From NCBI RefSeq assembly GCF_000430025.1, contig NZ_KE387020.1, positions 166,626-230,625 on the forward strand: a stretch of DNA of 64,000 nt, given 5' to 3'. How positions within the stretch are numbered: the stretch's first letter is position 1; each line of letters opens with the position of its first letter. The notes under the pieces were generated by a model that had not been told where the DNA came from, ran no database searches, and saw only the letters and a program-made list of their open reading frames with translations. This document shows positions 1 to 64,000 of the stretch, in pieces. The position numbers and the translations under genes are program-made. This stretch comes from Flavobacterium suncheonense GH29-5 = DSM 17707 (GTDB taxonomy: Bacteria > Bacteroidota > Bacteroidia > Flavobacteriales > Flavobacteriaceae).

Positions 1-27
1 TCAAGAAATTAAATAAAAATATCGTGA

Positions 28-78
28 AAAAAAATGCTTCTTTTTTGCAGTGATAAGGCAAGATTGAAGCATTTTTTT
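28..78. terminator. Hairpin with U-tract next to cas2 (terminator, possibly tracrRNA 3' end)
   Basis: A 13-bp inverted repeat (28-40 with 66-78) built on ATGCTTC/GAAGCAT is flanked by A and T runs, so it can terminate transcription in both directions. An inner TTGC/GCAA stem (45-48, 58-61) gives a two-step hairpin. It lies just 3' of cas2 and probably ends the cas transcript. Read rightwards it could instead be the 3' end of an RNA starting outside the window, such as a tracrRNA; the anti-repeat that would prove this is not visible. Confidence 0.6.
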
Positions 79-88
79 ATTTATAAGA

Positions 89-418
89 CTAAAAAAGCTC
101 AAGTTGTGTGGGCTGCAGTTCTTTAGGCACTTCCGATTTTCCCCAAAAATTCTGGATATTCCCAAATTGCTTGTCGGTTATTCTTAAAATGCTCACTTTT
201 CCTAACGGCGGCAATAATTTCTGTACTCTTTTCTCATGAACGTCTGCACTTTCACTACTGGCACAATGTCGCATATACACCGAATACTGCATCATATTAA
301 AACCGTCTTTTAAAAGCTGGTTCCGAAAACCGGAAGCATTTTTCCGGTCTTTCTTGGTTTCGGTGGGTAAATCAAAAAACACAAATAGCCACATAATGCG
401 ATAACCGTTTAAATCCAT
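89..418 (-). CDS. cas2: CRISPR-associated endonuclease Cas2 (type II)
   Basis: 109 residues, the normal size for Cas2. Cas2 dimers bridge two Cas1 dimers in the complex that inserts new spacers into a CRISPR array. The N-terminal ferredoxin-like strand reads WLFVFFDLPTETKKDRK, followed by a basic stretch and the YSVYMRHCASSE segment, a pattern seen in type II Cas2 of Bacteroidota. The start overlaps the end of cas1 by 10 bp, so the two are translationally coupled. In type II-C loci the array usually follows cas2, which here would lie left of base 1. The family call is firm; activity cannot be judged. Confidence 0.93.
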   Translation of the reverse strand: MDLNGYRIMWLFVFFDLPTETKKDRKNASGFRNQLLKDGFNMMQYSVYMRHCASSESADVHEKRVQKLLPPLGKVSILRITDKQFGNIQNFWGKSEVPKELQPTQLELF

Positions 419-1293
419 AATTGTGGGTATTTAATTTTTTTTCGCTCCCCAGTATAACATTGCTGTAAGGAACTTGCCGTTTTTTGCAGTGCTACCATTA
501 AAGGACTCTTTTCGTCTTTAAAATAAACTGTTCGGGTTAAGGTTTGTAAAAGTTCTGCCTTAATCGCTGTTTTCAGTTCCTGTTCTTCATAATGCTGCAC
601 TAACTCATAAACCTTTTCATCCACAATGGGCCGAAAAGGCTCCATGATATCGTCTGCCAAAGCAAACGCATTGTACTTGCTCTTATGGTGAATCCCTAAC
701 GTATTTAATAAACCACTTCCGGACAAAGCCCTTGCTGTTGCCGCTCTCAATAAAGCATAGCCGTAATTTAAAAAGTTATTCGGATAGTCGCCAAAACGCT
801 CCCTTTTGAAGTTTGCCGTATGAAACTCTTTCCAGTACAGGTTAGCCGCAACAGCTTCCATATTCGAGGTATCGCCACTTAAAACTTTCGAGGCCAGGAA
901 ATCAAATTTATTTTTCTTTCCGGTAATTTTTGCCAATAATATCCCCTGATTATTGATTTTCTCTACAATGGTTTGTTGCCAAAGCTTCTTTTTTAAAGGT
1001 TCGGAAGCATTAATCTGTTCTTTAAAAATCTCCTGTTGAATGTGGTGGCTGTTTAGGTTAAGAAACATTCCGTTTGGCAAATGATTGGTTCCGCAGACAA
1101 TTACCGAGGTGTTGTTCTCCAAGAGTAAATTCATTGCCGGAATACTCAAATAAATTTCAGGATTATCAAGAACAATAAATCCTACATCCTCAACCGGAAT
1201 GCTGCTTTCCCTACTCTCCGATTTCAGTATTAACTGAAGATTCTTAGTGGTTATTGAGGTTTTACTTTCTATTAATAAAGTTCGCTTTATCAT
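409..1293 (-). CDS. cas1: CRISPR-associated endonuclease Cas1 (type II-C)
   Basis: 294 residues, typical for type II Cas1, the integrase of spacer acquisition. Visible family signatures are the N-terminal beta domain with VEDVGFIVLDNPE, the glutamate of the active site near residue 146 (MEAVAANLYW), and the His/acidic segment GIHHKSKYNAFALADDIMEPFRP around 201-222. All metal-binding positions seem to be present, so the protein should be active. In type II-C loci cas9 normally lies immediately upstream; here the upstream 457 bp have no coding sequence and the next gene is an unrelated AEC carrier. GC content is a little lower than in the neighbouring chromosomal genes. Confidence 0.95.
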   Translation of the reverse strand: MIKRTLLIESKTSITTKNLQLILKSESRESSIPVEDVGFIVLDNPEIYLSIPAMNLLLENNTSVIVCGTNHLPNGMFLNLNSHHIQQEIFKEQINASEPLKKKLWQQTIVEKINNQGILLAKITGKKNKFDFLASKVLSGDTSNMEAVAANLYWKEFHTANFKRERFGDYPNNFLNYGYALLRAATARALSGSGLLNTLGIHHKSKYNAFALADDIMEPFRPIVDEKVYELVQHYEEQELKTAIKAELLQTLTRTVYFKDEKSPLMVALQKTASSLQQCYTGERKKIKYPQLWI

Positions 1294-1750
1294 AAGAGTA
1301 AATTATTTTTTACAACAATTTACTATAAATAAAATTTTATTTGTTTTTTTATCGCCAAAAGGAAATTATAGTCTATATATTACAATTTTGGCGATACCCC
1401 CAACCTAAAAACACAGAACCATTAAGAAAATTTCAAGGGTTTACGTTAAGAAGTAGTAGCTGTCTGACCGAAGGGAGTTCGGATAATTTAGAAACCTTTG
1501 GAATTTTTAGGTGGCGTGTTTCAGTCTTGAAACCTTTAGGTTCACGAAATCCATAGGCAAAATAACACTTGAGTATTTTTTGTTTCCTTTAACTCATTAG
1601 TTAATATTTTGTTTTGGCATTCGTTGAATCGGAGATTTGTATCAAGACAAAAGAAAAGAAGTTGTTCAATTCAAAACAACACAATCGGGACTTTTACAGG
1701 CTCAGCCTCCGATTAACTAAAAATCAGCCCCCAATTAACTAAAAAAAGTT
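1294..1750. other. Non-coding stretch upstream of cas1, with inverted and tandem repeats
   Basis: This is the place where cas9 or a tracrRNA would be expected, but no plausible coding sequence is present on either strand; the only open frame (1341-1556, TTG start) has no family resemblance. Visible structures are a perfect 9-bp inverted repeat TCGCCAAAA/TTTTGGCGA (1352-1360, 1386-1394), a small hairpin CCGAA-GGGAG-TTCGG near 1468-1482, the phrase GAAACCTTT repeated about 38 bp apart (near 1491 and 1529), and a 22-bp tandem repeat at 1702-1745. It could hold a small RNA, a leader, or debris of a lost gene. Confidence 0.5.
1702..1745. repeat. 22-bp imperfect tandem duplication
   Basis: Two adjacent 22-bp copies (1702-1723 and 1724-1745) differ at only two positions. 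Both end in ATTAACTAAAAA. They lie just downstream of the stop codon of the AEC carrier gene and look like a recent slippage duplication. Confidence 0.85.
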
Positions 1751-2665
1751 CTAAACCCCTTTCAAAACCCACCACCAAAACACCAGCGTCAAAAAAGACA
1801 TAGGAATCCCGAAACCAATCATCATGTTGGCCAGCTTGGGTTTTAAACCGTAATTGACGGCGACGATGGCTCCGGTAATCATGGGTGCCATGGCGGCTTC
1901 CAGTACGGAAACCTGTACCTCCTGCCCTTTTCCGTTTAAAATCATCACGTATAAAAGATAGAAGAAAGCCGGAGTGATGAGGAGTTTAAAAAACAGCCCT
2001 AAAGTCAGGAATTTCCAGTGTTTGCTTTTCCAGTCGAATTCGAGTTGCATGCCCACGGCTACTAACGCTATGGGTGTTACGGTTGTTCCCAGACGCTGGA
2101 ATACCGATTGGAGCATTTCGGGGAAATCAAGCTGCATGACATTGAGTAAAACGGCCACTATAAACGCGATGAAAGGTGGAAACAACAAAATCTTTTTAAA
2201 AACCGTAGTTGTGGAATTTTCGGTACTTCGGGAATACAGCGAAGCAATTAAAATCGCTACCGTGGAAACCACCACGAACGAACCCGGCTGATCTACAATA
2301 ACGGCGGTTTCCAGAGCCTTTTTCCCGTAAACCGCTTCGACAACCGGAAAGCCTACAAACGAGGTATTGCCCAATCCGGCTACTATTATCAAACAACCCG
2401 TTAGTTTTTTAGACCAACCAAACACTTTTGAAAACGCCGTAAAAAACAAAAACGACAACCCAAAACCCAGCCATGCAATGCCCAACGGAAACAGCAGTCT
2501 TGAACTGATTTCCAGTTTCGGGATATAATACAGCGCCACGGCAGGAAGCGAAATGTAAATCACGAACTGGTTGAGCGTTTTGTAACTTAACGGAGGAAAA
2601 GCCGCCATTCTTTTGAGCAGAAAACCCAAAAGCATGCAGACAAAAATGAGTATAATGTTATCCAT
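1751..2665 (-). CDS. AEC (auxin efflux carrier) family transporter
   Basis: 304 residues, almost entirely hydrophobic with about ten predicted membrane segments, beginning MDNIILIFVCMLLGFLLKRM. The internal GLGNTSFVGFPVVEAVYG motif and the C-terminal APMITGAIVAVNYGLKPKLANMMIGFGIP segment match the AEC/YfdV family, whose members export small organic acids or related solutes at the inner membrane. Substrate cannot be inferred. A promoter -7 box (TACCTTTG on this strand, 2682-2689) lies just upstream. It is divergent from meaB. Confidence 0.88.
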   Translation of the reverse strand: MDNIILIFVCMLLGFLLKRMAAFPPLSYKTLNQFVIYISLPAVALYYIPKLEISSRLLFPLGIAWLGFGLSFLFFTAFSKVFGWSKKLTGCLIIVAGLGNTSFVGFPVVEAVYGKKALETAVIVDQPGSFVVVSTVAILIASLYSRSTENSTTTVFKKILLFPPFIAFIVAVLLNVMQLDFPEMLQSVFQRLGTTVTPIALVAVGMQLEFDWKSKHWKFLTLGLFFKLLITPAFFYLLYVMILNGKGQEVQVSVLEAAMAPMITGAIVAVNYGLKPKLANMMIGFGIPMSFLTLVFWWWVLKGV

Positions 2666-2681
2666 AACAAACGTTGACGGG

Positions 2682-2689
2682 CAAAGGTA
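2682..2689 (-). promoter_or_regulatory. Bacteroidota -7 box for the AEC gene
   Basis: TACCTTTG on the minus strand fits TAnnTTTG and sits about 17 bp before the ATG of the AEC carrier gene. No clear TTG -33 element is seen at the right distance. Confidence 0.45.
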
Positions 2690-2734
2690 TTACTAATTTG
2701 AAATCTATTTACTACTTTTACCAAAAGCTTTGTT

Positions 2735-3817
2735 TTGAACTCTTCGCATAAAAAATCGGCCTTAAAGGAAAATGACGGTATTGAACAACCGGACAGCATT
2801 AGCGCTTCTTCCGTGGAACAAATCCAGAAGTTCCGAAGAAAGCAACCTACTGCCGAAGAACTGATTGCCAACATCCTGAAAGGCGACAAAACCGCCTTAA
2901 GCCGCGCCATCACCTTAGTGGAAAGCACCAGCGAAAAGCATCTGGAAAAAGCCAACGACATCATTAAAGGCTGTTTGCCTTATGCGAACCAATCGATTCG
3001 GATTGGGATTACGGGCGTTCCGGGTGTGGGAAAATCGACGTTTATTGAGGCTTTCGGAAAATATCTGACTTCGATTGGAAAGAAAGTAGCCGTTTTGGCG
3101 GTGGACCCGAGCAGTTCCATTTCGCACGGCAGTATTTTAGGCGATAAAACCCGCATGGAAGAACTGGTGAAAGACGAAAATGCGTACATCCGACCGAGTG
3201 CTTCCGGGGAAAGTCTGGGCGGTGTGGCGCGAAAAACAAGGGAAACCATTATTTTATGTGAAGCCTGTGGTTTTGATACCATTCTGATTGAAACCGTGGG
3301 TGTCGGTCAAAGTGAAACCGCAGTACACAGTATGGTCGATTTCTTTCTGCTGCTGAATTTAGCCGGTGCCGGTGATGAATTGCAGGGCATCAAACGCGGG
3401 ATTATGGAAATGGCGGATTTAATCGTAATCAACAAAGCGGACGGCGACAACGTAAAACGCGCCCGATTAGCCAAAACCGAATACAACCGTGCTTTACATC
3501 TGTTCCCGATAAAAAACTCGGGCTGGTCACCAAAAGTAACCACCTGTAGCGCGCTTCACAACGAAGGAATTGCAGAAGTTTGGGAAACGATTACCGAGTA
3601 TTTCAACCTGACAAAAGAAAATCATTACTTCGAACAAAAACGCAAGGAGCAAAACCAATATTGGCTCATTGAAACCATCAACGAACAGTTAAAACAGCAT
3701 TTCTACAACCATCCGGAAGTACAAAAATTACTGGAGGAAAACAAAAAAGCGGTGCAAAACAATGAGATCTCACCGTTTGCCGCCGCTCAGTTGCTTTTGA
3801 ACATGTATCATAAATAG
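2735..3817 (+). CDS. meaB: Methylmalonyl-CoA mutase-associated GTPase MeaB
   Basis: 360 residues, a P-loop GTPase of the MeaB/ArgK family that loads and protects the adenosylcobalamin cofactor of methylmalonyl-CoA mutase. The P-loop GVPGVGKS lies at about 94-101, followed by VDPSSSISHGSILGDKTRM and the NKADGDN specificity motif. Translation must start at a TTG, because the first in-frame ATG is past the P-loop; the N-terminal sequence from the TTG matches what I remember of Flavobacterium homologues. The mutase subunits are encoded at 30929-34432, so the chaperone gene is not in the same operon. Confidence 0.93.
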   Translation: MNSSHKKSALKENDGIEQPDSISASSVEQIQKFRRKQPTAEELIANILKGDKTALSRAITLVESTSEKHLEKANDIIKGCLPYANQSIRIGITGVPGVGKSTFIEAFGKYLTSIGKKVAVLAVDPSSSISHGSILGDKTRMEELVKDENAYIRPSASGESLGGVARKTRETIILCEACGFDTILIETVGVGQSETAVHSMVDFFLLLNLAGAGDELQGIKRGIMEMADLIVINKADGDNVKRARLAKTEYNRALHLFPIKNSGWSPKVTTCSALHNEGIAEVWETITEYFNLTKENHYFEQKRKEQNQYWLIETINEQLKQHFYNHPEVQKLLEENKKAVQNNEISPFAAAQLLLNMYHK

Positions 3818-3861
3818 ACAGCACTGCAAACTGCGACTGTCCAATGAACAATGAACACTGC

Positions 3862-4089
3862 TTAAGCTTCGTAGCGCTCCATTTCACGATCGTAAAACTC
3901 TCCTGCCAAGGTAATTAAATGTTCCATTTCGGATTCCATTTCGTGTTCGTCTTCTTCGTCAATGTCTTCTAAAAATTCCACTGAATCGTCTTTCAGATTG
4001 ATTAAAAAACGCGGGAATTCTAAGTGAATGATGAAAATATCGTCCGGGAAATCAGTGTTGTCTGCTAATACGAATTTCGGTAATTCCAT
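3862..4089 (-). CDS. Conserved acidic hypothetical protein
   Basis: 75 residues, very acidic in the second half (EFLEDIDEEDEHEMESEMEH), with no signal peptide or membrane segment. The N-terminal part (FIIHLEFPRFLINL) suggests a few beta strands. I recall similar small proteins in Flavobacteriaceae but know of no function. It is convergent with meaB and upstream of the MATE exporter on the same strand. Confidence 0.72.
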   Translation of the reverse strand: MELPKFVLADNTDFPDDIFIIHLEFPRFLINLKDDSVEFLEDIDEEDEHEMESEMEHLITLAGEFYDREMERYEA

Positions 4090-4192
4090 AAAGGTTATGA
4101 ATTATAAATTATGAGTTATACGTTTAAAAAAAACTAAATTCCAAATCTTTAATGTCAAATCTATTTTTAACAATATAAGGTCATTAAAGAAA

Positions 4193-4224
4193 ATCTTTCA
4201 ATCTTTCAATCTTTCAATCTTTCA
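4193..4224. repeat. Four tandem copies of the 8-mer ATCTTTCA
   Basis: The octamer ATCTTTCA is repeated four times without a mismatch. The array runs across the stop codon of the MATE gene (4206-4208), so the last residues of that protein (IERLKD) are encoded within it. Since 8 is not a multiple of 3, a change of copy number would alter the C-terminus. Confidence 0.9.
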
Positions 4225-5588
4225 ATTATCAATTTATTACTTAAATGATTAAAGCGAAGATACAAAAATAAGGCGGCTGCGGTTAATCCGGACAATAATC
4301 CAATCCAGATGCCGATGGCTTTCAAATCGGTGTACAATCCTAAATAAATCGAAATTGGGAAACCGATTAACCAATACGCAATGAAAGTAATGTACATCGG
4401 GATTTTCACATCCTGCAATCCGCGTAAGGCACCTAAAACCACCACCTGAATCCCGTCGGAAATCTGGAAAATGGCAGCGATGATGATTAAATGGGCGGCG
4501 ATGGAAATCACCTCAGAACTGTCTGCCAACTGCGCAACGTTTTCGGCATTCATAAACAATTCCGGCAAATACGGATGCAGCACCACGAAAATGAAGGCGA
4601 AAATCCCCTGAATGATAATTGCTAACAGGAACAACGAACGGGCAACGGTTCGCAGGAGTTTAAAATCCTGAGCACCTTTGTAATTGCCGACTCTCACCAT
4701 AGCTGCAACGCCCAAACCGGAAACAAACATAAACGTAAAAGTTGCCAGACTCAGGGCTATCTGATTGGCTGCCTGTGCAGTGGTTCCGATTCTTCCGGAA
4801 AGCCAGATGGCTCCGGTGAACAACGCCACTTCAAAAAACATCTGCATCGAGGAAGGCAAGCCTAAATTTACAATTTTTTTTACGATATCTTTTTGCAGTT
4901 CTCTGAATGAAAATCCCTCAAAATACGTTTTAAAACGCTCTTTGTGAATCAGGGAATAATGGATGTAAATCAACATGACAAAACGGGAAATTACCGTTCC
5001 GTAGGCCGCGCCCAACATACCCAGCTTCGGAAAGAACCACAAACCGTAAATCAAAACCACGTTCAGGAAAAAGTGTACCACGTTGCACAGTAAATTCGCC
5101 CACATCGCCACTTTGGTTTCCGATTTTCCGTCGGCAAACTGTTTGTAACCCTGAAAGATAATCAGCGGAATTAGTGAAAACGCCACGATATCCAAAAACG
5201 GTTTGGCTAAAGTAACCACGTCTTCCGGTTGCCCCATCAGACTAATCAGGGGCTTTGAAAAATAGATAATCAGAAACAGACTGATACCCAAAATGGTACA
5301 CAAAATCAGGCCGTGATGGAAAATGGTACGTTCTTTATCCACATTTTTCTCGCCGTCTGCTTCTGCTACCAAAGGAGTAATCGCCGTAGAAAAACCTAAT
5401 CCGATCGACATCGCGATAAACACAAAACTGTTGGCCAGTGAAGCCGCTGCCAGCTCGGTTGGCCCTAATTTCCCTACCATGACGTTATCGATGATGCTCA
5501 CTAAGGTGTGCCCGAGCATTCCCAGAATAATCGGATAAGCGAGTTTCAGGTTTGCGGAAAATTCTTTTGTATAGTCAGACCAACGCAT
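4206..5588 (-). CDS. MATE family multidrug efflux transporter
   Basis: 460 residues with about twelve membrane segments, the standard MATE size. N-terminal LKLAYPIILGMLGHTLVSIIDNVMVGKLG and the internal GLPSSMQMFFEVALF are typical of NorM-like antiporters, which expel cationic drugs in exchange for Na+ or H+. The extreme C-terminus runs into an octamer tandem repeat. A TACCTTTG -7 box lies at 5605-5612. Substrate is unknown. Confidence 0.92.
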   Translation of the reverse strand: MRWSDYTKEFSANLKLAYPIILGMLGHTLVSIIDNVMVGKLGPTELAAASLANSFVFIAMSIGLGFSTAITPLVAEADGEKNVDKERTIFHHGLILCTILGISLFLIIYFSKPLISLMGQPEDVVTLAKPFLDIVAFSLIPLIIFQGYKQFADGKSETKVAMWANLLCNVVHFFLNVVLIYGLWFFPKLGMLGAAYGTVISRFVMLIYIHYSLIHKERFKTYFEGFSFRELQKDIVKKIVNLGLPSSMQMFFEVALFTGAIWLSGRIGTTAQAANQIALSLATFTFMFVSGLGVAAMVRVGNYKGAQDFKLLRTVARSLFLLAIIIQGIFAFIFVVLHPYLPELFMNAENVAQLADSSEVISIAAHLIIIAAIFQISDGIQVVVLGALRGLQDVKIPMYITFIAYWLIGFPISIYLGLYTDLKAIGIWIGLLSGLTAAALFLYLRFNHLSNKLIIERLKD

Positions 5589-5604
5589 TTTTCTAAATTT
5601 TGGG

Positions 5605-5612
5605 CAAAGGTA
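5605..5612 (-). promoter_or_regulatory. -7 box for the MATE exporter gene
   Basis: TACCTTTG on the minus strand, 17 bp before the ATG, matches TAnnTTTG. Confidence 0.45.
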
Positions 5613-5812
5613 AGAAGTAGATTTTCGGTAACGCTACAGATTTCTGAAAATTTAGCCAAAACAATAAAAAACCAGCAAACTACTGAATATCAAATTTTTA
5701 CATTTCTTTATTAAGAAACCTTATGAATTTTTAACAGAAGTTTAAGTTTTTCAGACAAACGAAAATCCGGTAAACGCAGTTTTTATACCAACTATCCCTA
5801 AAATACCCTATC

Positions 5813-6310
5813 ATGAGAGTAAAACACAAATTTTTAAGGACGTTGTTCCTTTTCGGAATCATCTCGGCTTCTGCGACCGCTTTGGCACAGGAAACCAAAC
5901 CGGAATATTTACACCATTGGCGCGCAGGATTTGGCCTTAACGGAGGAATCCCTTTAAATAACAACTACAATTTCAGTTTAGGTGTCGATGGCCGTTTACA
6001 ATACGATTTGACGATGAAGACGTCATTAGCAGCCACAACGGGTTACACGCATTTGTTCAGTTCGGGAAGCGATGCCGGATTTATTCCTGCCAAACTGGGT
6101 TTTAAGTCCTTTTTAGGCAATCAGTTTTATGTTTTGGGCGAAGTCGGTGGTGCATTTGGCGTTACCAAAGAATTGGGGAATTCCTTTTTATGGACGCCGG
6201 GCATTGGTGTAGCAACCAAACATATCGACATTAGCCTGCGCTATGAAAACTACAACGATTACGATACCGGGCAAATTTCGCTGCGATTGGCTTACGGTTA
6301 CAAATTATAA
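5813..6310 (+). CDS. Putative outer-membrane beta-barrel protein
   Basis: 165 residues. A signal peptide is visible (MRVKHKFLRTLFLFGIISASATALA, cleaved before QE). The rest has alternating aromatic/polar residues in beta-strand-like runs (NFSLGVDGRLQYDL, ISLRLAYGYKL) and ends in a hydrophobic residue, as small outer-membrane barrels do. No enzyme motif is present. It is monocistronic and convergent with the PPK2 gene. Confidence 0.75.
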   Translation: MRVKHKFLRTLFLFGIISASATALAQETKPEYLHHWRAGFGLNGGIPLNNNYNFSLGVDGRLQYDLTMKTSLAATTGYTHLFSSGSDAGFIPAKLGFKSFLGNQFYVLGEVGGAFGVTKELGNSFLWTPGIGVATKHIDISLRYENYNDYDTGQISLRLAYGYKL

Positions 6311-6319
6311 ATTTTATAA

Positions 6320-6371
6320 AGCCACAAATGCACGATTTTTAAGTAGTTATACAATTCGTGCATTCGTGGCT
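6320..6371. terminator. Bidirectional hairpin between convergent genes
   Basis: A 16-bp inverted repeat with one mismatch (6320-6335, 6356-6371; core GCCACAAATGCACGA) lies between the stop codons of the beta-barrel and PPK2 genes. Its sequence resembles an AGCCACGAATTCACGAATT phrase at about 55491, so it may belong to a dispersed intergenic repeat family. Confidence 0.6.
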
Positions 6372-6377
6372 ATCTCT

Positions 6378-7253
6378 TTATTTGCTTAACTTTTCCCGGT
6401 ACAACGCAAAATCCGCTTTTACTTTAGCGTCTAGCTCCGGTTCTTTAATATCGGTATACTTCTGCATTTCTTCCCAGATGATTTTGGCTACCATGTACCG
6501 TGCCATATCTTTATCATCAGAGGGAATTACGTACCACGGTGCGTGCGGTTTTGAAGTTTTGTTGATCGCTTCCTCGTAGTATTTCATGTAATCGTCCCAA
6601 CGGTCGCGTTCTTTTAAATCGCCGGGTGAGAATTTCCAGTGGTGTTCTTCCTCTTCCAAACGGCGTAATAATCGTTTCCGTTGTTCTTCTTTGCTCATGT
6701 GGAAATAAAACTTCAGGACAATCGTGCCGTTTTGTACTATGTGTTTCTCGAAATTGTTAATTTGCTCGAAACGGTTTTCCCAGAATTCGGGTGTAATGTC
6801 TTCCACTTTTTCAATGCCGGGCAGGTTTTCATTCAAAATGTATTCCGGATGCACTCGGGTAACCAACACATTTTCATAATGCGTACGATTGAACACCGCA
6901 AACTTCCCTTTTTCCGGTAACACCAGATAATGCCGCCACAAATAATCGTGCTCCAGCTCGGTGGAATTGGGCGTTTTAAAACTGTGCACCACTACCCCGC
7001 GCGGATTGAATTCCTTAAACACTTCGCGAATCAGGCTGTCTTTTCCGGAAGTGTCCATACCTTGCAGACAAATCAGCACGCCGTAACGGTTGTGGGCATA
7101 CATCACATCCTGCCATTCGCTTAATTTCTTCTGGACTTTATCCAGTTTTTCCTCTTTTTCCTCGTCGTCGATATGCGTTTGCAGTACCGTTGGAAAATCG
7201 TTAATCTGAAAAGGAATGGTAATTTTAAAATTATCGGGACTAAATAGTGCCAT
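6378..7253 (-). CDS. Polyphosphate kinase 2 family protein (PPK2)
   Basis: 291 residues from the ATG at 7253, giving MALFSPDNFKI; a longer open frame upstream is not protein-like and overlaps the divergent gene. PPK2 enzymes transfer phosphate between polyphosphate and nucleotides. The Walker A region CLQGMDTSGKDSLIREV, the NRTHYENVLVTRVHPE segment (Walker B side) and the lid KEEQRKRLLRRLE are all present. The NRxHYE form resembles class III-type PPK2, which can phosphorylate NMP and NDP, but class assignment by eye is tentative. Confidence 0.9.
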   Translation of the reverse strand: MALFSPDNFKITIPFQINDFPTVLQTHIDDEEKEEKLDKVQKKLSEWQDVMYAHNRYGVLICLQGMDTSGKDSLIREVFKEFNPRGVVVHSFKTPNSTELEHDYLWRHYLVLPEKGKFAVFNRTHYENVLVTRVHPEYILNENLPGIEKVEDITPEFWENRFEQINNFEKHIVQNGTIVLKFYFHMSKEEQRKRLLRRLEEEEHHWKFSPGDLKERDRWDDYMKYYEEAINKTSKPHAPWYVIPSDDKDMARYMVAKIIWEEMQKYTDIKEPELDAKVKADFALYREKLSK

Positions 7254-7388
7254 AATCATTCGCTTTATATACGTAAATATAAGTAATTTTAGGAGCTTTT
7301 TCCCGCTTTCCGTTACAATCTTTCCTTGCTTAAAGAAAGCAAGAAAAGGATTTTCACTGCAATCGGGGCTAAACCAAAACACAACATC

Positions 7389-8222
7389 ATGCACAAATTC
7401 ACCCTGGAAATCCTGTTTCAAATCATCGGAATCGGTTCGGCTTCCGGACTTATGTTTAAAAACAATCAGGTATTGGTTGTAGGCGACAACAGCAGTTATT
7501 TTTACGAATACAATATCGCAACCAAAACGCTGGAACGCCATCCGCTCACGGAAAACCCGTCGGAAAACATCGCCAAAAAAGACAAACCCGATTTTGAAGC
7601 GGTTACGGAATTTGAAGGCAAAATCTACATTTTTGGCTCCGGTTCCACGGAAAAACGCACCAAAATGATGCAATTGGATGCCAAAACCAAAACTGTTGAA
7701 GCAACAACCGATTTAAGTGATTTGTATTTATCGATGCAAACGTTCGCCGAATTGCCCGAAGGCGATTTAAACATTGAAGGCGTGGCACGCAAGGATAACG
7801 AGTGGTTTTTCTTCAACAGAGGAAACGGCGCAAAAGGGAAAAATATCGTCTTTACGGTTCAGGGCAAAAACCTGACGGAGGAATTCAACATCATCACCAA
7901 CGAATACAAACTCCCGAAACTGAAAGGCATTCGCGCCAGTTTTACCGATGCGGTTCTGGTGGGCGACATACTCTATTTCTTAGCAACCGCGGAAAACACT
8001 GATTCTACTTATAACGACGGGGAAGTTTTGGGCAGCCTCATCGGAAGCATCGACACCAAAACCATGAAAATCGGCTTTACCAAAAAAATTACCAATACGC
8101 ATAAATTTGAAGGGTTGACGTTATATAAAGAAACGGAAAAAGAAATCAGTTTTTTGCTTTGTGAAGATAAGGACACGGAGGAATTGAAGGCGGATATTTT
8201 TCTGTTAAATCTTAAAAAATAA
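7389..8222 (+). CDS. DUF6929-like beta-propeller protein
   Basis: 277 residues from the ATG at 7389; the frame is open further upstream from a TTG but that part overlaps the promoter region of the divergent PPK2 gene. The protein has regularly spaced beta-rich repeats (KIYIFGSGSTEKRTKMMQL, EWFFFNRGNGAKGKNIVF, DILYFLATAENTDST) as in beta-propellers, and the GSGSTEKR and NRGNG motifs I associate with DUF6929. No signal peptide is evident. Function is unknown. It is followed after 3 bp by a secreted protein gene, so they may be co-transcribed. Confidence 0.75.
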   Translation: MHKFTLEILFQIIGIGSASGLMFKNNQVLVVGDNSSYFYEYNIATKTLERHPLTENPSENIAKKDKPDFEAVTEFEGKIYIFGSGSTEKRTKMMQLDAKTKTVEATTDLSDLYLSMQTFAELPEGDLNIEGVARKDNEWFFFNRGNGAKGKNIVFTVQGKNLTEEFNIITNEYKLPKLKGIRASFTDAVLVGDILYFLATAENTDSTYNDGEVLGSLIGSIDTKTMKIGFTKKITNTHKFEGLTLYKETEKEISFLLCEDKDTEELKADIFLLNLKK

Positions 8223-8225
8223 TTT

Positions 8226-9413
8226 ATGAGAAAATTGTTGTTCATTTTTATTGCTTTCCTCAGTTTACAACTGAATGCCCAAACGGATTCCATTAAAAAA
8301 ACGGGCTGGAAAATTAATGATAAAGCGGTCTTAAGAAATAATCCGGAAGCTGTCTTTGTAGTTAACGGGACTATAGTTCATAAAGATATTACTGAAGTAA
8401 TTGATCTGAAAAACATTTCCTCAGTAAATATTCTAAAAAATGAAACTGCCACAAAGGCTTATGGAGAAGTGGCAAAAAACGGCGCTGTTCTTATAACCAC
8501 TAAAAATATTTCTGAGTCTGAATTACAAAAACTATACAAATTATATCCTTACACTACTGAAGAAAACCGTACGGATAATGCATTTCGGATAACCGGAACT
8601 GTTTACGACTGTGAAAATTTCCCTGTAGTAGGTGCTACGATTTTAAATTTAAATTCTAAGGCTGAAACCACAGCTGACTTTGATGGAAAATTTTCCTTAG
8701 AAGTACGGAACAATGATATTTTAAAAATCGAATTAAGGGATTACAAATCTGAAAGAGTACTGATCGACTCCAAAAAAGAACTTACAATAAAGCTTTCGGA
8801 AATTCCGGGTAACATAAAAATAAAAGTAGCAAAACCGGTGATTTATCTGTACCCGACTGTAAAAACCGAAATTGATGTAGTTCTGGATTTCAAAGGAAAA
8901 CTACGCACTACTTTTCCGAAATATGATAAAGCCTGGAAGGTAACCGCAAAACCTAACGGACAAATTTTTGACAAAAACTCCAAACGGTATTACAGTTCCT
9001 TATTTTGGGATGGCGATATCAATTTACCGAACGCGCATTATGGCTATCAGGACGGTTTTGTTGTCGCTAAAGAAAACCTAACTTCTTTCTTTATTGAAAA
9101 GTTAGAGCATATCGGATTAATCAATCAGGAAACCAATGATTTTATTCAGTTTTGGCTGCCGATTCTGGAAAAAAACGAGTTCAATTTTATTCATTTTCAG
9201 ATTAATGATGCCTGCAATGCGATTGCAGAACTTAACGTAACACCAAAGCCTGAAACATCGCTACGGGTTTATATGGAATTTTACGGTCTAAAAGAATTTA
9301 CTGTCGTTAAAGAGCAACAACTTCACAAAACAGAACGCAAAGGCTTTACACTTGTGGAATGGGGCGGCTCGGAAGTAAAAAACAGCGTTAAAGAATTGAA
9401 TATCGCTAACTAA
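8226..9413 (+). CDS. Secreted protein with plug-like, carboxypeptidase-regulatory-like and YLYP domains
   Basis: 395 residues with a signal peptide ending LQLNAQ. Residues about 40-95 (VFVVNGTIVHKDITEVIDL and ATKAYGEVAKNGAVLITTK) resemble the plug domain of TonB-dependent receptors without any barrel. Residues about 120-190 (ITGTVYDCENFPVVGATILN) resemble a carboxypeptidase-regulatory-like Ig fold. The C-terminal half starts AKPVIYLYPTVKTEIDVVLDF, a motif found in various secreted proteins. The combination is unusual and no enzymatic residues can be named. It heads three adjacent genes for exported proteins. Confidence 0.75.
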   Translation: MRKLLFIFIAFLSLQLNAQTDSIKKTGWKINDKAVLRNNPEAVFVVNGTIVHKDITEVIDLKNISSVNILKNETATKAYGEVAKNGAVLITTKNISESELQKLYKLYPYTTEENRTDNAFRITGTVYDCENFPVVGATILNLNSKAETTADFDGKFSLEVRNNDILKIELRDYKSERVLIDSKKELTIKLSEIPGNIKIKVAKPVIYLYPTVKTEIDVVLDFKGKLRTTFPKYDKAWKVTAKPNGQIFDKNSKRYYSSLFWDGDINLPNAHYGYQDGFVVAKENLTSFFIEKLEHIGLINQETNDFIQFWLPILEKNEFNFIHFQINDACNAIAELNVTPKPETSLRVYMEFYGLKEFTVVKEQQLHKTERKGFTLVEWGGSEVKNSVKELNIAN

Positions 9414-9424
9414 ACTCATAAAAA

Positions 9425-10204
9425 ATGCCGTTTAAATATCTGATCCTGCTGATTTGTACGACTTTCACATTCGCACAAACACCAAAAACCAAAAAAACAC
9501 AAATTCCGAACAGGGAACTGAAGTTGAAACGAGAACGTGCTTATCGTAACAGCGGAACTGAAAGAGCCCAAAACGATTTTGACAAAGGAATCTATATTTT
9601 ACAAACTCTTGGGCAAAAAATTGACAAAGACTTTCATCCTTTTTTCATTAAAACCGCTAAAGAAAAGTACAACATTAAACTAACGGAAGCTCCTTGTGTG
9701 ATTATTGGCGATCAAAAATATTACGCCATGGCTATGCGCGAAAAAGTATTGCAAAAATTCGGCGATGGTATTGAAGCTAAAATGAAAGCAGAAGCTTTAC
9801 TGGAGTTCAAACAATCGGAACTTTACAAGACAACCCTTCAGCCCAAAATTGATACCGGTTTTGTTTTTACCGGTGTACATACCAAAGCGAGATTTCCCGG
9901 TGAGGAAACCGAAATGCGTAAATTCCTCAAAAACAACATTCAGGAAATTAAAACCCATTCGTACTGGAGCGAAATTGTTTCTTTCATAATAGAAAAAGAC
10001 GGTTCAATTTCCAACATCAGTTTTCATAAAGAACCGAAAGAGGAAATAAAAAATGAAATCATCCGAATTGTCCAACTAATGCCAAAATGGATTCCGGCTG
10101 AATATTATGAGGAAAAAGTTCGCTCTAAACAAAGCATCGGAATATCCTCAAAAAAGGAAATGGTGATGATGGAAGATATCAGGAGAAAAAAAACAACTAA
10201 TTAA
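9425..10204 (+). CDS. Secreted protein with TonB C-terminal-like domain
   Basis: 259 residues with a signal peptide (MPFKYLILLICTTFTFAQ). The C-terminal part (ARFPGEETEMRKFLKNNI, then VSFIIEKDGSISNISFHKEP and LMPKWIPAEYY) has the PGG-x-FLxxNI / DGxI / MPxWxPA layout of TonB C-terminal domains, although no N-terminal membrane anchor or proline-rich linker is present. It is therefore unlikely to be a working energy transducer on its own. It lies 11 bp after the preceding secreted protein and 2 bp before a lipoprotein gene. Confidence 0.75.
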   Translation: MPFKYLILLICTTFTFAQTPKTKKTQIPNRELKLKRERAYRNSGTERAQNDFDKGIYILQTLGQKIDKDFHPFFIKTAKEKYNIKLTEAPCVIIGDQKYYAMAMREKVLQKFGDGIEAKMKAEALLEFKQSELYKTTLQPKIDTGFVFTGVHTKARFPGEETEMRKFLKNNIQEIKTHSYWSEIVSFIIEKDGSISNISFHKEPKEEIKNEIIRIVQLMPKWIPAEYYEEKVRSKQSIGISSKKEMVMMEDIRRKKTTN

Positions 10205-10206
10205 AG

Positions 10207-10734
10207 ATGAAAAAAACACTTGCTCTTTTGTTACTGCCTGTACTTTTCAGTTGTAAAACATATATGAAATTCAATATTGAAGATTTATCCAAAACCGATA
10301 CTCTTTACAAATTGGACCTGTCTAACCGAAATTTCAAATCACAACCGGATTTGTCTGAATTTACAATATTGGATTTAGACTTATCTCACAACAAGATTGC
10401 CCATTTTGAAGAAAAGAAACTGCCAAAAGGAATTTATACTTTAAACATCAGTCACAACAAACTATCGAGAAATATTATCATCCGAGAAAAACGAAATTTT
10501 AAAAAACTGGATTTCTCTTTTAATAAAATTGAAGTTTTCTATTATCAAAACGGAATTTCACAAAACCTGAATCTTTCCGACAATCGTTTAAAGGACCTTC
10601 AAATGGCGCAATACAACAAAAAGTTGGCTGACACACTTAACGTTGCCAACAATAAAGATTTAGAGACCAAAAGCTGGTATTTCCCACAGTTTTACAACCA
10701 TTTGGTTAATTACAGTTTGAGTACTAAAAACTAA
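10207..10734 (+). CDS. Leucine-rich-repeat-like lipoprotein
   Basis: 175 residues. The lipobox LFSC is at about residue 16, so the protein should be lipidated and exported. Four irregular leucine-rich repeats follow (LDLSNRNFKS, LDLDLSHNKIAHF, LNISHNKLSR, LNLSDNRLKDL), the last one breaking down into a short polar tail. LRR surfaces usually bind proteins; the partner is unknown. A strong terminator follows directly, ending the 8226-10734 unit. Confidence 0.78.
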   Translation: MKKTLALLLLPVLFSCKTYMKFNIEDLSKTDTLYKLDLSNRNFKSQPDLSEFTILDLDLSHNKIAHFEEKKLPKGIYTLNISHNKLSRNIIIREKRNFKKLDFSFNKIEVFYYQNGISQNLNLSDNRLKDLQMAQYNKKLADTLNVANNKDLETKSWYFPQFYNHLVNYSLSTKN

Positions 10735-10769
10735 AAAAGAGAAGGAATACGCGTATTCCTTCTCTTTTT
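10734..10769. terminator. Perfect palindromic terminator
   Basis: The two 18-bp arms (10734-10751 and 10752-10769) are perfect reverse complements, with outer A5/T5 runs and an AGAAGGAATACG core. It follows the stop codon of the LRR lipoprotein at once and would work in both directions. Confidence 0.9.
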
Positions 10770-10875
10770 GACGTTCAATACTTAGTGATTGTTAGGGTAA
10801 ATTGTAAAAAATACACTTGAAAAATGAACGTCTAAAATCTGTAGAATTTTCTTTTATTGCTTAATGTTGTCTTTT

Positions 10876-11568
10876 TTAGTTTATTGTAATTCCTGCTATT
10901 TTTTTTGGATTACTATCAATAAATCTAGTTGAAAATTTAATATGGGAATCACCAAATACAGCAAAGCTTATCAATTCTGTAACTTTGTTATTATCGACAG
11001 TGGAAAAATTAATAGAATGCAAATCAATTTTTTCAATTTTGTTAAAAACAGATTGATTTTTAACGATTACAGTTTGGATGATATTTTTATTAAACTCATC
11101 AATGTTAATTGTTTTTCTGTTTAAATGATTTGCTAAATTTTCTAAATCTCCGTCTTTTAATTTTTGAATGAATTCTTTTGTAATAGCAAAGTATTGGTCA
11201 ACTTTGCTAAGCTCTTTTATCGAATAATTGTATTCAAATTTTTTATCAGGCGTTTCGATGCTTACAACTATTAAATCTCTATCATTTCTTTCTTCTTGAT
11301 TTAGATTATCAAATAGTGTTTTTGCTGCAATTGAAGCTAAATATTCTGAAGGATAACTCCCGTTATTAATATCCGCAACATTTCTTATTTTAATTTCATA
11401 AGAATCTATTGAACCCTTGTCAGTACTTGTGAAGTTTGATATTGATGCCGTTACATCATTTGAACCACAATATTCAGCAATTTTATTTCCGGCTTTTGAA
11501 AGGTTTTCATAGTTTCTGCAACTCGTTAATGATATTGTGATTAAAATGCTTAATAATATTCTTTTCAT
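10876..11568 (-). CDS. AT-rich hypothetical lipoprotein
   Basis: 230 residues from the ATG at 11568 (MKRILLSILITISLTSC), which puts the lipobox LTSC where it should be; the open frame extends upstream but not with signal-like sequence. No known domain is recognised. The body is rich in Asn, Ile and Lys, and the gene is markedly more AT-rich than its neighbours, a sign of recent acquisition or relaxed selection. It lies alone between a terminator and the ABC-F gene. Confidence 0.72.
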   Translation of the reverse strand: MKRILLSILITISLTSCRNYENLSKAGNKIAEYCGSNDVTASISNFTSTDKGSIDSYEIKIRNVADINNGSYPSEYLASIAAKTLFDNLNQEERNDRDLIVVSIETPDKKFEYNYSIKELSKVDQYFAITKEFIQKLKDGDLENLANHLNRKTINIDEFNKNIIQTVIVKNQSVFNKIEKIDLHSINFSTVDNNKVTELISFAVFGDSHIKFSTRFIDSNPKKIAGITIN

Positions 11569-11633
11569 CTTTCTTATTATATGGTTATTCGATTTAGTTA
11601 TGAAACATAAAATTACTGAACCACAACTCACAA

Positions 11634-13268
11634 CTACTTCTCAATCTCCTTCAAACTCTCCATCTTCTTATGCGCCAGGAACCCTTTAATATCTTCAAAA
11701 TGTTCTTTCACTCTTTTGTGACCGAATTCAAACACTTTTTCTGCCAAACCGTCCAAGAAATCACGGTCGTGGGAAACTAAAATCAGCGTGCCGTCGAAAT
11801 CTTTTAGTGCGTCTTTGATGATGTCTTTGGTTTTCATGTCCAGGTGATTCGTCGGCTCATCCAGAATCAATACGTTAACCGGTTCCAGCAACAGTTTAAT
11901 CATCGCCAGGCGGGTTTTTTCTCCACCAGATAGCACTTTTACTTTCTTTTGAATGTCGTCGCCTTTAAACATGAACGCTCCCAATAAATCTTTGATTTTG
12001 GTACGCACGTCGCCTACTGCAATCTGATCGATGGTATCAAAAACAGATAATTCGCCATCTAATAATGAGGCCTGATTCTGTGCAAAATACCCAATCTGAG
12101 CGTTGTGCCCGATTTCCAGTTTGCCGCCGTCATAATCAATTTCTTTCATGATGGCCTTAATCATGGTCGACTTTCCTTCCCCGTTTTTCCCGACGAAGGC
12201 TACTTTCTGACCGCGCTCAATAACCAGATTGGCATCCTTAAACACCACATGGTTGCCATACGATTTTGACAAACCGTCCACTACAACCGGATATTGCCCC
12301 GAACGTGGTGAAGGCGGGAATTTCAGTTTTAAGGCTGATGTATCTACCTCATCCACTTCAACCAAAACCAGTTTTTCCAGCATACGAACACGGGATTGTA
12401 CTTGCTCCGTTTTAGAAAACGTTCCTCTGAAACGCTCAATAAACGCCTGGTTTTCGGCAATGAATTTCTGCTGCTCATCGTAAGCTTTCTGTTGGTGGAT
12501 TCTTCGGTCTTGTCTTAAAACCAAGTAATCGGAATATTTTGCTTTGTAATCGTAAATTCTTCCCATTGTCACTTCAATGGTTCGATTAGTGATGTTATCG
12601 ACAAACGCGCGGTCGTGGGAAATCACCATTACCGCTTTCGCCTGATTGATTAAAAATTCCTCTAACCACTGAATACTTTCCATATCTAAATGATTCGTCG
12701 GCTCATCCAGAAGAATCAGATCCGGTTTCTTCAAAAGGATTTTCGCCAATTCGATACGCATTCTCCAGCCTCCCGAAAATTCTGAAGTGGAACGGGTAAA
12801 GTCTTCTCTTTCAAAACCTAATCCTTTCAGTACTTTTTCTACTTCCGCTTCGTAGTTGACTTCTTCAATGGAATAGTATTTTTCGGAAAGTTCGGAAACG
12901 CGCTCGATTAATTTCATGTAGTCGTCGCTTTCATAATCGGTACGGATGGTTAACTGCTCGTTGATGTCGTCGATTTCCTTCTTCATGTTCAGCACATCGG
13001 CAAAAGCTTTTGAGGTTTCTTCCATGACCGTACAGTCATCGGCAGTAAGTAAATGCTGAGGCAAATAAGCGATTACAGCATCACTGGGCGCGGATATTCC
13101 GCCTCGGGTAGGTTTATTTTCACCGGCTACGATTTTTAAAAGGGTCGATTTCCCGGCGCCGTTTTTTCCCATCAGGGCGATTCGGTCGTTTTCATTAATG
13201 GCAAAAGTGATGTCGCTGAACAGGGTCGTTCCGCCAAATTCCACTGCGATGTCGTTTACTGTAATCAT
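11634..13268 (-). CDS. ABC-F family ATP-binding protein
   Basis: 544 residues from the ATG at 13268 (MITVNDIAVEFGG). Two ABC domains are present: Walker A GKNGAGKST at about 34-42 and GKNGEGKST in the second half, signatures FSGGWRMR and LSGGEKTR, and LLDEPTNHLD twice. There are no membrane segments. The charged linker between the domains is the P-site tRNA interaction motif typical of ABC-F proteins, which act on ribosomes. Which subfamily (Uup, YbiT, EttA-like) cannot be decided by eye. A clean promoter (13336-13365) lies upstream; the longer upstream open frame would run through it and is rejected. Confidence 0.93.
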   Translation of the reverse strand: MITVNDIAVEFGGTTLFSDITFAINENDRIALMGKNGAGKSTLLKIVAGENKPTRGGISAPSDAVIAYLPQHLLTADDCTVMEETSKAFADVLNMKKEIDDINEQLTIRTDYESDDYMKLIERVSELSEKYYSIEEVNYEAEVEKVLKGLGFEREDFTRSTSEFSGGWRMRIELAKILLKKPDLILLDEPTNHLDMESIQWLEEFLINQAKAVMVISHDRAFVDNITNRTIEVTMGRIYDYKAKYSDYLVLRQDRRIHQQKAYDEQQKFIAENQAFIERFRGTFSKTEQVQSRVRMLEKLVLVEVDEVDTSALKLKFPPSPRSGQYPVVVDGLSKSYGNHVVFKDANLVIERGQKVAFVGKNGEGKSTMIKAIMKEIDYDGGKLEIGHNAQIGYFAQNQASLLDGELSVFDTIDQIAVGDVRTKIKDLLGAFMFKGDDIQKKVKVLSGGEKTRLAMIKLLLEPVNVLILDEPTNHLDMKTKDIIKDALKDFDGTLILVSHDRDFLDGLAEKVFEFGHKRVKEHFEDIKGFLAHKKMESLKEIEK

Positions 13269-13335
13269 TTTAGACTGTTGGATTTTTTTTAGATTGCTGA
13301 TACTTAAAATACCGGCCTGTCTTCTTTTGAAGGTG

Positions 13336-13365
13336 CAAAGATAACTGAATTTAAGAATGAGACAA
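13336..13365 (-). promoter_or_regulatory. Promoter of the ABC-F gene (TTG-N19-TATCTTTG)
   Basis: On the minus strand TTG (13363-13365) is followed after 19 bp by TATCTTTG (13336-13343), an exact match to the Bacteroidota sigma-A consensus. It lies about 70 bp before the chosen ATG and supports that start. Confidence 0.75.
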
Positions 13366-13366
13366 T

Positions 13367-13399
13367 TTGAAAATCTGAAAATGATTTTCTGTAACTTTG
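13367..13399 (+). promoter_or_regulatory. Promoter of the SRPBCC gene (TTG-N22-TAACTTTG)
   Basis: TTG at 13367-13369 and TAACTTTG at 13392-13399 precede the ATG at 13420 by 20 bp. It is back to back with the ABC-F promoter, only one base between the two TTG elements. Confidence 0.65.
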
Positions 13400-13419
13400 G
13401 TATTCTAAATTCATCAGTC

Positions 13420-13854
13420 ATGGAAAAAATAACATTTACAACAACCATTAACGCCCCGAAAGAAAAAATATGGAAAACCCTTTGGGAAGATGCTACGTAC
13501 CGAAAATGGACTGCGGTTTTTAGTGAAGGTTCCCGCGCCGTATCCGACTGGAAAGAAGGCAGTAAGGTGCATTTCCTCAACGAAAACAACGACGGGATGT
13601 ACAGTATAATAGACAAATGTGTAACAAATGAGTGTATGCATTTCAAACACCTCGGCAACATTAAAAACGGGCAAGAGCAACCGCAGGATGAAACTACCGA
13701 GAACTGGTCGGGCTCAATGGAAAATTACAACCTCACCGAAACGCAAAACGGCACGCAACTAAACGTTGAAATGGATATTATTGCAGAGTATAAAGATTAT
13801 TTTACGGAGAAGTTTCCGCTGGCTTTGGAGAAAGTAAAGGAATTGTCTGAATAA
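13420..13854 (+). CDS. SRPBCC (START/Bet v1-like) domain protein
   Basis: 144 residues from the ATG at 13420, just after a promoter -7 box. The opening ITFTTTINAPKEKIWKTLWEDATYRKWTAVF is the typical first strand and helix of the AHSA1/SRPBCC fold, a helix-grip cavity for hydrophobic ligands. The end, LALEKVKELSE, is the long C-terminal helix. No catalytic residues are known for this type. A terminator follows the stop codon. Confidence 0.87.
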   Translation: MEKITFTTTINAPKEKIWKTLWEDATYRKWTAVFSEGSRAVSDWKEGSKVHFLNENNDGMYSIIDKCVTNECMHFKHLGNIKNGQEQPQDETTENWSGSMENYNLTETQNGTQLNVEMDIIAEYKDYFTEKFPLALEKVKELSE

Positions 13855-13884
13855 AAAAAGCCTCGATTTACTCGAGGCTTTTTT
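13853..13884. terminator. Terminator between convergent SRPBCC and helicase-like genes
   Basis: The stem GCCTCGA/TCGAGGC with outer A7/T6 runs is placed 1 bp after the SRPBCC stop and 15 bp before the helicase-like stop, serving both strands. Confidence 0.88.
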
Positions 13885-13898
13885 ATGAATTATATTTT

Positions 13899-14519
13899 CT
13901 ACTCTTCCTCATCCATTTCGAAAAACAGCGGTTCAATCATGATTTTATCGGCCATGATTTCGACTTTTTCGGTTATGGCAGAACAGAAAAACAAACGTTG
14001 TGTTTTGGCAATACTGTCTGAAATCCGGGTTACTTTTGGTTCCATGCGGTTTTTGAAAAGCACATCGGCATCGTCTACTACAAACATTTTCAACTGGTTG
14101 ACATCGTAACCTGCTGTAGCAAACATATCGTTCAGACGGTTCGGAGTGCCGACAAGTACATCGATTCCGACAGAAATCTGGTTTTTATCGTAATCCATAT
14201 CGCTTTTGTCGTGGGTGCCGTAAACCCGTAAATCGGTATATTTCCCTAATTCGGAAAACATCTCCAGCATTTCGAGCATTTTTCCTTTGTCTTCCACGAT
14301 GATTAAAGCTCTGGGCGACACCATGTGCGCTTTCTCCAAACGCTGGATGACATTTAAAACAATAGTTGTAGTTTTCCCACTTCCGCCAACGGACTGAATC
14401 ACGGCATCAGCACCGCTTTTGATGGTGGAAAAGGTTTCCTGCTGCATTTCGTTGGCTTCGGTTAAACCGAGCTCAATTAGGGCTTTTTGCAGGTTGGGGT
14501 TTATTTTTTTTAATTGCAT
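13899..14519 (-). CDS. DEAD-box helicase-like protein, single RecA domain
   Basis: 206 residues, only the first RecA-like domain of a DEAD-box protein. The usual motifs are changed: motif I reads GGSGKTT, Ib-like GTPNRL, motif II DDAD instead of DEAD, and motif III CSAI instead of SAT. There is no C-terminal helicase domain, and the next bases are a terminator, so it is not simply cut. It could bind ATP or RNA without unwinding. I believe similar short proteins exist in other Flavobacteria. The start is 2 bp from the stop of a 48-residue membrane protein, which follows a sigma-54 regulator gene; the three probably form one operon. Confidence 0.82.
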   Translation of the reverse strand: MQLKKINPNLQKALIELGLTEANEMQQETFSTIKSGADAVIQSVGGSGKTTTIVLNVIQRLEKAHMVSPRALIIVEDKGKMLEMLEMFSELGKYTDLRVYGTHDKSDMDYDKNQISVGIDVLVGTPNRLNDMFATAGYDVNQLKMFVVDDADVLFKNRMEPKVTRISDSIAKTQRLFFCSAITEKVEIMADKIMIEPLFFEMDEEE

Positions 14520-14521
14520 TT

Positions 14522-14668
14522 CTATTTGTAATTACATTCACATTTCTCTTCATTCCAACTTCCTCCATTATCTAAACATTGATCAATTCTGATGAAGTCA
14601 TAAATTTGGAAAACCAGAAAAAGCACCGCTACTAAAACTAAGACGTATAAAATTTTCTTCTTTTTCAA
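14522..14668 (-). CDS. Small membrane protein (48 aa)
   Basis: A short open frame with a TTG start, MKKKKILYVLVLVAVLFLVF, then IYDFIRIDQCLDNGGSWN and EEKCECNYK before the stop. It has a positively charged N-terminus, one membrane segment and a short tail with three cysteines (one plus a CEC pair), the layout of a small single-pass protein with a periplasmic Cys-rich tail. It fills the gap between the sigma-54 regulator (5 bp) and the helicase-like gene (2 bp) on the same strand, which strongly suggests it is real. The CLDxGGSWNxExxxC pattern recurs in small Bacteroidota and Proteobacteria lipoproteins or membrane proteins. Confidence 0.72.
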   Translation of the reverse strand: MKKKKILYVLVLVAVLFLVFQIYDFIRIDQCLDNGGSWNEEKCECNYK

Positions 14669-14673
14669 AACAC

Positions 14674-15837
14674 CTATTTCGAAGCAAACAGTTTCACATC
14701 ATTCTCTGATATTTCGGAGCCACCTAAAATAATAAGACGTTCCACGACATTGCGCAACTCCCGGATATTCCCGGTCCAGTCGTATTCCTGCAGCAATTTT
14801 ATGGCGCCGTCTGAAAACTTCTTCATCGCATTGCCTTGTTCGGAAGCGATTTTCTCGGCAAAATGATTGATGAGCAACGGAATGTCGTCACGTCGGTCGT
14901 TCAACGCCGGAACTTTGATTAAAATTACGGCCAGACGATGGTACAAATCCTCACGGAAACGGCCTTCGGCTATCTCTTTTTTCAGGTCTTTATTGGTAGC
15001 GGCTACCACGCGTACATCAATTTTAATGTCTTTGTCTGCTCCTACTCGCTGGATGAGATTTTCCTGCAACGCGCGCAATACTTTCGCCTGTGCAGACAAA
15101 CTCATATCGCCGATTTCATCCAGGAAGATGGTTCCTCCGTTAGCGGCTTCGAATTTTCCGGCGCGGTCTTTCACGGCAGACGTAAAAGCGCCTTTCACAT
15201 GACCAAACAACTCACTTTCAATCAGTTCTGACGGTATGGCCGCACAGTTGACTTCGATTAGCGGTGCTGCGGAACGCTCGCTTTTTTCGTGCAGCTGATG
15301 GGCCACCAGTTCTTTTCCGGTTCCGTTGGGTCCCGTAATTAGCACGCGGGCTTCGGTGGGTGCTACTTTTTCAATCATTTCTTTGATTTGATTGATGGGT
15401 TCGCTTTCCCCTATCATTTCGTAGTTTTTGGAGACTTTCTTTTTTAAGATTTTGTTCTCCACTACGAGTTGTTTTCGGTCTAGAGCATTGCGGACTGTGT
15501 TGAGCAAACGGTTCAAATCCGGTGGTTTGGAAATGTAGTCGAACGCTCCTAAACGCATGGTGTTGACTGCGGTTTCCAAATCGCCGTGGCCGGAAATCAT
15601 GACCATCGGGATTTCGGGTTTGATTTTTTTAACGGCTTCGAGCACTTCTTCGCCGTCCATTTTCGGCATTTTGATATCGCACAACACCAAATCGTAATCT
15701 TCGTTCTTGATTTTCTCTAAGCCCTGAAGGCCGTCTTCGGCTTCGTCTACTTTATAGGTGTCGCTTTCTTCCGAAAGGATTTTGGTTAAAACCCTGCGGA
15801 TGGCGGCTTCGTCTTCTATGATTAAAATTTTTGACAT
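14674..15837 (-). CDS. Sigma-54-type response regulator lacking a DNA-binding domain
   Basis: 387 residues. A receiver domain (phosphoacceptor Asp54 in VLCDIKMPKMDG, Lys104 in SKPP) is followed by an AAA+ sigma-54 interaction domain: Walker A GPNGTGKE at 169-176, the sigma-54 contact loop GAFTSA at 216-221 (usually GAFTGA), Walker B GGTIFLDEIGDM, and WTGNIRELRN. The chain stops only about 28 residues after GNIREL, so the usual Fis-type HTH is absent. Such proteins may act from solution or with another DNA-binding partner. The gene precedes the small membrane protein and helicase-like gene. No sensor kinase is adjacent. Confidence 0.9.
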   Translation of the reverse strand: MSKILIIEDEAAIRRVLTKILSEESDTYKVDEAEDGLQGLEKIKNEDYDLVLCDIKMPKMDGEEVLEAVKKIKPEIPMVMISGHGDLETAVNTMRLGAFDYISKPPDLNRLLNTVRNALDRKQLVVENKILKKKVSKNYEMIGESEPINQIKEMIEKVAPTEARVLITGPNGTGKELVAHQLHEKSERSAAPLIEVNCAAIPSELIESELFGHVKGAFTSAVKDRAGKFEAANGGTIFLDEIGDMSLSAQAKVLRALQENLIQRVGADKDIKIDVRVVAATNKDLKKEIAEGRFREDLYHRLAVILIKVPALNDRRDDIPLLINHFAEKIASEQGNAMKKFSDGAIKLLQEYDWTGNIRELRNVVERLIILGGSEISENDVKLFASK

Positions 15838-15921
15838 AATTGTTTTTTGCGGATTCGTGTATTTGGTTATTCGAATTTACGAATTCAAATTAACAAATAA
15901 CCAAACTATCAAACAACCTAT

Positions 15922-17223
15922 TTAGTATTTCAGCCATTTGAACAACTCTTTCCAGGTTGGTTTTTTGCCGTACATTAAAATTCCGACGCGGTAAATTTTA
16001 GAGGCAAACCACACAATTCCCAGAAAACTTCCAAACAAAATCGCGATGGAAAGCGCAATCTGCCACCAAGGCACCCCGAACGGAATACGCATCAGCATTA
16101 CGATGGGCGACGTTAGCGGAATCATGGAAAATATGGTCGCCACGGTTCCGTGCGGATCGTTCATCACCGTAAAGAATCCTACGTAAACACCCAACATCAA
16201 AGGCATGATAATCGGTAACAGGAATTGTTGGGAATCGGTTTCGGAATCTACAGCGGCTCCGATGGCGGCGTAAAGGGAACTGTACAAAAAGTAACCTCCG
16301 ATGAAATACAAAATAAAAAACAGGAAAAGGGTTATCGTTGGAATTTCATTCAGATACAGCTGAATTTTTCCCAGCAGTCCGGTAGCCATTTCCATTTGTT
16401 CCGGTTGCATTTGTGCTGTTGTCGTGCTAAGGTCGGCCTGACTTGCTCCGAAAAGGGTAAGCACAAACATCAGCCCTAAGCCCAACAGAATCCAGACGAT
16501 GAATTGCAGAATTCCGGCCAAAGAAGTTCCGATGATTTTCCCCATCATCAACTGGAACGGCTTTACCGAGGAAATGATGATTTCGATAATGCGGTTCGTT
16601 TTTTCTTCGATGACGCTTCGCATCACCATGTTGCCGTAAATGATGATAAACATCATAATCAGGTAACCGAACAGAAACCCGATGCCGATTTTAATTTCGT
16701 TCAGGTATTTCAGTCCTTCTTCTCCCGAAAATTTAGAAACGCGAACATCTGATTTTACTTTCGCTTTCTCGATTTTATCGGAATCAAAACCCAGTTCCTG
16801 CAAATTGTTTTTGCTAAGCTTGGCATTGATTACCGCTTCGATTTCCATCAGGAATTCCATGCGCGGACTGTCATCGGAAATGTATTCGGTTTTGGTGGCT
16901 AATTCTTGTATATCTGCCACTTTGGGAACATAAATCATGCCTTCGTAGCTGTTGCTGGCCGTGTCTTTGGCGGTTTTGAAAGGCATGGAAGACAAATCCA
17001 CATACACGATTTCCTGTGAATTTTTAAAATCGTTTTTGAAGATTCCGGCTTCGTCGTAAATAGCGATTTTTTTCACTTCGCCTTCGTTAGCCTTTGAAAG
17101 ATAAGCAATTAAAGCGGTCATGGCCACAATTAACAACGGTCCTAAAAAAGTCATGACAATGAAGGACTTGTTGCGGACCTTGGAAATGAATTCTCTTTTT
17201 ATGATTAGTGGTAATACTGACAT
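15922..17223 (-). CDS. ABC-2 type transporter permease (NatB-like)
   Basis: 433 residues. One N-terminal membrane segment (FIVMTFLGPLLIVAMTALIAYL), a large extracytoplasmic domain of about 150 residues, then five or six membrane segments; this is the NatB/ABC-2 permease layout. The segment VMRSVIEEKTNRIIEIIISSVKPFQLMMGKIIG is characteristic of the family. It pairs with the ATPase gene just upstream (17306-18229) to form an exporter, of sodium, drugs or another substrate that cannot be read from sequence. Confidence 0.9.
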   Translation of the reverse strand: MSVLPLIIKREFISKVRNKSFIVMTFLGPLLIVAMTALIAYLSKANEGEVKKIAIYDEAGIFKNDFKNSQEIVYVDLSSMPFKTAKDTASNSYEGMIYVPKVADIQELATKTEYISDDSPRMEFLMEIEAVINAKLSKNNLQELGFDSDKIEKAKVKSDVRVSKFSGEEGLKYLNEIKIGIGFLFGYLIMMFIIIYGNMVMRSVIEEKTNRIIEIIISSVKPFQLMMGKIIGTSLAGILQFIVWILLGLGLMFVLTLFGASQADLSTTTAQMQPEQMEMATGLLGKIQLYLNEIPTITLFLFFILYFIGGYFLYSSLYAAIGAAVDSETDSQQFLLPIIMPLMLGVYVGFFTVMNDPHGTVATIFSMIPLTSPIVMLMRIPFGVPWWQIALSIAILFGSFLGIVWFASKIYRVGILMYGKKPTWKELFKWLKY

Positions 17224-17235
17224 TTTGGATAGTTT

Positions 17236-17271
17236 GATTGTTCGATTATTAGATTGTTCGATTATTAGATT
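17236..17271. repeat. 16-bp tandem repeat between ABC ATPase and permease genes
   Basis: GATTGTTCGATTATTA occurs twice in a row plus a partial third copy (GATT). It lies in the 82-bp gap between the ATPase stop and the permease start. Similar TTATTCGAATT-like low-complexity runs are found in other spacers of this window. Confidence 0.85.
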
Positions 17272-17305
17272 TTCTTTAAAATTCTAACCTCTAAAATCTG
17301 AATTA

Positions 17306-18229
17306 CTATTTGTTCGTAACGGTTTTGATAAAGATGTCGTTGATGCTCGGGATTTTTTCCACGAAATGGGTTACCTGGCCGTTTTGGGTTAGAATATGCA
17401 GCAACTCATTGGGCGCGGAACCGTTTAGCTGTACTTCAATTTTCAATTCGTCGTTCAGGGATTTGAAATCGGTTTGCTGCAATTGGAATTTTTGCGTTAA
17501 ATCATACATCAGGCGTTCCACATTACTTGACAGGATACCCACTTCGTAAGCATTGGTACGGTGTTCTTTTTTCACGTCGATTAACTTCCCTTCGATTAAC
17601 TTGTTGGATTTGTGGATTAAGGCGATGTGGTCGCACATTTCTTCCACACTTTCCATACGGTGGGTGGAAAAAATTACTGACGTTCCTTTTTTGTTGAGTT
17701 CGATGATTTCGTCTTTAATTAGGTTCGCATTTACTGGGTCAAATCCGGAAAACGGCTCGTCTAAAATCAACAATTTGGGTTGATGCAAAACAGTAACAAT
17801 GAACTGTACTTTCTGCGCCATTCCTTTTGACAATTCCTGAATTTTTTTGTTCCACCAGCTTTCGATTTCGAATTTTTCGAACCAGTATTTTAGCTGTTTT
17901 TTGGCATCCGCTTCGGATATTCCCTTTAATTGGGCCAGGTACATACACTGTTCGCCTACTTTCATGGTTTTGTACAAACCACGTTCTTCCGGCATGTACC
18001 CGATATACTGCACGTGTTTTGGAGCTAATTTTTCACCGTCCAGAATCACTTCGCCACCATCGGGCATGGTAATCTGGTTGATGATTCGGATTAAAGAGGT
18101 TTTCCCGGCTCCGTTAGGACCAAGAAGCCCGTAAATACTACCTTTAGGAACACTTAACGAAACGCTGTTGAGCGCGGTATAGTCGCCGTATTGTTTAACT
18201 ACATTATGTACTTCAAGTATTGAATTCAT
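17306..18229 (-). CDS. ABC transporter ATP-binding protein (NatA-like)
   Basis: 307 residues: Walker A GLLGPNGAGKTSLIR, Q-loop around YMPEERGLYKTMKV, signature LSKGMAQKVQF, Walker B LLILDEPFSGFDPV and switch His in STHRMESVEEM. The YMPEERGLY and SKGMxQKVQ features are typical of ATPases paired with NatB-like permeases. The C-terminal 90 residues after the ATPase core are a small accessory domain also seen in this group. It is the first gene of a two-gene exporter operon. Confidence 0.93.
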   Translation of the reverse strand: MNSILEVHNVVKQYGDYTALNSVSLSVPKGSIYGLLGPNGAGKTSLIRIINQITMPDGGEVILDGEKLAPKHVQYIGYMPEERGLYKTMKVGEQCMYLAQLKGISEADAKKQLKYWFEKFEIESWWNKKIQELSKGMAQKVQFIVTVLHQPKLLILDEPFSGFDPVNANLIKDEIIELNKKGTSVIFSTHRMESVEEMCDHIALIHKSNKLIEGKLIDVKKEHRTNAYEVGILSSNVERLMYDLTQKFQLQQTDFKSLNDELKIEVQLNGSAPNELLHILTQNGQVTHFVEKIPSINDIFIKTVTNK

Positions 18230-18290
18230 GAATTGCTATTGTTTTTGTAAAAGTAACGATTAGATGCCAATTGGAAGGATTTGTTACACA

Positions 18291-18325
18291 AAAAAACCCA
18301 TTATCGGGCAGACAATGGGTTTTTT
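18291..18325. terminator. Terminator downstream of dnaJ
   Basis: Stem AACCCATT/AATGGGTT with flanking A and T runs (18291-18302, 18314-18325) lies 15 bp after the dnaJ stop on the minus strand and before the start of the divergently placed upstream region of the ABC operon. Confidence 0.85.
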
Positions 18326-18340
18326 CAGGATATAAAAAAA

Positions 18341-19462
18341 TTATGAAAACATGTCTTTCACTTTTTCAAAGAAAGACTTATCGGTTTTTTCGGGTTTCGG
18401 AACGAAATTAGGATCTTCCAGCATTTTCTCGAAGAACTGTTTTTGCTCTTTGTTTAAGGTTTTCGGGGTCCAAACGTTGATGTGAACCAGTAAATCTCCG
18501 CTGCCGTAGCTGTTCAGACTCGGAATTCCTTTGCCTTTTAAACGCAGGATTTTTCCGGACTGAATGCCTTCTTCCAGCTTGATACGCACTTTACCGCTTA
18601 CCGTTTCAATTTCTTTGGAAGTTCCTAATGCCGCTTCCGCAAAACTGATGTACAAATCGTAATGCAGGTTTTCGCCTTCGCGTTTTAAGGTTTCGTGTTC
18701 TACCTCTTCGATTACCACAATCAGATCGCCCGGAATTCCGTTGGCACCCGGCGCATCGTTTCCTTTTCCGGATACTTTTAACTGCATGCCGTCTACTACT
18801 CCGGCCGGGATTTTGATGGATACGGTTTCGTCTTCCAGTATCATTCCGTGCGCATCGGCTCCGGCAGGTTTACTGTCGATGATTTGACCGGTACCGCCAC
18901 AAGTGTTACACGGCGTCGAGGTTTGCATTCTTCCCAAAATGGTATTGGTTACCCGCATCACCTGACCCGATCCGTGACAGGTAGGACAGGTTTTGTAACT
19001 AACGCCTTTGGCCTGTACTTTACGTTTTACTTTTACTTTTTTCTCTACGCCGTTGGCAATTTCTTCCAACGTAAGTTTTACTTTGATACGAAGGTTGCTG
19101 CCTTTCATTCTGCGCTGACCGCCACCGCCGCCAAAACCTCCGAATCCGCCGCCAAAAGCACTTCCGAAGATGTCCCCGAACTGACTGAAAATGTCGTCCA
19201 TGTTCATGTGGTGACCGCCGCCGAAACCTCCGGCTCCGTCGAAAGCAGCATGACCGTATTGGTCGTAACGTGCTTTTTTGTCTGCATCGCCCAAAATCTC
19301 GTATGCTTCGGCTGCTTCCTTGAACTTGTCTTCGGCAGCCTTATCCCCCGGATTTTTATCGGGATGGAATTCAAGGGCTTTTTTACGGTAGGCTTTTTTA
19401 ATCTGCTCCGGTGTTGCGTTTCGGTCTACTCCTAATACTTCGTATAAATCTCTTTTCTTCAT
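18341..19462 (-). CDS. dnaJ: Chaperone DnaJ
   Basis: 373 residues. The J domain contains HPDKNPGDK at about 33-41, followed by a Gly/Phe-rich linker, a zinc domain, and the two C-terminal beta domains. The zinc domain has only two CxxCxGxG modules ([16 protein letters not shown]) rather than the four of E. coli DnaJ, so one zinc site instead of two is expected; I recall this reduced form as normal in Flavobacteria. DnaJ delivers clients to DnaK and stimulates its ATPase. It lies 21 bp downstream of grpE in one operon. Confidence 0.96.
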
Positions 19463-19483
19463 GAGTTCATTCTGTTTGGGAAC

Positions 19484-20044
19484 TTACGCTCCGATAACCA
19501 CTTTTGGGAAACGAATAATTTTGTCGCCCAATTTATAACCTTTTTCCACTACATCAACCACTTTGCCTTTCATGTCGTCTCCGGCAGGGATTTGGGTAAT
19601 GGCTTCGGCAAAATCGGCGTTGAATTCGTCTCCGGCTTTTACCGTCACTTCTTCCAGTCCTTTGGCGGTTAGGGTTGATTTCAATTTGTCGTAAATCAGT
19701 TCCACGCCTTTCACCAAAGCTTCGTCTTCTGATTTTGAAATTTGAGCTAAGGCCCTGTCAAAATCGTCCATTACCGGCAACATCGCCTGAAGGACTTCCT
19801 GTCCGGCAGTTTTGAACAATTCGATGCGCTCTTTGGCGGTTCTTTTCTTGAAATTTTCGAATTCCGCAAACAAACGTAAAAACTTGTCTTTTTCTTTGGC
19901 CAAATCTTCCTGCAACTGTTCTTCTGCTGTTAATTCCGGATTGGTAATCTCCTGATTTTCTGAAACATTTTCTCCTTGTAATTGATCTTTCTCGATGTTT
20001 TCAGTACTTTCCTGGCTCATATTTCTGAATATTTTTTTAAACAT
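19484..20044 (-). CDS. grpE: Nucleotide exchange factor GrpE
   Basis: 186 residues: an acidic, low-complexity N-terminus, a long coiled coil (EEQLQEDLAKEKDKFLRLFAEFENFKKR) and the C-terminal beta domain ending GYKLGDKIIRFPKVVIG. It releases ADP from DnaK. ATG at 20044 (MFKKIFRNMSQES) is preferred because homologues I remember have a short basic extension, but the ATG at 20020 (MSQES) is possible. It is transcribed with dnaJ from a promoter at 20071-20102. Confidence 0.95.
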   Translation of the reverse strand: MFKKIFRNMSQESTENIEKDQLQGENVSENQEITNPELTAEEQLQEDLAKEKDKFLRLFAEFENFKKRTAKERIELFKTAGQEVLQAMLPVMDDFDRALAQISKSEDEALVKGVELIYDKLKSTLTAKGLEEVTVKAGDEFNADFAEAITQIPAGDDMKGKVVDVVEKGYKLGDKIIRFPKVVIGA

Positions 20045-20070
20045 TAGCTATTTCTCGTTAGTTGAGATTG

Positions 20071-20102
20071 CAAAAGTATTGCCAAAGGTTTAAAAATGCC
20101 AA
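20071..20102 (-). promoter_or_regulatory. Promoter of grpE-dnaJ (TTG-N21-TACTTTTG)
   Basis: Minus-strand TTG (20100-20102) and TACTTTTG (20071-20078) fit the Bacteroidota consensus and lie 27 bp before the grpE start. No CIRCE inverted repeat is visible here. Confidence 0.65.
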
Positions 20103-20195
20103 TTTGTCACTATTATTTTTTACGGAACGGCAATTTTGTTCGTGAATCTTCGTTAACTTTAATATAATTTTAAGAAGTTTTCGTTTACATTTAAA

Positions 20196-20203
20196 TAGAT
20201 TTG
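20196..20203 (+). promoter_or_regulatory. -7 box for the YceI lipoprotein gene
   Basis: TAGATTTG fits TAnnTTTG and lies 24 bp before the ATG of the YceI-family gene. A -33 TTG is not evident. Confidence 0.45.
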
Positions 20204-20227
20204 TGTTATACCTAAAACCATTTCATT

Positions 20228-20899
20228 ATGAAAAAAATCGTTTTTAGTTTGCTTATTGTTTCCTCTGCATTTTTAACTTCCTGTAAAAAAGAAAAGGTTA
20301 CAGAAGATGCCGTAAACACTGCCACGGCAGATGTTGTAATGACTCCGGGAAATATTAAACTTAGTGCCGACACCCAACAATCTGTCATCCGTTGGACCGG
20401 CTCCAAACCAACAGGTAAACATAACGGAACCATCAGTATTAAAGAAGGTGATGTAACGGTGAAAGACGGACAAATTCTAACCGGAACTTTTGTTTTAGAT
20501 ATGAATTCCATTACCGTAACCGATTTAAAACCGGAAGACGGAAAAGAAGACTTAGAAGCGCATTTAAAAGGAACCAGCGCTAAAAACGGTGCAGATGATT
20601 TCTTCAACGTAAAAAAATATCCTACCGGAAAATTCGTGATTACCAAAGTGGCGGATGAAAACGGTAAAACGGTTGTTTACGGAAACCTGACCCTGAAAAA
20701 TGTAACCAAAGCGGTAAACTTCCCGGCAACTGTGGTAGCTTCCGACACTTTGGTAACCATCGACAGTGAACCGCTGGTGATTAACAGAACATACTGGAAC
20801 ATTAATTATGGTTCAAAATCGGTTTTCAAAAATTTGGCCGACAAATTTATAAACGACGAAGTGGAAATTAAAGTAAACGTTAAAGCAACTTCCAACTAA
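20228..20899 (+). CDS. YceI-family lipoprotein
   Basis: 223 residues with the lipobox LTSC (about residues 16-19). The YceI lipocalin-like barrel is recognisable from VIRWTGSKPTGKHNGTISIKEG, DLEAHLKGTSAKNGADDFFNVKKYPTGKF and FPATVVASDTLVTI. Members bind isoprenoid-like lipids in an internal cavity and are periplasmic or membrane-anchored. It is monocistronic and ends at a bidirectional terminator. Confidence 0.9.
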   Translation: MKKIVFSLLIVSSAFLTSCKKEKVTEDAVNTATADVVMTPGNIKLSADTQQSVIRWTGSKPTGKHNGTISIKEGDVTVKDGQILTGTFVLDMNSITVTDLKPEDGKEDLEAHLKGTSAKNGADDFFNVKKYPTGKFVITKVADENGKTVVYGNLTLKNVTKAVNFPATVVASDTLVTIDSEPLVINRTYWNINYGSKSVFKNLADKFINDEVEIKVNVKATSN

Positions 20900-20927
20900 T
20901 TATTAATTCATCTTACGATTATAGTTT

Positions 20928-20955
20928 AAAAAGCACCGGATTTCGGTGCTTTTTT
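20928..20955. terminator. Terminator between YceI and epimerase genes
   Basis: Stem AAAAGCACCG/CGGTGCTTTT with T-run lies after the YceI stop; the T-run reaches the stop codon of the convergent epimerase gene at 20955. Confidence 0.88.
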
Positions 20956-21860
20956 TATGTCAGTAAGCTGTCAAGCGCTTTGTCTACGATTTTATATTTA
21001 AACTGGAAGCCGTTATCCAATGCTTTTTGGGCGCTTACATTCTGGCTTTCAAACAGTAAAATATGCATTTCTCCTAACAGTAATTTCATTAAAAACTTAG
21101 GCACATTGGGCAGAATAATGTCTTTATCTAAGGTTCTTCCTATGGCTTCCACCAATTCGGCATTGGTTACCGGGTGGGGCGCCACGGCATTATAAACCCC
21201 GTTCCAGTGATGCTGTACGGCATATAAAAACATATTGGCCAAATCGTGAAGATGAATCCAGGACTGCATTTGTTTGCCCGTTCCGAAAGCGGCTCCCATT
21301 CCGGATTTTATGGGTTTTACCATTTGCGGCAGCGCTCCGCCGTTATTGGCCAGTACCAAACCTATACGGAGTTTGCAGACCAATATGTTCAGTCGGTTGA
21401 ATTTTTCCACGGATTCTTCCCACCGCTCCGTTACGGTACCCAGAAAAGTCGGGCTTATTTCGGCAGTATTTTCCGAATACAGTTTTTCATAACTGCTGGG
21501 ATAAACACCAATGGCGGAAGCCGAAACAATTTGTTTTACTTCGTTGGGATTGTTTTTTAAGGCTTTGTAAAGTAAATCGGAAGTAAGAATCCTGCTTTCG
21601 ATGATTTCCTGTTTATAGGAACTCGTCCAGCGCTTGGCTATATTAGCACCGGCCAGATGAATGATGGCATCAACGCCTAAAAGGCAGTTTTCATCAATAA
21701 TTCCTTTTTGAGGATCCCAGAAAAAACCCTGATAGTGTGGCTCTCCTTCGATTTTCTTTTTAGAGGTGGTAAGATAATGAATCGAAATCCCGTTTTGCAG
21801 CAGCAACGAAACCAGCTCTTTCCCTATCAACCCGGTTGCTCCTGTTATCAAAATCTTCAT
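20955..21860 (-). CDS. TIGR01777-type epimerase (YfcH-like, SDR superfamily)
   Basis: 301 residues. The extended SDR NAD(P)-binding motif GATGLIGKELV is at about 7-17, then GVDAIIHLAGANIAKRWT, SASAIGVYP and RIGLVLANNGGALPQMVKP, all typical of the YfcH/TIGR01777 family. These proteins have an N-terminal Rossmann fold and a DUF1731-type C-terminus; their substrate is unknown. The protein is probably cytosolic. It lies upstream of a DUF4442 gene on the same strand. Confidence 0.9.
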   Translation of the reverse strand: MKILITGATGLIGKELVSLLLQNGISIHYLTTSKKKIEGEPHYQGFFWDPQKGIIDENCLLGVDAIIHLAGANIAKRWTSSYKQEIIESRILTSDLLYKALKNNPNEVKQIVSASAIGVYPSSYEKLYSENTAEISPTFLGTVTERWEESVEKFNRLNILVCKLRIGLVLANNGGALPQMVKPIKSGMGAAFGTGKQMQSWIHLHDLANMFLYAVQHHWNGVYNAVAPHPVTNAELVEAIGRTLDKDIILPNVPKFLMKLLLGEMHILLFESQNVSAQKALDNGFQFKYKIVDKALDSLLT

Positions 21861-21940
21861 ATTCAGCTTTTTATTACAAATTTAAAGGCTGAAGGATAAA
21901 AAATAATGTTAATTAAGTAAGGTTTAACTTTTATACGGAA

Positions 21941-22393
21941 TTACTTTACTTTAATGCTCCATTCGAAGTCCATTTCGGAAACCTGATCGCCTTTTTCGTC
22001 GGTTCCTACGGATGTCATCCAGAACGTTTGACCTTCTCCGGTAGTCACGGCACGCTGAATGGCTTCTTCCAGCAAATGACCGTCTTTACATATAAAGGTA
22101 ATACGGCCTCTCGCTTTTTTGGTGAAGTTCCCTTTGTTATTAGCCACCAGCATCGAAATGTTTTTACCGCTTTTTTTAATCTGATACATCACTAAAGCAC
22201 CCGTAGTAAGTTCTGCCGCCATCGCCTGTACCGCAAAATACATCGAATTAAACGGGTTTTGGTTAATCCAGCGGTGTTTTACGGAAACGGTACATTGTTC
22301 TGTAGAAATCTGTTTTACGCGCACTCCGCACCAAAATGCCGAGGGCAATTTAAAAAACAAAAAAGTGTTCAATTTTGACGGGGTAAACTCCAT
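21941..22393 (-). CDS. DUF4442 (hotdog-fold) protein
   Basis: 150 residues from the ATG at 22393. The layout FFKLPSAFWCGVRVKQISTEQCTVSVKHRWINQNPFNSMYFAVQAMAAELTTG matches DUF4442 proteins, which have the hotdog fold of acyl-CoA thioesterases. The HRWxNxNPFxSMYFA stretch is the conserved core. Substrate is not known. The upstream 177 bp hold the first copy of a duplicated promoter block that serves the opposite strand. Confidence 0.85.
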   Translation of the reverse strand: MEFTPSKLNTFLFFKLPSAFWCGVRVKQISTEQCTVSVKHRWINQNPFNSMYFAVQAMAAELTTGALVMYQIKKSGKNISMLVANNKGNFTKKARGRITFICKDGHLLEEAIQRAVTTGEGQTFWMTSVGTDEKGDQVSEMDFEWSIKVK

Positions 22394-22450
22394 AATGCTA
22401 TATTTTAGGCTAATGTACAAAAAATTACTATGCGCTCATACAAAAATGAA

Positions 22451-22550
22451 ATTGTTAAAAATATGTTAATTATCAGTACTTTGCTTTGCAAGGTATCTTC
22501 TTTTAGCTTTATCTTTGTATAAGAAATTAATAGATAATCAATAGTATTAT
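22451..22550 (+). repeat. 100-bp duplicated promoter region, copy 1
   Basis: This 100-bp block matches 23049-23148 with nine mismatches and no gap. It contains the -7 box TATCTTTG (22510-22517), followed by a transcribed part ending ATCAATAGTATTAT. It drives the secreted protein gene at 22571, starting 21 bp later. An upstream AGTACTTTG-N5-CAAGGTATC phrase is preserved in both copies and is a candidate regulator site. Confidence 0.9.
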
Positions 22551-22570
22551 AAAAATAAACATCAATCATC

Positions 22571-23032
22571 ATGAAAACAGCAGTCATTTTTTTAGGAATC
22601 GCTTTGGCAACATTTACCAATGTAACTTTAGCCGCAGATTTTGAACAATCTTTTGAAGAAGACAATCGCCATCCGCAGGAGAATTTCCAAAAAAGTTCAA
22701 GTAATATCAGTGCAGGTTTTGAAACTTCTACTTTAAAAGATATCGATTTAATCAGCAGCATTTCAAATTTACCAACAGCTCCTGTTCATAAAAAAACCAT
22801 GGAGGAAATCATAGCCGAAGACAATCTGATTATCGAAAGCAATCTGACAACCGCTAAAAACACATTCGAAGACAATGCAATTGAACCGGTTGTCGATCTG
22901 AGCCCGATTTCTCCCGAAAAAACCATCGAACAAATCATCCTCGAAGACAGCCAGATAACTGAAAGTCCGGTGTTGAATACCAAGAACCTCATCCTTATCG
23001 GTACTTCAAAGGAAATCTTAAGTTTACAGTAA
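22571..23032 (+). CDS. Secreted hypothetical protein with internal repeat
   Basis: 153 residues with a signal peptide (MKTAVIFLGIALATFTNVTLA). The mature part is acidic and has an internal duplication: KTMEEIIAEDNLIIES (about residues 76-91) and KTIEQIILEDSQITES (about 117-132). No known domain is recognised. The gene is sandwiched between the two copies of the promoter block and upstream of the PadR/PspC operon, which suggests common control. Confidence 0.78.
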   Translation: MKTAVIFLGIALATFTNVTLAADFEQSFEEDNRHPQENFQKSSSNISAGFETSTLKDIDLISSISNLPTAPVHKKTMEEIIAEDNLIIESNLTTAKNTFEDNAIEPVVDLSPISPEKTIEQIILEDSQITESPVLNTKNLILIGTSKEILSLQ

Positions 23033-23048
23033 GTTTCGGAATTCAGAT

Positions 23049-23148
23049 ATTGTTAAAAAAATGTTAATTATAAGTACTTTGCATTACAAGGTATCATCTT
23101 TTAACCTTATCTTTGTATAAGAAATTAATAGTCAATCAATAGTATTAT
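23049..23148 (+). repeat. 100-bp duplicated promoter region, copy 2
   Basis: Second copy of the block at 22451-22550 (91 of 100 positions equal, offset 598 bp). It keeps TATCTTTG at 23108-23115 and the AGTACTTTG-N5-CAAGGTATC phrase. It should transcribe the DUF4870-PadR-PspC-M23-GIN unit. Confidence 0.9.
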
Positions 23149-23237
23149 TTCAAGAGTTTCAATCATCAATCAAATCATCAGCCTAAGCGCAGCCGAATTG
23201 TTTGGAGCGCGGCGGTAAAATCAAAAAACAAAAAACC

Positions 23238-23690
23238 ATGACAACCGCAACCGAAAAAAGCACAGCCACCGTTTTACATCTCAGCACGCTGTCACAGTAT
23301 TTCGTTCCGTTTGGCAATTACTTCTTCCCGATTTTAATCTGGGCATTCCGCAAAGACAAATCGGAATTTGTAGACTACACCGGAAAACAGGTTTTGAATT
23401 TCCAGCTTAGCATGTTGCTGTATTCCGTAATACTGGCAGCTATTGCCATCCCAATGTTACTTTACAGTGTTTTCAGCAACGTGACCTTTCAGGAGCTGGA
23501 AACTGGAAGTTTTGAACTGAAGCAGCTAACCGCCGGGAATTTAACCGGAATTGCAATGGTCGCTTTAACAGCCATTTTTCTGTTCTGTACTTTAAAAGTA
23601 ATCGAGTTCTTCTTAATTATTTATGCCGCAGTAAAAACAAGCAACGGAGAACAATACAAATATCCTTTGAGCATTTCATTTTTAAAATAA
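23238..23690 (+). CDS. DUF4870 family membrane protein
   Basis: 150 residues from the ATG at 23238. The pattern LSQYFVPFGNYFFPILIWAFRKDKSEFVDYTGKQVLNFQLS, followed by two or three membrane segments, is the DUF4870 (Tic20-like) signature. The family is often found beside PspC/PadR genes in Bacteroidota. It may be a small membrane sensor or channel-like protein; there is no evidence for either here. Confidence 0.88.
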   Translation: MTTATEKSTATVLHLSTLSQYFVPFGNYFFPILIWAFRKDKSEFVDYTGKQVLNFQLSMLLYSVILAAIAIPMLLYSVFSNVTFQELETGSFELKQLTAGNLTGIAMVALTAIFLFCTLKVIEFFLIIYAAVKTSNGEQYKYPLSISFLK

Positions 23691-23701
23691 AACGCACATC
23701 G

Positions 23702-23725
23702 TCAATCAATCAATCAATCAATCAA
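23702..23725. repeat. Six tandem copies of TCAA
   Basis: The tetranucleotide TCAA is repeated six times without error, 12 bp after the DUF4870 stop and 4 bp before a short leader frame ahead of padR. A change in copy number would shift the spacing of upstream elements without touching a protein. Confidence 0.95.
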
Positions 23726-23728
23726 AAA

Positions 23729-23764
23729 ATGAACAGTTTAATCCCAAAAAGCAAAATCCTATGA
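23729..23764 (+). CDS. Possible leader peptide overlapping padR start
   Basis: An 11-codon frame, ATG to TGA (MNSLIPKSKIL), whose stop TGA overlaps the ATG of padR in the arrangement ATGA. Such overlap often couples translation. It lacks a visible strong ribosome binding site, and may be chance; it directly follows the TCAA array. Confidence 0.3.
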   Translation: MNSLIPKSKIL

Positions 23765-24093
23765 ACATTGAGAACACCAAAGCTCAGATGCGTAAAGGAG
23801 TTTTAGAGTTCTGCATTCTGTCCGTCTTAAAAGAGAAAGACGCTTACACTTCAGAAATTCTGGACACCTTAAAAAACGCTAAATTATTAGTCGTGGAAGG
23901 TACGGTTTATCCTTTACTGACACGATTAAAAAACGACGGCCTACTTAGCTACCGCTGGGAAGAATCAACTTCGGGACCGCCCAGAAAATACTACGGTTTA
24001 ACCGAAGAAGGACATGAATTTTTAAAAGAATTAAATGGCACCTGGAACGAATTAGCCGGAGCCGTAAACACCATAACCCGCCAAAACCAATAG
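23761..24093 (+). CDS. PadR family transcriptional regulator
   Basis: 110 residues, the size of a PadR-s1 protein. MRKGVLEFCILSVLKEKDAYTSEILDTLKNAKLLVVEGTVYPLLTRLKNDGLLSYRWEESTSGPPRKYYGLTEEG is a textbook winged-helix PadR domain, with the wing at SGPPRKYY. It should repress by binding a palindromic operator, possibly in the duplicated promoter blocks upstream. It is followed after 2 bp by the PspC gene. Confidence 0.94.
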   Translation: MNIENTKAQMRKGVLEFCILSVLKEKDAYTSEILDTLKNAKLLVVEGTVYPLLTRLKNDGLLSYRWEESTSGPPRKYYGLTEEGHEFLKELNGTWNELAGAVNTITRQNQ

Positions 24094-24095
24094 TC

Positions 24096-25820
24096 ATGAA
24101 CAAGACAGTAAACATAAACTTAGGAGGTTTTCCTTTCACAATTGACGAAGACGCCTTTCAGAAACTGAGTCGTTACTTTGATGCTATCAAGCGTTCCCTT
24201 TCGGCAGACGGAAGAGACGAAATCATGAACGACATCGAAAGCAGAGTTGCAGAATTGTTATCTGAAAAATTATCCAACAGCAAACAAGTAATCAGCTTAA
24301 CGGAAATTGATCAGGTTATCGACGTTATGGGACAACCGGAAGATTACCGTATCGAAGACGAGAGCGAGAAAAAAACCTATACCACTTACAATCCGAGCGG
24401 TACGAAAAAATTATACCGCGACAGAGAAAAAGGAATGTTGGGCGGTGTTCTGGCTGGTTTCGGTCATTACTTTGGCGTAGATCCGCTTTGGCTGCGCATC
24501 ATTATGGTGATTTTACTGTTCAGCTGGGGGATTGGAATCATCCCATACATCCTTTTCTGGATTTTAGTACCGGAAGCCAAAACAACTGCCGAAAAACTGG
24601 AAATGACCGGCCAACCCATTACCATTTCCAATATCGAGAAAAAAGTAAAGGAAGGCTTCGCTGAAATTTCGGACACCTTAAACAATATCGACCATCAGAA
24701 AATTGCCGATAATGCCAAAAGCGGTGTTCAAAAAGTAGGCAACTCTCTGGAAGAAGTGCTGATGACTATTTTCAGAGTAATCGCTAAAGTAATCGGTGCG
24801 TTTATTGTGGTGGTTTCGGCCTCATCTTTAATCGGAATCATTATTGCATCCATCATGCTGATTTTTTCATCCACCATGCCAGATACGCCTTGGTTCAACT
24901 ATGTGAATGCCGGAAATTATACAGATATCCCGATGTGGCTGTTAGGCCTCTTGTCGCTGTTCGCCATCGGAATCCCGTTCTTCTTCTTCTTCCTTTTAGG
25001 CCTGAAGCTTTTAATCAACAACTTGAAATCTATCGGCAACTACGCTAAATTTACGTTGCTGGCGGTTTGGATTATCGCTGTTATTTCCCTGATTTACTTC
25101 GGAGTACGCCAGGCAACCGAAGTAGGTTTCGACGGAAAAGTGGTGAAGAAAGAACAGTTGATCATTAAGGCAAACGATACGTTAAACATCAAATTCCGTT
25201 TTAACGATTATTTCTCAAAAACGGCCAATGCCAATACTAATTTCCGATTCACACAGGATTCCACACAAAACGAAGTGATTTATTCGAATAACATCGAACT
25301 GCATTTATTGAAAACGATGGAAGCGCCTTACATGCAAATTGAAAAAACAGCTGAAGGAAAATCATTAACCGATGCCAGAAAACGCGCAGAAAAAATACGA
25401 TATAGTTTTGAAATTCAGGGAAATACCTTAATTTTAGACAATTATTTACTGACGGATATTGAGAACAAATTCCGCAATCAGAAAGTAAAAATATTCCTTT
25501 ACTTACCGGAAGGTACGATTATTCATCCGGATGCGAACACAGCGGAATATTTAGACAACGATTATTCGAACTACTACTTCTACAGCAATAGTGATCAGAA
25601 CTATTACAAAATGGAGAAGGAAGCATTAAAATGTCTGAACTGTCCTGAAGATGATGAAGACTGGGATGAAGAAACAACAGACAGTGCCAGTACTCACACC
25701 ACAACCGTCACTTTAAACGAAAAAGGCTTACAAATCAAAGAAAGCAAAAAAGTAACCAACAAAGAAGTGGAAGGCATTAAAGTTACCGATAACGAAGTCA
25801 TCATTAAGACTAAAAACTAA
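24096..25820 (+). CDS. PspC domain-containing membrane protein
   Basis: 574 residues. An N-terminal part (DEDAFQKLSRYFDAIKRSL) of the type that follows PadR in Bacteroidota comes first, then a PspC domain at about 110-160 (LYRDREKGMLGGVLAGFGHYFGVDPLWLRIIMVILLF). Several membrane segments and a large C-terminal extracytoplasmic domain (about 350-574) follow. PspC proteins sense or respond to envelope stress. It overlaps nothing but is 2 bp from padR, and ends 3 bp before an M23 protein gene. Confidence 0.9.
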   Translation: MNKTVNINLGGFPFTIDEDAFQKLSRYFDAIKRSLSADGRDEIMNDIESRVAELLSEKLSNSKQVISLTEIDQVIDVMGQPEDYRIEDESEKKTYTTYNPSGTKKLYRDREKGMLGGVLAGFGHYFGVDPLWLRIIMVILLFSWGIGIIPYILFWILVPEAKTTAEKLEMTGQPITISNIEKKVKEGFAEISDTLNNIDHQKIADNAKSGVQKVGNSLEEVLMTIFRVIAKVIGAFIVVVSASSLIGIIIASIMLIFSSTMPDTPWFNYVNAGNYTDIPMWLLGLLSLFAIGIPFFFFFLLGLKLLINNLKSIGNYAKFTLLAVWIIAVISLIYFGVRQATEVGFDGKVVKKEQLIIKANDTLNIKFRFNDYFSKTANANTNFRFTQDSTQNEVIYSNNIELHLLKTMEAPYMQIEKTAEGKSLTDARKRAEKIRYSFEIQGNTLILDNYLLTDIENKFRNQKVKIFLYLPEGTIIHPDANTAEYLDNDYSNYYFYSNSDQNYYKMEKEALKCLNCPEDDEDWDEETTDSASTHTTTVTLNEKGLQIKESKKVTNKEVEGIKVTDNEVIIKTKN

Positions 25821-25823
25821 AAA

Positions 25824-26885
25824 GTGAAATCATCAATCAAACTTTTTTTAGCAGCAGTCTCCCTGACAAGTTGGTTTGCAAATGCTCAGCAGGTCGTCAT
25901 CAAACCCAAACCTGAGCAGCCGATTATCGAAAACGGAGAATACAACAATTATCTGAATTTCGATTTCATAATCAGCAACACCACAAAAGACACTTTAACG
26001 CTAACCCGGCTTGAAGTGCAACTTTTCGACAAAAACAACCGGCTGATTCAGCAGAAGTTCTTAGACAATAACGGTACGGCTCCCAGCATAAACACCATTC
26101 CCGAAAAACAGTGGAATGGTGTTTCCGAGAGCCTGATTTTCAACCCTTTTCACGAGATACACAACCTTACTGAAAAACTGGAATACACGTTTACATTTAA
26201 CAATTCCGTTGAAGTAAAAAAGACCGTAATTCCGGTACATTACAAACAATCGGTGGCGTTCAGTTTGCCTTTAAAATCGAAACTGCTGGTGTACGACGGC
26301 CATGATTTTTATTCACATCACCGCAGGTTCAATTACGAATTCTCGCCAATTAAACAGTTGGGATTCAAGGGGAATTTTATGCGCTACGCCTACGATTTTG
26401 TAATTTTAAATGAAGACGGAAAACAATTTAAAGGAAACGGAGAAGAAAACACCGACTGGTACGGTTTCGGCTCCGATGTGCTGGCAGTTGCCGACGGAGA
26501 AATCATCGCTTTGGAAACGAATCAGAAAGACGACAAGTCGTTCGACATTCCGAGCCTGAAAACCAATCCGCTGGCGCTTTACGGCAATTATGTCGTAATC
26601 AGACATGCCGATGGTGTTTACAGTATGTACGGGCATTTGAAACAGCAAAGCACTGCGGCTTTACAAAAGGGTTTAAAAGTAAAAAAAGGGCAAAAGATAG
26701 GTCAAATCGGAACATCAGGAAGCTCGTTTTTCCCGCATCTGCACTTTGAGATACGCAACAACACGAATCACGATGCCGAAGGATTGCCCTCCTATTTCGA
26801 CAACTATACCTTATTTCTGGGAAGTACCAAGAAAGATATGAAAAGAGGCGGTATTAATACCGGAGACATTCTACAATCAAAATAA
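25824..26885 (+). CDS. M23 family metallopeptidase-like secreted protein
   Basis: 353 residues, GTG start, signal peptide ending WFANA. The C-terminal 170 residues are an M23/LytM domain: VLAVADGEIIAL, GNYVVIRHADGVYSMYGHL, KKGQKIGQIGTSGSSFFPHLHFEIR. The HxH pair (His305, His307) and the YGH histidine (271) are present, but the usual first zinc ligand in HxxxD is an arginine (RYAYD, 187-191). It may bind zinc differently or be a non-catalytic regulator of cell-wall enzymes. It is part of the PadR/PspC unit. Confidence 0.87.
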   Translation: MKSSIKLFLAAVSLTSWFANAQQVVIKPKPEQPIIENGEYNNYLNFDFIISNTTKDTLTLTRLEVQLFDKNNRLIQQKFLDNNGTAPSINTIPEKQWNGVSESLIFNPFHEIHNLTEKLEYTFTFNNSVEVKKTVIPVHYKQSVAFSLPLKSKLLVYDGHDFYSHHRRFNYEFSPIKQLGFKGNFMRYAYDFVILNEDGKQFKGNGEENTDWYGFGSDVLAVADGEIIALETNQKDDKSFDIPSLKTNPLALYGNYVVIRHADGVYSMYGHLKQQSTAALQKGLKVKKGQKIGQIGTSGSSFFPHLHFEIRNNTNHDAEGLPSYFDNYTLFLGSTKKDMKRGGINTGDILQSK

Positions 26886-26907
26886 TCAACTTATAAAAAC
26901 AAACATT

Positions 26908-27648
26908 ATGGTAAAATTAGTTGTTAACCTTACGAAAATAGTAATCGCTGTAGTGGTTGCCCTGTTGTTCGGTTCCTGCAACCTGAACATTGGCAGCCTT
27001 AAAAAAGTGGACGGAGACGGTAATGTAGTGCGTAAAACCAGAACCGTAACTTCTAACTTCACCTCGGTAAAAGCCAGTAACGGATTGGACGTTATTTTAA
27101 TTTACGGACCAAGTCACAACATAAAAGTGGAAGCCGATGCTAACTTGCACGACCACATCAAGACGGAAATTACAGACGGCGAACTGAAAATTTTCACCGA
27201 TGCCAATCTCCGCAATGCTGAGGCCAAAAAAGTTTACGTACAGTTGCCGAAACTCAGTTCGCTAGAAAGTTCAAGCGGTGCTTCCGTAACCGGAAAAAAT
27301 ATTTTTGAAAGCACATCGTTAGACATTTCTTCCAGCAGCGGCAGTGAAATCGACATTAAAGTAAAAGCCGTTTCGGTAAGTTGTCAGAGCAGCAGCGGCA
27401 GTGAACTGAAAATAAGCGGAACCGCAGACCGTCTGGAAACCAAATCCTCCAGCGGAAGTTCTATCGATGCCTCTGATTTAATAGTCGCTAACGCCTTTGC
27501 CGATTCTTCCAGCGGAAGCAGTATCGAAATAAACGCAACCGAAACCCTAACGGCAGAAGCCTCCAGCGGAAGCTCGGTTACTTATGAAGTCGACCCTAAA
27601 ACGCTTAACCGAAAAATGAGCTCGGGTGGCAGTATCAGCAAGGATTAA
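26908..27648 (+). CDS. Head GIN domain lipoprotein (DUF2807)
   Basis: 246 residues. Membrane-anchor/lipobox LLFGSC near residue 23 is followed by the DUF2807 beta-helix: VKASNGLDVILIYGPSHNIKVEAD, then stacked SSSGS motifs (LESSSGASV, ISSSSGSEID, QSSSGSELK, KSSSGSSID, ADSSSGSSIE, EASSGSSV). These form the ladder of a right-handed beta-helix. The role is unknown; such proteins are common near PspC genes in Bacteroidota. It is the last gene before a terminator. Confidence 0.9.
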   Translation: MVKLVVNLTKIVIAVVVALLFGSCNLNIGSLKKVDGDGNVVRKTRTVTSNFTSVKASNGLDVILIYGPSHNIKVEADANLHDHIKTEITDGELKIFTDANLRNAEAKKVYVQLPKLSSLESSSGASVTGKNIFESTSLDISSSSGSEIDIKVKAVSVSCQSSSGSELKISGTADRLETKSSSGSSIDASDLIVANAFADSSSGSSIEINATETLTAEASSGSSVTYEVDPKTLNRKMSSGGSISKD

Positions 27649-27656
27649 TCAAAATT

Positions 27657-27690
27657 TAAAAACATCAGTATTCGCTGATGTTTTTTTTTA
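27657..27690 (+). terminator. Terminator after the PspC/GIN operon
   Basis: Stem ACATCAG/CTGATGT with a nine-T run, 10 bp after the stop codon of the first GIN-domain gene. Confidence 0.88.
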
Positions 27691-27720
27691 TATTTGTGAA
27701 AACTAAAGAATGTAACCCAA

Positions 27721-28557
27721 ATGAAAAAACTCTACTTCCTTCTTTTTGCTTTAGTCATCACATCGGTTTCCTTTGCCCAGAAAAAGGAAAAAATTAAAGG
27801 ATCCAAAATTGTTACGGTTACCCAAAAAGATGTGGAGCCTTTTCAGAATTTGGAAATCACCGACAATCTGGAAATTTTCATCATTAAAGGTGACAAACAA
27901 AGCATCGAAATCGAAGCCGATGACAACCTGCATGATGTTTTAAAATACGAAATGAGCGGCAATACCCTGCAACTGAGTTCTACAAAAGATGTTACGGGAG
28001 CCAAAAAATTCAGTGTCAGAGTTACCTACACCAACGATTTGAAATTGATTACCGTGCGAGGCGAAGCACAGTTAAACTCTCTGGCAGATTTGCAAGGCGA
28101 TAACATCACGGTAAAAAATTACGACTATTCAAAATCGTATCTGAATGTTAAGGCCACCTATTTCACTTTAATTATGAACGACCGTTCGAAAGCAGAACTC
28201 AATGCAAAATCGGAATCCGTTACGGTGGAATTAAGTAAAAATGCCGAAATCAAAGCTTTAGTAGCCGCCCAAAGCCTCAAAATGGATTTGTACCAGAAAA
28301 CCTCCGCCACTGTAGAAGGTGACGCGGCACAAGCTAAATTCAGGGCAGACAACAACGCCAATTTAACCGCTAAAAAGCTAACCGCGCTTGAGATGGAATT
28401 AGTGGCCGAAGCTTACACCAACGTTAGCGTAAATGCAACCAAAAACATCAGCATCACTGCTACAGGAAAATCTGAAATCCAATTGTTTGGAACTCCAAAA
28501 ATAAATATGGTTAATTTTGCGGATAACGCGACTTTGTACAAAAAGCAGCTGCAGTAA
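27721..28557 (+). CDS. Head GIN domain-containing secreted protein (DUF2807)
   Basis: 278 residues with a signal peptide (MKKLYFLLFALVITSVSFAQ). The head domain (LEITDNLEIFIIKGDKQSIEIEADDNLHDVLKY) is clearly related to the preceding protein, but the body lacks the SSSGS ladder and is instead Ala/Asn-rich (NLTAKKLTALEMELVAEAYTNVSVNATKNISI). It has its own terminators on both sides, so it is likely transcribed alone. Probably a tandem paralogue with a different target. Confidence 0.88.
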   Translation: MKKLYFLLFALVITSVSFAQKKEKIKGSKIVTVTQKDVEPFQNLEITDNLEIFIIKGDKQSIEIEADDNLHDVLKYEMSGNTLQLSSTKDVTGAKKFSVRVTYTNDLKLITVRGEAQLNSLADLQGDNITVKNYDYSKSYLNVKATYFTLIMNDRSKAELNAKSESVTVELSKNAEIKALVAAQSLKMDLYQKTSATVEGDAAQAKFRADNNANLTAKKLTALEMELVAEAYTNVSVNATKNISITATGKSEIQLFGTPKINMVNFADNATLYKKQLQ

Positions 28558-28568
28558 ATTTTTAACAA

Positions 28569-28602
28569 TAAAAAATCCCAACTTTTCAGTTGGGATTTTT
28601 TA
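28569..28602. terminator. Terminator between GIN2 and trxB
   Basis: Stem AAAAAATCCCAACT/AGTTGGGATTTTTT between convergent genes, serving both. Confidence 0.9.
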
Positions 28603-28614
28603 TTTGGCTATTTA

Positions 28615-29586
28615 TTAATTAGCATTCGCTTCAACATGATGCTCTTTGGCCGCCAAATAGCGTTCGGCATCCAAAGCCGCCATACATCCGGTTCCGGCCG
28701 CTGTAACCGCCTGACGGTATACATGGTCGGCTGCATCTCCTCCAACAAACACACCTTCTACACTGGTTTTAGCAGTTCCCGGTTCGTTGATAATGTAACC
28801 TGTTTCGTCTAACTTCAGATAATCTTTGAAAACATCCGTGTTCGGCTTATGACCGATGGCTACAAAGAAACCGGTAGCCGGAATTTCCTTCACTTCGCCG
28901 GTTGTGTTGTTTCTAACGCGTACGCCGGTTACCACATTTCCGTCTCCTAACACTTCTTCGGTTTCGGTATGCAACAGGATTTCGATGTTTTCGGTTTTAC
29001 GCACGCGGTCTTCCATGATTTTTGAAGCACGGAATTTTTCACTGCGCACCAACATCGTTACTTTTTTACATAATTTCGATAAATAATGGGCTTCCTCACA
29101 GGCACTGTCTCCTGCTCCGACAATTACCACTTCCTGATTTCTGTAAAAGAAACCGTCGCAAACCGCACAAGCCGAAACCCCACCACCCATTTGCAGGTAA
29201 TGCTGTTCTGAAGGCAATCCTAAATATTTTGCTGAAGCTCCGGTAGAAATAATTACCGTCTCACAGTGGATTTCGTTCGTTTCGTTCACCCAAACTTTGT
29301 GAATTGGTCCGGTAAAATCTACTTTGGTTACCCAACCGTCACGAACGTCTGTTCCGAAACGTTTCGCCTGTTCCTGAAGCTGTACCATCATTTCCGGTCC
29401 GGTAATTCCTTCCGGATAACCCGGGAAATTTTCCACTTCGTTAGTTGTGGTTAACTGTCCGCCCGGTTGTGTCCCTTGGTATAAAACAGGATTCATGTTC
29501 GCTCTTGCGGCATAAATTGCTGCGGTATAACCTGCTGGTCCAGAACCTATAATAAGGCATTTTACTTTTTCTATAGTATCTGACAT
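28615..29586 (-). CDS. trxB: Thioredoxin-disulfide reductase
   Basis: 323 residues. FAD-binding GSGPAGYTAAIYAARAN (14-30), the redox centre CAVC (Cys140, Cys143), NADPH-binding VGAGDSACEEAHYLSK and the C-terminal FAD motif EGVFVGGDAADHVYRQAVTAAGTGCMAALDAERYL are all intact. It passes electrons from NADPH to thioredoxin in the cytosol. A TACATTTG -7 box (29621-29628) lies upstream. The rhodanese-thioredoxin protein at 54784 is exported and so not its direct partner. Confidence 0.97.
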   Translation of the reverse strand: MSDTIEKVKCLIIGSGPAGYTAAIYAARANMNPVLYQGTQPGGQLTTTNEVENFPGYPEGITGPEMMVQLQEQAKRFGTDVRDGWVTKVDFTGPIHKVWVNETNEIHCETVIISTGASAKYLGLPSEQHYLQMGGGVSACAVCDGFFYRNQEVVIVGAGDSACEEAHYLSKLCKKVTMLVRSEKFRASKIMEDRVRKTENIEILLHTETEEVLGDGNVVTGVRVRNNTTGEVKEIPATGFFVAIGHKPNTDVFKDYLKLDETGYIINEPGTAKTSVEGVFVGGDAADHVYRQAVTAAGTGCMAALDAERYLAAKEHHVEANAN

Positions 29587-29620
29587 AATCTTATGTAGTT
29601 ATTTTATTTTTTGAAGTTTA

Positions 29621-29628
29621 CAAATGTA
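29621..29628 (-). promoter_or_regulatory. -7 box of trxB
   Basis: TACATTTG on the minus strand, 35 bp before the trxB ATG, matches TAnnTTTG. No clear -33 TTG. Confidence 0.45.
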
Positions 29629-29708
29629 AGTTTTAATTAAAAAAGATTTCTAAAAAAGATATCAGATTTACCTATTGAAAAATAATCCATATTTATTCTC
29701 AAAAATAT

Positions 29709-29738
29709 TTTGGAAATAAAATTTAAGTCTTATATTTG
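29709..29738 (+). promoter_or_regulatory. Promoter of tRNA-Pro
   Basis: A TTGG at about 29709-29712 and TATATTTG at 29731-29738, with about 19 bp between them, precede the tRNA by 18 bp. Confidence 0.6.
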
Positions 29739-29756
29739 CACCCGTCAAATGAGACA

Positions 29757-29831
29757 CGGGGTGTAGCGTAGCCCGGTTATCGCGCCTGGTTTGGGACCAG
29801 GAGGTCGCAGGTTCGAATCCTGCCACCCCGA
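29757..29831 (+). tRNA. tRNA-Pro (anticodon TGG)
   Basis: A 75-nt cloverleaf: acceptor arms CGGGGTG/CACCCCG (29757-29763, 29824-29830), discriminator A, D arm with GCCCGGTTATC, anticodon stem CCTGG/CCAGG around loop TTTGGGA giving TGG, and T arm GCAGGTTCGAATCCTGC. The CCA end is not encoded. A rho-independent hairpin follows. Confidence 0.97.
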
Positions 29832-29836
29832 CAAAC

Positions 29837-29866
29837 AAATCCTTTCAGCTTTGCTGAAGGGATTTT
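29837..29866 (+). terminator. Terminator of tRNA-Pro
   Basis: Stem ATCCTTTCAGC/GCTGAAGGGAT with a T-run right after the tRNA. Confidence 0.85.
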
Positions 29867-29945
29867 TTGTTTTTATTCCGGTTTGAATTCGTCTTTTAAA
29901 TTTATAAATTCCTATTTTTGCCAGGATAAATTAACACAACATTAT

Positions 29946-30554
29946 ATGCTGATTATTGGAATCGCCGGCGGTACCGGAAGCGGAAAAACAACCGTTGTGC
30001 ATCAGATCATGAACGAATTGCCGGAAACAGAAGTAGGTATCATTTCTCAGGATCATTACTATAAAGAAACGCACGACTTAAGTTACGAAGAGCGTTCAAA
30101 AATCAATTTTGACCATCCGCGTGCTATCGATTTTGAACTGCTTACCGAACATTTGAAAGATTTAAAAGCCGGGAAAGCGATCGATCAGCCCGTTTATTCC
30201 TTTGTTCAACACAACAGAACCGGCGACACCATTCACACCCTACCTAGAAAAGTAATGATTGTGGAAGGCATTTTAATCTTAACCAATCCGGAATTACGCG
30301 AATTATTCGACATTAAAATTTTCGTCCATGCGGATTCCGATGAGCGCTTAATCCGTCGTTTAAAGCGTGACATTGCCGAGCGTGGCCGTGACATGGAAGA
30401 AGTGCTGAATCGTTACCAGACGACTTTAAAACCGATGCACGAACAGTTCATCGAACCCACCAAAGCGTATGCAGACATCATCATTCCGAACGACAAATAC
30501 AATACCGTTGCCATTGACGTGGTTCGTGCGGTAATCAACCAAAGAATTGCTTAA
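29946..30554 (+). CDS. udk: Uridine kinase
   Basis: 202 residues from the ATG at 29946; the open frame upstream is not protein-like. P-loop GGTGSGKTTVVHQ at about 9-17, then ISQDHYYKETHDLSYEERSKINFDHPRAIDFELL and RRLKRDIAERGRDMEEVLNRY, the typical uridine kinase order. It phosphorylates uridine and cytidine with ATP or GTP in pyrimidine salvage. The gene is followed by a DivIC/FtsB-like gene after 21 bp, and then by the methylmalonyl-CoA mutase genes. Confidence 0.95.
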   Translation: MLIIGIAGGTGSGKTTVVHQIMNELPETEVGIISQDHYYKETHDLSYEERSKINFDHPRAIDFELLTEHLKDLKAGKAIDQPVYSFVQHNRTGDTIHTLPRKVMIVEGILILTNPELRELFDIKIFVHADSDERLIRRLKRDIAERGRDMEEVLNRYQTTLKPMHEQFIEPTKAYADIIIPNDKYNTVAIDVVRAVINQRIA

Positions 30555-30575
30555 TTTTCAGTACATTTACAACCT

Positions 30576-30917
30576 ATGAAAAAAGCATTTGAAGTCTTAG
30601 TAGCCCAGTACCCGTTTCTGAAAATCTTCGGAAACCGTTATGTATTGGTGTTGCTGTTCTTCACGGTATGGATGCTTTTTCTGGACAACTATTCCTATCT
30701 GGAACACCGCGTTTTAAACAAGGAAATTGAGGAACTGGAAGACAACAAAAAATACTATCAGGAGGAAATCAGAAAAGATAACGAAAACATCAAAAAACTG
30801 AAAAATCCCGGTCAGATAGAGAAATACGCGCGGGAGAAATACTACATGAAGCGCGAAAACGAAGACATTTACATAATAGAATTTGAAGATGAAGTGCCTC
30901 ATGACGGCGCTGAATAA
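30576..30917 (+). CDS. Septum formation initiator family protein (FtsB/DivIC-like)
   Basis: 113 residues: a short cytosolic N-terminus, a membrane segment (RYVLVLLFFTVWMLFL), then a coiled coil (EHRVLNKEIEELEDNKKYYQEEIRKDNENIKKLK) and the IEKYAREKYYMKRENEDIYIIEF ending that marks FtsB/DivIC. The protein should be part of the division complex with FtsL and FtsQ. Its stop codon overlaps a possible ATG of the next gene (TAATG). Confidence 0.92.
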   Translation: MKKAFEVLVAQYPFLKIFGNRYVLVLLFFTVWMLFLDNYSYLEHRVLNKEIEELEDNKKYYQEEIRKDNENIKKLKNPGQIEKYAREKYYMKRENEDIYIIEFEDEVPHDGAE

Positions 30918-30928
30918 TGCATAACACC

Positions 30929-32293
30929 ATGAGCGACAAGCTATTTTCAGAATTTGAAGGCGTTTCTTCCAAACAGTGGAAGCAACAGATTCAATACGAA
31001 TTAAAAGGAGCCGATTACAACGAAACCCTGGTTTGGGAAAGCCCCGAAGGCATAAAGGTAAAACCTTTTTATCACAGCGACGAAGCCGGACAACCTTTAC
31101 CTGTTCAATCACCTAAAACAGCTTTCAGCATTGTGCAGAACATTTTCGTACACGATCTGGAAAAATCCATTGCAAGAGCTAATGAAACCTTGAACAGAGG
31201 AGCCGAAAGCATCCGTTTTACTTTAGAAAACGATCAGGCCGATGTGGAAAAACTGCTAACAAACATTCCCACAAACGTTCCCGTTTATTTCTATTTCGAA
31301 TTCCTGAACCCTGATTTCATCAAAAAAATTGACGGAATTGCCGCCAAACGCAACGCCACTGTTTTTGTGGAAATCGACCCAATCGGACAATTAGCCAAAG
31401 ACGGCAACCTCTTTGCAAATGTAGATTCCGATTTTACGGTGTTAAACGATTTGGCAAAAAGTTGCCAGCATATTAATTTTCTGAGCATTAACGCGGCTTT
31501 GTGCCAGAATGCAGGAGCGAATATCGTACAGCAATTGGCGTACACTTTGGCACATGCGAACGAATATTTCAACCGAATTTTGGCCATCGGAAAACCAATT
31601 ACCATTAAAGTAGCCGTTGGAACGAATTACTTTTTTGAAATCGCTAAACTTCGCGCTTTACGATTGTTATTCAACACTTTAGCCAAAGAATACAACCATA
31701 CTTTCGACTGTCATATTGTGGCCACGCCAACCAAGCGCAACAAAACCTTATACGATTACAATGTAAACATGCTGCGTACCACTACGGAATGCATGAGTGC
31801 CATTTTAGGTGGAGCCGATGCCGTAGCGAATTTAGCTTACGACGCCATCTACCACAAAGACAACGAATTTGGCGATAGAATTTCCCGTAACCAGCTATTG
31901 GTTTTAAAACACGAGAGTTATTTCGATATTGTGAACAATCCTTCGGACGGCGCGTATTATATCGAAACTTTAACCGAACAACTGGCTGAAAAAGCGCTGG
32001 CGTTATTTAAAGACATCGAAAAAGGTGGCGGTTTCATCACACAATTGATCGAAGGAACCATTCAACGAAAAATCAAAGAAAGTGCCGATAAAGAACAGGA
32101 ATTGTTCGACAATGGCAAGGAAATCCTATTGGGAACTAACAAATACCCGAACAAAGAAGACCGCATGAGCCACGATCTGGAACTATATCCGTTTGTAAAA
32201 ATTAATCCGCGTAAAACCTTGATTACTCCAATTATTGAAAAACGATTGGCCGAAAAAATGGAACAGGAACGTTTGGAAAATGAAAAGCAATAA
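30929..32293 (+). CDS. mutA: Methylmalonyl-CoA mutase small subunit
   Basis: 454 residues from ATG 30929 (MSDKLFSEFEGVSSKQWKQQ); an ATG at 30917 would add four residues and overlap the preceding stop, and remains possible. It resembles the mutase barrel without a cobalamin-binding domain, as the small subunit does: KGADYNETLVWESPEGIKVKPFYHSDE, RTTTECMSAILGGADAVANLAYDAIY and LKHESYFDIVNNPSDGAYYIETLT. It pairs with the large subunit 15 bp downstream to interconvert methylmalonyl-CoA and succinyl-CoA. Confidence 0.92.
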   Translation: MSDKLFSEFEGVSSKQWKQQIQYELKGADYNETLVWESPEGIKVKPFYHSDEAGQPLPVQSPKTAFSIVQNIFVHDLEKSIARANETLNRGAESIRFTLENDQADVEKLLTNIPTNVPVYFYFEFLNPDFIKKIDGIAAKRNATVFVEIDPIGQLAKDGNLFANVDSDFTVLNDLAKSCQHINFLSINAALCQNAGANIVQQLAYTLAHANEYFNRILAIGKPITIKVAVGTNYFFEIAKLRALRLLFNTLAKEYNHTFDCHIVATPTKRNKTLYDYNVNMLRTTTECMSAILGGADAVANLAYDAIYHKDNEFGDRISRNQLLVLKHESYFDIVNNPSDGAYYIETLTEQLAEKALALFKDIEKGGGFITQLIEGTIQRKIKESADKEQELFDNGKEILLGTNKYPNKEDRMSHDLELYPFVKINPRKTLITPIIEKRLAEKMEQERLENEKQ

Positions 32294-32308
32294 GTATTTG
32301 CAACAGCA

Positions 32309-34432
32309 ATGAGAAAAGACATTCAACATATAACATTAAACAAAGTAGAAGAAAAAAGGGAAAAGTCACAAGACAAAACCTTTTTAACTGCCGAAGGCAT
32401 TGAAGTAAAATCCAATTATTCCGAAACCGATTTAGAAAATTTGGAGCATTTGGAATTCGGAGCCGGATTTGCACCCAATTTACGCGGACCGTATGCAACA
32501 ATGTACGTGCGTCGTCCGTGGACCATTCGTCAGTACGCAGGATTTTCAACTGCCGAAGAAAGTAACGCCTTTTACCGCAGAAACTTAGCCGCCGGACAAA
32601 AAGGATTATCCGTAGCCTTCGATTTAGCGACGCACCGCGGTTATGATTCCGATCACGAACGCGTTGTCGGAGACGTTGGGAAAGCCGGGGTTGCGATTGA
32701 CTCGGTGGAAGACATGAAGATTCTGTTCGACCAGATTCCGTTAGGGGAAATGTCGGTTTCGATGACCATGAACGGTGCGGTATTACCGATTATGGCCTTC
32801 TATATCGTCGCAGCGGAAGAACAGGGCGTGGATGCCAAATTACTGTCCGGAACCATTCAGAATGACATTTTGAAAGAGTTCATGGTGCGTAATACGTACA
32901 TCTACCCGCCTACACCGTCGATGAAAATCATTGCGGATATTTTCGAATATACCAGTAACAACATGCCGAAGTTCAACTCGATTTCCATTTCGGGTTACCA
33001 CATGCAGGAAGCCGGAGCTACCGCCGATATTGAGTTAGCGTACACTTTAGCCGATGGTCTGGAATACATCCGAACCGGTTTGGCAGCAGGCATGGATATT
33101 GATACTTTTGCCCCTCGTTTGTCGTTCTTCTGGGCTATTGGGATGAACCATTTTATGGAGATTGCCAAAATGAGAGCCGGACGTATGTTGTGGGCAAAAC
33201 TCCTAAAGCAATTCAATCCGAAAGACGATAAATCGTTAGCACTTAGAACGCACTGTCAGACTTCCGGGTGGAGTTTAACCGAGCAGGATCCTTTCAACAA
33301 CGTAGCCAGAACAGCAATTGAAGCAGCCGCAGCAGCATTTGGAGGAACGCAATCCTTACACACAAATGCCTTGGACGAAGCCATCGCTCTACCAACTGAT
33401 TTCTCGGCACGTATCGCCCGTAACACCCAAATCTTTTTACAGGAAGAAACCAAAATCTGCAAAACTGTAGATCCTTGGGCGGGAAGTTATTATGTAGAAT
33501 CCTTAACCAAAGAAATTGCCGACAAAGCCTGGGCGTTAATTCAGGAAGTGGAAGAATTGGGCGGTATGACCAAAGCCATCGAAGCCGGAATCCCGAAACT
33601 TAGAATTGAAGAAGCGGCTGCCAGAAAGCAAGCGCGTATCGACAGCGGTCAGGATATTATCGTCGGGGTAAACAAATACCGTCTGGAGAAAGAAGATCCA
33701 TTACACATTTTAGAAGTTGACAACCAAACCGTTCGTAAACAGCAAATCGAACGTTTAGACCATATCAAAGCAACCCGAAACACTGCTAAAGTACAGGAAT
33801 GTTTGGCCAAACTGACCGAATGTGCCAAAACAGGCAACGGGAACTTACTGGATTTAGCAGTAGATGCAGCGCGTAACAGAGCCACTTTAGGGGAAATCAG
33901 CGATGCACTGGAAACTGTTTTCGGACGTTATAAAGCACAAATTAAATCCTTCAGCGGCGTGTACAGCAAAGAGATTAAAAACGACGAAAGTTTTGAAAAA
34001 GCAAAACAATTAGCCGACGACTTCGCGAAAAAAGAAGGCCGTCGCCCGCGTATCATGATTGCCAAAATGGGTCAGGACGGGCACGACCGCGGAGCGAAAG
34101 TAGTAGCCACCGGTTATGCCGACGTAGGTTTCGACGTAGACATCGGACCCTTGTTCCAAACTCCTGCCGAAGCGGCCAAACAAGCCGTGGAAAACGACGT
34201 TCATATTTTAGGGGTTTCTTCTTTAGCGGCCGGACACAAAACGTTGGTGCCGCAGGTTATCGAAGAACTGAAAAAATACGGCCGTGAAGACATCATGGTG
34301 ATTGTGGGCGGTGTAATTCCGGCGCAGGATTATCAGTATTTGTTCGATGCCGGAGCGGTGGCGGTTTTCGGACCGGGCACTAAGATTAGTGAAGCGGCGA
34401 TTACGATTCTGGAGGTATTACTGGAAGATTAA
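32309..34432 (+). CDS. mutB: Methylmalonyl-CoA mutase large subunit
   Basis: 707 residues. The TIM-barrel catalytic domain has [36 protein letters not shown] and [28 protein letters not shown]; the C-terminal cobalamin domain (about 575-707) has the base-off motif DGHDRGAKV, and later GGVIPAQDY. This is the catalytic subunit with adenosylcobalamin, the counterpart of E. coli ScpA. With MeaB (2735) and mutA it covers propionyl-CoA use or branched amino acid breakdown. Confidence 0.96.
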
Positions 34433-34446
34433 TACATACAACTTAA

Positions 34447-34827
34447 ATGAAGAAAACACTTTTATTAATACTGTTTTTTACTGCATTAATCGCAAATGCT
34501 CAAGCCAGTAAAACTGAAATAACCGTTGAATCCGTTTCCAAAAAATGGGAGTTTTCAGATTTGATCAATCCAAAACTTTCTAAAGAAGAGTACAAGGAAA
34601 ACAAAGAATTACTGGAAGCTACTCAAATTGAATTTAGAAAAGACATGACCTTTACTTTTAGTTTTGTGGCAGATTTGGAAGGAACCTGGACTTTGGACAA
34701 AAACATCATCACTACAACCGACAGAAGAGGTAAAAACACTTGGACAATTCACAAAATAAGCCCAAACGAAATTATCATGTCAAGAAATGATGCGGAGCAG
34801 AGAATTATTTTTAAAACGAAAACATAA
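34447..34827 (+). CDS. Secreted lipocalin-like hypothetical protein
   Basis: 126 residues with a signal peptide (MKKTLLLILFFTALIANAQ). The mature part (SKKWEFSDLINPKLSKEEYKEN, FRKDMTFTFSFVADLEGTWTLDKNIITTTDRRGKNTWTIHKIS) has the WxF..GTW-like spacing of lipocalin-like DUF families with a small beta barrel. It lies 14 bp after mutB, possibly co-transcribed, though a link to the mutase is not expected. A strong terminator follows. Confidence 0.75.
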   Translation: MKKTLLLILFFTALIANAQASKTEITVESVSKKWEFSDLINPKLSKEEYKENKELLEATQIEFRKDMTFTFSFVADLEGTWTLDKNIITTTDRRGKNTWTIHKISPNEIIMSRNDAEQRIIFKTKT

Positions 34828-34842
34828 ACAAAAGAGATTAAT

Positions 34843-34874
34843 ACAAAAAGAGCGGCAAATGCCGCTCTTTTTGT
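34843..34874. terminator. Terminator after the lipocalin-like gene
   Basis: Inverted repeat ACAAAAAGAGCGGCA/TGCCGCTCTTTTTGT with a 2-nt loop follows the gene by 15 bp. Confidence 0.92.
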
Positions 34875-34940
34875 ATTCCTATTTTAGCCATCGCAAGGAG
34901 CAAGAACGAAAGACTCTCGTATGTTGTAAGAACTCTCTCT

Positions 34941-34961
34941 TCTCACTTCTCACTTCTCACT
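34941..34961. repeat. Three tandem copies of TCTCACT
   Basis: The 7-mer TCTCACT is repeated three times, 5 bp before the stop end of the XRE-like gene on the minus strand. Confidence 0.9.
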
Positions 34962-34965
34962 TACC

Positions 34966-35484
34966 CTACAATTGCAACTTCTCCTTTATACTATCTGACA
35001 ACCGATCAAAATGTTCTTTCTCCAGTTGCAGTTGCTCCAAGGTGTACAGGTTATGCTTATGCAAGGTCTTTAAAGCGCGGTCTCTGATAATCAGCAGCAA
35101 ATCTGTATCAACGGGGAATTCCTGCTGGTTTTCCAGAAAGGCAACCATTTCGAGCGCCGCGAGGCTTTCCCTGCGGTGGTTTTCAATCGTCTCTAAGGCT
35201 TTTTGCACGCGGTATTGTTTGATTTGAATGCCCAGATAATACTGTTTTAGTTTTTCTTTTGCTTTCTGTTCTTCGGCTTTTAAAACCTGCGCTACTTCTT
35301 TTGACGTTTGTTTTCGCTCCCGGACAGCCTTCAACAAAAAAGCCAAGTGCAGCTTAGCATCAAGAGGAATATCCCGCATTCCGGATTTAAACATTTTCCA
35401 CTGACCGGTAGAAATACGCAACAGCATCGCCATTTCTTCCTGGGTTAATCCCAGCAGTTTTTTTAATTCAGGTCGCTTTCTCAT
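34966..35484 (-). CDS. XRE-like HTH regulator with coiled-coil C-terminus
   Basis: 172 residues. An N-terminal helix-turn-helix reads LKKLLGLTQEEMAMLLRISTGQWKMFKSGMRDIPLDAK, close to Cro/XRE proteins though the recognition helix is shorter than usual. The rest is helical and charged (EEQKAKEKLKQYYLGIQIKQ), with a Leu-rich end. No ligand domain is recognised. The gene is followed upstream by four GTGACTTT/AAAGTCAC half-sites, so autoregulation is likely. It has no obvious antitoxin or phage neighbour. Confidence 0.78.
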   Translation of the reverse strand: MRKRPELKKLLGLTQEEMAMLLRISTGQWKMFKSGMRDIPLDAKLHLAFLLKAVRERKQTSKEVAQVLKAEEQKAKEKLKQYYLGIQIKQYRVQKALETIENHRRESLAALEMVAFLENQQEFPVDTDLLLIIRDRALKTLHKHNLYTLEQLQLEKEHFDRLSDSIKEKLQL

Positions 35485-35486
35485 TG

Positions 35487-35519
35487 GTGACTTTTTTGTT
35501 TTTTTCTTTGGAAAGTCAC
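35487..35519. promoter_or_regulatory. Inverted repeat GTGACTTT/AAAGTCAC, unit 1
   Basis: Perfect 8-bp arms at 35487-35494 and 35512-35519 lie immediately before the start codon of the XRE-like gene. The same arrangement appears exactly 80 bp further upstream. Confidence 0.7.
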
Positions 35520-35566
35520 AACTTTTGTGCCTTTTTTAAAAAAAATAAAATTTAGTCCCAAAAAGT

Positions 35567-35599
35567 GTGACTTTTTTGAAAATTATTTTTTTAAGTCAC
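35567..35599. promoter_or_regulatory. Inverted repeat GTGACTT/AAGTCAC, unit 2
   Basis: Perfect 7-bp arms at 35567-35573 and 35593-35599. Both arms are 80 bp from their counterparts in unit 1, making a two-fold operator-like array that spans the gene's promoter region. Confidence 0.7.
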
Positions 35600-35841
35600 A
35601 GGGTTCAAGTACACCAGAAAGGTTTTAAAAACCTGTTGGGTTTACTGTTTTTTGATTCCCCTCAAACATTATTCTTATAAACCAACAGCACCGATTTACA
35701 ACTTTTTTAAAATAGCACTGAATTTGGCGATTGTATGGGAATTTATTTATGGTTAGTTTTGAGGGATTGTTGATTGAAACGGCTTTGGATTGAGGTTGTT
35801 TTGAGTGGATGCGTGTAGAACTGTTCAGAAATTTTAAAAAA
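35600..35841. other. AT-rich intergenic stretch between the XRE-like gene and the orphan gene
   Basis: Apart from the two operator units and a 7-bp inverted repeat AGGTTTT/AAAACCT (35620-35634), I see no gene or clear structure here. It presumably contains the promoter of the orphan gene at 35842. Confidence 0.5.
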
Positions 35842-37212
35842 ATGTACCGATTTTACTTACTCGTGATAATTATAGTTTCAATTTCTGCGAATTGTCAAAA
35901 TTCTGTTGATCAAATTGTCATCAAAAAAAATTTATATCAAAACAAATTTGATGGTACGGATAGCTTATATAAAACGGAAATTAAAACTGTAACGGATAAG
36001 AGTACAATATCTCAATTAGTTGAGGGAATAACAAAAAATGACGATTCAGAAAATTTACTTGCAGTATTTGAAATTGACTCGAACTACATCAAAAACAATA
36101 GTGAAGAATTGCTAAACCTATATTCTGGTAAGGAAATAGTTTGGAACACAAAACAAAAAGAGTTTATCATAAATGAATTAAAGAACATTGAAAATTTCAA
36201 AATCAAGCTTAGTGATTATCTTTCAAATGGTTGTTGTTACACAATGCATAGTTCATATAAAAACGAATACATTCTTGATTTTAAAAAAGAGGGAAATTCA
36301 TTATATAGGTATACATCCAGAAAACATATTTGGGGATATAAATTTCCTTGGAAAAATGAAATGGGAAAATCAATCTACAATTTCCAAGTCGACAATTTAA
36401 TTGACAAAATATTTGGGGCAAAATCAAAAACAGAAAAGCCTTTAAAAAGTGATAAACTTTTAAAATATCTGGTAAATAAAATAATTGATAGTAAGCAAAG
36501 AAAACTTTATCAACTGTCTTCTTTTACATACATAAAATCAAATTTTAAAGTCATTTCTCATGAGGAACTATATGGACGAGGCAGATATATTTGGGATGAA
36601 AATAAAGTTATCAAAGTAAGATTACATGACGACAACATGTTATCAAATGTAAATCTCCTATTTTTAGCAAAAGTTGAAGATGGCAAACTATACAGCAGAG
36701 ATTCTATTAAAAATGAAGCTCCAAGAATTATTAAAAGAATTCAGGATATAAATTTTATACGTCAATATTTAATTAACAACGAACATTCAAGGCTTGATAC
36801 ATACTATTTTAATAATAATTCAATAACAGATTATACAATTGACGGAATAAACAAGTCTCCAAAAGAATGGAAAAATCACGACAACTATCTTAAGGGTTTA
36901 AAGTATTATGAAAAGAATAATATTAAACCAAATTTTGATATAAAACAAGCCATTGAAAATTCGACAAGAGTAAATTGTGGATGCAATTATAGATTTGAAA
37001 AAAGCTATTTAGAACAAGGAATCTTTTTTGAATTATTTGGTGAGGAAGGAGATTCTTCAATCTGGGTTTTGCTCCCAGATAACAAATTATTGTTATATAT
37101 AATGGACAATGACAAAGTTATTAATCTAAACTTAAAAGGTTACGAGAATAAACACGGGATTAAATTTCCTTGTAAATTATTTAATGCTGATGGCATTGAA
37201 TTAAAAAAATAA
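35842..37212 (+). CDS. AT-rich secreted orphan protein
   Basis: 456 residues from the ATG at 35842 (MYRFYLLVIIIVSISANCQ), which gives a clear signal peptide; an ATG at 35809 adds eleven residues that would spoil it. The protein is Asn-, Ile- and Lys-rich, and no domain is recognised. A CGCN pair (KSTRVNCGCNYRFEKSY region, CC pair in SNGCCYTMHSS) is the only cysteine feature. Codon use is far more AT-rich than the neighbouring genes, suggesting recent acquisition. Neighbouring genes on both sides are ordinary. Confidence 0.7.
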   Translation: MYRFYLLVIIIVSISANCQNSVDQIVIKKNLYQNKFDGTDSLYKTEIKTVTDKSTISQLVEGITKNDDSENLLAVFEIDSNYIKNNSEELLNLYSGKEIVWNTKQKEFIINELKNIENFKIKLSDYLSNGCCYTMHSSYKNEYILDFKKEGNSLYRYTSRKHIWGYKFPWKNEMGKSIYNFQVDNLIDKIFGAKSKTEKPLKSDKLLKYLVNKIIDSKQRKLYQLSSFTYIKSNFKVISHEELYGRGRYIWDENKVIKVRLHDDNMLSNVNLLFLAKVEDGKLYSRDSIKNEAPRIIKRIQDINFIRQYLINNEHSRLDTYYFNNNSITDYTIDGINKSPKEWKNHDNYLKGLKYYEKNNIKPNFDIKQAIENSTRVNCGCNYRFEKSYLEQGIFFELFGEEGDSSIWVLLPDNKLLLYIMDNDKVINLNLKGYENKHGIKFPCKLFNADGIELKK

Positions 37213-37390
37213 AATTTCTCTAACAAAATGGCGGAGCCTGTGTGTATACCTAAATAGTCAGTGATTTTTTTCTCATCCGAAGTAAAGTTCTTCCTTCCAA
37301 ACTTTTTCAGTATATTAGTAAACATCAGCAGCAAAATTTTTCCATTTCGAACATTAACTCACAGTAAAACCCCATCATAACCCATCCCTT

Positions 37391-37753
37391 ATGCAACCCA
37401 ATTACAACACCGTAGACGACTACATCACCACCTTCCCCAAAGACATACAGCAGATTTTAAAAACACTTCGCGCAACCGTTTTAAAAAATGCTCCGGAGGC
37501 TGTGGAAAGTATTTCGTATGGGATGCCGGCATATAAAACCAACAAAAAGCCGTTGGTGTATTTCGCGGCTTTCAAAAACCATATCGGGTTTTACGCCACG
37601 CCTACCGGCCATTCCGAATTTGCAGCCGAACTTTCAAAATACAAACAGGGAAAAGGTTCCGTACAGTTTCCTTTTGATGCTGTGCCTTACGAATTGATCG
37701 AAAAAATAGTCCGGTTCCGGGTGGCGGAAAATGCATCGAAAAGTAAATCATAA
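37391..37753 (+). CDS. DUF1801 (YdhG-like) protein
   Basis: 120 residues. TVDDYITTFPKDIQQILKTLRATVLKNAPEAVESISYGMPAYKTNKKPLVYFAAFKNHIGFYATP is the DUF1801 core found in YdhG-type iron chaperone-like proteins. It has no signal peptide. It is followed by a YdeI/OmpD-associated gene that belongs to the same family group, starting 22 bp after its stop; the two are probably one operon. Confidence 0.88.
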   Translation: MQPNYNTVDDYITTFPKDIQQILKTLRATVLKNAPEAVESISYGMPAYKTNKKPLVYFAAFKNHIGFYATPTGHSEFAAELSKYKQGKGSVQFPFDAVPYELIEKIVRFRVAENASKSKS

Positions 37754-37775
37754 CCAAGGTACTTCGATTCTTCCC

Positions 37776-38273
37776 ATGAAAAAATACAAACTCCATACGT
37801 TTAACACTACGCTCGAAATTATCGGCATCAACCCGTATGTGGCAGTACCCGAAGCCATTTTGCAATCGATTTTTGAGGATGCGGGAAAAGACAAAGGCCC
37901 CATTCCGATTAAAGGTACCGTAAACGACAACCCGTATTTGCAAACACTGGTAAAATATGCCGGACACTGGAGGCTTTACATTAATACCCTCATGCTCAAG
38001 GATTCCCCAAAACGCATCGGGGAAAGCCTCACGATTACAGTGGCTTTCGATCCTGAAGAGCGAAAAATCGATATGCATCCGGTACTGGCTAAAGCGCTTA
38101 CAGAAAACCCTGACGCTGCTGCCATTTTTGAAACCCTGACACCTTCCCGGCAAAAAGAAATCATACGCTACATTGCCAACCTGAAAACCGAAGAAAAAGT
38201 AAAAGAAAACACAGCCAAAGCAATTAATTTCCTGCTTGGGAAAGATAAATTTGCCGGAAGAGCCAAACCTTAA
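37776..38273 (+). CDS. YdeI/OmpD-associated family protein with DUF1905
   Basis: 165 residues from the ATG at 37776 (MKKYKLHTFNTTLEIIG). The N-terminal half with GPIPIKGTVNDNPYLQTLVKYAGHWRLYINTLMLK resembles DUF1905, and the C-terminal TPSRQKEIIRYIANLKTEEKVKENTAKAINFLLG is the conserved OmdA/YdeI helical end. Function is unknown; these often accompany DUF1801 proteins. Confidence 0.85.
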   Translation: MKKYKLHTFNTTLEIIGINPYVAVPEAILQSIFEDAGKDKGPIPIKGTVNDNPYLQTLVKYAGHWRLYINTLMLKDSPKRIGESLTITVAFDPEERKIDMHPVLAKALTENPDAAAIFETLTPSRQKEIIRYIANLKTEEKVKENTAKAINFLLGKDKFAGRAKP

Positions 38274-38306
38274 TGAGCTTCCGGCAGGAATTGCATTATT
38301 GTTAAA

Positions 38307-38627
38307 TTACAACACGTGTACATCGTACCATTTTGCGGCAAGTTTGGCAATATCGGCACGCATTAAATCGTCCGGGGTCATGACGGGTTTGAACTCGCAA
38401 GCGGCTTCAAAATTTAAAAACCAAGGTTCGGAGATGGCGGGTATTTGAGCAACATCGGTTACCTCTGCTATCATTACGGCGCCTCGGTTGCCTTCAATTT
38501 CCGTGAAATAAATCGTCTCGGGCTTGATGTCGTCAATGATGCGACCTAAGATTTCACTTGCTTTCCCACTTCTTACCAAGGAGTTAAACGGCTCAATAGG
38601 CAGAATAACATTGACTAACATTTTCAT
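38307..38627 (-). CDS. Small conserved hypothetical protein
   Basis: 106 residues. MKMLVNVILPIEPFNSLVRSG and GAVMIAEVTDVAQIPAISEPWFLNFEAACEFKPVMTPDDL alternate strands and helices as in dimeric ferredoxin-like (ABM/DUF3303-like) folds. No catalytic residue is seen. It is the only minus-strand gene in this stretch and may have a simple promoter of its own. Function is unknown. Confidence 0.7.
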   Translation of the reverse strand: MKMLVNVILPIEPFNSLVRSGKASEILGRIIDDIKPETIYFTEIEGNRGAVMIAEVTDVAQIPAISEPWFLNFEAACEFKPVMTPDDLMRADIAKLAAKWYDVHVL

Positions 38628-38728
38628 GACTTACGACTTTAAAATTCAATCTTTAAAGTTACGAAATATCACGATTGGTTAAAGATTTAACTGATTAAAA
38701 ATCAGTAATTTAAAAACGCTAAAAAAGT

Positions 38729-38840
38729 TTTCCTGTAGCCCTGATTCCTCCGGCAGTTCGCTTCGCTCGTGTGGAGCAAGTTACCTTGTAGCGCGGAAAG
38801 CAGGAATTGCGTTTAAAAAGGCCCGCAGTGGTGCTCCAAA
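38729..38840 (+). ncRNA. Candidate structured intergenic element (CCTGTAGCCCTGAT ... AGCAGGAA)
   Basis: TTCCTG (38730-38735) pairs with CAGGAA (38801-38806), and the loop contains TAGCCCTGATTCCTCC and TTGTAGCGCGGAAAG. A recurrent TGTAGCCCTGAT...AGCAGGA arrangement with a short gap before an aminotransferase or similar gene is familiar from many Flavobacterium intergenic regions and may be the Flavo-1 type conserved RNA, but I cannot run a covariance search to prove it. It precedes the aminotransferase start by about 70 bp. Confidence 0.4.
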
Positions 38841-38873
38841 AAATAACTACATTTACATTTCAAATTTTTCAGC

Positions 38874-40001
38874 ATGTCTAAATTACCTAACGTAACCGCC
38901 AGTATTTTTTCCGTGATGTCGCAATTGGCCAACGAACACGGTGCTATTAATTTGTCTCAGGGCTTTCCGAATTTCCCGGTAGACGAGCGCTTACTGCAGC
39001 TTTCGGAACAACTGCAACGCGAAAATATTCACCAGTACACGCCTATGGCCGGTTTGCCGTCCTTACTGGAGAAAATCGCCAGACTGACTTTGGAACAGTA
39101 TAAGCGAAAGGTAAACATTGCCACGGAAATGCTGATAACCGCCGGTGCCACACAAGGTATTTTCACGGCCATCAACACGTTTGTGGGCAAAGGAGATGAA
39201 GTGATTATTCTCGATCCGAGCTACGACAGTTACGAACCTTCGGTTTTGGTGGCGGGCGGAACTCCGGTACGGATTTCACTGAACGACGATTATTCGCCGA
39301 ATTTCAATCGTATTGAAGCGGCGCTTTCCCCGAAAACCAGGATGATTGTCATCAACAATCCGCACAACCCGACCGGAAAAATCTGGAACCTTGCTGATTT
39401 TGAAGCCTTCGAAACTTTAATAGAAAAATATCCGAACGTACTGATTTTAAGCGACGAAGTATACGAGTACATTGCGTTTTTACATCCGCATATTTCATTT
39501 CATACAAGGCCAAAATTGGTTGACCGAACGATAATCGCTTCGTCATTTGGAAAATCCTTACACGTGACCGGATGGAAAGTGGGTTATCTGATTGCTCCGG
39601 AAAAATGGATGGCAGAAATGAAAAAAGTGCATCAGTTTCTGGTGTTCAGCGTGAACAGTTTTGCACAACATGCCATTTCGGCTTATCTGGACGTCGTGGA
39701 TTTCGGAGCGATTTCAGAAATGTATTTGCAGAAGCGCGACCTGTTCCAAAGTTTACTAAAAAACAGCCGGTTCGAGTTGTTGCCTTGCGACGGAACGTAT
39801 TTTCAAGTAGTAAATTATAAGAACATCAGCCATAAGAACGATGTGGTTTTTGCGAAGGAGCTGATTGTGAAACACGGTGTGGCGGCGATTCCGATTTCGG
39901 TGTTTTATAACGACAGTACCGACCGGCAAATGCTGCGGTTTTGTTTTGCGAAGACTGATGAGACGTTGCTGGCAGCTGCTGAAAAACTCAGCGTTATTTA
40001 A
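38874..40001 (+). CDS. PLP-dependent aminotransferase class I/II (methionine/kynurenine-type)
   Basis: 375 residues. The fold-type I motifs are MLITAGATQGIFTAINTFVGKGDEVIILDPSYDSY (PLP phosphate and Tyr region), NNPHNPTGK, ILSDEVYEYI and the catalytic lysine in SFGKSLHVTGWKVGY. The start ANEHGAINLSQGFPNFPVDERLL is typical of YbdL-like methionine aminotransferases and kynurenine transaminases. It should transfer an amino group between methionine, glutamine or aromatic amino acids and 2-oxo acids. Substrate specificity cannot be read from the sequence. Confidence 0.92.
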   Translation: MSKLPNVTASIFSVMSQLANEHGAINLSQGFPNFPVDERLLQLSEQLQRENIHQYTPMAGLPSLLEKIARLTLEQYKRKVNIATEMLITAGATQGIFTAINTFVGKGDEVIILDPSYDSYEPSVLVAGGTPVRISLNDDYSPNFNRIEAALSPKTRMIVINNPHNPTGKIWNLADFEAFETLIEKYPNVLILSDEVYEYIAFLHPHISFHTRPKLVDRTIIASSFGKSLHVTGWKVGYLIAPEKWMAEMKKVHQFLVFSVNSFAQHAISAYLDVVDFGAISEMYLQKRDLFQSLLKNSRFELLPCDGTYFQVVNYKNISHKNDVVFAKELIVKHGVAAIPISVFYNDSTDRQMLRFCFAKTDETLLAAAEKLSVI

Positions 40002-40070
40002 CATTTTAAAAAAATCACAATTTGATCTTATTTTTTTAGTATCTTTAGTAAGAGCAAATTTTTATAACAC

Positions 40071-40580
40071 ATGTCGCAACACAATCTGTACATTGACAAC
40101 AAACTTGTCATTTCAAGAGATTTCAAAGCCCCGAAAAATTTAGTGTACAAAGCCTTATCCGAAGCCGACCGGTTTGAACAATGGTGGGGTCCAAGCGGTT
40201 TTACCACCCATGTTTCGACATTCGATTTTCGTCCGGAAGGGATTTGCCATTACTGCCTTGAATCACCGGACGGTGCTACAATGTGGGGACGGTTTGTGTT
40301 TAAAGAGATTCTTCCCAACCGGAAAATTGAGTTCCTGAATTGTTTTTCCGATGAAAATGCCGGGGTGATTCGGGCGCCGTTCAGTGAAACCTGGCCGTTG
40401 GAAATGTTCAACATTATCACTTTAGAGGAAAACAACGGAACCACGGTGCTTACCTTTATCATAGCGCCGTATAACGCTTCGGATACGGAAATCAAAACCT
40501 TTGGCGAAAACCATGAAAACATGGAGTTGGGCTTTAAAGGAACGTTGGACCGTCTCGAGGATTATCTCCTCAAAAATTAA
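40071..40580 (+). CDS. SRPBCC/AHSA1 family protein
   Basis: 169 residues. ISRDFKAPKNLVYKALSEADRFEQWWGPSGFTTHVSTFDFRPEGICHYCLESPDG is the well-known activator-of-Hsp90-like SRPBCC opening with the WWGPxG motif. It shares only the fold with the protein at 13420. Ligand unknown. It ends 59 bp before the SDR gene, in a region that has a palindromic operator. Confidence 0.9.
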   Translation: MSQHNLYIDNKLVISRDFKAPKNLVYKALSEADRFEQWWGPSGFTTHVSTFDFRPEGICHYCLESPDGATMWGRFVFKEILPNRKIEFLNCFSDENAGVIRAPFSETWPLEMFNIITLEENNGTTVLTFIIAPYNASDTEIKTFGENHENMELGFKGTLDRLEDYLLKN

Positions 40581-40585
40581 CCTTT

Positions 40586-40601
40586 ACTATGCAAGCATAG
40601 T
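40586..40601. promoter_or_regulatory. 16-bp palindrome ACTATGCAAGCATAGT
   Basis: A perfect palindrome that abuts the -7-like box TATTTTTG (40600-40607) ahead of the dienoyl-CoA-reductase-like gene. The same palindrome with TA instead of AA in the centre lies before the TonB-like gene at 59085. Its size and symmetry suit a MarR- or TetR-type dimer. Confidence 0.7.
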
Positions 40602-40639
40602 ATTTTTGTATATCTTTACGATTCTAAAAACCAAAAACT

Positions 40640-41521
40640 ATGAATTTTTCAGCAAAAATGCTACGCGATAACGCCCTGGCAGACAAAGTAATTGTGGTGA
40701 CCGGAGGCGGAAGCGGTCTTGGAAAAGCCATGACCAAGTACTTTCTCGAATTGGGTGCCAAAGTGGCCATCACTTCCAGAGATTTAGAAAAATTACAAAA
40801 TACGGCTAAAGAATTGGAAGCCGAAACCGGCGGACAATGTCTGGCAATTCAGTGCGATGTACGCCATTACGATCAGGTGGAAGCCATGTTAGCCGAAACC
40901 TTAAAAACGTTTGGCAAAGTAGATGTTTTACTGAACAACGCGGCCGGAAACTTCATTTCACCTACCGAGCGTTTATCGGCAAATGCGTGGGATACGATTA
41001 TTGACATCGTCTTAAAAGGTTCTAAAAACTGTACCCTTGCCTTCGGAAAACACTGGATTGCAGCAAAACAAACCAATTGCAACGTCTTAAATATCGTAAC
41101 CACTTACGCCTGGACGGGTTCTGCCTTCGTAGTACCTTCCGCAACCGCCAAAGCCGGCGTTTTAGCCATGACAAGAAGTTTAGCGGTGGAATGGGCCAAA
41201 TACGGTATCCGTATGAATGCGATTGCTCCGGGACCTTTCCCTACCAAAGGCGCTTGGGACCGATTGCTTCCGGGTGACTTAAAAGAGAAATTCGATTTAG
41301 CCAAAAAAGTACCTTTGAAACGTGTGGGTGACCATCAGGAATTGGCGAATTTAGCAGCGTATCTGGTTTCGGATTTTTCGGCTTACATCAACGGGGAAGT
41401 GATTACCATTGACGGTGGCGAATGGCTGCAAGGTGCCGGACAATTTAATTTACTGGAACAGGTTCCGAAGGAATTGTGGGATATGCTGGAAATGATGATT
41501 AAGGCGAAAGGGAATAAATAG
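40640..41521 (+). CDS. SDR oxidoreductase, 2,4-dienoyl-CoA reductase-like
   Basis: 293 residues. Glycine motif GGGSGLGKAM at about 22-31, NNAAGNF, and SATAKAGVLAMTRSLAVEWAKYGIRMNAIAPGPFPTKGAWDRL. The usual YxxxK is replaced by SATAK, as in DECR-type dienoyl-CoA reductases, whose active site Tyr is elsewhere. The GPFPTKGA segment is also DECR-like. It should reduce unsaturated acyl-CoA during fatty acid degradation. The upstream palindrome suggests it is regulated by an acyl-CoA- or drug-responsive repressor. Confidence 0.88.
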   Translation: MNFSAKMLRDNALADKVIVVTGGGSGLGKAMTKYFLELGAKVAITSRDLEKLQNTAKELEAETGGQCLAIQCDVRHYDQVEAMLAETLKTFGKVDVLLNNAAGNFISPTERLSANAWDTIIDIVLKGSKNCTLAFGKHWIAAKQTNCNVLNIVTTYAWTGSAFVVPSATAKAGVLAMTRSLAVEWAKYGIRMNAIAPGPFPTKGAWDRLLPGDLKEKFDLAKKVPLKRVGDHQELANLAAYLVSDFSAYINGEVITIDGGEWLQGAGQFNLLEQVPKELWDMLEMMIKAKGNK

Positions 41522-41551
41522 TTCGCAGTTACAGTAAACAGACAAAAAATA

Positions 41552-41584
41552 AAAGTCAGCTTAGTAAATTAGGCTGATTTTTTT
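41552..41584 (+). terminator. Terminator of the SDR gene
   Basis: Stem TCAGCTTAG/TTAGGCTGA with G-U pairing and a T-run about 30 bp after the stop. Confidence 0.7.
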
Positions 41585-41730
41585 GTTTGAAAATATCACA
41601 AATAAAATATCCGTAAGGCATTTTGCCTAAATTATCAGCAGTACAAGGCTGTTATGGCAATTGAAAACTGCGACTGTAAACAGTGACTTCTTTCTTTGTG
41701 CGATTTGTTAACAAATAACATTTTCATAAA

Positions 41731-41765
41731 CCATAATAAATTGTATTTTTACGCTTCAAAATTTG
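41731..41765 (+). promoter_or_regulatory. Putative parA promoter region
   Basis: TATTTTTA within 41745-41756, preceding the parA ATG by about 22 bp, resembles the TAnnTTTG -7 box with one mismatch; an upstream TTG cannot be assigned with confidence. Confidence 0.35.
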
Positions 41766-41775
41766 TAAAGACAAA

Positions 41776-42543
41776 ATGGGTAAAATCATTGCTATAGCCA
41801 ATCAGAAAGGTGGCGTTGGAAAAACTACGACTTCCGTTAATTTAGCGGCCGCTTTAGGTGTTTTAGAAAAAAAAGTTTTATTGATTGATGCTGATCCTCA
41901 GGCCAATGCGTCTTCCGGGTTAGGAATCGATGTAGAAGCTGTTGAAATCGGCACCTATCAGATTCTGGAACACAGCAATACACCCGACGAAGCAACCATT
42001 CAGTGTTCCGCGCCGAACGTTTCGGTGATTCCGGCACACATCGACCTGGTGGCTATCGAAATTGAACTGGTAGACAAAGAAAACCGCGAGTACATGCTGA
42101 AACAAGCCTTGGAAAGCATAAAAGACAAATACGACTACATCATCATCGACTGCGCCCCATCGTTAGGATTATTGACCTTGAACGCTTTAACCGCAGCCGA
42201 TTCGGTAGTAATTCCGATTCAGTGCGAGTATTTCGCATTGGAAGGATTAGGAAAACTCCTGAACACCATCAAAAGTGTACAGAAAATCCACAATCCGGAA
42301 CTGGACATCGAAGGTTTGTTGCTAACGATGTACGATTCGCGTTTGCGATTGTCGAATCAGGTGGTGGAAGAAGTGCAGAAGCATTTCAACAATATGGTTT
42401 TCGATACCATCATCCAGAGAAATATCAAGTTGAGCGAAGCTCCGAGTTTCGGGGAAAGCATCATCAATTACGACGCGACCAGCAAAGGCGCTTCAAATTA
42501 TCTGAATCTGGCAGAAGAGATTATCAAGAAAAACAGCAAGTAA
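41776..42543 (+). CDS. parA: Chromosome partitioning ATPase ParA
   Basis: 255 residues. Deviant Walker A KGGVGKTTT starts at residue 10, then LLIDADPQANASSGLG and DCAPSLGLLTLNALTAADSVVIPIQCEYFALEGL, typical of Soj/ParA. The protein has no N-terminal HTH, as chromosomal ParA lacks one. With ParB it moves the origin region during chromosome segregation. It is the first gene of a conserved Flavobacteriia operon and lies 6 bp before parB. Confidence 0.97.
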   Translation: MGKIIAIANQKGGVGKTTTSVNLAAALGVLEKKVLLIDADPQANASSGLGIDVEAVEIGTYQILEHSNTPDEATIQCSAPNVSVIPAHIDLVAIEIELVDKENREYMLKQALESIKDKYDYIIIDCAPSLGLLTLNALTAADSVVIPIQCEYFALEGLGKLLNTIKSVQKIHNPELDIEGLLLTMYDSRLRLSNQVVEEVQKHFNNMVFDTIIQRNIKLSEAPSFGESIINYDATSKGASNYLNLAEEIIKKNSK

Positions 42544-42549
42544 TAGTGT

Positions 42550-43449
42550 ATGACTAAAGTGGTAAAAAAACAGGCGTTAGGAAGAGGATTATCAGCATTA
42601 TTAAAAGATCCGGAAAACGATATCAAATCGGTTGAAGATAAAAATGCAGACAAAGTAGTCGGCAATATTATCGAGCTGGAAATTGATGCGATTGAAATCA
42701 ACCCGTTTCAGCCGAGAACCAATTTTAACGAGGAATCGTTACAGGAATTGGCGTCTTCCATTCGCGAATTAGGCGTAATTCAGCCAATTACCGTACGAAA
42801 AACCGATTTTAACAAATACCAGTTAATCTCCGGAGAACGCCGTTTGCGCGCTTCCAAATTGGTGGGATTAACCACGATTCCGGCATACATCCGCTTGGCC
42901 AACGATAACGACTCGTTAGTGATGGCTTTGGTGGAAAACATCCAACGTCATGACTTAGATCCCATCGAAATTGCTTTGTCCTACCAACGTTTGATTGACG
43001 AAATCCAGTTAACGCAAGAACAGATGAGCGAGCGCGTGGGCAAAAAACGCTCTACGATTGCCAACTATTTGCGTTTGTTAAAGTTAGACCCGATTATCCA
43101 GACCGGAATCCGCGACGGATTTATCACTATGGGCCACGGCCGTGCGATTATCAATGTGGAAGACCTTGACGTACAGACCGATATTTACCAGAAAATCGTA
43201 AGCCAGAATCTTTCCGTGCGCGAAACCGAGGCTTTGGTGAAATCGTACCAGGACAGTTTAAAACCGGCTCCTGCCAAGGCTCCGAAAGGAGCTTCTTTTG
43301 AAGTGAGTTCCGACAAGAAAAAAGCCATTACCGATTTCTTCGGTGCAAAAGTAGACGTAAAAGTAGCCGGAAACGGAAAAGGGAAAATTACAATTCCGTT
43401 CCATTCTGAAGAAGATTTCAACCGAATCATTAAACTAATTAACGGATAG
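42550..43449 (+). CDS. parB: Chromosome partitioning protein ParB
   Basis: 299 residues. It has the N-terminal CTPase domain with GERRLRASKL (arginine patch) and ENIQRHDLDPIEIALSYQRLIDE, a central HTH (TQEQMSERVGKKRSTIANYLRLLKL), GHGRAIINVED, and a C-terminal dimer domain. It binds parS sites near the origin and slides along DNA. No parS match is seen in this window. The stop codon overlaps the GTG of the next gene. Confidence 0.97.
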   Translation: MTKVVKKQALGRGLSALLKDPENDIKSVEDKNADKVVGNIIELEIDAIEINPFQPRTNFNEESLQELASSIRELGVIQPITVRKTDFNKYQLISGERRLRASKLVGLTTIPAYIRLANDNDSLVMALVENIQRHDLDPIEIALSYQRLIDEIQLTQEQMSERVGKKRSTIANYLRLLKLDPIIQTGIRDGFITMGHGRAIINVEDLDVQTDIYQKIVSQNLSVRETEALVKSYQDSLKPAPAKAPKGASFEVSSDKKKAITDFFGAKVDVKVAGNGKGKITIPFHSEEDFNRIIKLING

Positions 43450-44009
43450 TGCTAAGAATCCTTTTCATATTGTTTTTTACATTTTGCGGCAGCCAATCTA
43501 TTTTTTCTCAGGAAGAACTGAAACTGACCGTACGGGATTCGGTAAAAAACGAAAAAAACAATGTTCTGGCACCTTCTAAAGCCGCGTTCTATTCTGCGGT
43601 TTTACCCGGTTTAGGACAGGCCTACAATAAGAAATACTGGAAAATTCCCATTGTCTATGCCGGATTGGGAACGGGAATCTATTTTTATGCCGACAACAAC
43701 AAGAAATACCACCGTTTTCGCGACGAATACAAAAAACGCTTAAACGGTACAAGCGATTCCAACGATCCGTATTTCGGGAATCTGGACAACAGCCGAATAA
43801 TCGACGGACAGAAATTCTACCAGAGAAACCGCGATTTATCGGTATTGGTTACCGCGGCAATTTACATTTTAAATATTGTTGATGCTAACGTAGATGCGCA
43901 TTTAATGCAATTCAATGTCAATGAAAACCTTTCGCTGAAACCGGATTTGTACCAAAATGAAATGGATTACAAACACAATATCGGCTTAACACTGAATTAC
44001 AATTTTTAA
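43449..44009 (+). CDS. DUF5683 domain-containing protein
   Basis: 186 residues, starting at a GTG that overlaps the parB stop by one base. Signal peptide (MLRILFILFFTFCGSQSIFS) and the core APSKAAFYSAVLPGLGQAYNKKYWKIPIVYAGLGTGIYFYADNN, which is DUF5683. The family has two or three hydrophobic stretches and is usual in the parAB-dapB-lepB operon of Flavobacteriia. Function is unknown. Confidence 0.9.
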   Translation: MLRILFILFFTFCGSQSIFSQEELKLTVRDSVKNEKNNVLAPSKAAFYSAVLPGLGQAYNKKYWKIPIVYAGLGTGIYFYADNNKKYHRFRDEYKKRLNGTSDSNDPYFGNLDNSRIIDGQKFYQRNRDLSVLVTAAIYILNIVDANVDAHLMQFNVNENLSLKPDLYQNEMDYKHNIGLTLNYNF

Positions 44010-44011
44010 GC

Positions 44012-44728
44012 ATGAAAATAGCACTTTTGGGATACGGAAAAATGGGCAAAGTAATCGAGCGCATTGCCTTGGAAAGAGGACATGAAATCGTGCTGAGAAA
44101 AGACCACGATTCGGACTACACCGGCTTGGAAAATGCCGATGTAGCTATTGATTTCAGTGTCCCAACGGCAGCGGTCAGTAACATTTCGACTTGTTTTGCT
44201 ACTAATATTCCTGTAGTGAGCGGTACAACCGGATGGCTGGAACATTATGAAGAAATGGTTGCTCTGTGCAAAGAGAAAAACGGCGGTTTCATTTACGCTT
44301 CCAATTTCAGTTTAGGCGTAAACATTTTCTTTGAACTGAACAGTTATCTGGCCAAAATGATGGCCAATTTAGAACAATACACCGTTTCCATGGAGGAAAT
44401 CCATCACACGCAAAAACTGGATGCGCCAAGCGGAACGGCTATTTCATTGGCTAACGGTATTATTGCCAATTCGGCCTACACCAACTGGACTTTGGAAGAG
44501 GCCAAAGCAAACGAAATTCACATTGAAGCCAAACGCATCGAAAACGTACCGGGAACGCACAGTGTTTTCTACGATTCGGAAGTCGATCAGATTGAAATCA
44601 AACACACTGCCCACAGTCGGGAAGGATTTGCCTTAGGCGCTGTGATTGCAGCAGAATGGCTTCAGGGTAAAAAAGGAACATTTACAATGAAAGACGTTTT
44701 GAATATCGGCAGTTCGGTTATGCGTTAA
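44012..44728 (+). CDS. dapB: 4-hydroxy-tetrahydrodipicolinate reductase
   Basis: 238 residues. N-terminal GYGKMGKVIERIALERGHEI (NAD(P)H-binding), VAIDFSVPTAAVSNI, GTTGW, ASNFSLGVNIFF, the EIHHTQKLDAPSGTA substrate motif, and the C-terminal REGFALGAVIAAEWL. It makes tetrahydrodipicolinate for lysine and diaminopimelate synthesis. Part of the parA-parB-DUF5683-dapB-lepB operon, 2 bp after the DUF5683 stop. Confidence 0.96.
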   Translation: MKIALLGYGKMGKVIERIALERGHEIVLRKDHDSDYTGLENADVAIDFSVPTAAVSNISTCFATNIPVVSGTTGWLEHYEEMVALCKEKNGGFIYASNFSLGVNIFFELNSYLAKMMANLEQYTVSMEEIHHTQKLDAPSGTAISLANGIIANSAYTNWTLEEAKANEIHIEAKRIENVPGTHSVFYDSEVDQIEIKHTAHSREGFALGAVIAAEWLQGKKGTFTMKDVLNIGSSVMR

Positions 44729-44800
44729 TTCGCTTATTCGAATTGTCAAATTAAAAAAGTATCAGAGTATCAAATAAACAAATTACCAAATAAACACATT

Positions 44801-46489
44801 ATGACACTAATTCAATGGTTTATCTTTTTCCTAATTATTCAGATAGTACATTATTTAGGAACGTGGAAATTATATGAAAAAGCGGGAAGAAAGTCATGGG
44901 AAGCCGCCATTCCGGTGTACAATGCCATTGTATTGATGAAAATCATCGACCGCCCGACCTGGTGGACGGTTTTGCTTTTCATTCCGATTGTCAATCTGAT
45001 GATGTTCCCTGTAATTTGGGTGGAAACCTTACGCGCTTTTGGCAAAAAATCTACGACCGATACGATTTTAGGCGTGGTAACACTTGGTTTTTATCTCTAC
45101 TATATCAATTATACGCAGGACGTTACCCACATTCCGAACAAAAATGCGATTCCTAAAGAAAATACAGTTAGTTCTTTACTTTTTGCTTTGGTGGTAGCGA
45201 CATTGGTTCATACCTATTTCATGCAACCATACACCATTCCAACTTCGTCCCTGGAGAAATCGTTATTGGTTGGGGATTTCCTTTTCGTAAGCAAATTCCA
45301 TTACGGTGCCAGAACACCAATGACAACAGTGGCCGCTCCGATGGTGCACGATACGATTCCGGTTTTAGGCACAAAATCCTATTCTAAATTCCCGCAATTG
45401 CCATATTTCCGTTTTCCGGGCATGCAGCAAATTGAGCGTAACGACATAGTTGTGTTTAACTGGCCGGCCGATACGGTTTACCAGTTTTTTGACCGCTCCG
45501 GAAGAAGAGCCGACAAGCCTATCGACAAAAAATCCAATTACGTAAAACGCTGTGTGGGGATTCCGGGGGATAACCTTTCCATCAAAGACGGCGTGGTGAT
45601 GATTAACAATGTACCGTTACAGCTACACGACAGACAAAAACTGCAATACTTCTATACTGTAAAGTTAAAAAACGATTTTATGGTAGATATTCTTAATGAA
45701 AACAAACTCAACGAATATCAACCATTCTATACAATTCCAACTTCTATCTGGAATAAGCCTGAAATCAAAAATTATTTAACAAGCGGAATTAATTCTGCGA
45801 AATTAGAAGAGGTTTATAAAGATAGTACACTTACAACAGTGAGTGGTTATATAAACAATACTGATTATGAAAAACTAGGAATGGATGTTTCTAGAAGAAT
45901 AGCCAATGTAAATTTGACTGAAGATTTAGCTCAGAAATTAAAGTCTGACTCACGAGTTGAAAGCATTGAATTACTTATTCATACTGACGAAGGAAAAAGA
46001 ATCTTCCCGCACACCAAACCCTGGACGCAGGACAACATGGGTCCAATATACATCCCGGAAGCCGGAAAAACAGTGGAACTGAACAGCGAAACCCTGCCGT
46101 TCTACAAAAGAATCATTACCGATTACGAGCATAACGATTTGAAAGTGACCGGTAACGAAATCCGTATCAACGGACAAATCGCCACAAATTACACCTTCAA
46201 ACAGAATTATTATTGGATGATGGGAGATAACCGCCATAACTCGGAAGATTCCCGTTACTGGGGTTTTGTACCGGCCGATCATATCGTCGGAAAACCGGTA
46301 TTCATCTGGATGAGTTTAGATCAAAATATTCCGTGGAGCAAAGCGATTGATAAAATCCGTTGGGAGCGATTGTTTACTACCGTTGGGGGCGACGGGCAAC
46401 CGGTTTCGTATTTCAAATATTTCTTATTAGCGCTTTTGGGTTGGTATGGATATAGTTTTTTCAAAAAAAGAAAAGCGAAAACAAGTTAA
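44801..46489 (+). CDS. lepB: Signal peptidase I, with N-terminal extension and internal insertion
   Basis: 562 residues, much longer than E. coli LepB. An N-terminal membrane part (about 1-130, DUF5684-like) precedes the catalytic core. The serine is S150 in IPTSSLEKSLLVGD, the general base K249 in YVKRCVGIPGD, and the GDNRHNSEDSRYWGFVP box follows. Residues about 280-400 (45640-46000) form an insertion unusual for the family, and this stretch is markedly more AT-rich than the rest of the gene. It cleaves signal peptides of exported proteins at the inner membrane. Confidence 0.95.
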   Translation: MTLIQWFIFFLIIQIVHYLGTWKLYEKAGRKSWEAAIPVYNAIVLMKIIDRPTWWTVLLFIPIVNLMMFPVIWVETLRAFGKKSTTDTILGVVTLGFYLYYINYTQDVTHIPNKNAIPKENTVSSLLFALVVATLVHTYFMQPYTIPTSSLEKSLLVGDFLFVSKFHYGARTPMTTVAAPMVHDTIPVLGTKSYSKFPQLPYFRFPGMQQIERNDIVVFNWPADTVYQFFDRSGRRADKPIDKKSNYVKRCVGIPGDNLSIKDGVVMINNVPLQLHDRQKLQYFYTVKLKNDFMVDILNENKLNEYQPFYTIPTSIWNKPEIKNYLTSGINSAKLEEVYKDSTLTTVSGYINNTDYEKLGMDVSRRIANVNLTEDLAQKLKSDSRVESIELLIHTDEGKRIFPHTKPWTQDNMGPIYIPEAGKTVELNSETLPFYKRIITDYEHNDLKVTGNEIRINGQIATNYTFKQNYYWMMGDNRHNSEDSRYWGFVPADHIVGKPVFIWMSLDQNIPWSKAIDKIRWERLFTTVGGDGQPVSYFKYFLLALLGWYGYSFFKKRKAKTS

Positions 46490-46527
46490 TTTGACTATTT
46501 GTTAATTTGGTTATTTAAGGTCAGAGA

Positions 46528-46907
46528 ATGTATGTTTTTTCATTTGAGAAATTAGAAGTCTGGATTGAAGCCAAGGAGTTTTCAAAAGCAATTTATCTGA
46601 TAACCTCAAAATTTCCTGAAACTGAAAAATTTGGTTTAGTTGCGCAACTTCGCAGAGCATCCGTTTCTGTTTGCTCAAATATTGCAGAAGGTTCTGCCAG
46701 AAAAAGTTTTAAAGATAAAGCACATTTTTCAACCATGTCTTTTAGTTCTGCAGTTGAAATACTAAATCAGCTAATCATTTCCTACGAGTTAAAATTTATT
46801 ACTAAAAAAGATATTCTGATTTACGAAAAAACCTGGAAAGCATCACCAACAAACTGAACGCATTGCGCAATTATCAAATCGAAAAATCATCGGAAGTAAC
46901 CAAATAA
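46528..46907 (+). pseudogene. Four helix bundle (23S rRNA intervening sequence-type) protein with a frameshifted C-terminus
   Basis: The first frame (46528-46857) gives 109 residues: FEKLEVWIEAKEFSKAIYLITSKFPETEKFGLVAQLRRASVSVCSNIAEGSARKS, the typical four helix bundle/IVP family. It ends EKTWKASPTN, whereas the family usually ends with ITNKLNALRN. Exactly that sequence (ITNKLNALRNYQIEKSSEVTK) is present in the next frame from 46842 to 46907. A single-base deletion near 46838-46842 would explain this. The gene interrupts the otherwise conserved lepB-wbqC order. Confidence 0.75.
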
Positions 46908-46928
46908 CCAAATCCACAAATTACCAAA

Positions 46929-47540
46929 ATGAATATCCTCATACATCCCACTTATTTTCCTTCCATCAGTCATTTTGTAGCGATGGTAAAGGCCGATTCG
47001 ATTACGTTTGAAACGGAAGACAACTTCCAGAAGCAGACCAATCGCAACCGGATGTATATTTATTCGCCCAACGGCATTCAAATGCTGAATATTCCCCTGA
47101 AACACAGTAAGGAAGCACATCAGAAATTTAAAGATGTCCGCATTGAAAACGCTTTCGACTGGCAGAAAAACCATTTCAAATCGTTGGAAGCGGCTTACCG
47201 AACCTCACCTTTTTTTGAGTATTTTGAAGATGACATCCGTCCGATTTTCGAAAAGAAACAGGAATTCATGATGGATTTGACTTTTCAGACCATGGAAATC
47301 GTAACGGATTGTTTGGGCATGGATTTTCAGTTTGAAAAAACAACAGAATACTTTCACGAAGTGGCCGACAAAACCGATTTTCGCCATTTGGCCAACGGTA
47401 AAAAAGACAACGCTCAGTTTGAACCATACACACAGGTTTTCGAAGAAAAACACGGATTTCTGAACAATCTGAGTATTCTGGATTTGCTTTTTAACGAAGG
47501 ACGTTATGCCTTAGACTATCTGAAAAACCAGACGTTATAA
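46929..47540 (+). CDS. WbqC family protein
   Basis: 203 residues. LIHPTYFPSISHFVAMVKADSITFETEDNFQKQTNRNRMYIYSPNGIQMLNIPLKH is the conserved WbqC opening, and AAYRTSPFFEYFEDDIRPIFEKK and SILDLLFNEG are also conserved. These proteins accompany surface-glycan or lepB operons in Bacteroidota; their activity is unclear. It is the last gene of the parA operon and convergent with the endonuclease-like gene. Confidence 0.9.
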   Translation: MNILIHPTYFPSISHFVAMVKADSITFETEDNFQKQTNRNRMYIYSPNGIQMLNIPLKHSKEAHQKFKDVRIENAFDWQKNHFKSLEAAYRTSPFFEYFEDDIRPIFEKKQEFMMDLTFQTMEIVTDCLGMDFQFEKTTEYFHEVADKTDFRHLANGKKDNAQFEPYTQVFEEKHGFLNNLSILDLLFNEGRYALDYLKNQTL

Positions 47541-47541
47541 A

Positions 47542-48579
47542 TTACTCTTCGTCTTTCAGGCTGATGCGCGACAGTATCGGAAAATGATCGGAATTGACAA
47601 AATTGTCGAAATTTTTAAAACTTTTCACCTCAAAGCGTTTGTCCACTAAAATATAATCGATTCGCGCCGGATAGAATTCGTAATCGTACGTCTTTCCGAA
47701 TCCTTCGCCAGCCTCTTCAAAGGTATCTTTCATATTGCCTTTGATGTTGCGGTAAACATACGAAAATGCGCTGTTGTTCATGTCTCCGCAGATAATCATC
47801 GGATAATGGCATTCTGCTTTGTGCGCTTTGATTAATTCCGATTGCACCTGTTGTTCGGCAAAAGCTTCACTTATACGGCGGAAAATTTTCTTCGATTTTG
47901 CTTCATCAATTTGCTCGTGAATGTCGGGACTGATTCTGGTCGACTGCATGTGAATACTGTACACCCGAATCGTATCGCGACGCATTTTAATATCCGCGAA
48001 AATCACGTTGTTGTTCGAATCGGGAAACTCGATTTCTCCCCGATGAATGATGGGAAATTTTGAAAAAATGGCCTGTCCCGTTCTGATGTTGTCACCCTGC
48101 ATCAGAATGTATTTGTGCTTGTACGCTTCCAGTTTTACATCGGCCGAAGTGGAAAACTCCTGAATACACAAAATGTCCGGATCCTGAGAACCGATAAAAT
48201 CAACGATATCTTCCGGAATGTTCTGTTTGCTCATCCACTCAAAAACGTTGAACAGCCGCACGTTGTAGCTCATTACGGTAAAATCGTCTTCTTCCTCAAT
48301 CAAATCTTTTCCCGAGAATTTATAAAACTTGTTGAAAAAGGTAATCCCGATTAAAAAAACGACTGCCGACAAAAAAAACTGTCTTTTCATCTGAATCAGC
48401 CAATAACAAAGGAAAACAATATTCAGAATTAACATCAGCGGCAGCACGAGTGTGAGAACCGATAAAAACGGGAACATCTTGGGCGCCAGAAAGGGCAACA
48501 AATACGCTATGAACGTCAGGATCGCCAAAACGATATTGAAGAAAAACGCTATTTTATTTAACCAAGATAAATTCTTCAC
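47542..48579 (-). CDS. Endonuclease/exonuclease/phosphatase family membrane protein
   Basis: 345 residues. Three membrane segments (to about residue 85) are followed by an EEP domain: MSYNVRLFN, DILCIQEFS (catalytic Glu), YSIHMQS, ICGDMNNSAFSYVY, and SDHFPI. This metal-dependent domain cleaves phosphodiester or phosphomonoester bonds. The location outside the membrane suggests action on extracellular DNA or lipid head groups, but the substrate is unknown. It is the last gene of the mutL-rhomboid operon. Confidence 0.9.
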   Translation of the reverse strand: MKNLSWLNKIAFFFNIVLAILTFIAYLLPFLAPKMFPFLSVLTLVLPLMLILNIVFLCYWLIQMKRQFFLSAVVFLIGITFFNKFYKFSGKDLIEEEDDFTVMSYNVRLFNVFEWMSKQNIPEDIVDFIGSQDPDILCIQEFSTSADVKLEAYKHKYILMQGDNIRTGQAIFSKFPIIHRGEIEFPDSNNNVIFADIKMRRDTIRVYSIHMQSTRISPDIHEQIDEAKSKKIFRRISEAFAEQQVQSELIKAHKAECHYPMIICGDMNNSAFSYVYRNIKGNMKDTFEEAGEGFGKTYDYEFYPARIDYILVDKRFEVKSFKNFDNFVNSDHFPILSRISLKDEE

Positions 48580-48616
48580 GGATTACCTGCTGTTGCTTTT
48601 ATTTTCGGAAGACAGC

Positions 48617-49480
48617 TTACTGCTCCTTCCCTACTTTAAACAAAAATTCCTTCTCTTCTTTCGTCAGGCTGTCGTAGCCGGATTTACTGATTTTATCCAG
48701 AATTTCGTCAATTTGTTGTTGTGTAAAATCCTTTTGCGGTTTCGGTTGGTTTTTGGGCTGCTGCGTCACGTTTTTGTGAACCTTTTTAAACGGCGTAGCT
48801 TTTCGGGGGCGGAACAAAGTAACGAAATAATCGATAATTTTCGACACGGGTTTGCTCAAATCAGTACCGTTTTGCAATAATCGGATGTATAAAAACCCGA
48901 ACAGCGCACCGCCCAAATGTGCCAAATGACCGCCGGTATTGCTTATCGGAACCTGAATCAGATCTAAAACCAATAAAACGAGTGCGATATGCCAAAGTTT
49001 TACGTTTCCAATCAGCAACAAACGGATTTCCGACAAGGGCGAATAGGTGGCCGAAGCGATCAAAACCGCCATGATTGCACCGGAAGCACCCACTAAAATC
49101 GTATTATTCTGGAAAAACAAATCCGTCAGGACAAAAACAACACCTGCAAAAATGCCGCCTAACAGATACAACCCGAAAAACTGTTTTTGGGTAAAATACG
49201 TTAAAAACAAACGGCTAGTGAAATTCAGCACTATCATGTTAAACAGCAAATGCCAAAAATCGGCGTGCAAAAAAGCATAGGTAATAAACGTCCAGGGCTT
49301 AACCGCAAACTCTGATGCAACAGAGGAAAGACTCAGCCAGCCTAACAAAAACTGAAACGCATCCGGAGCAAAAGACCGCAACACAAAAAAAGGCAGCGCA
49401 ATCCCCACATTCCAGAAAATGAGTCGTTGTGTAATCCCGCCCGTGCGGTATTGCATTTTTAAATCGTCTATGACATTCAT
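48617..49480 (-). CDS. Rhomboid family intramembrane serine protease
   Basis: 287 residues with six or seven membrane segments. The catalytic serine is S133 in GASGAI and the histidine H188 in GHLAHLGGALFG; the upstream WTFITYAFLHADFWHLLFNM segment is the oxyanion part. A cytosolic tail (from about 225) ends with a helix DEILDKISKSGYDSLTKEEKEFLFK, the DUF6576-type segment common in Bacteroidota. It lies 3 bp after a second rhomboid gene. Confidence 0.93.
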   Translation of the reverse strand: MNVIDDLKMQYRTGGITQRLIFWNVGIALPFFVLRSFAPDAFQFLLGWLSLSSVASEFAVKPWTFITYAFLHADFWHLLFNMIVLNFTSRLFLTYFTQKQFFGLYLLGGIFAGVVFVLTDLFFQNNTILVGASGAIMAVLIASATYSPLSEIRLLLIGNVKLWHIALVLLVLDLIQVPISNTGGHLAHLGGALFGFLYIRLLQNGTDLSKPVSKIIDYFVTLFRPRKATPFKKVHKNVTQQPKNQPKPQKDFTQQQIDEILDKISKSGYDSLTKEEKEFLFKVGKEQ

Positions 49481-49483
49481 ATC

Positions 49484-50230
49484 CTAATCCCAACGATTTT
49501 GGTTAAACTGATTCTTTTTCCAGTACCACATCATGATAAAACCGATAATCGCACCACCGATATGCGCGAAATGGGCAATACCGCTCGCTCCGCCAAAAAT
49601 GGATTTCCCGGTAAGTCCCAAATACAAATCCAACAGCAATAAGCCCGGTACAAAATATTTGGCTTTTACGGGAACCGGAATAAACATCAAGGCTAATTCT
49701 GCATTTGGAAACATAAAAGCGAAGGCCACCAAAAGGCCGTAAATAGCTCCGGATGCCCCTACTGCAGGTGTTAAATAGCTTTGCATAAAAGAGGTGAAAT
49801 CAAACTCAGAAAAGAAATCCTGCCAACGAGTATCAAATTTTCCTTCAGCAATCGTAGCCATAATTTCATTCTCCTTAAATCCATTTTCAACCAGTAAATC
49901 AAGCCCATGGTGAAACTGAAAGTAATTAACAGCCGTATGCAAAGCTGCTGCACCCAATCCGCAGGATATATAGAAAAAGAGAAATTTCTTACCACCCCAA
50001 AAATGTTCCAAAGCACTTCCAAAGGAAAATAACGCAAACATATTGAAAAAAATATGCATAATACCTCCATGCATAAACATGTGCGTTAACGGTTGCCATA
50101 ACTTGAAATTAGGATTTTCAAAATAAAACAATGCTAAAAAATCTCCAGCTGCAGGCACTAGTATCGAACCCACAAAAAAGATTACATTGATAATAATCAA
50201 ATGCTTAACAGTTTCGGTCATGTTCATCAT
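49484..50230 (-). CDS. Rhomboid family intramembrane serine protease
   Basis: 248 residues, six or seven membrane segments. Catalytic S160 is in GASGAI and H223 in FAHIGG; WQPLTHMFMHGGIMHIFFNMFALFSFG is the usual TM2 region. It overlaps the mutL stop by 4 bp (ATGA type) and is followed after 3 bp by another rhomboid. The N-terminal half of the gene is more AT-rich than its second half. The tandem pair may have divided targets or form a common assembly. Confidence 0.93.
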   Translation of the reverse strand: MMNMTETVKHLIIINVIFFVGSILVPAAGDFLALFYFENPNFKLWQPLTHMFMHGGIMHIFFNMFALFSFGSALEHFWGGKKFLFFYISCGLGAAALHTAVNYFQFHHGLDLLVENGFKENEIMATIAEGKFDTRWQDFFSEFDFTSFMQSYLTPAVGASGAIYGLLVAFAFMFPNAELALMFIPVPVKAKYFVPGLLLLDLYLGLTGKSIFGGASGIAHFAHIGGAIIGFIMMWYWKKNQFNQNRWD

Positions 50231-52107
50231 AAGGCAAAACGTTTGTCTAAATCTTCCACTCCCAGCGTAATGAAAGTAGGCTTATTAAAGGGTGAAATAT
50301 TGGGTTCTTTACAGGCGAACAACGCATTCACGATGTTTTCCTGCTCTTTTTCGGTTAAATAAGCACCGGTTTTTACCGCCAGACTGCGCGCCATCGATTT
50401 GGCAATGCGGTCGCTCTGGCTGAAACTGCTCTCCGGCAATTCTCCCTGTAAATCGTGAAGCAGTTCTTCCAGCAGCGGACGTACTTCACTTTCGGTTACA
50501 TTGGAGGGCAATCCAGTAAAAACCACTATTTCAGTTGTCATGGCACTAAAAACAAAACCGGTGTTCTCCAGCGACGTACGCAATTCTTTCAACATGATCA
50601 TTTCCGAAGGCGAAAAATGCAGCTCCAAAGGGAACAACAACTGCTGGCTCGCGGCATGATGCACCGTAATATTCGTCAGGAACTGCTCATACAAAATACG
50701 CTGATGCGCCCGTTTCTGACTGATAATCAGCATACCGGATTTAATCGGACTAACGATGTATTTTTTCTGAAGCTGATAGGTTTTGTTCGACGATGTTTCC
50801 ACTGCACTTTCTTCAAAAAGCGAACCGGTAACTTCTTCACTTTCAAATTGGATTTCTTTCACGTCGATTTCATCGGTAGCGGTGGTCAGCCCAACGTAAA
50901 GGCTCTCCCAACCCGGCTGATTCGACTCCTTTTTATAACCGGAACCGAAGGCATGCGAACCGCCGGAAGACGACGAAAAACTGCGCGCGGGTTTCTCATC
51001 CGCAAACGGATTAAAATTCGCATCCACCTGAATTAAAGGCGTTTCACTTTCCTTATCCTTATACTCGTACGGAATGTCCAACGAGGCATCACGCTCAAAA
51101 TCGAGTACCGGCGCCACGTTAAATTGTCCTAAGCTGTGCTTAACCGAAGAACGGATAATTGCATACATCGACTGATCGTCGTCAAACTTAATTTCGGTTT
51201 TGGTCGGGTGAATGTTGATATCGATGGTGTGTGGCGGAACGTCCAAAAACAAAAAATAGCTCGGCTGGCTACCGTCTTTCAGCAATCCATCGTATGCCGC
51301 CATAATCGCATGATGCAAATACGGACTTTTAATGAAGCGGTTGTTCACAAAAAAGAACTGCTCCCCTCTGTTTTTCTTGGCAAATTCCGGTTTTCCGACA
51401 AACCCCTGAATTTCAACTATTTCGGTACTTTCCGATACCGGAACAAGTTTTTCATTGGTTTTTCCGCCGAAGACATTCACAATACGCTGTCTTGCGTTGG
51501 AAATCGGCAGGTTGCACATCTCGCTGCCGTTATGGGTTAACACAAAATGAATGTTCGGATGCGCCAAAGCCACGCGCTCAAAATCATCTACGATATGACG
51601 GAATTCCACAGTATCGGACTTCAGGAAATTGCGGCGCGCCGGTATGTTGAAAAACAGGTTTTTAACCGAAAACGAAGTTCCCTTAGGCAAAACCGCCACG
51701 TCCTGTGATATAAATTTTCCGCCCTCAATAATAAGGTGCGTGCCCAATTCTTCCTGATCCTGTTTGGTTTTCAGTTCTACGTGGGCAATGGCAGCAATGG
51801 AAGCCAGCGCTTCTCCGCGAAATCCTTTGGTGTGCAGCGAAAACAAATCTTCCGCCTGACGGATTTTGGAGGTCGCATGGCGTTCGAAACACAGTCGGGC
51901 ATCAGTTTCCGACATTCCCTTTCCGTTGTCGATTACCTGAATTAACGTTTTTCCGGCGTCTTTAACGATCAGTTTGATTTCGGTGGCTCCCGCATCTACG
52001 GCATTTTCCACCAACTCCTTTACCACCGAGGCAGGCCGCTGAACGACTTCTCCGGCAGCTATCTGGTTGGCTACGTGGTCAGGAAGTAATTGAATGATGC
52101 TTGACAT
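50227..52107 (-). CDS. mutL: DNA mismatch repair protein MutL
   Basis: 626 residues. The GHKL ATPase motifs NAVDAGATEIKL, DNGKGM and TKGFRGEALASI, and the RFIKSPYLHHAI and HTIDINIHPTKTEIKF segments, are intact. In the C-terminal domain the position of the DQHA(X)2E(X)4E metal motif reads SQKRAHQRILYE (50686-50721), so D, H and the first E are substituted. The nicking activity of this MutL may be lost or changed. It starts the operon mutL-rhomboid-rhomboid-EEP. Confidence 0.95.
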   Translation of the reverse strand: MSSIIQLLPDHVANQIAAGEVVQRPASVVKELVENAVDAGATEIKLIVKDAGKTLIQVIDNGKGMSETDARLCFERHATSKIRQAEDLFSLHTKGFRGEALASIAAIAHVELKTKQDQEELGTHLIIEGGKFISQDVAVLPKGTSFSVKNLFFNIPARRNFLKSDTVEFRHIVDDFERVALAHPNIHFVLTHNGSEMCNLPISNARQRIVNVFGGKTNEKLVPVSESTEIVEIQGFVGKPEFAKKNRGEQFFFVNNRFIKSPYLHHAIMAAYDGLLKDGSQPSYFLFLDVPPHTIDINIHPTKTEIKFDDDQSMYAIIRSSVKHSLGQFNVAPVLDFERDASLDIPYEYKDKESETPLIQVDANFNPFADEKPARSFSSSSGGSHAFGSGYKKESNQPGWESLYVGLTTATDEIDVKEIQFESEEVTGSLFEESAVETSSNKTYQLQKKYIVSPIKSGMLIISQKRAHQRILYEQFLTNITVHHAASQQLLFPLELHFSPSEMIMLKELRTSLENTGFVFSAMTTEIVVFTGLPSNVTESEVRPLLEELLHDLQGELPESSFSQSDRIAKSMARSLAVKTGAYLTEKEQENIVNALFACKEPNISPFNKPTFITLGVEDLDKRFAL

Positions 52108-52207
52108 TACTGCTTTTGGTTTCGAGTTTAGCTTTGGGAAAACCCAAGTTCACAAATTTAACGAAAATCTCTCGGGTTTTATCGTTTACAAAATCATAAA
52201 AAATAAA

Positions 52208-52233
52208 AAAACCTACTCTTTCGAATAGGTTTT
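52208..52233 (-). terminator. Terminator of the TPR-ribH unit
   Basis: Stem AAAACCTA/TAGGTTTT with flanking A/T runs, 24 bp after the ribH stop on the minus strand. Confidence 0.75.
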
Positions 52234-52256
52234 CAATATTGTAAAGACAACTGCGT

Positions 52257-52751
52257 TTATTGCGCTGTGTTTCGTCGTAAATCGGCCATTTTAATGGCGG
52301 CAATGGCGGCTTCGATGCCTTTATTTCCGTGTTTTCCGCCGCTTCTGTCGATGGATTGCTGTTCGTTGTTATCGGTTAACAGACAGAAGATTACCGGCAC
52401 ATCGGTTTGTACGTTTAAATCTTTAATTCCCTGGGTTACGCCTTCGCACACAAATTCAAAATGCATGGTTTCCCCTTTGATGACACAACCGATTACAATC
52501 ACGCAATCCACTTCCTGCGTTACGATCATGCGCTGGGCGCCGTACACCAGTTCAAAACTTCCGGGAACGTTCCATCGGATTAAGTTTTCCTTCAAAGCGC
52601 CACAGTCCAAAAGAGCGGCTTCACATCCGGAATACAAGCCTTCGGTTATTTTGTCATTCCATTCTGAAACAACAATCCCAAACCGAAAGTCTTTCGCGCT
52701 TGGGATTGTGTTTTTATCGTAATTGGATAAATTCTTGTTTTCTGTTGCCAT
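52257..52751 (-). CDS. ribH: 6,7-dimethyl-8-ribityllumazine synthase
   Basis: 164 residues. RFGIVVSEWNDKITEGL, WNVPGSFELVYGAQRM, CVIVIGCVIKGETMHFEFVCEGVTQGI, PVIFCLLTDNNEQQSIDRSGGKHGNKG are the family motifs, with the catalytic His in GETMHFEFV. It condenses a ribityl pyrimidine with a dihydroxybutanone phosphate in riboflavin synthesis, and forms icosahedral or pentameric assemblies. The gene lies 1 bp after a TPR protein gene; no FMN riboswitch is seen upstream. Confidence 0.96.
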   Translation of the reverse strand: MATENKNLSNYDKNTIPSAKDFRFGIVVSEWNDKITEGLYSGCEAALLDCGALKENLIRWNVPGSFELVYGAQRMIVTQEVDCVIVIGCVIKGETMHFEFVCEGVTQGIKDLNVQTDVPVIFCLLTDNNEQQSIDRSGGKHGNKGIEAAIAAIKMADLRRNTAQ

Positions 52752-52752
52752 A

Positions 52753-53544
52753 TTATTCTAACATTGCAATCATCGCATCAATGTTCTGTGCTTCCTGAGA
52801 TGTTTCGTATTTCTCTTTAATGCTGGTGAATAATGTTAACGCTTCTGCTTTTTTACCCATGTCTAAAGCTAACATACCGGCTTTGTACATGTATCTTGGC
52901 GTAGTAAAATCGTTAATGTTGGCATCAGCCGCTTTTTTGTAGTAAGTTAAAGCGTCTTCTTTTTGACCTAATTCTGAAAAAGCATCACCAATCGCTCCTG
53001 TTGCAATAGCGCCTAAAAACTTATCGTCGGATTTGAATTGCTCTAATTCTGCAACCGCTTCTTTAAATTTTCCGGTGTTTAAGTAAGCCATTCCGGCATA
53101 GTAATGTGCCAAATTAGCCGCTTTTGTTCCGGAATATTGCTCTGTGATTCCGATGAAACCAAGTTTTCCTTCACCACCTTTTAACGCTAAGTTGTAAAGC
53201 GAATCGTTAGCCGTCTGACCGTCTACCGCCTGTTGAAAATATTGTTGCGCCTGGAACATTTCGTTAGCAGCCTCATCTTCTTTAGGCTCCACGACAAATT
53301 TGTTGTATAATAAATATCCTGCTGCTGCAAGAGCTATAGCACCTACAAAGCCGAAAATGTATTTCTGATTTTTAGCAACCCAATCCTCTAACTTATTAGC
53401 GCTTTCGTCTAACGTATTAAATACCTCAGCCGTTGCACTGTCTTCTTCTCTGATGTTGTCTAATGCATCAACTTCAACTTGGTTTTCAACTGCTTCGTCT
53501 TTCGGTTTTGGTTGTTTATAACCTCTTTTGTTATATGTTGCCAT
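52753..53544 (-). CDS. Membrane-anchored TPR protein
   Basis: 263 residues. A charged N-terminus is followed by one membrane segment (YIFGFVGAIALAAAGYLLYNKFVV, about residues 63-87), then several tetratricopeptide repeats (HYYAGMAYLNTGKFKEAVAELEQF, GDAFSELGQKEDALTYYKKAADA, KAGMLALDMGKKAEALTLFTSI). The layout resembles YfgM-like chaperone cofactors. It is upstream of ribH in one unit and is conserved at this place in Flavobacteriia. Confidence 0.88.
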   Translation of the reverse strand: MATYNKRGYKQPKPKDEAVENQVEVDALDNIREEDSATAEVFNTLDESANKLEDWVAKNQKYIFGFVGAIALAAAGYLLYNKFVVEPKEDEAANEMFQAQQYFQQAVDGQTANDSLYNLALKGGEGKLGFIGITEQYSGTKAANLAHYYAGMAYLNTGKFKEAVAELEQFKSDDKFLGAIATGAIGDAFSELGQKEDALTYYKKAADANINDFTTPRYMYKAGMLALDMGKKAEALTLFTSIKEKYETSQEAQNIDAMIAMLE

Positions 53545-53678
53545 CTATTTTTAATTTAATGAACGGCAAAAATATAATTTTTATTCATATATGAAAATCC
53601 TTTTTGTCGATATTTTTCAATAATTTGCACCCACTTTTTAAAATTGATTTAAAATCACCGCATAATTCCGGATTTCAA

Positions 53679-54758
53679 GTGCATCTCAAGAAACTTTCCC
53701 TTTTCAATTACAAGAATATTGCCGAAGCTTCTTTCGATTTCGACGCAAAAATCAATTGTTTTGTCGGAAAGAACGGTATAGGAAAAACCAATATTTTGGA
53801 TGCCGTCTATCACCTGGCCTACGGAAAAAGCTATTTCAACCCACTGGCGCTACAGAATATCCGTCATGGCGAAGAGTTTTTCGTGATTGACGGTCTTTTC
53901 GAAAAAGAGGAACGCAACGAACAAATCGTATGCAGTTTGAAAAAAGGCCAGAAAAAAGTACTGAAACGCAACAACAAACCGTACGAGAAGTTTTCCGATC
54001 ACGTTGGGTTTATTCCTTTGGTGATTATTTCGCCCTCGGACCAGGATTTGATTACTGAAGGCAGTGAAACCCGCCGGAAATTCATCGACAGTGTCATTTC
54101 GCAACTTGACAATCTGTATTTGCAACAACTGATTCAATATCAGAAAATTGTAGCCCAACGCAATGCCTTGTTAAAATACTTCGCCTTAAACCATACGTTT
54201 GACCGCGACACTTTACTTATTTACAACGAACAATTGGACGGTTTGGGAAAAGCCATTTTCGAAAAACGTCAACAGTTCTTAGCCGATTTTATTCCGATTT
54301 TCGACAAACACCACAAAGCGATTACCAATTCTGCGGAAAGCGTTCAGATTGTGTACGAAAGTCAGCTGTTTGACAAACCGCTTTCGGAACTCTTTGACGA
54401 ATTTCTGGCGAAAGACCGCGCGTTGCAATACACGAGCGCAGGCATTCACAAAGACGACTTAGCGTTTCAAATCGATAATTTTCCCATCAAAAAATTCGGT
54501 TCCCAGGGACAGCAAAAATCGTTTCTGATTGCCCTGAAACTGGCGCAGTTCGAATTCATCAAAAAACAATCGGGCGTTTTACCTATTTTATTGTTCGACG
54601 ATATTTTCGACAAATTAGACGAAACCCGCGTAGGCAAAATTGTGGAAATGGTTAACGACGAAACGTTCGGGCAGCTGTTCATATCCGACACGCATCCGGA
54701 ACGCACCGAAGCCATTGTAAAAACCACCCATCAGTCGTACAAACTATTTAATTTGTAA
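53679..54758 (+). CDS. recF: DNA replication and repair protein RecF
   Basis: 359 residues from a GTG at 53679 ([14 protein letters not shown]), matching the usual RecF start; the longer open frame from 53604 is not conserved-looking. P-loop [31 protein letters not shown], signature [19 protein letters not shown] and Walker [13 protein letters not shown]. It loads RecA at gaps with RecO and RecR. It is divergent from the TPR-ribH genes. Confidence 0.95.
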
Positions 54759-54783
54759 TTTTACCGACCAAATCACATTAAAA

Positions 54784-55476
54784 ATGAAAGCATTAAGAAT
54801 CATCGTTTTAGCAGCAGCTTCCTTGTTTTTCAGCAATTGCAGCAAAGGACAAAATGTAGTAACCGTTCCCGTAACCGAATTTGAAACCAAACTAAAAACG
54901 GTGGAAAACGCCCAATTAATCGATGTAAGAACTCCGGACGAATTCAGCGAAGGCGCGTTGGCCAATGCCAAAAACATCGACTGGAACGGCAACAATTTTG
55001 AATCTGAAGCCAACAAATTAGACAAATCCAAACCGGTTTTTGTGTATTGCTTAGTCGGCGGTAGAAGTAAAAAAGCCGCATACAAACTACACGAAATGGG
55101 TTTTACCGAAGTGTACGACATGGAAGGCGGCTATATAAAATGGAGCGCCACGCATCCGTCCGCTGAAAAAGCAGCTGAGAAAGGCATGACGAAATCGGAA
55201 TACGAAAAACTGATTGCTTCCGATAAAGTAGTGGTAATTGATTTCTATGCAGAATGGTGTGGCCCTTGCAAAAAAATGACTCCTTATTTACTCAAAATGG
55301 AAAAAGAATACGCCGGAAAAGCCAAAATTGTTCGTGTGGATGCCGATAAAAACAAAGCATTATTTAACGGACTAGGCTATCAGGAACTTCCGGTGGTCAT
55401 CGTTTTTAAAGACGGAAAAGAGGTTTGGAAGAAAAACGGCTTTGTTTCCGAAGCAGAGTTAAAAGCACAACTTTAG
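54784..55476 (+). CDS. Lipoprotein with rhodanese and thioredoxin domains
   Basis: 230 residues. The lipobox FSNC puts Cys19 as lipidated residue. A rhodanese domain (about 30-120) has its active Cys89 in YCLVGGRSKKAA, and DMEGGYIKW. A thioredoxin domain (about 135-230) has WCGPC (Cys159, Cys162). The fusion suggests a periplasmic redox or sulfur-transfer role at the inner membrane or outer membrane. No DsbD-like partner is near; the gene lies between recF and murB. Confidence 0.92.
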   Translation: MKALRIIVLAAASLFFSNCSKGQNVVTVPVTEFETKLKTVENAQLIDVRTPDEFSEGALANAKNIDWNGNNFESEANKLDKSKPVFVYCLVGGRSKKAAYKLHEMGFTEVYDMEGGYIKWSATHPSAEKAAEKGMTKSEYEKLIASDKVVVIDFYAEWCGPCKKMTPYLLKMEKEYAGKAKIVRVDADKNKALFNGLGYQELPVVIVFKDGKEVWKKNGFVSEAELKAQL

Positions 55477-55546
55477 AAAAATAAAATTTCAGCCACGAAT
55501 TCACGAATTTATTAGCATTAAATTAAGTGGTAAAAAAAACAAGAAA

Positions 55547-56560
55547 ATGCAGATTCAACATAATTTCTCTTTAAAAAAGTACAACACTTTCGGCATTGAA
55601 GCCAAAGCAAAATCGTTTGTAGAGGTTTCCAATACCGATGAATTGGCGCAAATCCTGAAAGAACATCAGAACGAAAAACTTTTCATTTTGGGCGGCGGCA
55701 GCAACATGCTTTTGACGCAGGACATCGATGCCTTGGTGATTTATGTGAATCTGAAAGGCAAAAAAATCATTAAAGAAGACGAAAATCACGCTTGGGCACA
55801 AGGCAATGCAGGTGAAAACTGGCATGAATTTGTGCTGTGGAATATTGATCAGAATTTCGGCGGTATTGAAAACATGTCGCTGATTCCGGGCAATGTCGGC
55901 ACTACGCCTATTCAGAATATCGGCGCGTACGGAGCGGAAATTAAAGACACGTTTGTTTCCTGCGAAGCCATGAAAATTGACACACAGGAAATCGTAACCT
56001 TTACCAACGAAGAATGCAAATTCGGGTACCGCGAAAGCATCTTCAAAAACGAAGCGAAAAACCAATACGTGATTACTTCGGTAACCTTCAAACTAACCAA
56101 AAAGGACCACAAAATCAATACGTCTTACGGCGCCATCGACGGCGAACTGGCCAAACACAGCATCACCAATCCGACGATTAAAGAGGTGAGCAACGCCGTA
56201 ATCGCGATTCGCCAAAGCAAACTACCGGATCCGAAAGTATTAGGCAACAGCGGAAGTTTCTTCAAAAACCCAATCGTTCCAAAAGCCGTTTACGAAAAAG
56301 CGCATGCCCAATATCCCGAAATGCCGCATTATACCGTAGGTGAAAACGAAGTAAAAGTTCCGGCGGGCTGGCTGATTGAACAGGCTGGTTTCAAAGGAAA
56401 ACGCTTCGGAGATGCAGGTGTACACACCTTACAGGCTTTAGTTCTGGTAAACTACGGAAACGCAACCGGTCAGGAGATTTTAAACCTTTCGAAAAACATT
56501 CAGCAGACGGTTTTGGAAAAGTTTGGGATTGCGATTGAAGCGGAAGTGAATATTATTTAG
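55547..56560 (+). CDS. murB: UDP-N-acetylenolpyruvoylglucosamine reductase
   Basis: 337 residues, close to E. coli-type MurB. FAD-binding KYNTFGIEAKAKSFVEVSN and FILGGGSNMLLTQDIDALVIYVN, then LSLIPGNVGTTPIQNIGAYGAEI, the catalytic serine in GNSGSFFKNPIV and a late GYRES (Tyr/Arg) pair. It uses NADPH to make UDP-MurNAc for peptidoglycan. It is preceded by an AGCCACGAATTCACGAATTT phrase that resembles part of the 6320 hairpin. Confidence 0.95.
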   Translation: MQIQHNFSLKKYNTFGIEAKAKSFVEVSNTDELAQILKEHQNEKLFILGGGSNMLLTQDIDALVIYVNLKGKKIIKEDENHAWAQGNAGENWHEFVLWNIDQNFGGIENMSLIPGNVGTTPIQNIGAYGAEIKDTFVSCEAMKIDTQEIVTFTNEECKFGYRESIFKNEAKNQYVITSVTFKLTKKDHKINTSYGAIDGELAKHSITNPTIKEVSNAVIAIRQSKLPDPKVLGNSGSFFKNPIVPKAVYEKAHAQYPEMPHYTVGENEVKVPAGWLIEQAGFKGKRFGDAGVHTLQALVLVNYGNATGQEILNLSKNIQQTVLEKFGIAIEAEVNII

Positions 56561-56621
56561 CCGGTGATTCGGTTAGTTGATTTTTTCGGTTATTTGATGT
56601 TTTAAAATTTATAATTTCCAA

Positions 56622-57245
56622 ATGTACATCCCAGAACTTTATAAAAACGAAAATCCGGAAGACATCAAAAACTTCCTCCGAAACAGCAGTTTCGGTATTC
56701 TGGTGAATCAGACGGAAGGAAAGCTTTGGGGTACACATATTCCTTTGGAACTGGAAACCAATCTTCAGGGCAAAGAAGTGTTGTTCGGGCATCTTTCTAA
56801 AGAAAATCCGCAGGGCAACAGTTTTGAGAACAACAAAGAAGTACTGGCAATTTTCAGCGGACCGCACACCTACATCTCCTCTTCCTGGTACGACCACGAA
56901 AATGTTCCGACCTGGAATTACCTCGCCGTTCACGTGTACGGAAAAGTCAGGATTATTGAAGGCGAAGAAATGCTGTTTGCCATGAAAAAACTGGTCGACA
57001 AATACGAAGCGGCTTCTAAAAATCCCGTTCGCCTTGAAAACCTTTCTGCCGGAACCATGAAGCAAATCAACGGGATTGTTGCTTTTGAAATCGAAATCAC
57101 GGAAATTCAGGCGGTGAAAAAACTTTCCCAAAACCGCGACGATAAAAACCACAACGCTATAATTTCTGAATTGGAAAGCCAAAACGACAACAATGCCAAA
57201 GCGATTGCAGCAGCGATGAAAACCGAACGAAAAGGACTATCGTAA
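56622..57245 (+). CDS. FMN-binding negative transcriptional regulator (PaiB-like)
   Basis: 207 residues. FLRNSSFGILVNQTEGKLWGTHIPLELE and GHLSKENPQGNSFENNKEVLAIFSGPHTYISSSWYDHENVPTWNYLAVHVYGKVRI is the PaiB split-barrel with the SSWYxxxxVPTWNY signature. Family members bind FMN; the name comes from a Bacillus repressor, and regulatory activity here is not shown. It lies alone between murB and a glycosyltransferase. Confidence 0.92.
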   Translation: MYIPELYKNENPEDIKNFLRNSSFGILVNQTEGKLWGTHIPLELETNLQGKEVLFGHLSKENPQGNSFENNKEVLAIFSGPHTYISSSWYDHENVPTWNYLAVHVYGKVRIIEGEEMLFAMKKLVDKYEAASKNPVRLENLSAGTMKQINGIVAFEIEITEIQAVKKLSQNRDDKNHNAIISELESQNDNNAKAIAAAMKTERKGLS

Positions 57246-57284
57246 TTGTTAAAAACTAATTCCGTTTTAGTAAACACTTTTCAT

Positions 57285-57292
57285 TAAATTTG
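57285..57292 (+). promoter_or_regulatory. -7 box of the glycosyltransferase gene
   Basis: TAAATTTG matches TAnnTTTG and lies 28 bp before the ATG. Confidence 0.4.
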
Positions 57293-57320
57293 CGCAGAAT
57301 TTCAACACTATTGGGGTTAT

Positions 57321-58427
57321 ATGCTGCTAATTTTACTTTACGTTTTTATCGGAATCCTGGCCATTCAACTGTTTTATTACCTGATTGTTTTCGGAAAATT
57401 TGCGTTTGCGAGAAACCAACAGATTACACCGAAACGCATTCCGATATCCGTGATTGTATGCGCCAAAAACGAAGCCGAAAACGTTAAGAAATTCGTGCCG
57501 CTTCTGGCTGAACAAAATTATCCGGATTACGAAATTGTGTTAATTGACGATGCTTCCAGCGATGAAACCCTTGAGCTTTTTGAAGCTTTCGAACGTCAGT
57601 ATTCCAATATCAAACTGGTAAAAGTACAGAACAACGAAGCGTTTTGGGGCAACAAAAAATTCGCCTTAACGTTAGGAATCAAAGCCGCTTCCAAAGAATA
57701 TTTACTGTTTACCGATGCCGACTGTTACCCGACATCCAAAGACTGGATTACAAACATGAGTTCGCGCTTTACCATGCACAAAACCATCGTGTTAGGGTAT
57801 GGTGCGTATGAAAAAATCAAAGGTTCGTTCCTGAATAAAATCATCCGTTTTGAAACGATGTTAACGGCTACACAATATTTCGCCTGGGCCAAAATAGGCA
57901 GACCGTATATGGGGGTCGGACGTAATTTAGCTTACAAACGGGAGGAATTTTTCAGGGTAAACGGCTTTATCGATCATATGAGCGTGCGTTCCGGAGACGA
58001 TGATTTGTTTATCAATCAGGCAGCCAAAGGAAGCAACACTACGGTTTGCTATACAACGGACAGTTTTACCGTTTCGGAACCTAAAAAAACTTGGAAAGAC
58101 TGGTTCAACCAAAAGCGCCGTCACGTTTCCACGGCAAAATTGTACAAAGGGTTTGATAAATTCCAGTTAGGCTTATACTATTTTTCTCAATTATCGTTTC
58201 TGATTTTGGCGGTGGTTTTGTTAGCGTTTCAGTTTCAATGGATGATTGTGGCTGGATTGGTGGTTTTCCGTTACATTTTCGCGTGGACGACTTTGGGCTA
58301 TGCGGCCGGAAAACTCAAAGAGAAAGATGTAATGTACTGGTTTCCGATTATCGAAATAATCCTTATCTTCACACAGTTGAATGTGTTTTTCACCAATATC
58401 TTTTCAAAACCGGTACATTGGAAATAA
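57321..58427 (+). CDS. Family 2 glycosyltransferase, membrane-bound
   Basis: 368 residues. An N-terminal membrane segment is followed by a GT2 domain: ISVIVCAKNEAENVKKFVPLLAEQNYPDYEIVLIDDASSDET, FTDADCYP (DxD), and QKRRHVSTAKLY (QxxRW-like region). Two or three membrane segments form the C-terminus. It is a processive-type or lipid-directed transferase; acceptor unknown. The stop overlaps the probable start of the sigma factor. Confidence 0.9.
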   Translation: MLLILLYVFIGILAIQLFYYLIVFGKFAFARNQQITPKRIPISVIVCAKNEAENVKKFVPLLAEQNYPDYEIVLIDDASSDETLELFEAFERQYSNIKLVKVQNNEAFWGNKKFALTLGIKAASKEYLLFTDADCYPTSKDWITNMSSRFTMHKTIVLGYGAYEKIKGSFLNKIIRFETMLTATQYFAWAKIGRPYMGVGRNLAYKREEFFRVNGFIDHMSVRSGDDDLFINQAAKGSNTTVCYTTDSFTVSEPKKTWKDWFNQKRRHVSTAKLYKGFDKFQLGLYYFSQLSFLILAVVLLAFQFQWMIVAGLVVFRYIFAWTTLGYAAGKLKEKDVMYWFPIIEIILIFTQLNVFFTNIFSKPVHWK

Positions 58428-58984
58428 CTTCGGAAATCATACAGAAAAATATCGAAAAGGCTAAAACAGGCGATCAGGTTGCCTTTACTTTTTTATTGGA
58501 TTTTTTCTGGAACGAAGTGTACGGCTTTATGCTGAAACGCACCGAAAACGAAACCGATACCGAAGACATCGTCATCGAAACTTTCGCCAAAGCTTTTGAC
58601 AAAATCGGCACTTACAATCCGGAATACGGCTTCAACACTTGGCTGATTGCCATTGCGAAAAACGTGCATATTGACATGCTGCGCAAGAAAAAATCGGCGC
58701 TGTTTGTAGAGATGAACGACGAAGAAGACCATCAGGCGTATGATGTGGCCGATACGACACCAACCGTAGAAGACGAAATCATCAAAGAACAAAACCTCGC
58801 CCGATTGCTTTTGTTGATAAAAGAATTGAAACCGGCGTACCAAGAGGTAATACAATTGCGTTATTTTCAGGAAATGAGTTATCAGGAAATTGCCGACGAA
58901 CTCGAAGAACCGTTAAACAACGTGAAAATCAAACTGTTGCGCGCCAAAAAACTTCTGGCAGAAATTATTCAGCAAAAAAGCTGA
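58418..58984 (+). CDS. RNA polymerase sigma-70 factor (ECF-like)
   Basis: 188 residues from TTG 58418 (MEITSEIIQKNIEKAKTGDQ), overlapping the glycosyltransferase by 10 bp. No ATG precedes region 2, so a rare start is needed. Region 2 has DTEDIVIETFAKAFDKIGTYNPEYGFNTWLIAIAKNVHIDMLRKKK and region 4 LKPAYQEVIQLRYFQEMSYQEIADELEEPLNNVKIKLLRAKKLL. These are the helix arrangements of ECF-type sigma factors. No anti-sigma gene is next to it. Confidence 0.9.
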   Translation: MEITSEIIQKNIEKAKTGDQVAFTFLLDFFWNEVYGFMLKRTENETDTEDIVIETFAKAFDKIGTYNPEYGFNTWLIAIAKNVHIDMLRKKKSALFVEMNDEEDHQAYDVADTTPTVEDEIIKEQNLARLLLLIKELKPAYQEVIQLRYFQEMSYQEIADELEEPLNNVKIKLLRAKKLLAEIIQQKS

Positions 58985-59084
58985 TTTATTACTTTTACCG
59001 ACTCAAAAAATACAAAACCACAACCAACCATTCAATAGAAATGTTAAAATAAAATTGTTTTATAAAATTTTTAACATTTCATAT

Positions 59085-59100
59085 ACTATGCTAGCATAGT
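59085..59100. promoter_or_regulatory. 16-bp palindrome ACTATGCTAGCATAGT
   Basis: Same palindrome as at 40586 except for the central TA. It lies 56 bp before the start codon of the TonB-like gene, in an AT-rich region. Confidence 0.7.
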
Positions 59101-59155
59101 TTTCGTTATTAAATAAAAAAGAAACTATTTAATTAACCTCAAAAACTATCTACGT

Positions 59156-59989
59156 ATGTCTAAAATCAACATTTACGAAACCGGTTGGCTAAACATGGTT
59201 TTCGAAGGACGAAACAAAAACTACGGCGCATATCAGTTGCGCGCTGAAAATCCTAAAACCACCTTACGGGCTTTGTTTTCCGCTCTTTTTCTTATTGGAG
59301 GTACGGTCGCTATTCCTGTAAGCATAAACTATTTCACACCAAAGGACAACATTGCTGAAGTAATCTCAAAAGGTCCGGATGTAATCACTCTGGTAGATCT
59401 AACACCTTTAAAACCAAAAGCAGAACCGGAAAAACCAAAAGACTTTCCGGGGGAATCCAAACCGATTACCAATCAGAAGGTAATCAAATATGTGAATTTC
59501 GTTACCACGGAAAAAGATAAGGCAACAGACGATGTTCCCATCAACAAAGAGCTGGAGGGCGCACAAATCGGACAAATTAACAATGATGGCCCAAACACAT
59601 CCGGAAATGTTTTAGAAACGACGACAAGACCTACCGAAAACGGTACCGGAAACGACATTTCAGGTAATACTGTCGAAACAACCGCCACCTTAGAAAGACA
59701 GCCGCTTTATCCCGGCGGATTGGGCAAATTCGTAAAAGACGTATCGGAAAAATTCAAAACACCTGAATTAGAAACCGATGCAAAAACACTTAAAGTTCTG
59801 GTAAATTTCGTAATAGAAAAAGACGGAACGCTTAGCAACATAAAAGTAATACGCGATCCGGGACACAATTTAGGAAAAGAAGCTTTACGGGTTTTGAACA
59901 GCATGAAAACCAAATGGTCGCCGGGCTACAAAAACGGAGAACCGGTGAGAACTTCTTTTAACTTACCAATCGTAATTAATATTCAATAG
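59156..59989 (+). CDS. Energy transducer TonB
   Basis: 277 residues. The N-terminal MSKINIYETGWLNMVFEGRNKNYGAYQLR opening is characteristic of Bacteroidota TonB, followed by a membrane segment (LFSALFLIGGTVAIPVSI), a Pro/Lys-rich linker (LKPKAEPEKPKDFPGE) and a TonB C-terminal domain (FVIEKDGTLSNIKVIRDPGHNLGKEALRVLNSMKTKWSPGYKNGEPVRTSFNLPI). It couples the proton motive force to outer-membrane receptors. An operator-like palindrome at 59085 suggests conditional expression. No ExbB/D or receptor gene is adjacent. Confidence 0.93.
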   Translation: MSKINIYETGWLNMVFEGRNKNYGAYQLRAENPKTTLRALFSALFLIGGTVAIPVSINYFTPKDNIAEVISKGPDVITLVDLTPLKPKAEPEKPKDFPGESKPITNQKVIKYVNFVTTEKDKATDDVPINKELEGAQIGQINNDGPNTSGNVLETTTRPTENGTGNDISGNTVETTATLERQPLYPGGLGKFVKDVSEKFKTPELETDAKTLKVLVNFVIEKDGTLSNIKVIRDPGHNLGKEALRVLNSMKTKWSPGYKNGEPVRTSFNLPIVINIQ

Positions 59990-60016
59990 AAAGACTGAGA
60001 AATCTCAGTCTTTTTT
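59990..60016. terminator. Bidirectional terminator between tonB-like and nhaA
   Basis: Stem AAAGACTGAGA/TCTCAGTCTTT with a T-run overlaps the stop codon of nhaA and follows that of the TonB-like gene by 1 bp. Confidence 0.85.
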
Positions 60017-61168
60017 ATTTCCCGGCGATTGTTTTGCTCTCAGCGTAATTCTCAGAAACAAATATCCGATGAAACCCGCTGTTAACGATGCTATCAGAAT
60101 TGCAATTTTGGAAACCGTTATAGCTTCCGCCTGATTTTTAAAAGCCAGTAACGTGATAAAAATCGACATGGTAAAACCGATACCCGCCAAACAACCGGTG
60201 GCTAAAATCTGTTTCCAGTTGAGTTCTTTCGGAAGTTTACAAACACCCAGCATCACGAAAACAAAACTGAAAAGAAAAACCCCAACCGGTTTACCAAGCA
60301 CCAATCCTAAAAAGATACCGATACTATTCTGATGCGTCAGACCTTCCACCCAATCATTTCCAAAAACTACAGCCGTATTAGCCAAAGCAAACAGAGGCAA
60401 AATGATAAAGGCAACCGGCTTATGCAGAAAATGCTGCATATTATACGAAATCGTCTTCTCACTTCCATCTCCAAACGGAATTACAAATGCCAATAAAACC
60501 CCGGCAATTGTAGCGTGAACACCGGAATTCAGCATAAAATACCACATTCCGAAACCTCCGATAATATACGGAAGCCAGTTATTCACTTTCATGCGGTTGA
60601 AAACAAACAAAATCCCCATAATTCCGAGGGCAATTCCTAAATTCAGCAGGGAAAGATGATCGGTGTAAAAAATCGCAATGACCAAAATTGCTCCCAGATC
60701 GTCGATGACCGCCAAAGCTGTCAGAAACACTTTCAGCGAAAGCGGCACTCGATTCCCCAAAAGCGATAAAACGCCTAAAGCAAACGCAATATCCGTTGCC
60801 ATCGGAATCCCGGCTCCGGCTTGTGTTACGGTTCCGTAGTTAAAAATCATATAAATTCCGGCCGGTACCAACATCCCACCTACAGCTGCAATTATGGGCA
60901 ATAACGCATTTTTTAACTTAGACAATTCGCCGATGTACACTTCGCGCTCCAGCTCGAGTCCTATCAGCAAAAAGAAAATGGTCATCAGGCCGTCGTTAAT
61001 CCAATGCACTACAGAATGATGTCCAATCTGATAGTGCCAAATATGCTCATAACTCTCCTGCATCACAGAATTTGCCAGTACGAGCGAAATTATTGTACAT
61101 AAAATCAATACTATTCCTGATGCTTTTTCGCTTTCAAAAAATTCTGCAAACAACCGGGTTACTTTCAT
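60005..61168 (-). CDS. nhaA: Na+/H+ antiporter NhaA
   Basis: 387 residues with about twelve membrane segments. The conserved ALAVIDDLGAILVIAIFYT motif with the paired aspartates needed for ion exchange is present, as are HSVVHWINDGLMTIFFLLIGLELERE and GAGIPMATDIAFALGVL. It exports sodium in exchange for protons at alkaline pH. The C-terminus ends in a short hydrophilic tail. It is convergent with the TonB-like gene. Confidence 0.96.
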   Translation of the reverse strand: MKVTRLFAEFFESEKASGIVLILCTIISLVLANSVMQESYEHIWHYQIGHHSVVHWINDGLMTIFFLLIGLELEREVYIGELSKLKNALLPIIAAVGGMLVPAGIYMIFNYGTVTQAGAGIPMATDIAFALGVLSLLGNRVPLSLKVFLTALAVIDDLGAILVIAIFYTDHLSLLNLGIALGIMGILFVFNRMKVNNWLPYIIGGFGMWYFMLNSGVHATIAGVLLAFVIPFGDGSEKTISYNMQHFLHKPVAFIILPLFALANTAVVFGNDWVEGLTHQNSIGIFLGLVLGKPVGVFLFSFVFVMLGVCKLPKELNWKQILATGCLAGIGFTMSIFITLLAFKNQAEAITVSKIAILIASLTAGFIGYLFLRITLRAKQSPGNKKD

Positions 61169-61284
61169 GCTGATTTTTGGCTTTTAAAGATTTCCGCTAA
61201 AATACCACTTTTTACGGAAACGATTCCCGCTTCCACTCCTTATTAAAAATGCGTTAAACGAAGTGTCAGGTTCGCAACAATTAG

Positions 61285-61292
61285 TATCTTTG
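61285..61292 (+). promoter_or_regulatory. -7 box of lipA
   Basis: TATCTTTG matches the consensus and lies 20 bp before the lipA ATG; a GTTCGC... stretch upstream offers no clear TTG. Confidence 0.5.
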
Positions 61293-61311
61293 CCATTATA
61301 TTTTCAGAATT

Positions 61312-62184
61312 ATGGATACTGTTTTAGACTCCAACATCTTACCGAAAGCAAAACCGAAATGGCTGCGTGTAAAACTGCCAACCGGTCAGAAATACACCGA
61401 ACTGCGTGGTTTAGTAGACAAATACAAACTAAACACCATCTGCACGTCCGGAAGTTGCCCGAACATGGGAGAATGCTGGGGTGACGGAACTGCCACGTTC
61501 ATGATTCTCGGAAATGTATGCACCCGTTCCTGCGGATTTTGCGGCGTAAAAACCGGAAGACCCGAAACCGTGGACTGGGACGAACCCGAAAAAGTAGCCC
61601 GTTCCATCAAAATCATGAACATCAAACACGCGGTAATTACCAGTGTGGATCGTGACGATATCAAAGATATGGGTTCTATCATTTGGGCGGAAACCGTGAA
61701 AGCCATCCGCAGAATGAACCCGGAAACTACTTTAGAAACGCTTATTCCTGATTTTCAGGGTGTGGAAAGAAACTTAGACCGGATTATCGAGGTTAGTCCG
61801 GAAGTAGTGTCACACAACATGGAAACCGTTCGCCGTTTAACCCGTGAAGTGCGCATTCAGGCCAAATACGACCGCAGTTTAGCGGTTTTAAAATACCTAA
61901 AGGACAAAGGCATCCGCAGAACCAAATCCGGGATTATGCTGGGACTGGGCGAAACCGAAGAAGAGGTTATCCAGACCATGAAGGATTTACGCGAAGCCAA
62001 TGTGGATATTGTAACCATAGGACAGTATTTGCAACCCAGTAAAAAGCACTTACCAGTTAAGGAATTCATCACGCCGGAGCAATTCGAGAAATACGAAAAA
62101 ATCGGTAAAGAAATGGGCTTCCGCCATGTGGAAAGCGGTGCTTTGGTACGTTCGTCTTACCATGCCCAAAAACATATCCTGTAA
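61312..62184 (+). CDS. lipA: Lipoyl synthase
   Basis: 290 residues. Both cysteine groups are present: [12 protein letters not shown] for the auxiliary cluster and CTRSCGFC for the radical-SAM cluster. [30 protein letters not shown] and the final serine ligand in [11 protein letters not shown] complete the family pattern. It inserts sulfur into octanoyl groups on lipoyl domains. The gene is followed after 21 bp by gap. Confidence 0.97.
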
Positions 62185-62205
62185 TTTTTGTAAGCTTCAG
62201 ACAAT

Positions 62206-63204
62206 TTGAAAACACGTGTTGCCATTAACGGATTTGGAAGAATCGGCCGAAATGTATTCCGGCTGTTGCTGAATCATCCGACGATTGAAGTGGTTGCCAT
62301 CAACGATATTGCCGATACCAAAACCATGGCACATCTGCTGAAATACGACAGTATTCACGGCGTGCTTCCTGAAAACGTAACTGCCAACTCTGAGGCTATC
62401 AGTATAAACGGGAAACCCTATCATTTTTTTCACGAAAGGGAAATCGCCAAGTTAAACTGGGGAGCTTTAAACATCGACATCGTCATTGAGGCTACCGGGA
62501 AATTTTTATCCTGCGAAGCGTCTTATCCACATATCCAGTCGGGTGCCAGAAAAGTTATTTTATCCGCGCCGCCAACAGACGATTCCATAAAAACGGTTGT
62601 TTTAGGTGTTAACGAACATATTTTAGACGGCTCAGAATTGATCATTTCCAATGCCAGTTGTACTACCAACAACGCCGCACCGATGATTAAAGTGATTCAA
62701 GAACTTTGCGGCATTGAACAGGCTTACATCACCACCGTACATTCGTATACCACAGACCAAAGCCTGCACGACCAGCCTCACCGGGATTTGCGCAGAGCCC
62801 GTGCAGCCTCACAATCTATTGTTCCGACTACGACCGGAGCGGCCAAAGCTCTTACTAAAATTTTCCCGGAACTTATCGGAAAAATGGGCGGTTGCGGCAT
62901 TCGCGTACCGGTTCCGGACGGTTCTTTAACAGACATTACGTTCAACGTAAAACGCGAGGTTTCCATTGAAGAAATCAACAAAACATTCCAAGAAAAAGCG
63001 GAAAAGGAACTTAATGGAATTTTGGCTTACACCGAAGATCCGATTGTTTCCGTAGATATTTTAGGCAATACCAATTCGTGCCTTTTTGATGCGCAACTCA
63101 CTTCCGTAATTGACAAAATGGTAAAAGTGGTAGGCTGGTATGACAACGAAATTGGATATTCGTCCCGAATAATCGACCTGATAAGTTTCGTAGCAAAGAA
63201 ATAA
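62206..63204 (+). CDS. gap: Glyceraldehyde-3-phosphate dehydrogenase
   Basis: 332 residues from a TTG start (MKTRVAINGFGRIGRNVFR); no ATG lies closer to the conserved N-terminus. Catalytic Cys152 is in SNASCTTNN, and Asp34 in AINDIAD suggests NAD preference. HSYTTDQSLHDQPHRDLRRARAASQSIVPTTTGAAKA and WYDNEIGYSSR are intact. It works in glycolysis or gluconeogenesis. Likely in one unit with lipA or with its own start; another gap copy may exist elsewhere in the genome. Confidence 0.96.
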   Translation: MKTRVAINGFGRIGRNVFRLLLNHPTIEVVAINDIADTKTMAHLLKYDSIHGVLPENVTANSEAISINGKPYHFFHEREIAKLNWGALNIDIVIEATGKFLSCEASYPHIQSGARKVILSAPPTDDSIKTVVLGVNEHILDGSELIISNASCTTNNAAPMIKVIQELCGIEQAYITTVHSYTTDQSLHDQPHRDLRRARAASQSIVPTTTGAAKALTKIFPELIGKMGGCGIRVPVPDGSLTDITFNVKREVSIEEINKTFQEKAEKELNGILAYTEDPIVSVDILGNTNSCLFDAQLTSVIDKMVKVVGWYDNEIGYSSRIIDLISFVAKK

Positions 63205-63236
63205 TTTCTTATATTTATGCGGCTTATTCAAAAAAC

Positions 63237-64000
63237 ATGAGGTATTATTTACTTTTAATATATTGTTTTTTAACTTTCTCGGGTTTTTCGCAAAAGTCGG
63301 ACCCTAACGCAAAAGCAGACAGCGTTACCTATTATCTTGAACTTTCCAATTTTCACAAAGACAATTTTTCGTTTGAAAAAGCCCTTTCATTTGCCAAAAA
63401 AGCACAAGCCCTTTCAGAAAAAAATAAATCCAAAAAAAACCTGGCAGACTGCTATTTAGCTATCGGCGGAATTTTTTATCAGCTTAGCAAAACGGATCTG
63501 GCCGTAGAGAACTTAATACGGGCGCTTTCCATTTACAACACGCTGGCTCCCTCGCCTAATCAGGCGTATTGCTATTATTCCCTGGGGCTTAGTTATCTCG
63601 ACAAGAAAAACTACAACCTGGCCGATAATTATTTCAACAAAGCAGCAAATGAATACCAACAGATTAATATTCCCGACGCTGTCGACCTGATTACCCTTCA
63701 AAAAGGAATAATTTTAAAGCAAAAAGGAAACAAGGAACTGGCCCTTAAGAATTTTAAAACCATCGTTAACAAAGACAATTCGGACAATCTCTTTGAAACA
63801 AAATCGGAAGCCTATTACCAGTTAGCCGAAATCATGAAGGCACAAAATAGAGACGGAGCCATCAAATACCTTGAAAAAGCTTATGCTATCTCTAAAGAGA
63901 ATACCAACAACACGCAAAAGCTGAAAATCATCAAGCGTTTAAGTGAACTTCACGACCAAAATAACGCGTCCAATCAATCCCTTTTATATTTAAAACAATT
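63237..64000 (+). CDS. Secreted tetratricopeptide repeat protein, 3' end beyond the window
   Basis: The open frame starts at ATG 63237 (MRYYLLLIYCFLTFSGFSQ) and runs to the end of the window without stop, giving at least 254 residues. A signal peptide is followed by several TPR units (KALSFAKKAQALSEKNKSKKNLADCYLAIGGIFYQLSKTDLAVENLIRALSIYNTLA and SLGLSYLDKKNYNLADNYFNKAANEYQ). In Bacteroidota such N-terminal parts are commonly followed by a membrane segment and a LuxR-type or histidine-kinase output domain, which would lie outside the window. It follows gap by 32 bp. Confidence 0.82.
   Translation, partial: MRYYLLLIYCFLTFSGFSQKSDPNAKADSVTYYLELSNFHKDNFSFEKALSFAKKAQALSEKNKSKKNLADCYLAIGGIFYQLSKTDLAVENLIRALSIYNTLAPSPNQAYCYYSLGLSYLDKKNYNLADNYFNKAANEYQQINIPDAVDLITLQKGIILKQKGNKELALKNFKTIVNKDNSDNLFETKSEAYYQLAEIMKAQNRDGAIKYLEKAYAISKENTNNTQKLKIIKRLSELHDQNNASNQSLLYLKQ

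Follow-up and report, generated by a model that had tools for sequence, protein, structure and literature searches.

XRE-type regulators that control their own genes through several operators include the controller proteins of restriction-modification systems and lambda repressor. Phased repeated boxes are also found before the genes of NrdR and MraZ, or before their targets, although these regulators belong to different protein families and their boxes are spaced differently from the XRE-like arrays considered here. In MatP/matS, Noc/NBS and ParB/parS, one protein serves dispersed sites, an arrangement like that considered here. Among dispersed repeats, REPs coevolve with RAYT genes and usually number more than 100 copies per genome (PMC2817692, in the part available), and they lie mainly between unidirectional and convergent ORFs (PMC3733652, likewise in part); a table in a REP survey, with counts in thousands, lists two Flavobacterium genomes (PMC12306157, in excerpt). 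Finally, the Xre-RES system of Pseudomonas putida has an HTH protein with higher-order binding to promoter repeats (PMC12204516, in excerpt).

Here we analyze an array of inverted repeats that precedes the gene of an XRE-like protein in the window (the whole 64-kb stretch of DNA under study), together with its relatives in Flavobacterium. These arrays covary with the adjacent protein and are dispersed to other chromosomal places, and this favors an undescribed system of sites and protein over an ordinary switch. In the open-access literature (subscription papers and preprints being outside the scope of the search), we found no description of such an array and protein.

Results

Three wide dyads with a 40-bp period precede the XRE-like gene

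The features of the locus are:

34966 to 35484, minus strand: open reading frame of the XRE-like protein, 172 aa, with an N-terminal HTH and long helices; ATG at 35484
35386 to 35409, minus strand: predicted recognition helix, codons 26 to 33 (from the structural model and covariation; positions computed from the ATG)
35487 to 35519, minus strand: dyad 3, adjoining the gene and ending 2 bp before the ATG (from sequence)
35527 to 35559, minus strand: dyad 2, in the middle, degenerate (GTGCC/GTCCC on the plus strand; from the period-40 register)
35567 to 35599, minus strand: dyad 1, GTGAC-N23-GTCAC, farthest from the gene (from sequence)
35487 to 35599, no strand assigned: the complete array of six half-sites, 113 bp with a period of 40 (from alignment, model match and shuffles)

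The window array is made of three 33-bp dyads of the form GTGAC-N23-GTCAC (inverted repeats of 5+23+5) with 7-bp spacers between them, giving six half-sites that start at offsets 0, 28, 40, 68, 80 and 108. The initial annotation of this DNA had placed GTGACTTTTTTG at 35487 and 35567 and AAGTCACA at 35513 and 35593, each pair 80 bp apart, and all four are indeed there. It had read them as four half-sites with an 80-bp period, forming two inverted repeats at the start of the regulator gene. The location was right, as the array lies just upstream of the ATG, but the repeats number three rather than two, and the half-sites six rather than four, since the degenerate middle dyad had been overlooked. 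Its half-sites (GTGCC at 35527-35531 and GTCCC at 35555-35559) lie exactly 40 bp from both neighbors, and because this dyad is present, the true period is 40 bp and not 80.

We found exact GTGACTTTTTTG in the window only at 35487 and 35567, and AAGTCACA on either strand at five places, compared to 1.7 expected. The array score (75.8) was the best three-unit score in the 200-bp region; 120 dinucleotide-preserving shuffles, in which all periods from 34 to 46 were permitted, had a mean score of 41.5 (sd 3.2) and never exceeded 54.4. All 113 bp also match the covariance model R1 described below, a match that is true by construction since the window array is one of the model's 15 rows.

The protein is modeled as an HTH domain joined to a long helical rod

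In an AlphaFold2 model of the window protein (mean pLDDT 84.5, from a seven-sequence alignment), HTH helices at residues 15-21 and 26-33 are followed by a 79-residue helix at 41-119, which would be ~118 Å long at 1.5 Å per residue, and by helices at 127-143 and 146-170. By sequence, the window protein matches Pfam HTH_19 weakly and below the cut-off (22.9 bits; cut-off 30.2), and the first 60 residues of the homologue L100 match HTH_3 (24.0; cut-off 23). Of the proteins with solved structures, a lambda-repressor-like one is closest in sequence (E 0.0016). In Foldseek comparisons with solved structures, matches were to HTH domains or to long helices of unrelated proteins; ~40 residues align to C.AhdI, CylR2 and C.Kpn2I with probability 0.97-0.99, none at E <= 0.001, and the long helical rod likewise had no significant match among solved structures at that threshold. 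The window protein is thus predicted to have an HTH fold with a recognition helix.

We considered that the protein might be a phage or plasmid repressor, and set this aside since the viral-contig, phage and plasmid collections hold no relative at E <= 1e-3; PHROGs regulators match only at E 0.0018. A role as the Xre antitoxin of a type II toxin-antitoxin system was also rejected, since no toxin gene lies downstream at the window locus, where we found no minus-strand ORF of at least 50 aa between 34205 and 34965 that could share the operon.

Relatives of the gene have arrays of the same architecture but different sequence

A seven-sequence profile found matches in 72 of 398 Flavobacterium genomes (58 at E <= 1e-10), a count that includes HTH-only and fragment matches. 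Gene-bearing genomes have from one to six matches, and the window genome has three. Outside the genus, the profile gave only HTH-sized or partial matches (349 and 189 genomes, overlapping sets). With weak or fragmentary matches left out, we fetched 116 gene regions, and we compared 115 upstream regions (118 loci less L018, which is the L068 gene; L048, which has lost its start and has an internal stop; and L161, with less than 160 bp upstream).

Direct repeats of 6-mers were present at a lag of 40 in 69 of these 115 regions (shuffle mean 3.45) and at a lag of 41 in 34 (shuffle mean 2.40), and inverted 6-mers peaked at 27-31 and 67-71 bp. In 80 regions, the best score for three wide dyads exceeded the maximum of 115 control regions, with a period of 40 in 58 and of 41 in 17. 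In a stricter search that demanded GT in at least four half-sites and covered 260 bp upstream, 44 of the 115 regions scored above all of 345 controls. The highest-scoring control (56.4) comes from a coding repeat of period 39 in L125; 90 regions exceed the next control (35.8). The 44 arrays lie from 1 to 125 bp from the ATG in the 260 bp searched (32 within 31 bp, the others at 35-125 bp). Conservation is much the same at each of their six half-sites (5.3-5.6 of 6 bases, leave-one-out), while the next would-be half-sites on the outside are at background level (1.8 and 1.6); since the arrays were picked by score, the inner values are favored by the selection, whereas the outer drop is not.

Across the family, the dyads are 33-35 bp wide with a period of 40-41 bp. 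The half-site is GTGACTT at the window gene, GTTTCAA and GTAATCA at two paralogues in the same genome, and GTGTTAA, GTTGCAA, GTAGCAA, GTGAGCA and more in other members. The architecture is therefore kept in the Flavobacterium relatives, and the half-site sequence varies from gene to gene. The initial annotation had made its case depend on conservation of the half-sites upstream of homologues; their sequence varies, but the architecture is conserved, and the sequence shifts with the recognition helix (below).

We noted two neighbors of the family genes. A conserved protein of ~135 aa is encoded downstream on the same strand in 38 of the 116 family genes (L148, L150, L152 and others), and the window gene lacks it. 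This protein has no Pfam match up to E 1 and matches PADLOC models only at 0.034; its model consists of long helices only (pLDDT 91.9), with Foldseek matches that are coiled-coil-like and only at E >= 0.12. In addition, at L056, L075, L111, L112, L121, L124 and L146, a neighbor belonging to one cluster lies within two genes, and we take this cluster to resemble the methylase subunit of type I restriction-modification systems.

The half-site covaries with four residues of the recognition helix

We measured mutual information between all variable protein columns and bases 3-7 of the half-site in 43 non-redundant pairs (<80% identity), with z values from 100 permutations that are blind to kinship. 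The strongest couplings were residue 30 with base 4 (z 10.9), residue 26 with base 5 (z 10.9), residue 27 with base 3 (z 7.6) and residue 31 with base 3 (z 7.5), followed by residue 37 with base 4 (z 5.7). Residues 26, 27, 30 and 31 all lie in the predicted recognition helix (26-33); kinship acts on all columns, whereas the top couplings fall in this one helix.

The same correspondence appears in simple counts over the 44 pairs from regions above the 56.4 threshold, with categories picked after the table was seen. R26 goes with C5 in 26 of 28 pairs and K26 with T5 in 8 of 9; A30 goes with A4 in 17 of 18, S30 with a base other than A4 in 20 of 20, and L31 with A3 in 4 of 4. G27 goes with T3 in 9 of 10, the sole exception being the window's own gene (G27 with G3), and S27 with a base other than T3 in 29 of 30. 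Because the half-site covaries with the recognition helix, the adjacent XRE-like protein most probably binds the array, as the initial annotation had also proposed. Within a fixed geometry, these four helix residues largely specify three of the base positions in the half-site, and the protein-site pairs form a natural series of DNA-binding specificities. Since the residues largely predict the bases in this geometry, both the recognition code and its evolution are directly testable.

Arrays are dispersed at places without the gene

A search of the genome for further half-sites, suggested in the initial annotation, proved productive: four further places carry the window's own half-site without the gene, with three dyads each at C1:143740, C3:82829 and C5:223585 and two clear dyads at C1:397429. 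A GTTGC array with two clear dyads was found at C13:548, its sequence being close to the GTTKC site of the paralogue L148. Over the genus, a pattern of two GTGAC dyads, with up to one mismatch allowed, occurred in 8 of 398 genomes, all among the 72 gene-bearing ones, compared to none for the reversed control.

For wider searches we used a covariance model, R1, whose rows are 15 arrays from upstream of family genes, supplied by 10 array-positive genomes. Arrays matching R1 occur in at least 62 of the 398 genomes, of which 53 are gene-bearing (Fisher p 3.7e-40) and 9 are not; 19 gene-bearing genomes have no R1 array. With the stringent gene count (E <= 1e-10), arrays were found in 52 of 58 genomes compared to 10 of 340, and in 42 of 48 compared to 10 of 340 when the 10 row-supplying genomes were subtracted. 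In the 9 array-bearing genomes without a family gene, a broader profile found partial, mostly HTH-sized matches in six and nothing in three. An R1 search of 188 further family genomes (one of them, G060, from the same genus) found arrays in none. All R1 counts are lower bounds, as stricter filters were used, at most 9 candidates per genome were scored in the genus search and at most 19 in that of the further family genomes, and the model overlooks the array of the L149 gene; in the window's own genome, R1 finds 7 places, for a total of at least 8 with L149.

Among the places listed, there are 113 distinct arrays, of which 35 have a detected gene no more than 400 bp downstream and 78 are orphans. 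We examined 54 orphans (50 of the 78 listed and 4 found by pattern only), and the family profile found no gene next to any of them. A weak family-profile match (E 4.8e-5) lies ~1.5 kb from orphan L237, and by our reading, L190 and L245 have a short HTH-looking ORF as neighbor. For 25 of 46 orphans, bases 3-5 of the half-site are the same as in a gene array of that genome, and for 21 they differ; with permuted genomes the mean was 12.6 matches, and 18 of 5000 permutations reached 25. A fourth dyad is nearly always absent (L252 matches both would-be half-sites, 5/7 each, and L260 matches one).

The 54 orphans are found between tandem genes (23), convergent genes (20) and divergent genes (7), at contig edges (3) and within an ORF (1). 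Leaving out the last four, we compared the orientation of the flanking genes with a background drawn from the 116 gene regions that also counts the family genes; the 50 orphans are partly dependent, with copies in G578 and positions shared across genomes. Orphans were enriched between convergent genes (20/50 compared to 0.162; p 5e-5) and depleted between divergent genes (7/50 compared to 0.369; p 6e-4), with 23/50 between tandem genes compared to 0.469. Thus, most orphans are probably not operators of their neighbors.

Several orphans were distinctive in sequence. At L238 (G426, around 2501), the dyads alternate GTGAC, GTTGC, GTGAC. At L241 (G414, around 2501), two arrays adjoin, the first with half-site GTGGCAA and a score of 90.8, in a genome with a partial HTH match only. 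In G466, the GTGACAA orphans L254 and L269 have a period of 41, like the L146 gene array, and three GTGTCAA orphans have a period of 40, so the period may go with the protein.

Discussion

A proposed model for binding, repression and bridging

We estimate a probability of about 0.75 for the joint reading that the adjacent XRE-like protein binds the array, represses its own gene and also coats or bridges the dispersed sites. This reading builds on the observed architecture, its conservation, the protein-site covariation, the dispersal and the depletion from divergent regions, and adds to them a stoichiometry, a repression and a bridging or architectural role that we infer. Six HTH heads, most simply three dimers, would occupy the six half-sites, most likely cooperatively. 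Since the array reaches the start codon and covers the likely transcription start, binding there would most likely repress the gene in negative autoregulation. Since like arrays, about half of those tested sharing bases of their half-site with a gene array of their own genome, are found at other, mostly non-divergent intergenic places, the same protein most likely coats or bridges these dispersed chromosomal arrays.

Promoters in Bacteroidota have the motif TTG-N17-22-TANNTTTG. We found both boxes in 1 of 44 upstream regions, which did not locate the promoter, and TANNTTTG alone in 13 of 44, compared to 11% of shuffles.

At 10.5 bp per helical turn, the period of 40 bp corresponds to 3.8 turns. 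The half-sites within one dyad are 28 bp (~95 Å) apart, a distance that the long helix could span, and those on the two sides of a 7-bp gap, at a distance of 12 bp, face almost the same way on the helix. The dimer could pair either the wide or the narrow set of half-sites. Three wide dyads (33 bp) outscore three narrow ones (17 bp) in 54 of 60 strong loci, and the 44 arrays start and finish with complete wide dyads. The alternating dyads of L238, taken alone, would favor the wide dyad. Agreement between half-sites was 0.523 for the wide pair and 0.500 for the narrow pair, and 1517 of 5000 permutations were as high; this comparison used 81 arrays, including the 37 of 54 orphans accepted by the locator, among which L238 is absent.

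The role of the orphans is likely to be either in chromosome architecture or as a REP-like element, with an ordinary regulon less likely. A tentative form of the architectural role, which we consider one possibility, is a Flavobacterium-specific class of chromosome-organizing systems, with one to six rod-shaped HTH proteins per genome that would have private half-sites, a four-residue code and a bridging or coating function. Each protein would coat or bridge a few dispersed three-dyad arrays in addition to its own promoter; evolution would change its specificity rapidly but preserve the geometry of six half-sites and a 40-bp period. If the orphans are bound, then a large and common genus would have a so far unrecognized set of dispersed sites on its chromosomes, and a single cell would use several specificities at once.

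Alternative explanations

The alternative that survives best, although we consider it doubtful, is that the arrays are selfish dispersed repeats of the REP or MITE kind, that is, a mobile element, small and non-autonomous, which lodges in intergenic DNA poor in promoters and with which the XRE-like gene is associated, possibly as a regulator. Five array copies in G578 (L190-L194) are near-identical, their likeness reaching past the array by ~20 bp at one end and ~50 bp at the other, and L190 and L192 remain alike further downstream. Since these copies are near-identical past the array and share their ends, the arrays were copied along with their flanks and look like a copied element. The preference of the orphans for convergent places also resembles that described for REPs (PMC3733652, in the part available), and the association with a gene recalls the coevolution of RAYT genes and REPs (PMC2817692, likewise). 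In contrast, the search for a transposase or nuclease in the window protein found only HTH and long helices, with no transposase model matching up to E 1, and the copies are few, the own genome having at least 8. Furthermore, G426, G557 and G612 have an array (L238, L247 and L249) at a common position, downstream of the same gene, with half-sites that are mixed and partly different. A shared position with partly diverged sequence looks more like long-kept sites than recent insertions. We take the gene upstream of this shared array to be ahcY-like.

An ordinary small regulon, in which every array is the operator of the adjacent gene, is unlikely. It would account for the position of the gene-adjacent arrays, most of which end near the ATG (32/44, as above), and for the orphans found in divergent regions, for example one between what we take to be an sdhC-like gene and the gene of a Crp-like regulator; it could also draw on the 23 of 50 orphans that tandem genes flank, since these may affect the gene that follows. 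However, the orphans are depleted between divergent and enriched between convergent genes, and the genes that neighbor them are heterogeneous. A classical promoter regulon is thus weakened by the orientation test. CRP-like operators were rejected, since both the order and the spacing of the half-sites differ from the CRP consensus.

The initial annotation had read the locus as a duplicated operator pair 80 bp apart that loops the DNA. A multiplied operator fits what we see, but nothing that we found demands looping, and we consider the 80-bp loop very improbable. In the window, the two outer dyads are better preserved than the middle one, as that reading would have it; however, there is a middle dyad in the window, it is strong in relatives, and the period is mostly 40 or 41 bp, and with the middle dyad found we rejected the 80-bp loop. 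Least probable of all, inverted repeats acting as RNA hairpins in a 5' leader would explain the covariation of stem columns, but G-U pairs are nearly absent (3/315 cells), as one would expect if the dyads act as DNA and not as RNA stems. Hairpins would also have no need for the common sequence seen at all six half-sites of an array, many orphans lie between convergent genes, and the half-site is coupled to the recognition helix. We rejected this reading on the scarcity of G-U pairs and the likeness of the six half-sites.

Comparison with known systems

Compared to MatP/matS, Noc/NBS and ParB/parS as they are generally described, the present system differs in its six-half-site array, in having several private specificities per genome and in its patchy occurrence inside one genus.

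Xre-RES resembles this locus in that the gene of an HTH protein is preceded by repeats (PMC12204516, in the excerpt available), with binding putative here. In contrast to Xre-RES, the window has no toxin partner, the dyads measure 33-35 bp and recur every 40-41 bp, further arrays lie elsewhere in the genome, and the protein has a long helical rod without a significant structural match.

The nearest published pattern that we found is that of REP repeats and RAYT genes, or REPtrons (PMC2817692 and PMC3733652, as far as the available parts go). Both systems have dispersed extragenic palindromes that are tied to, and coevolve with, a cognate gene (PMC2817692, in part), and both sets of repeats lie mostly between convergent or unidirectional genes (PMC3733652, in part), as we observed for the orphans. 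The two differ in that no model for the tyrosine (HUH) transposase matched the protein here up to E 1, and in copy number, which is high for REPs and here amounts to 7 R1 places and the L149 gene array. They also differ in form: the arrays here have a fixed triple architecture with a 40-bp period, whose dyads are probably read by an HTH.
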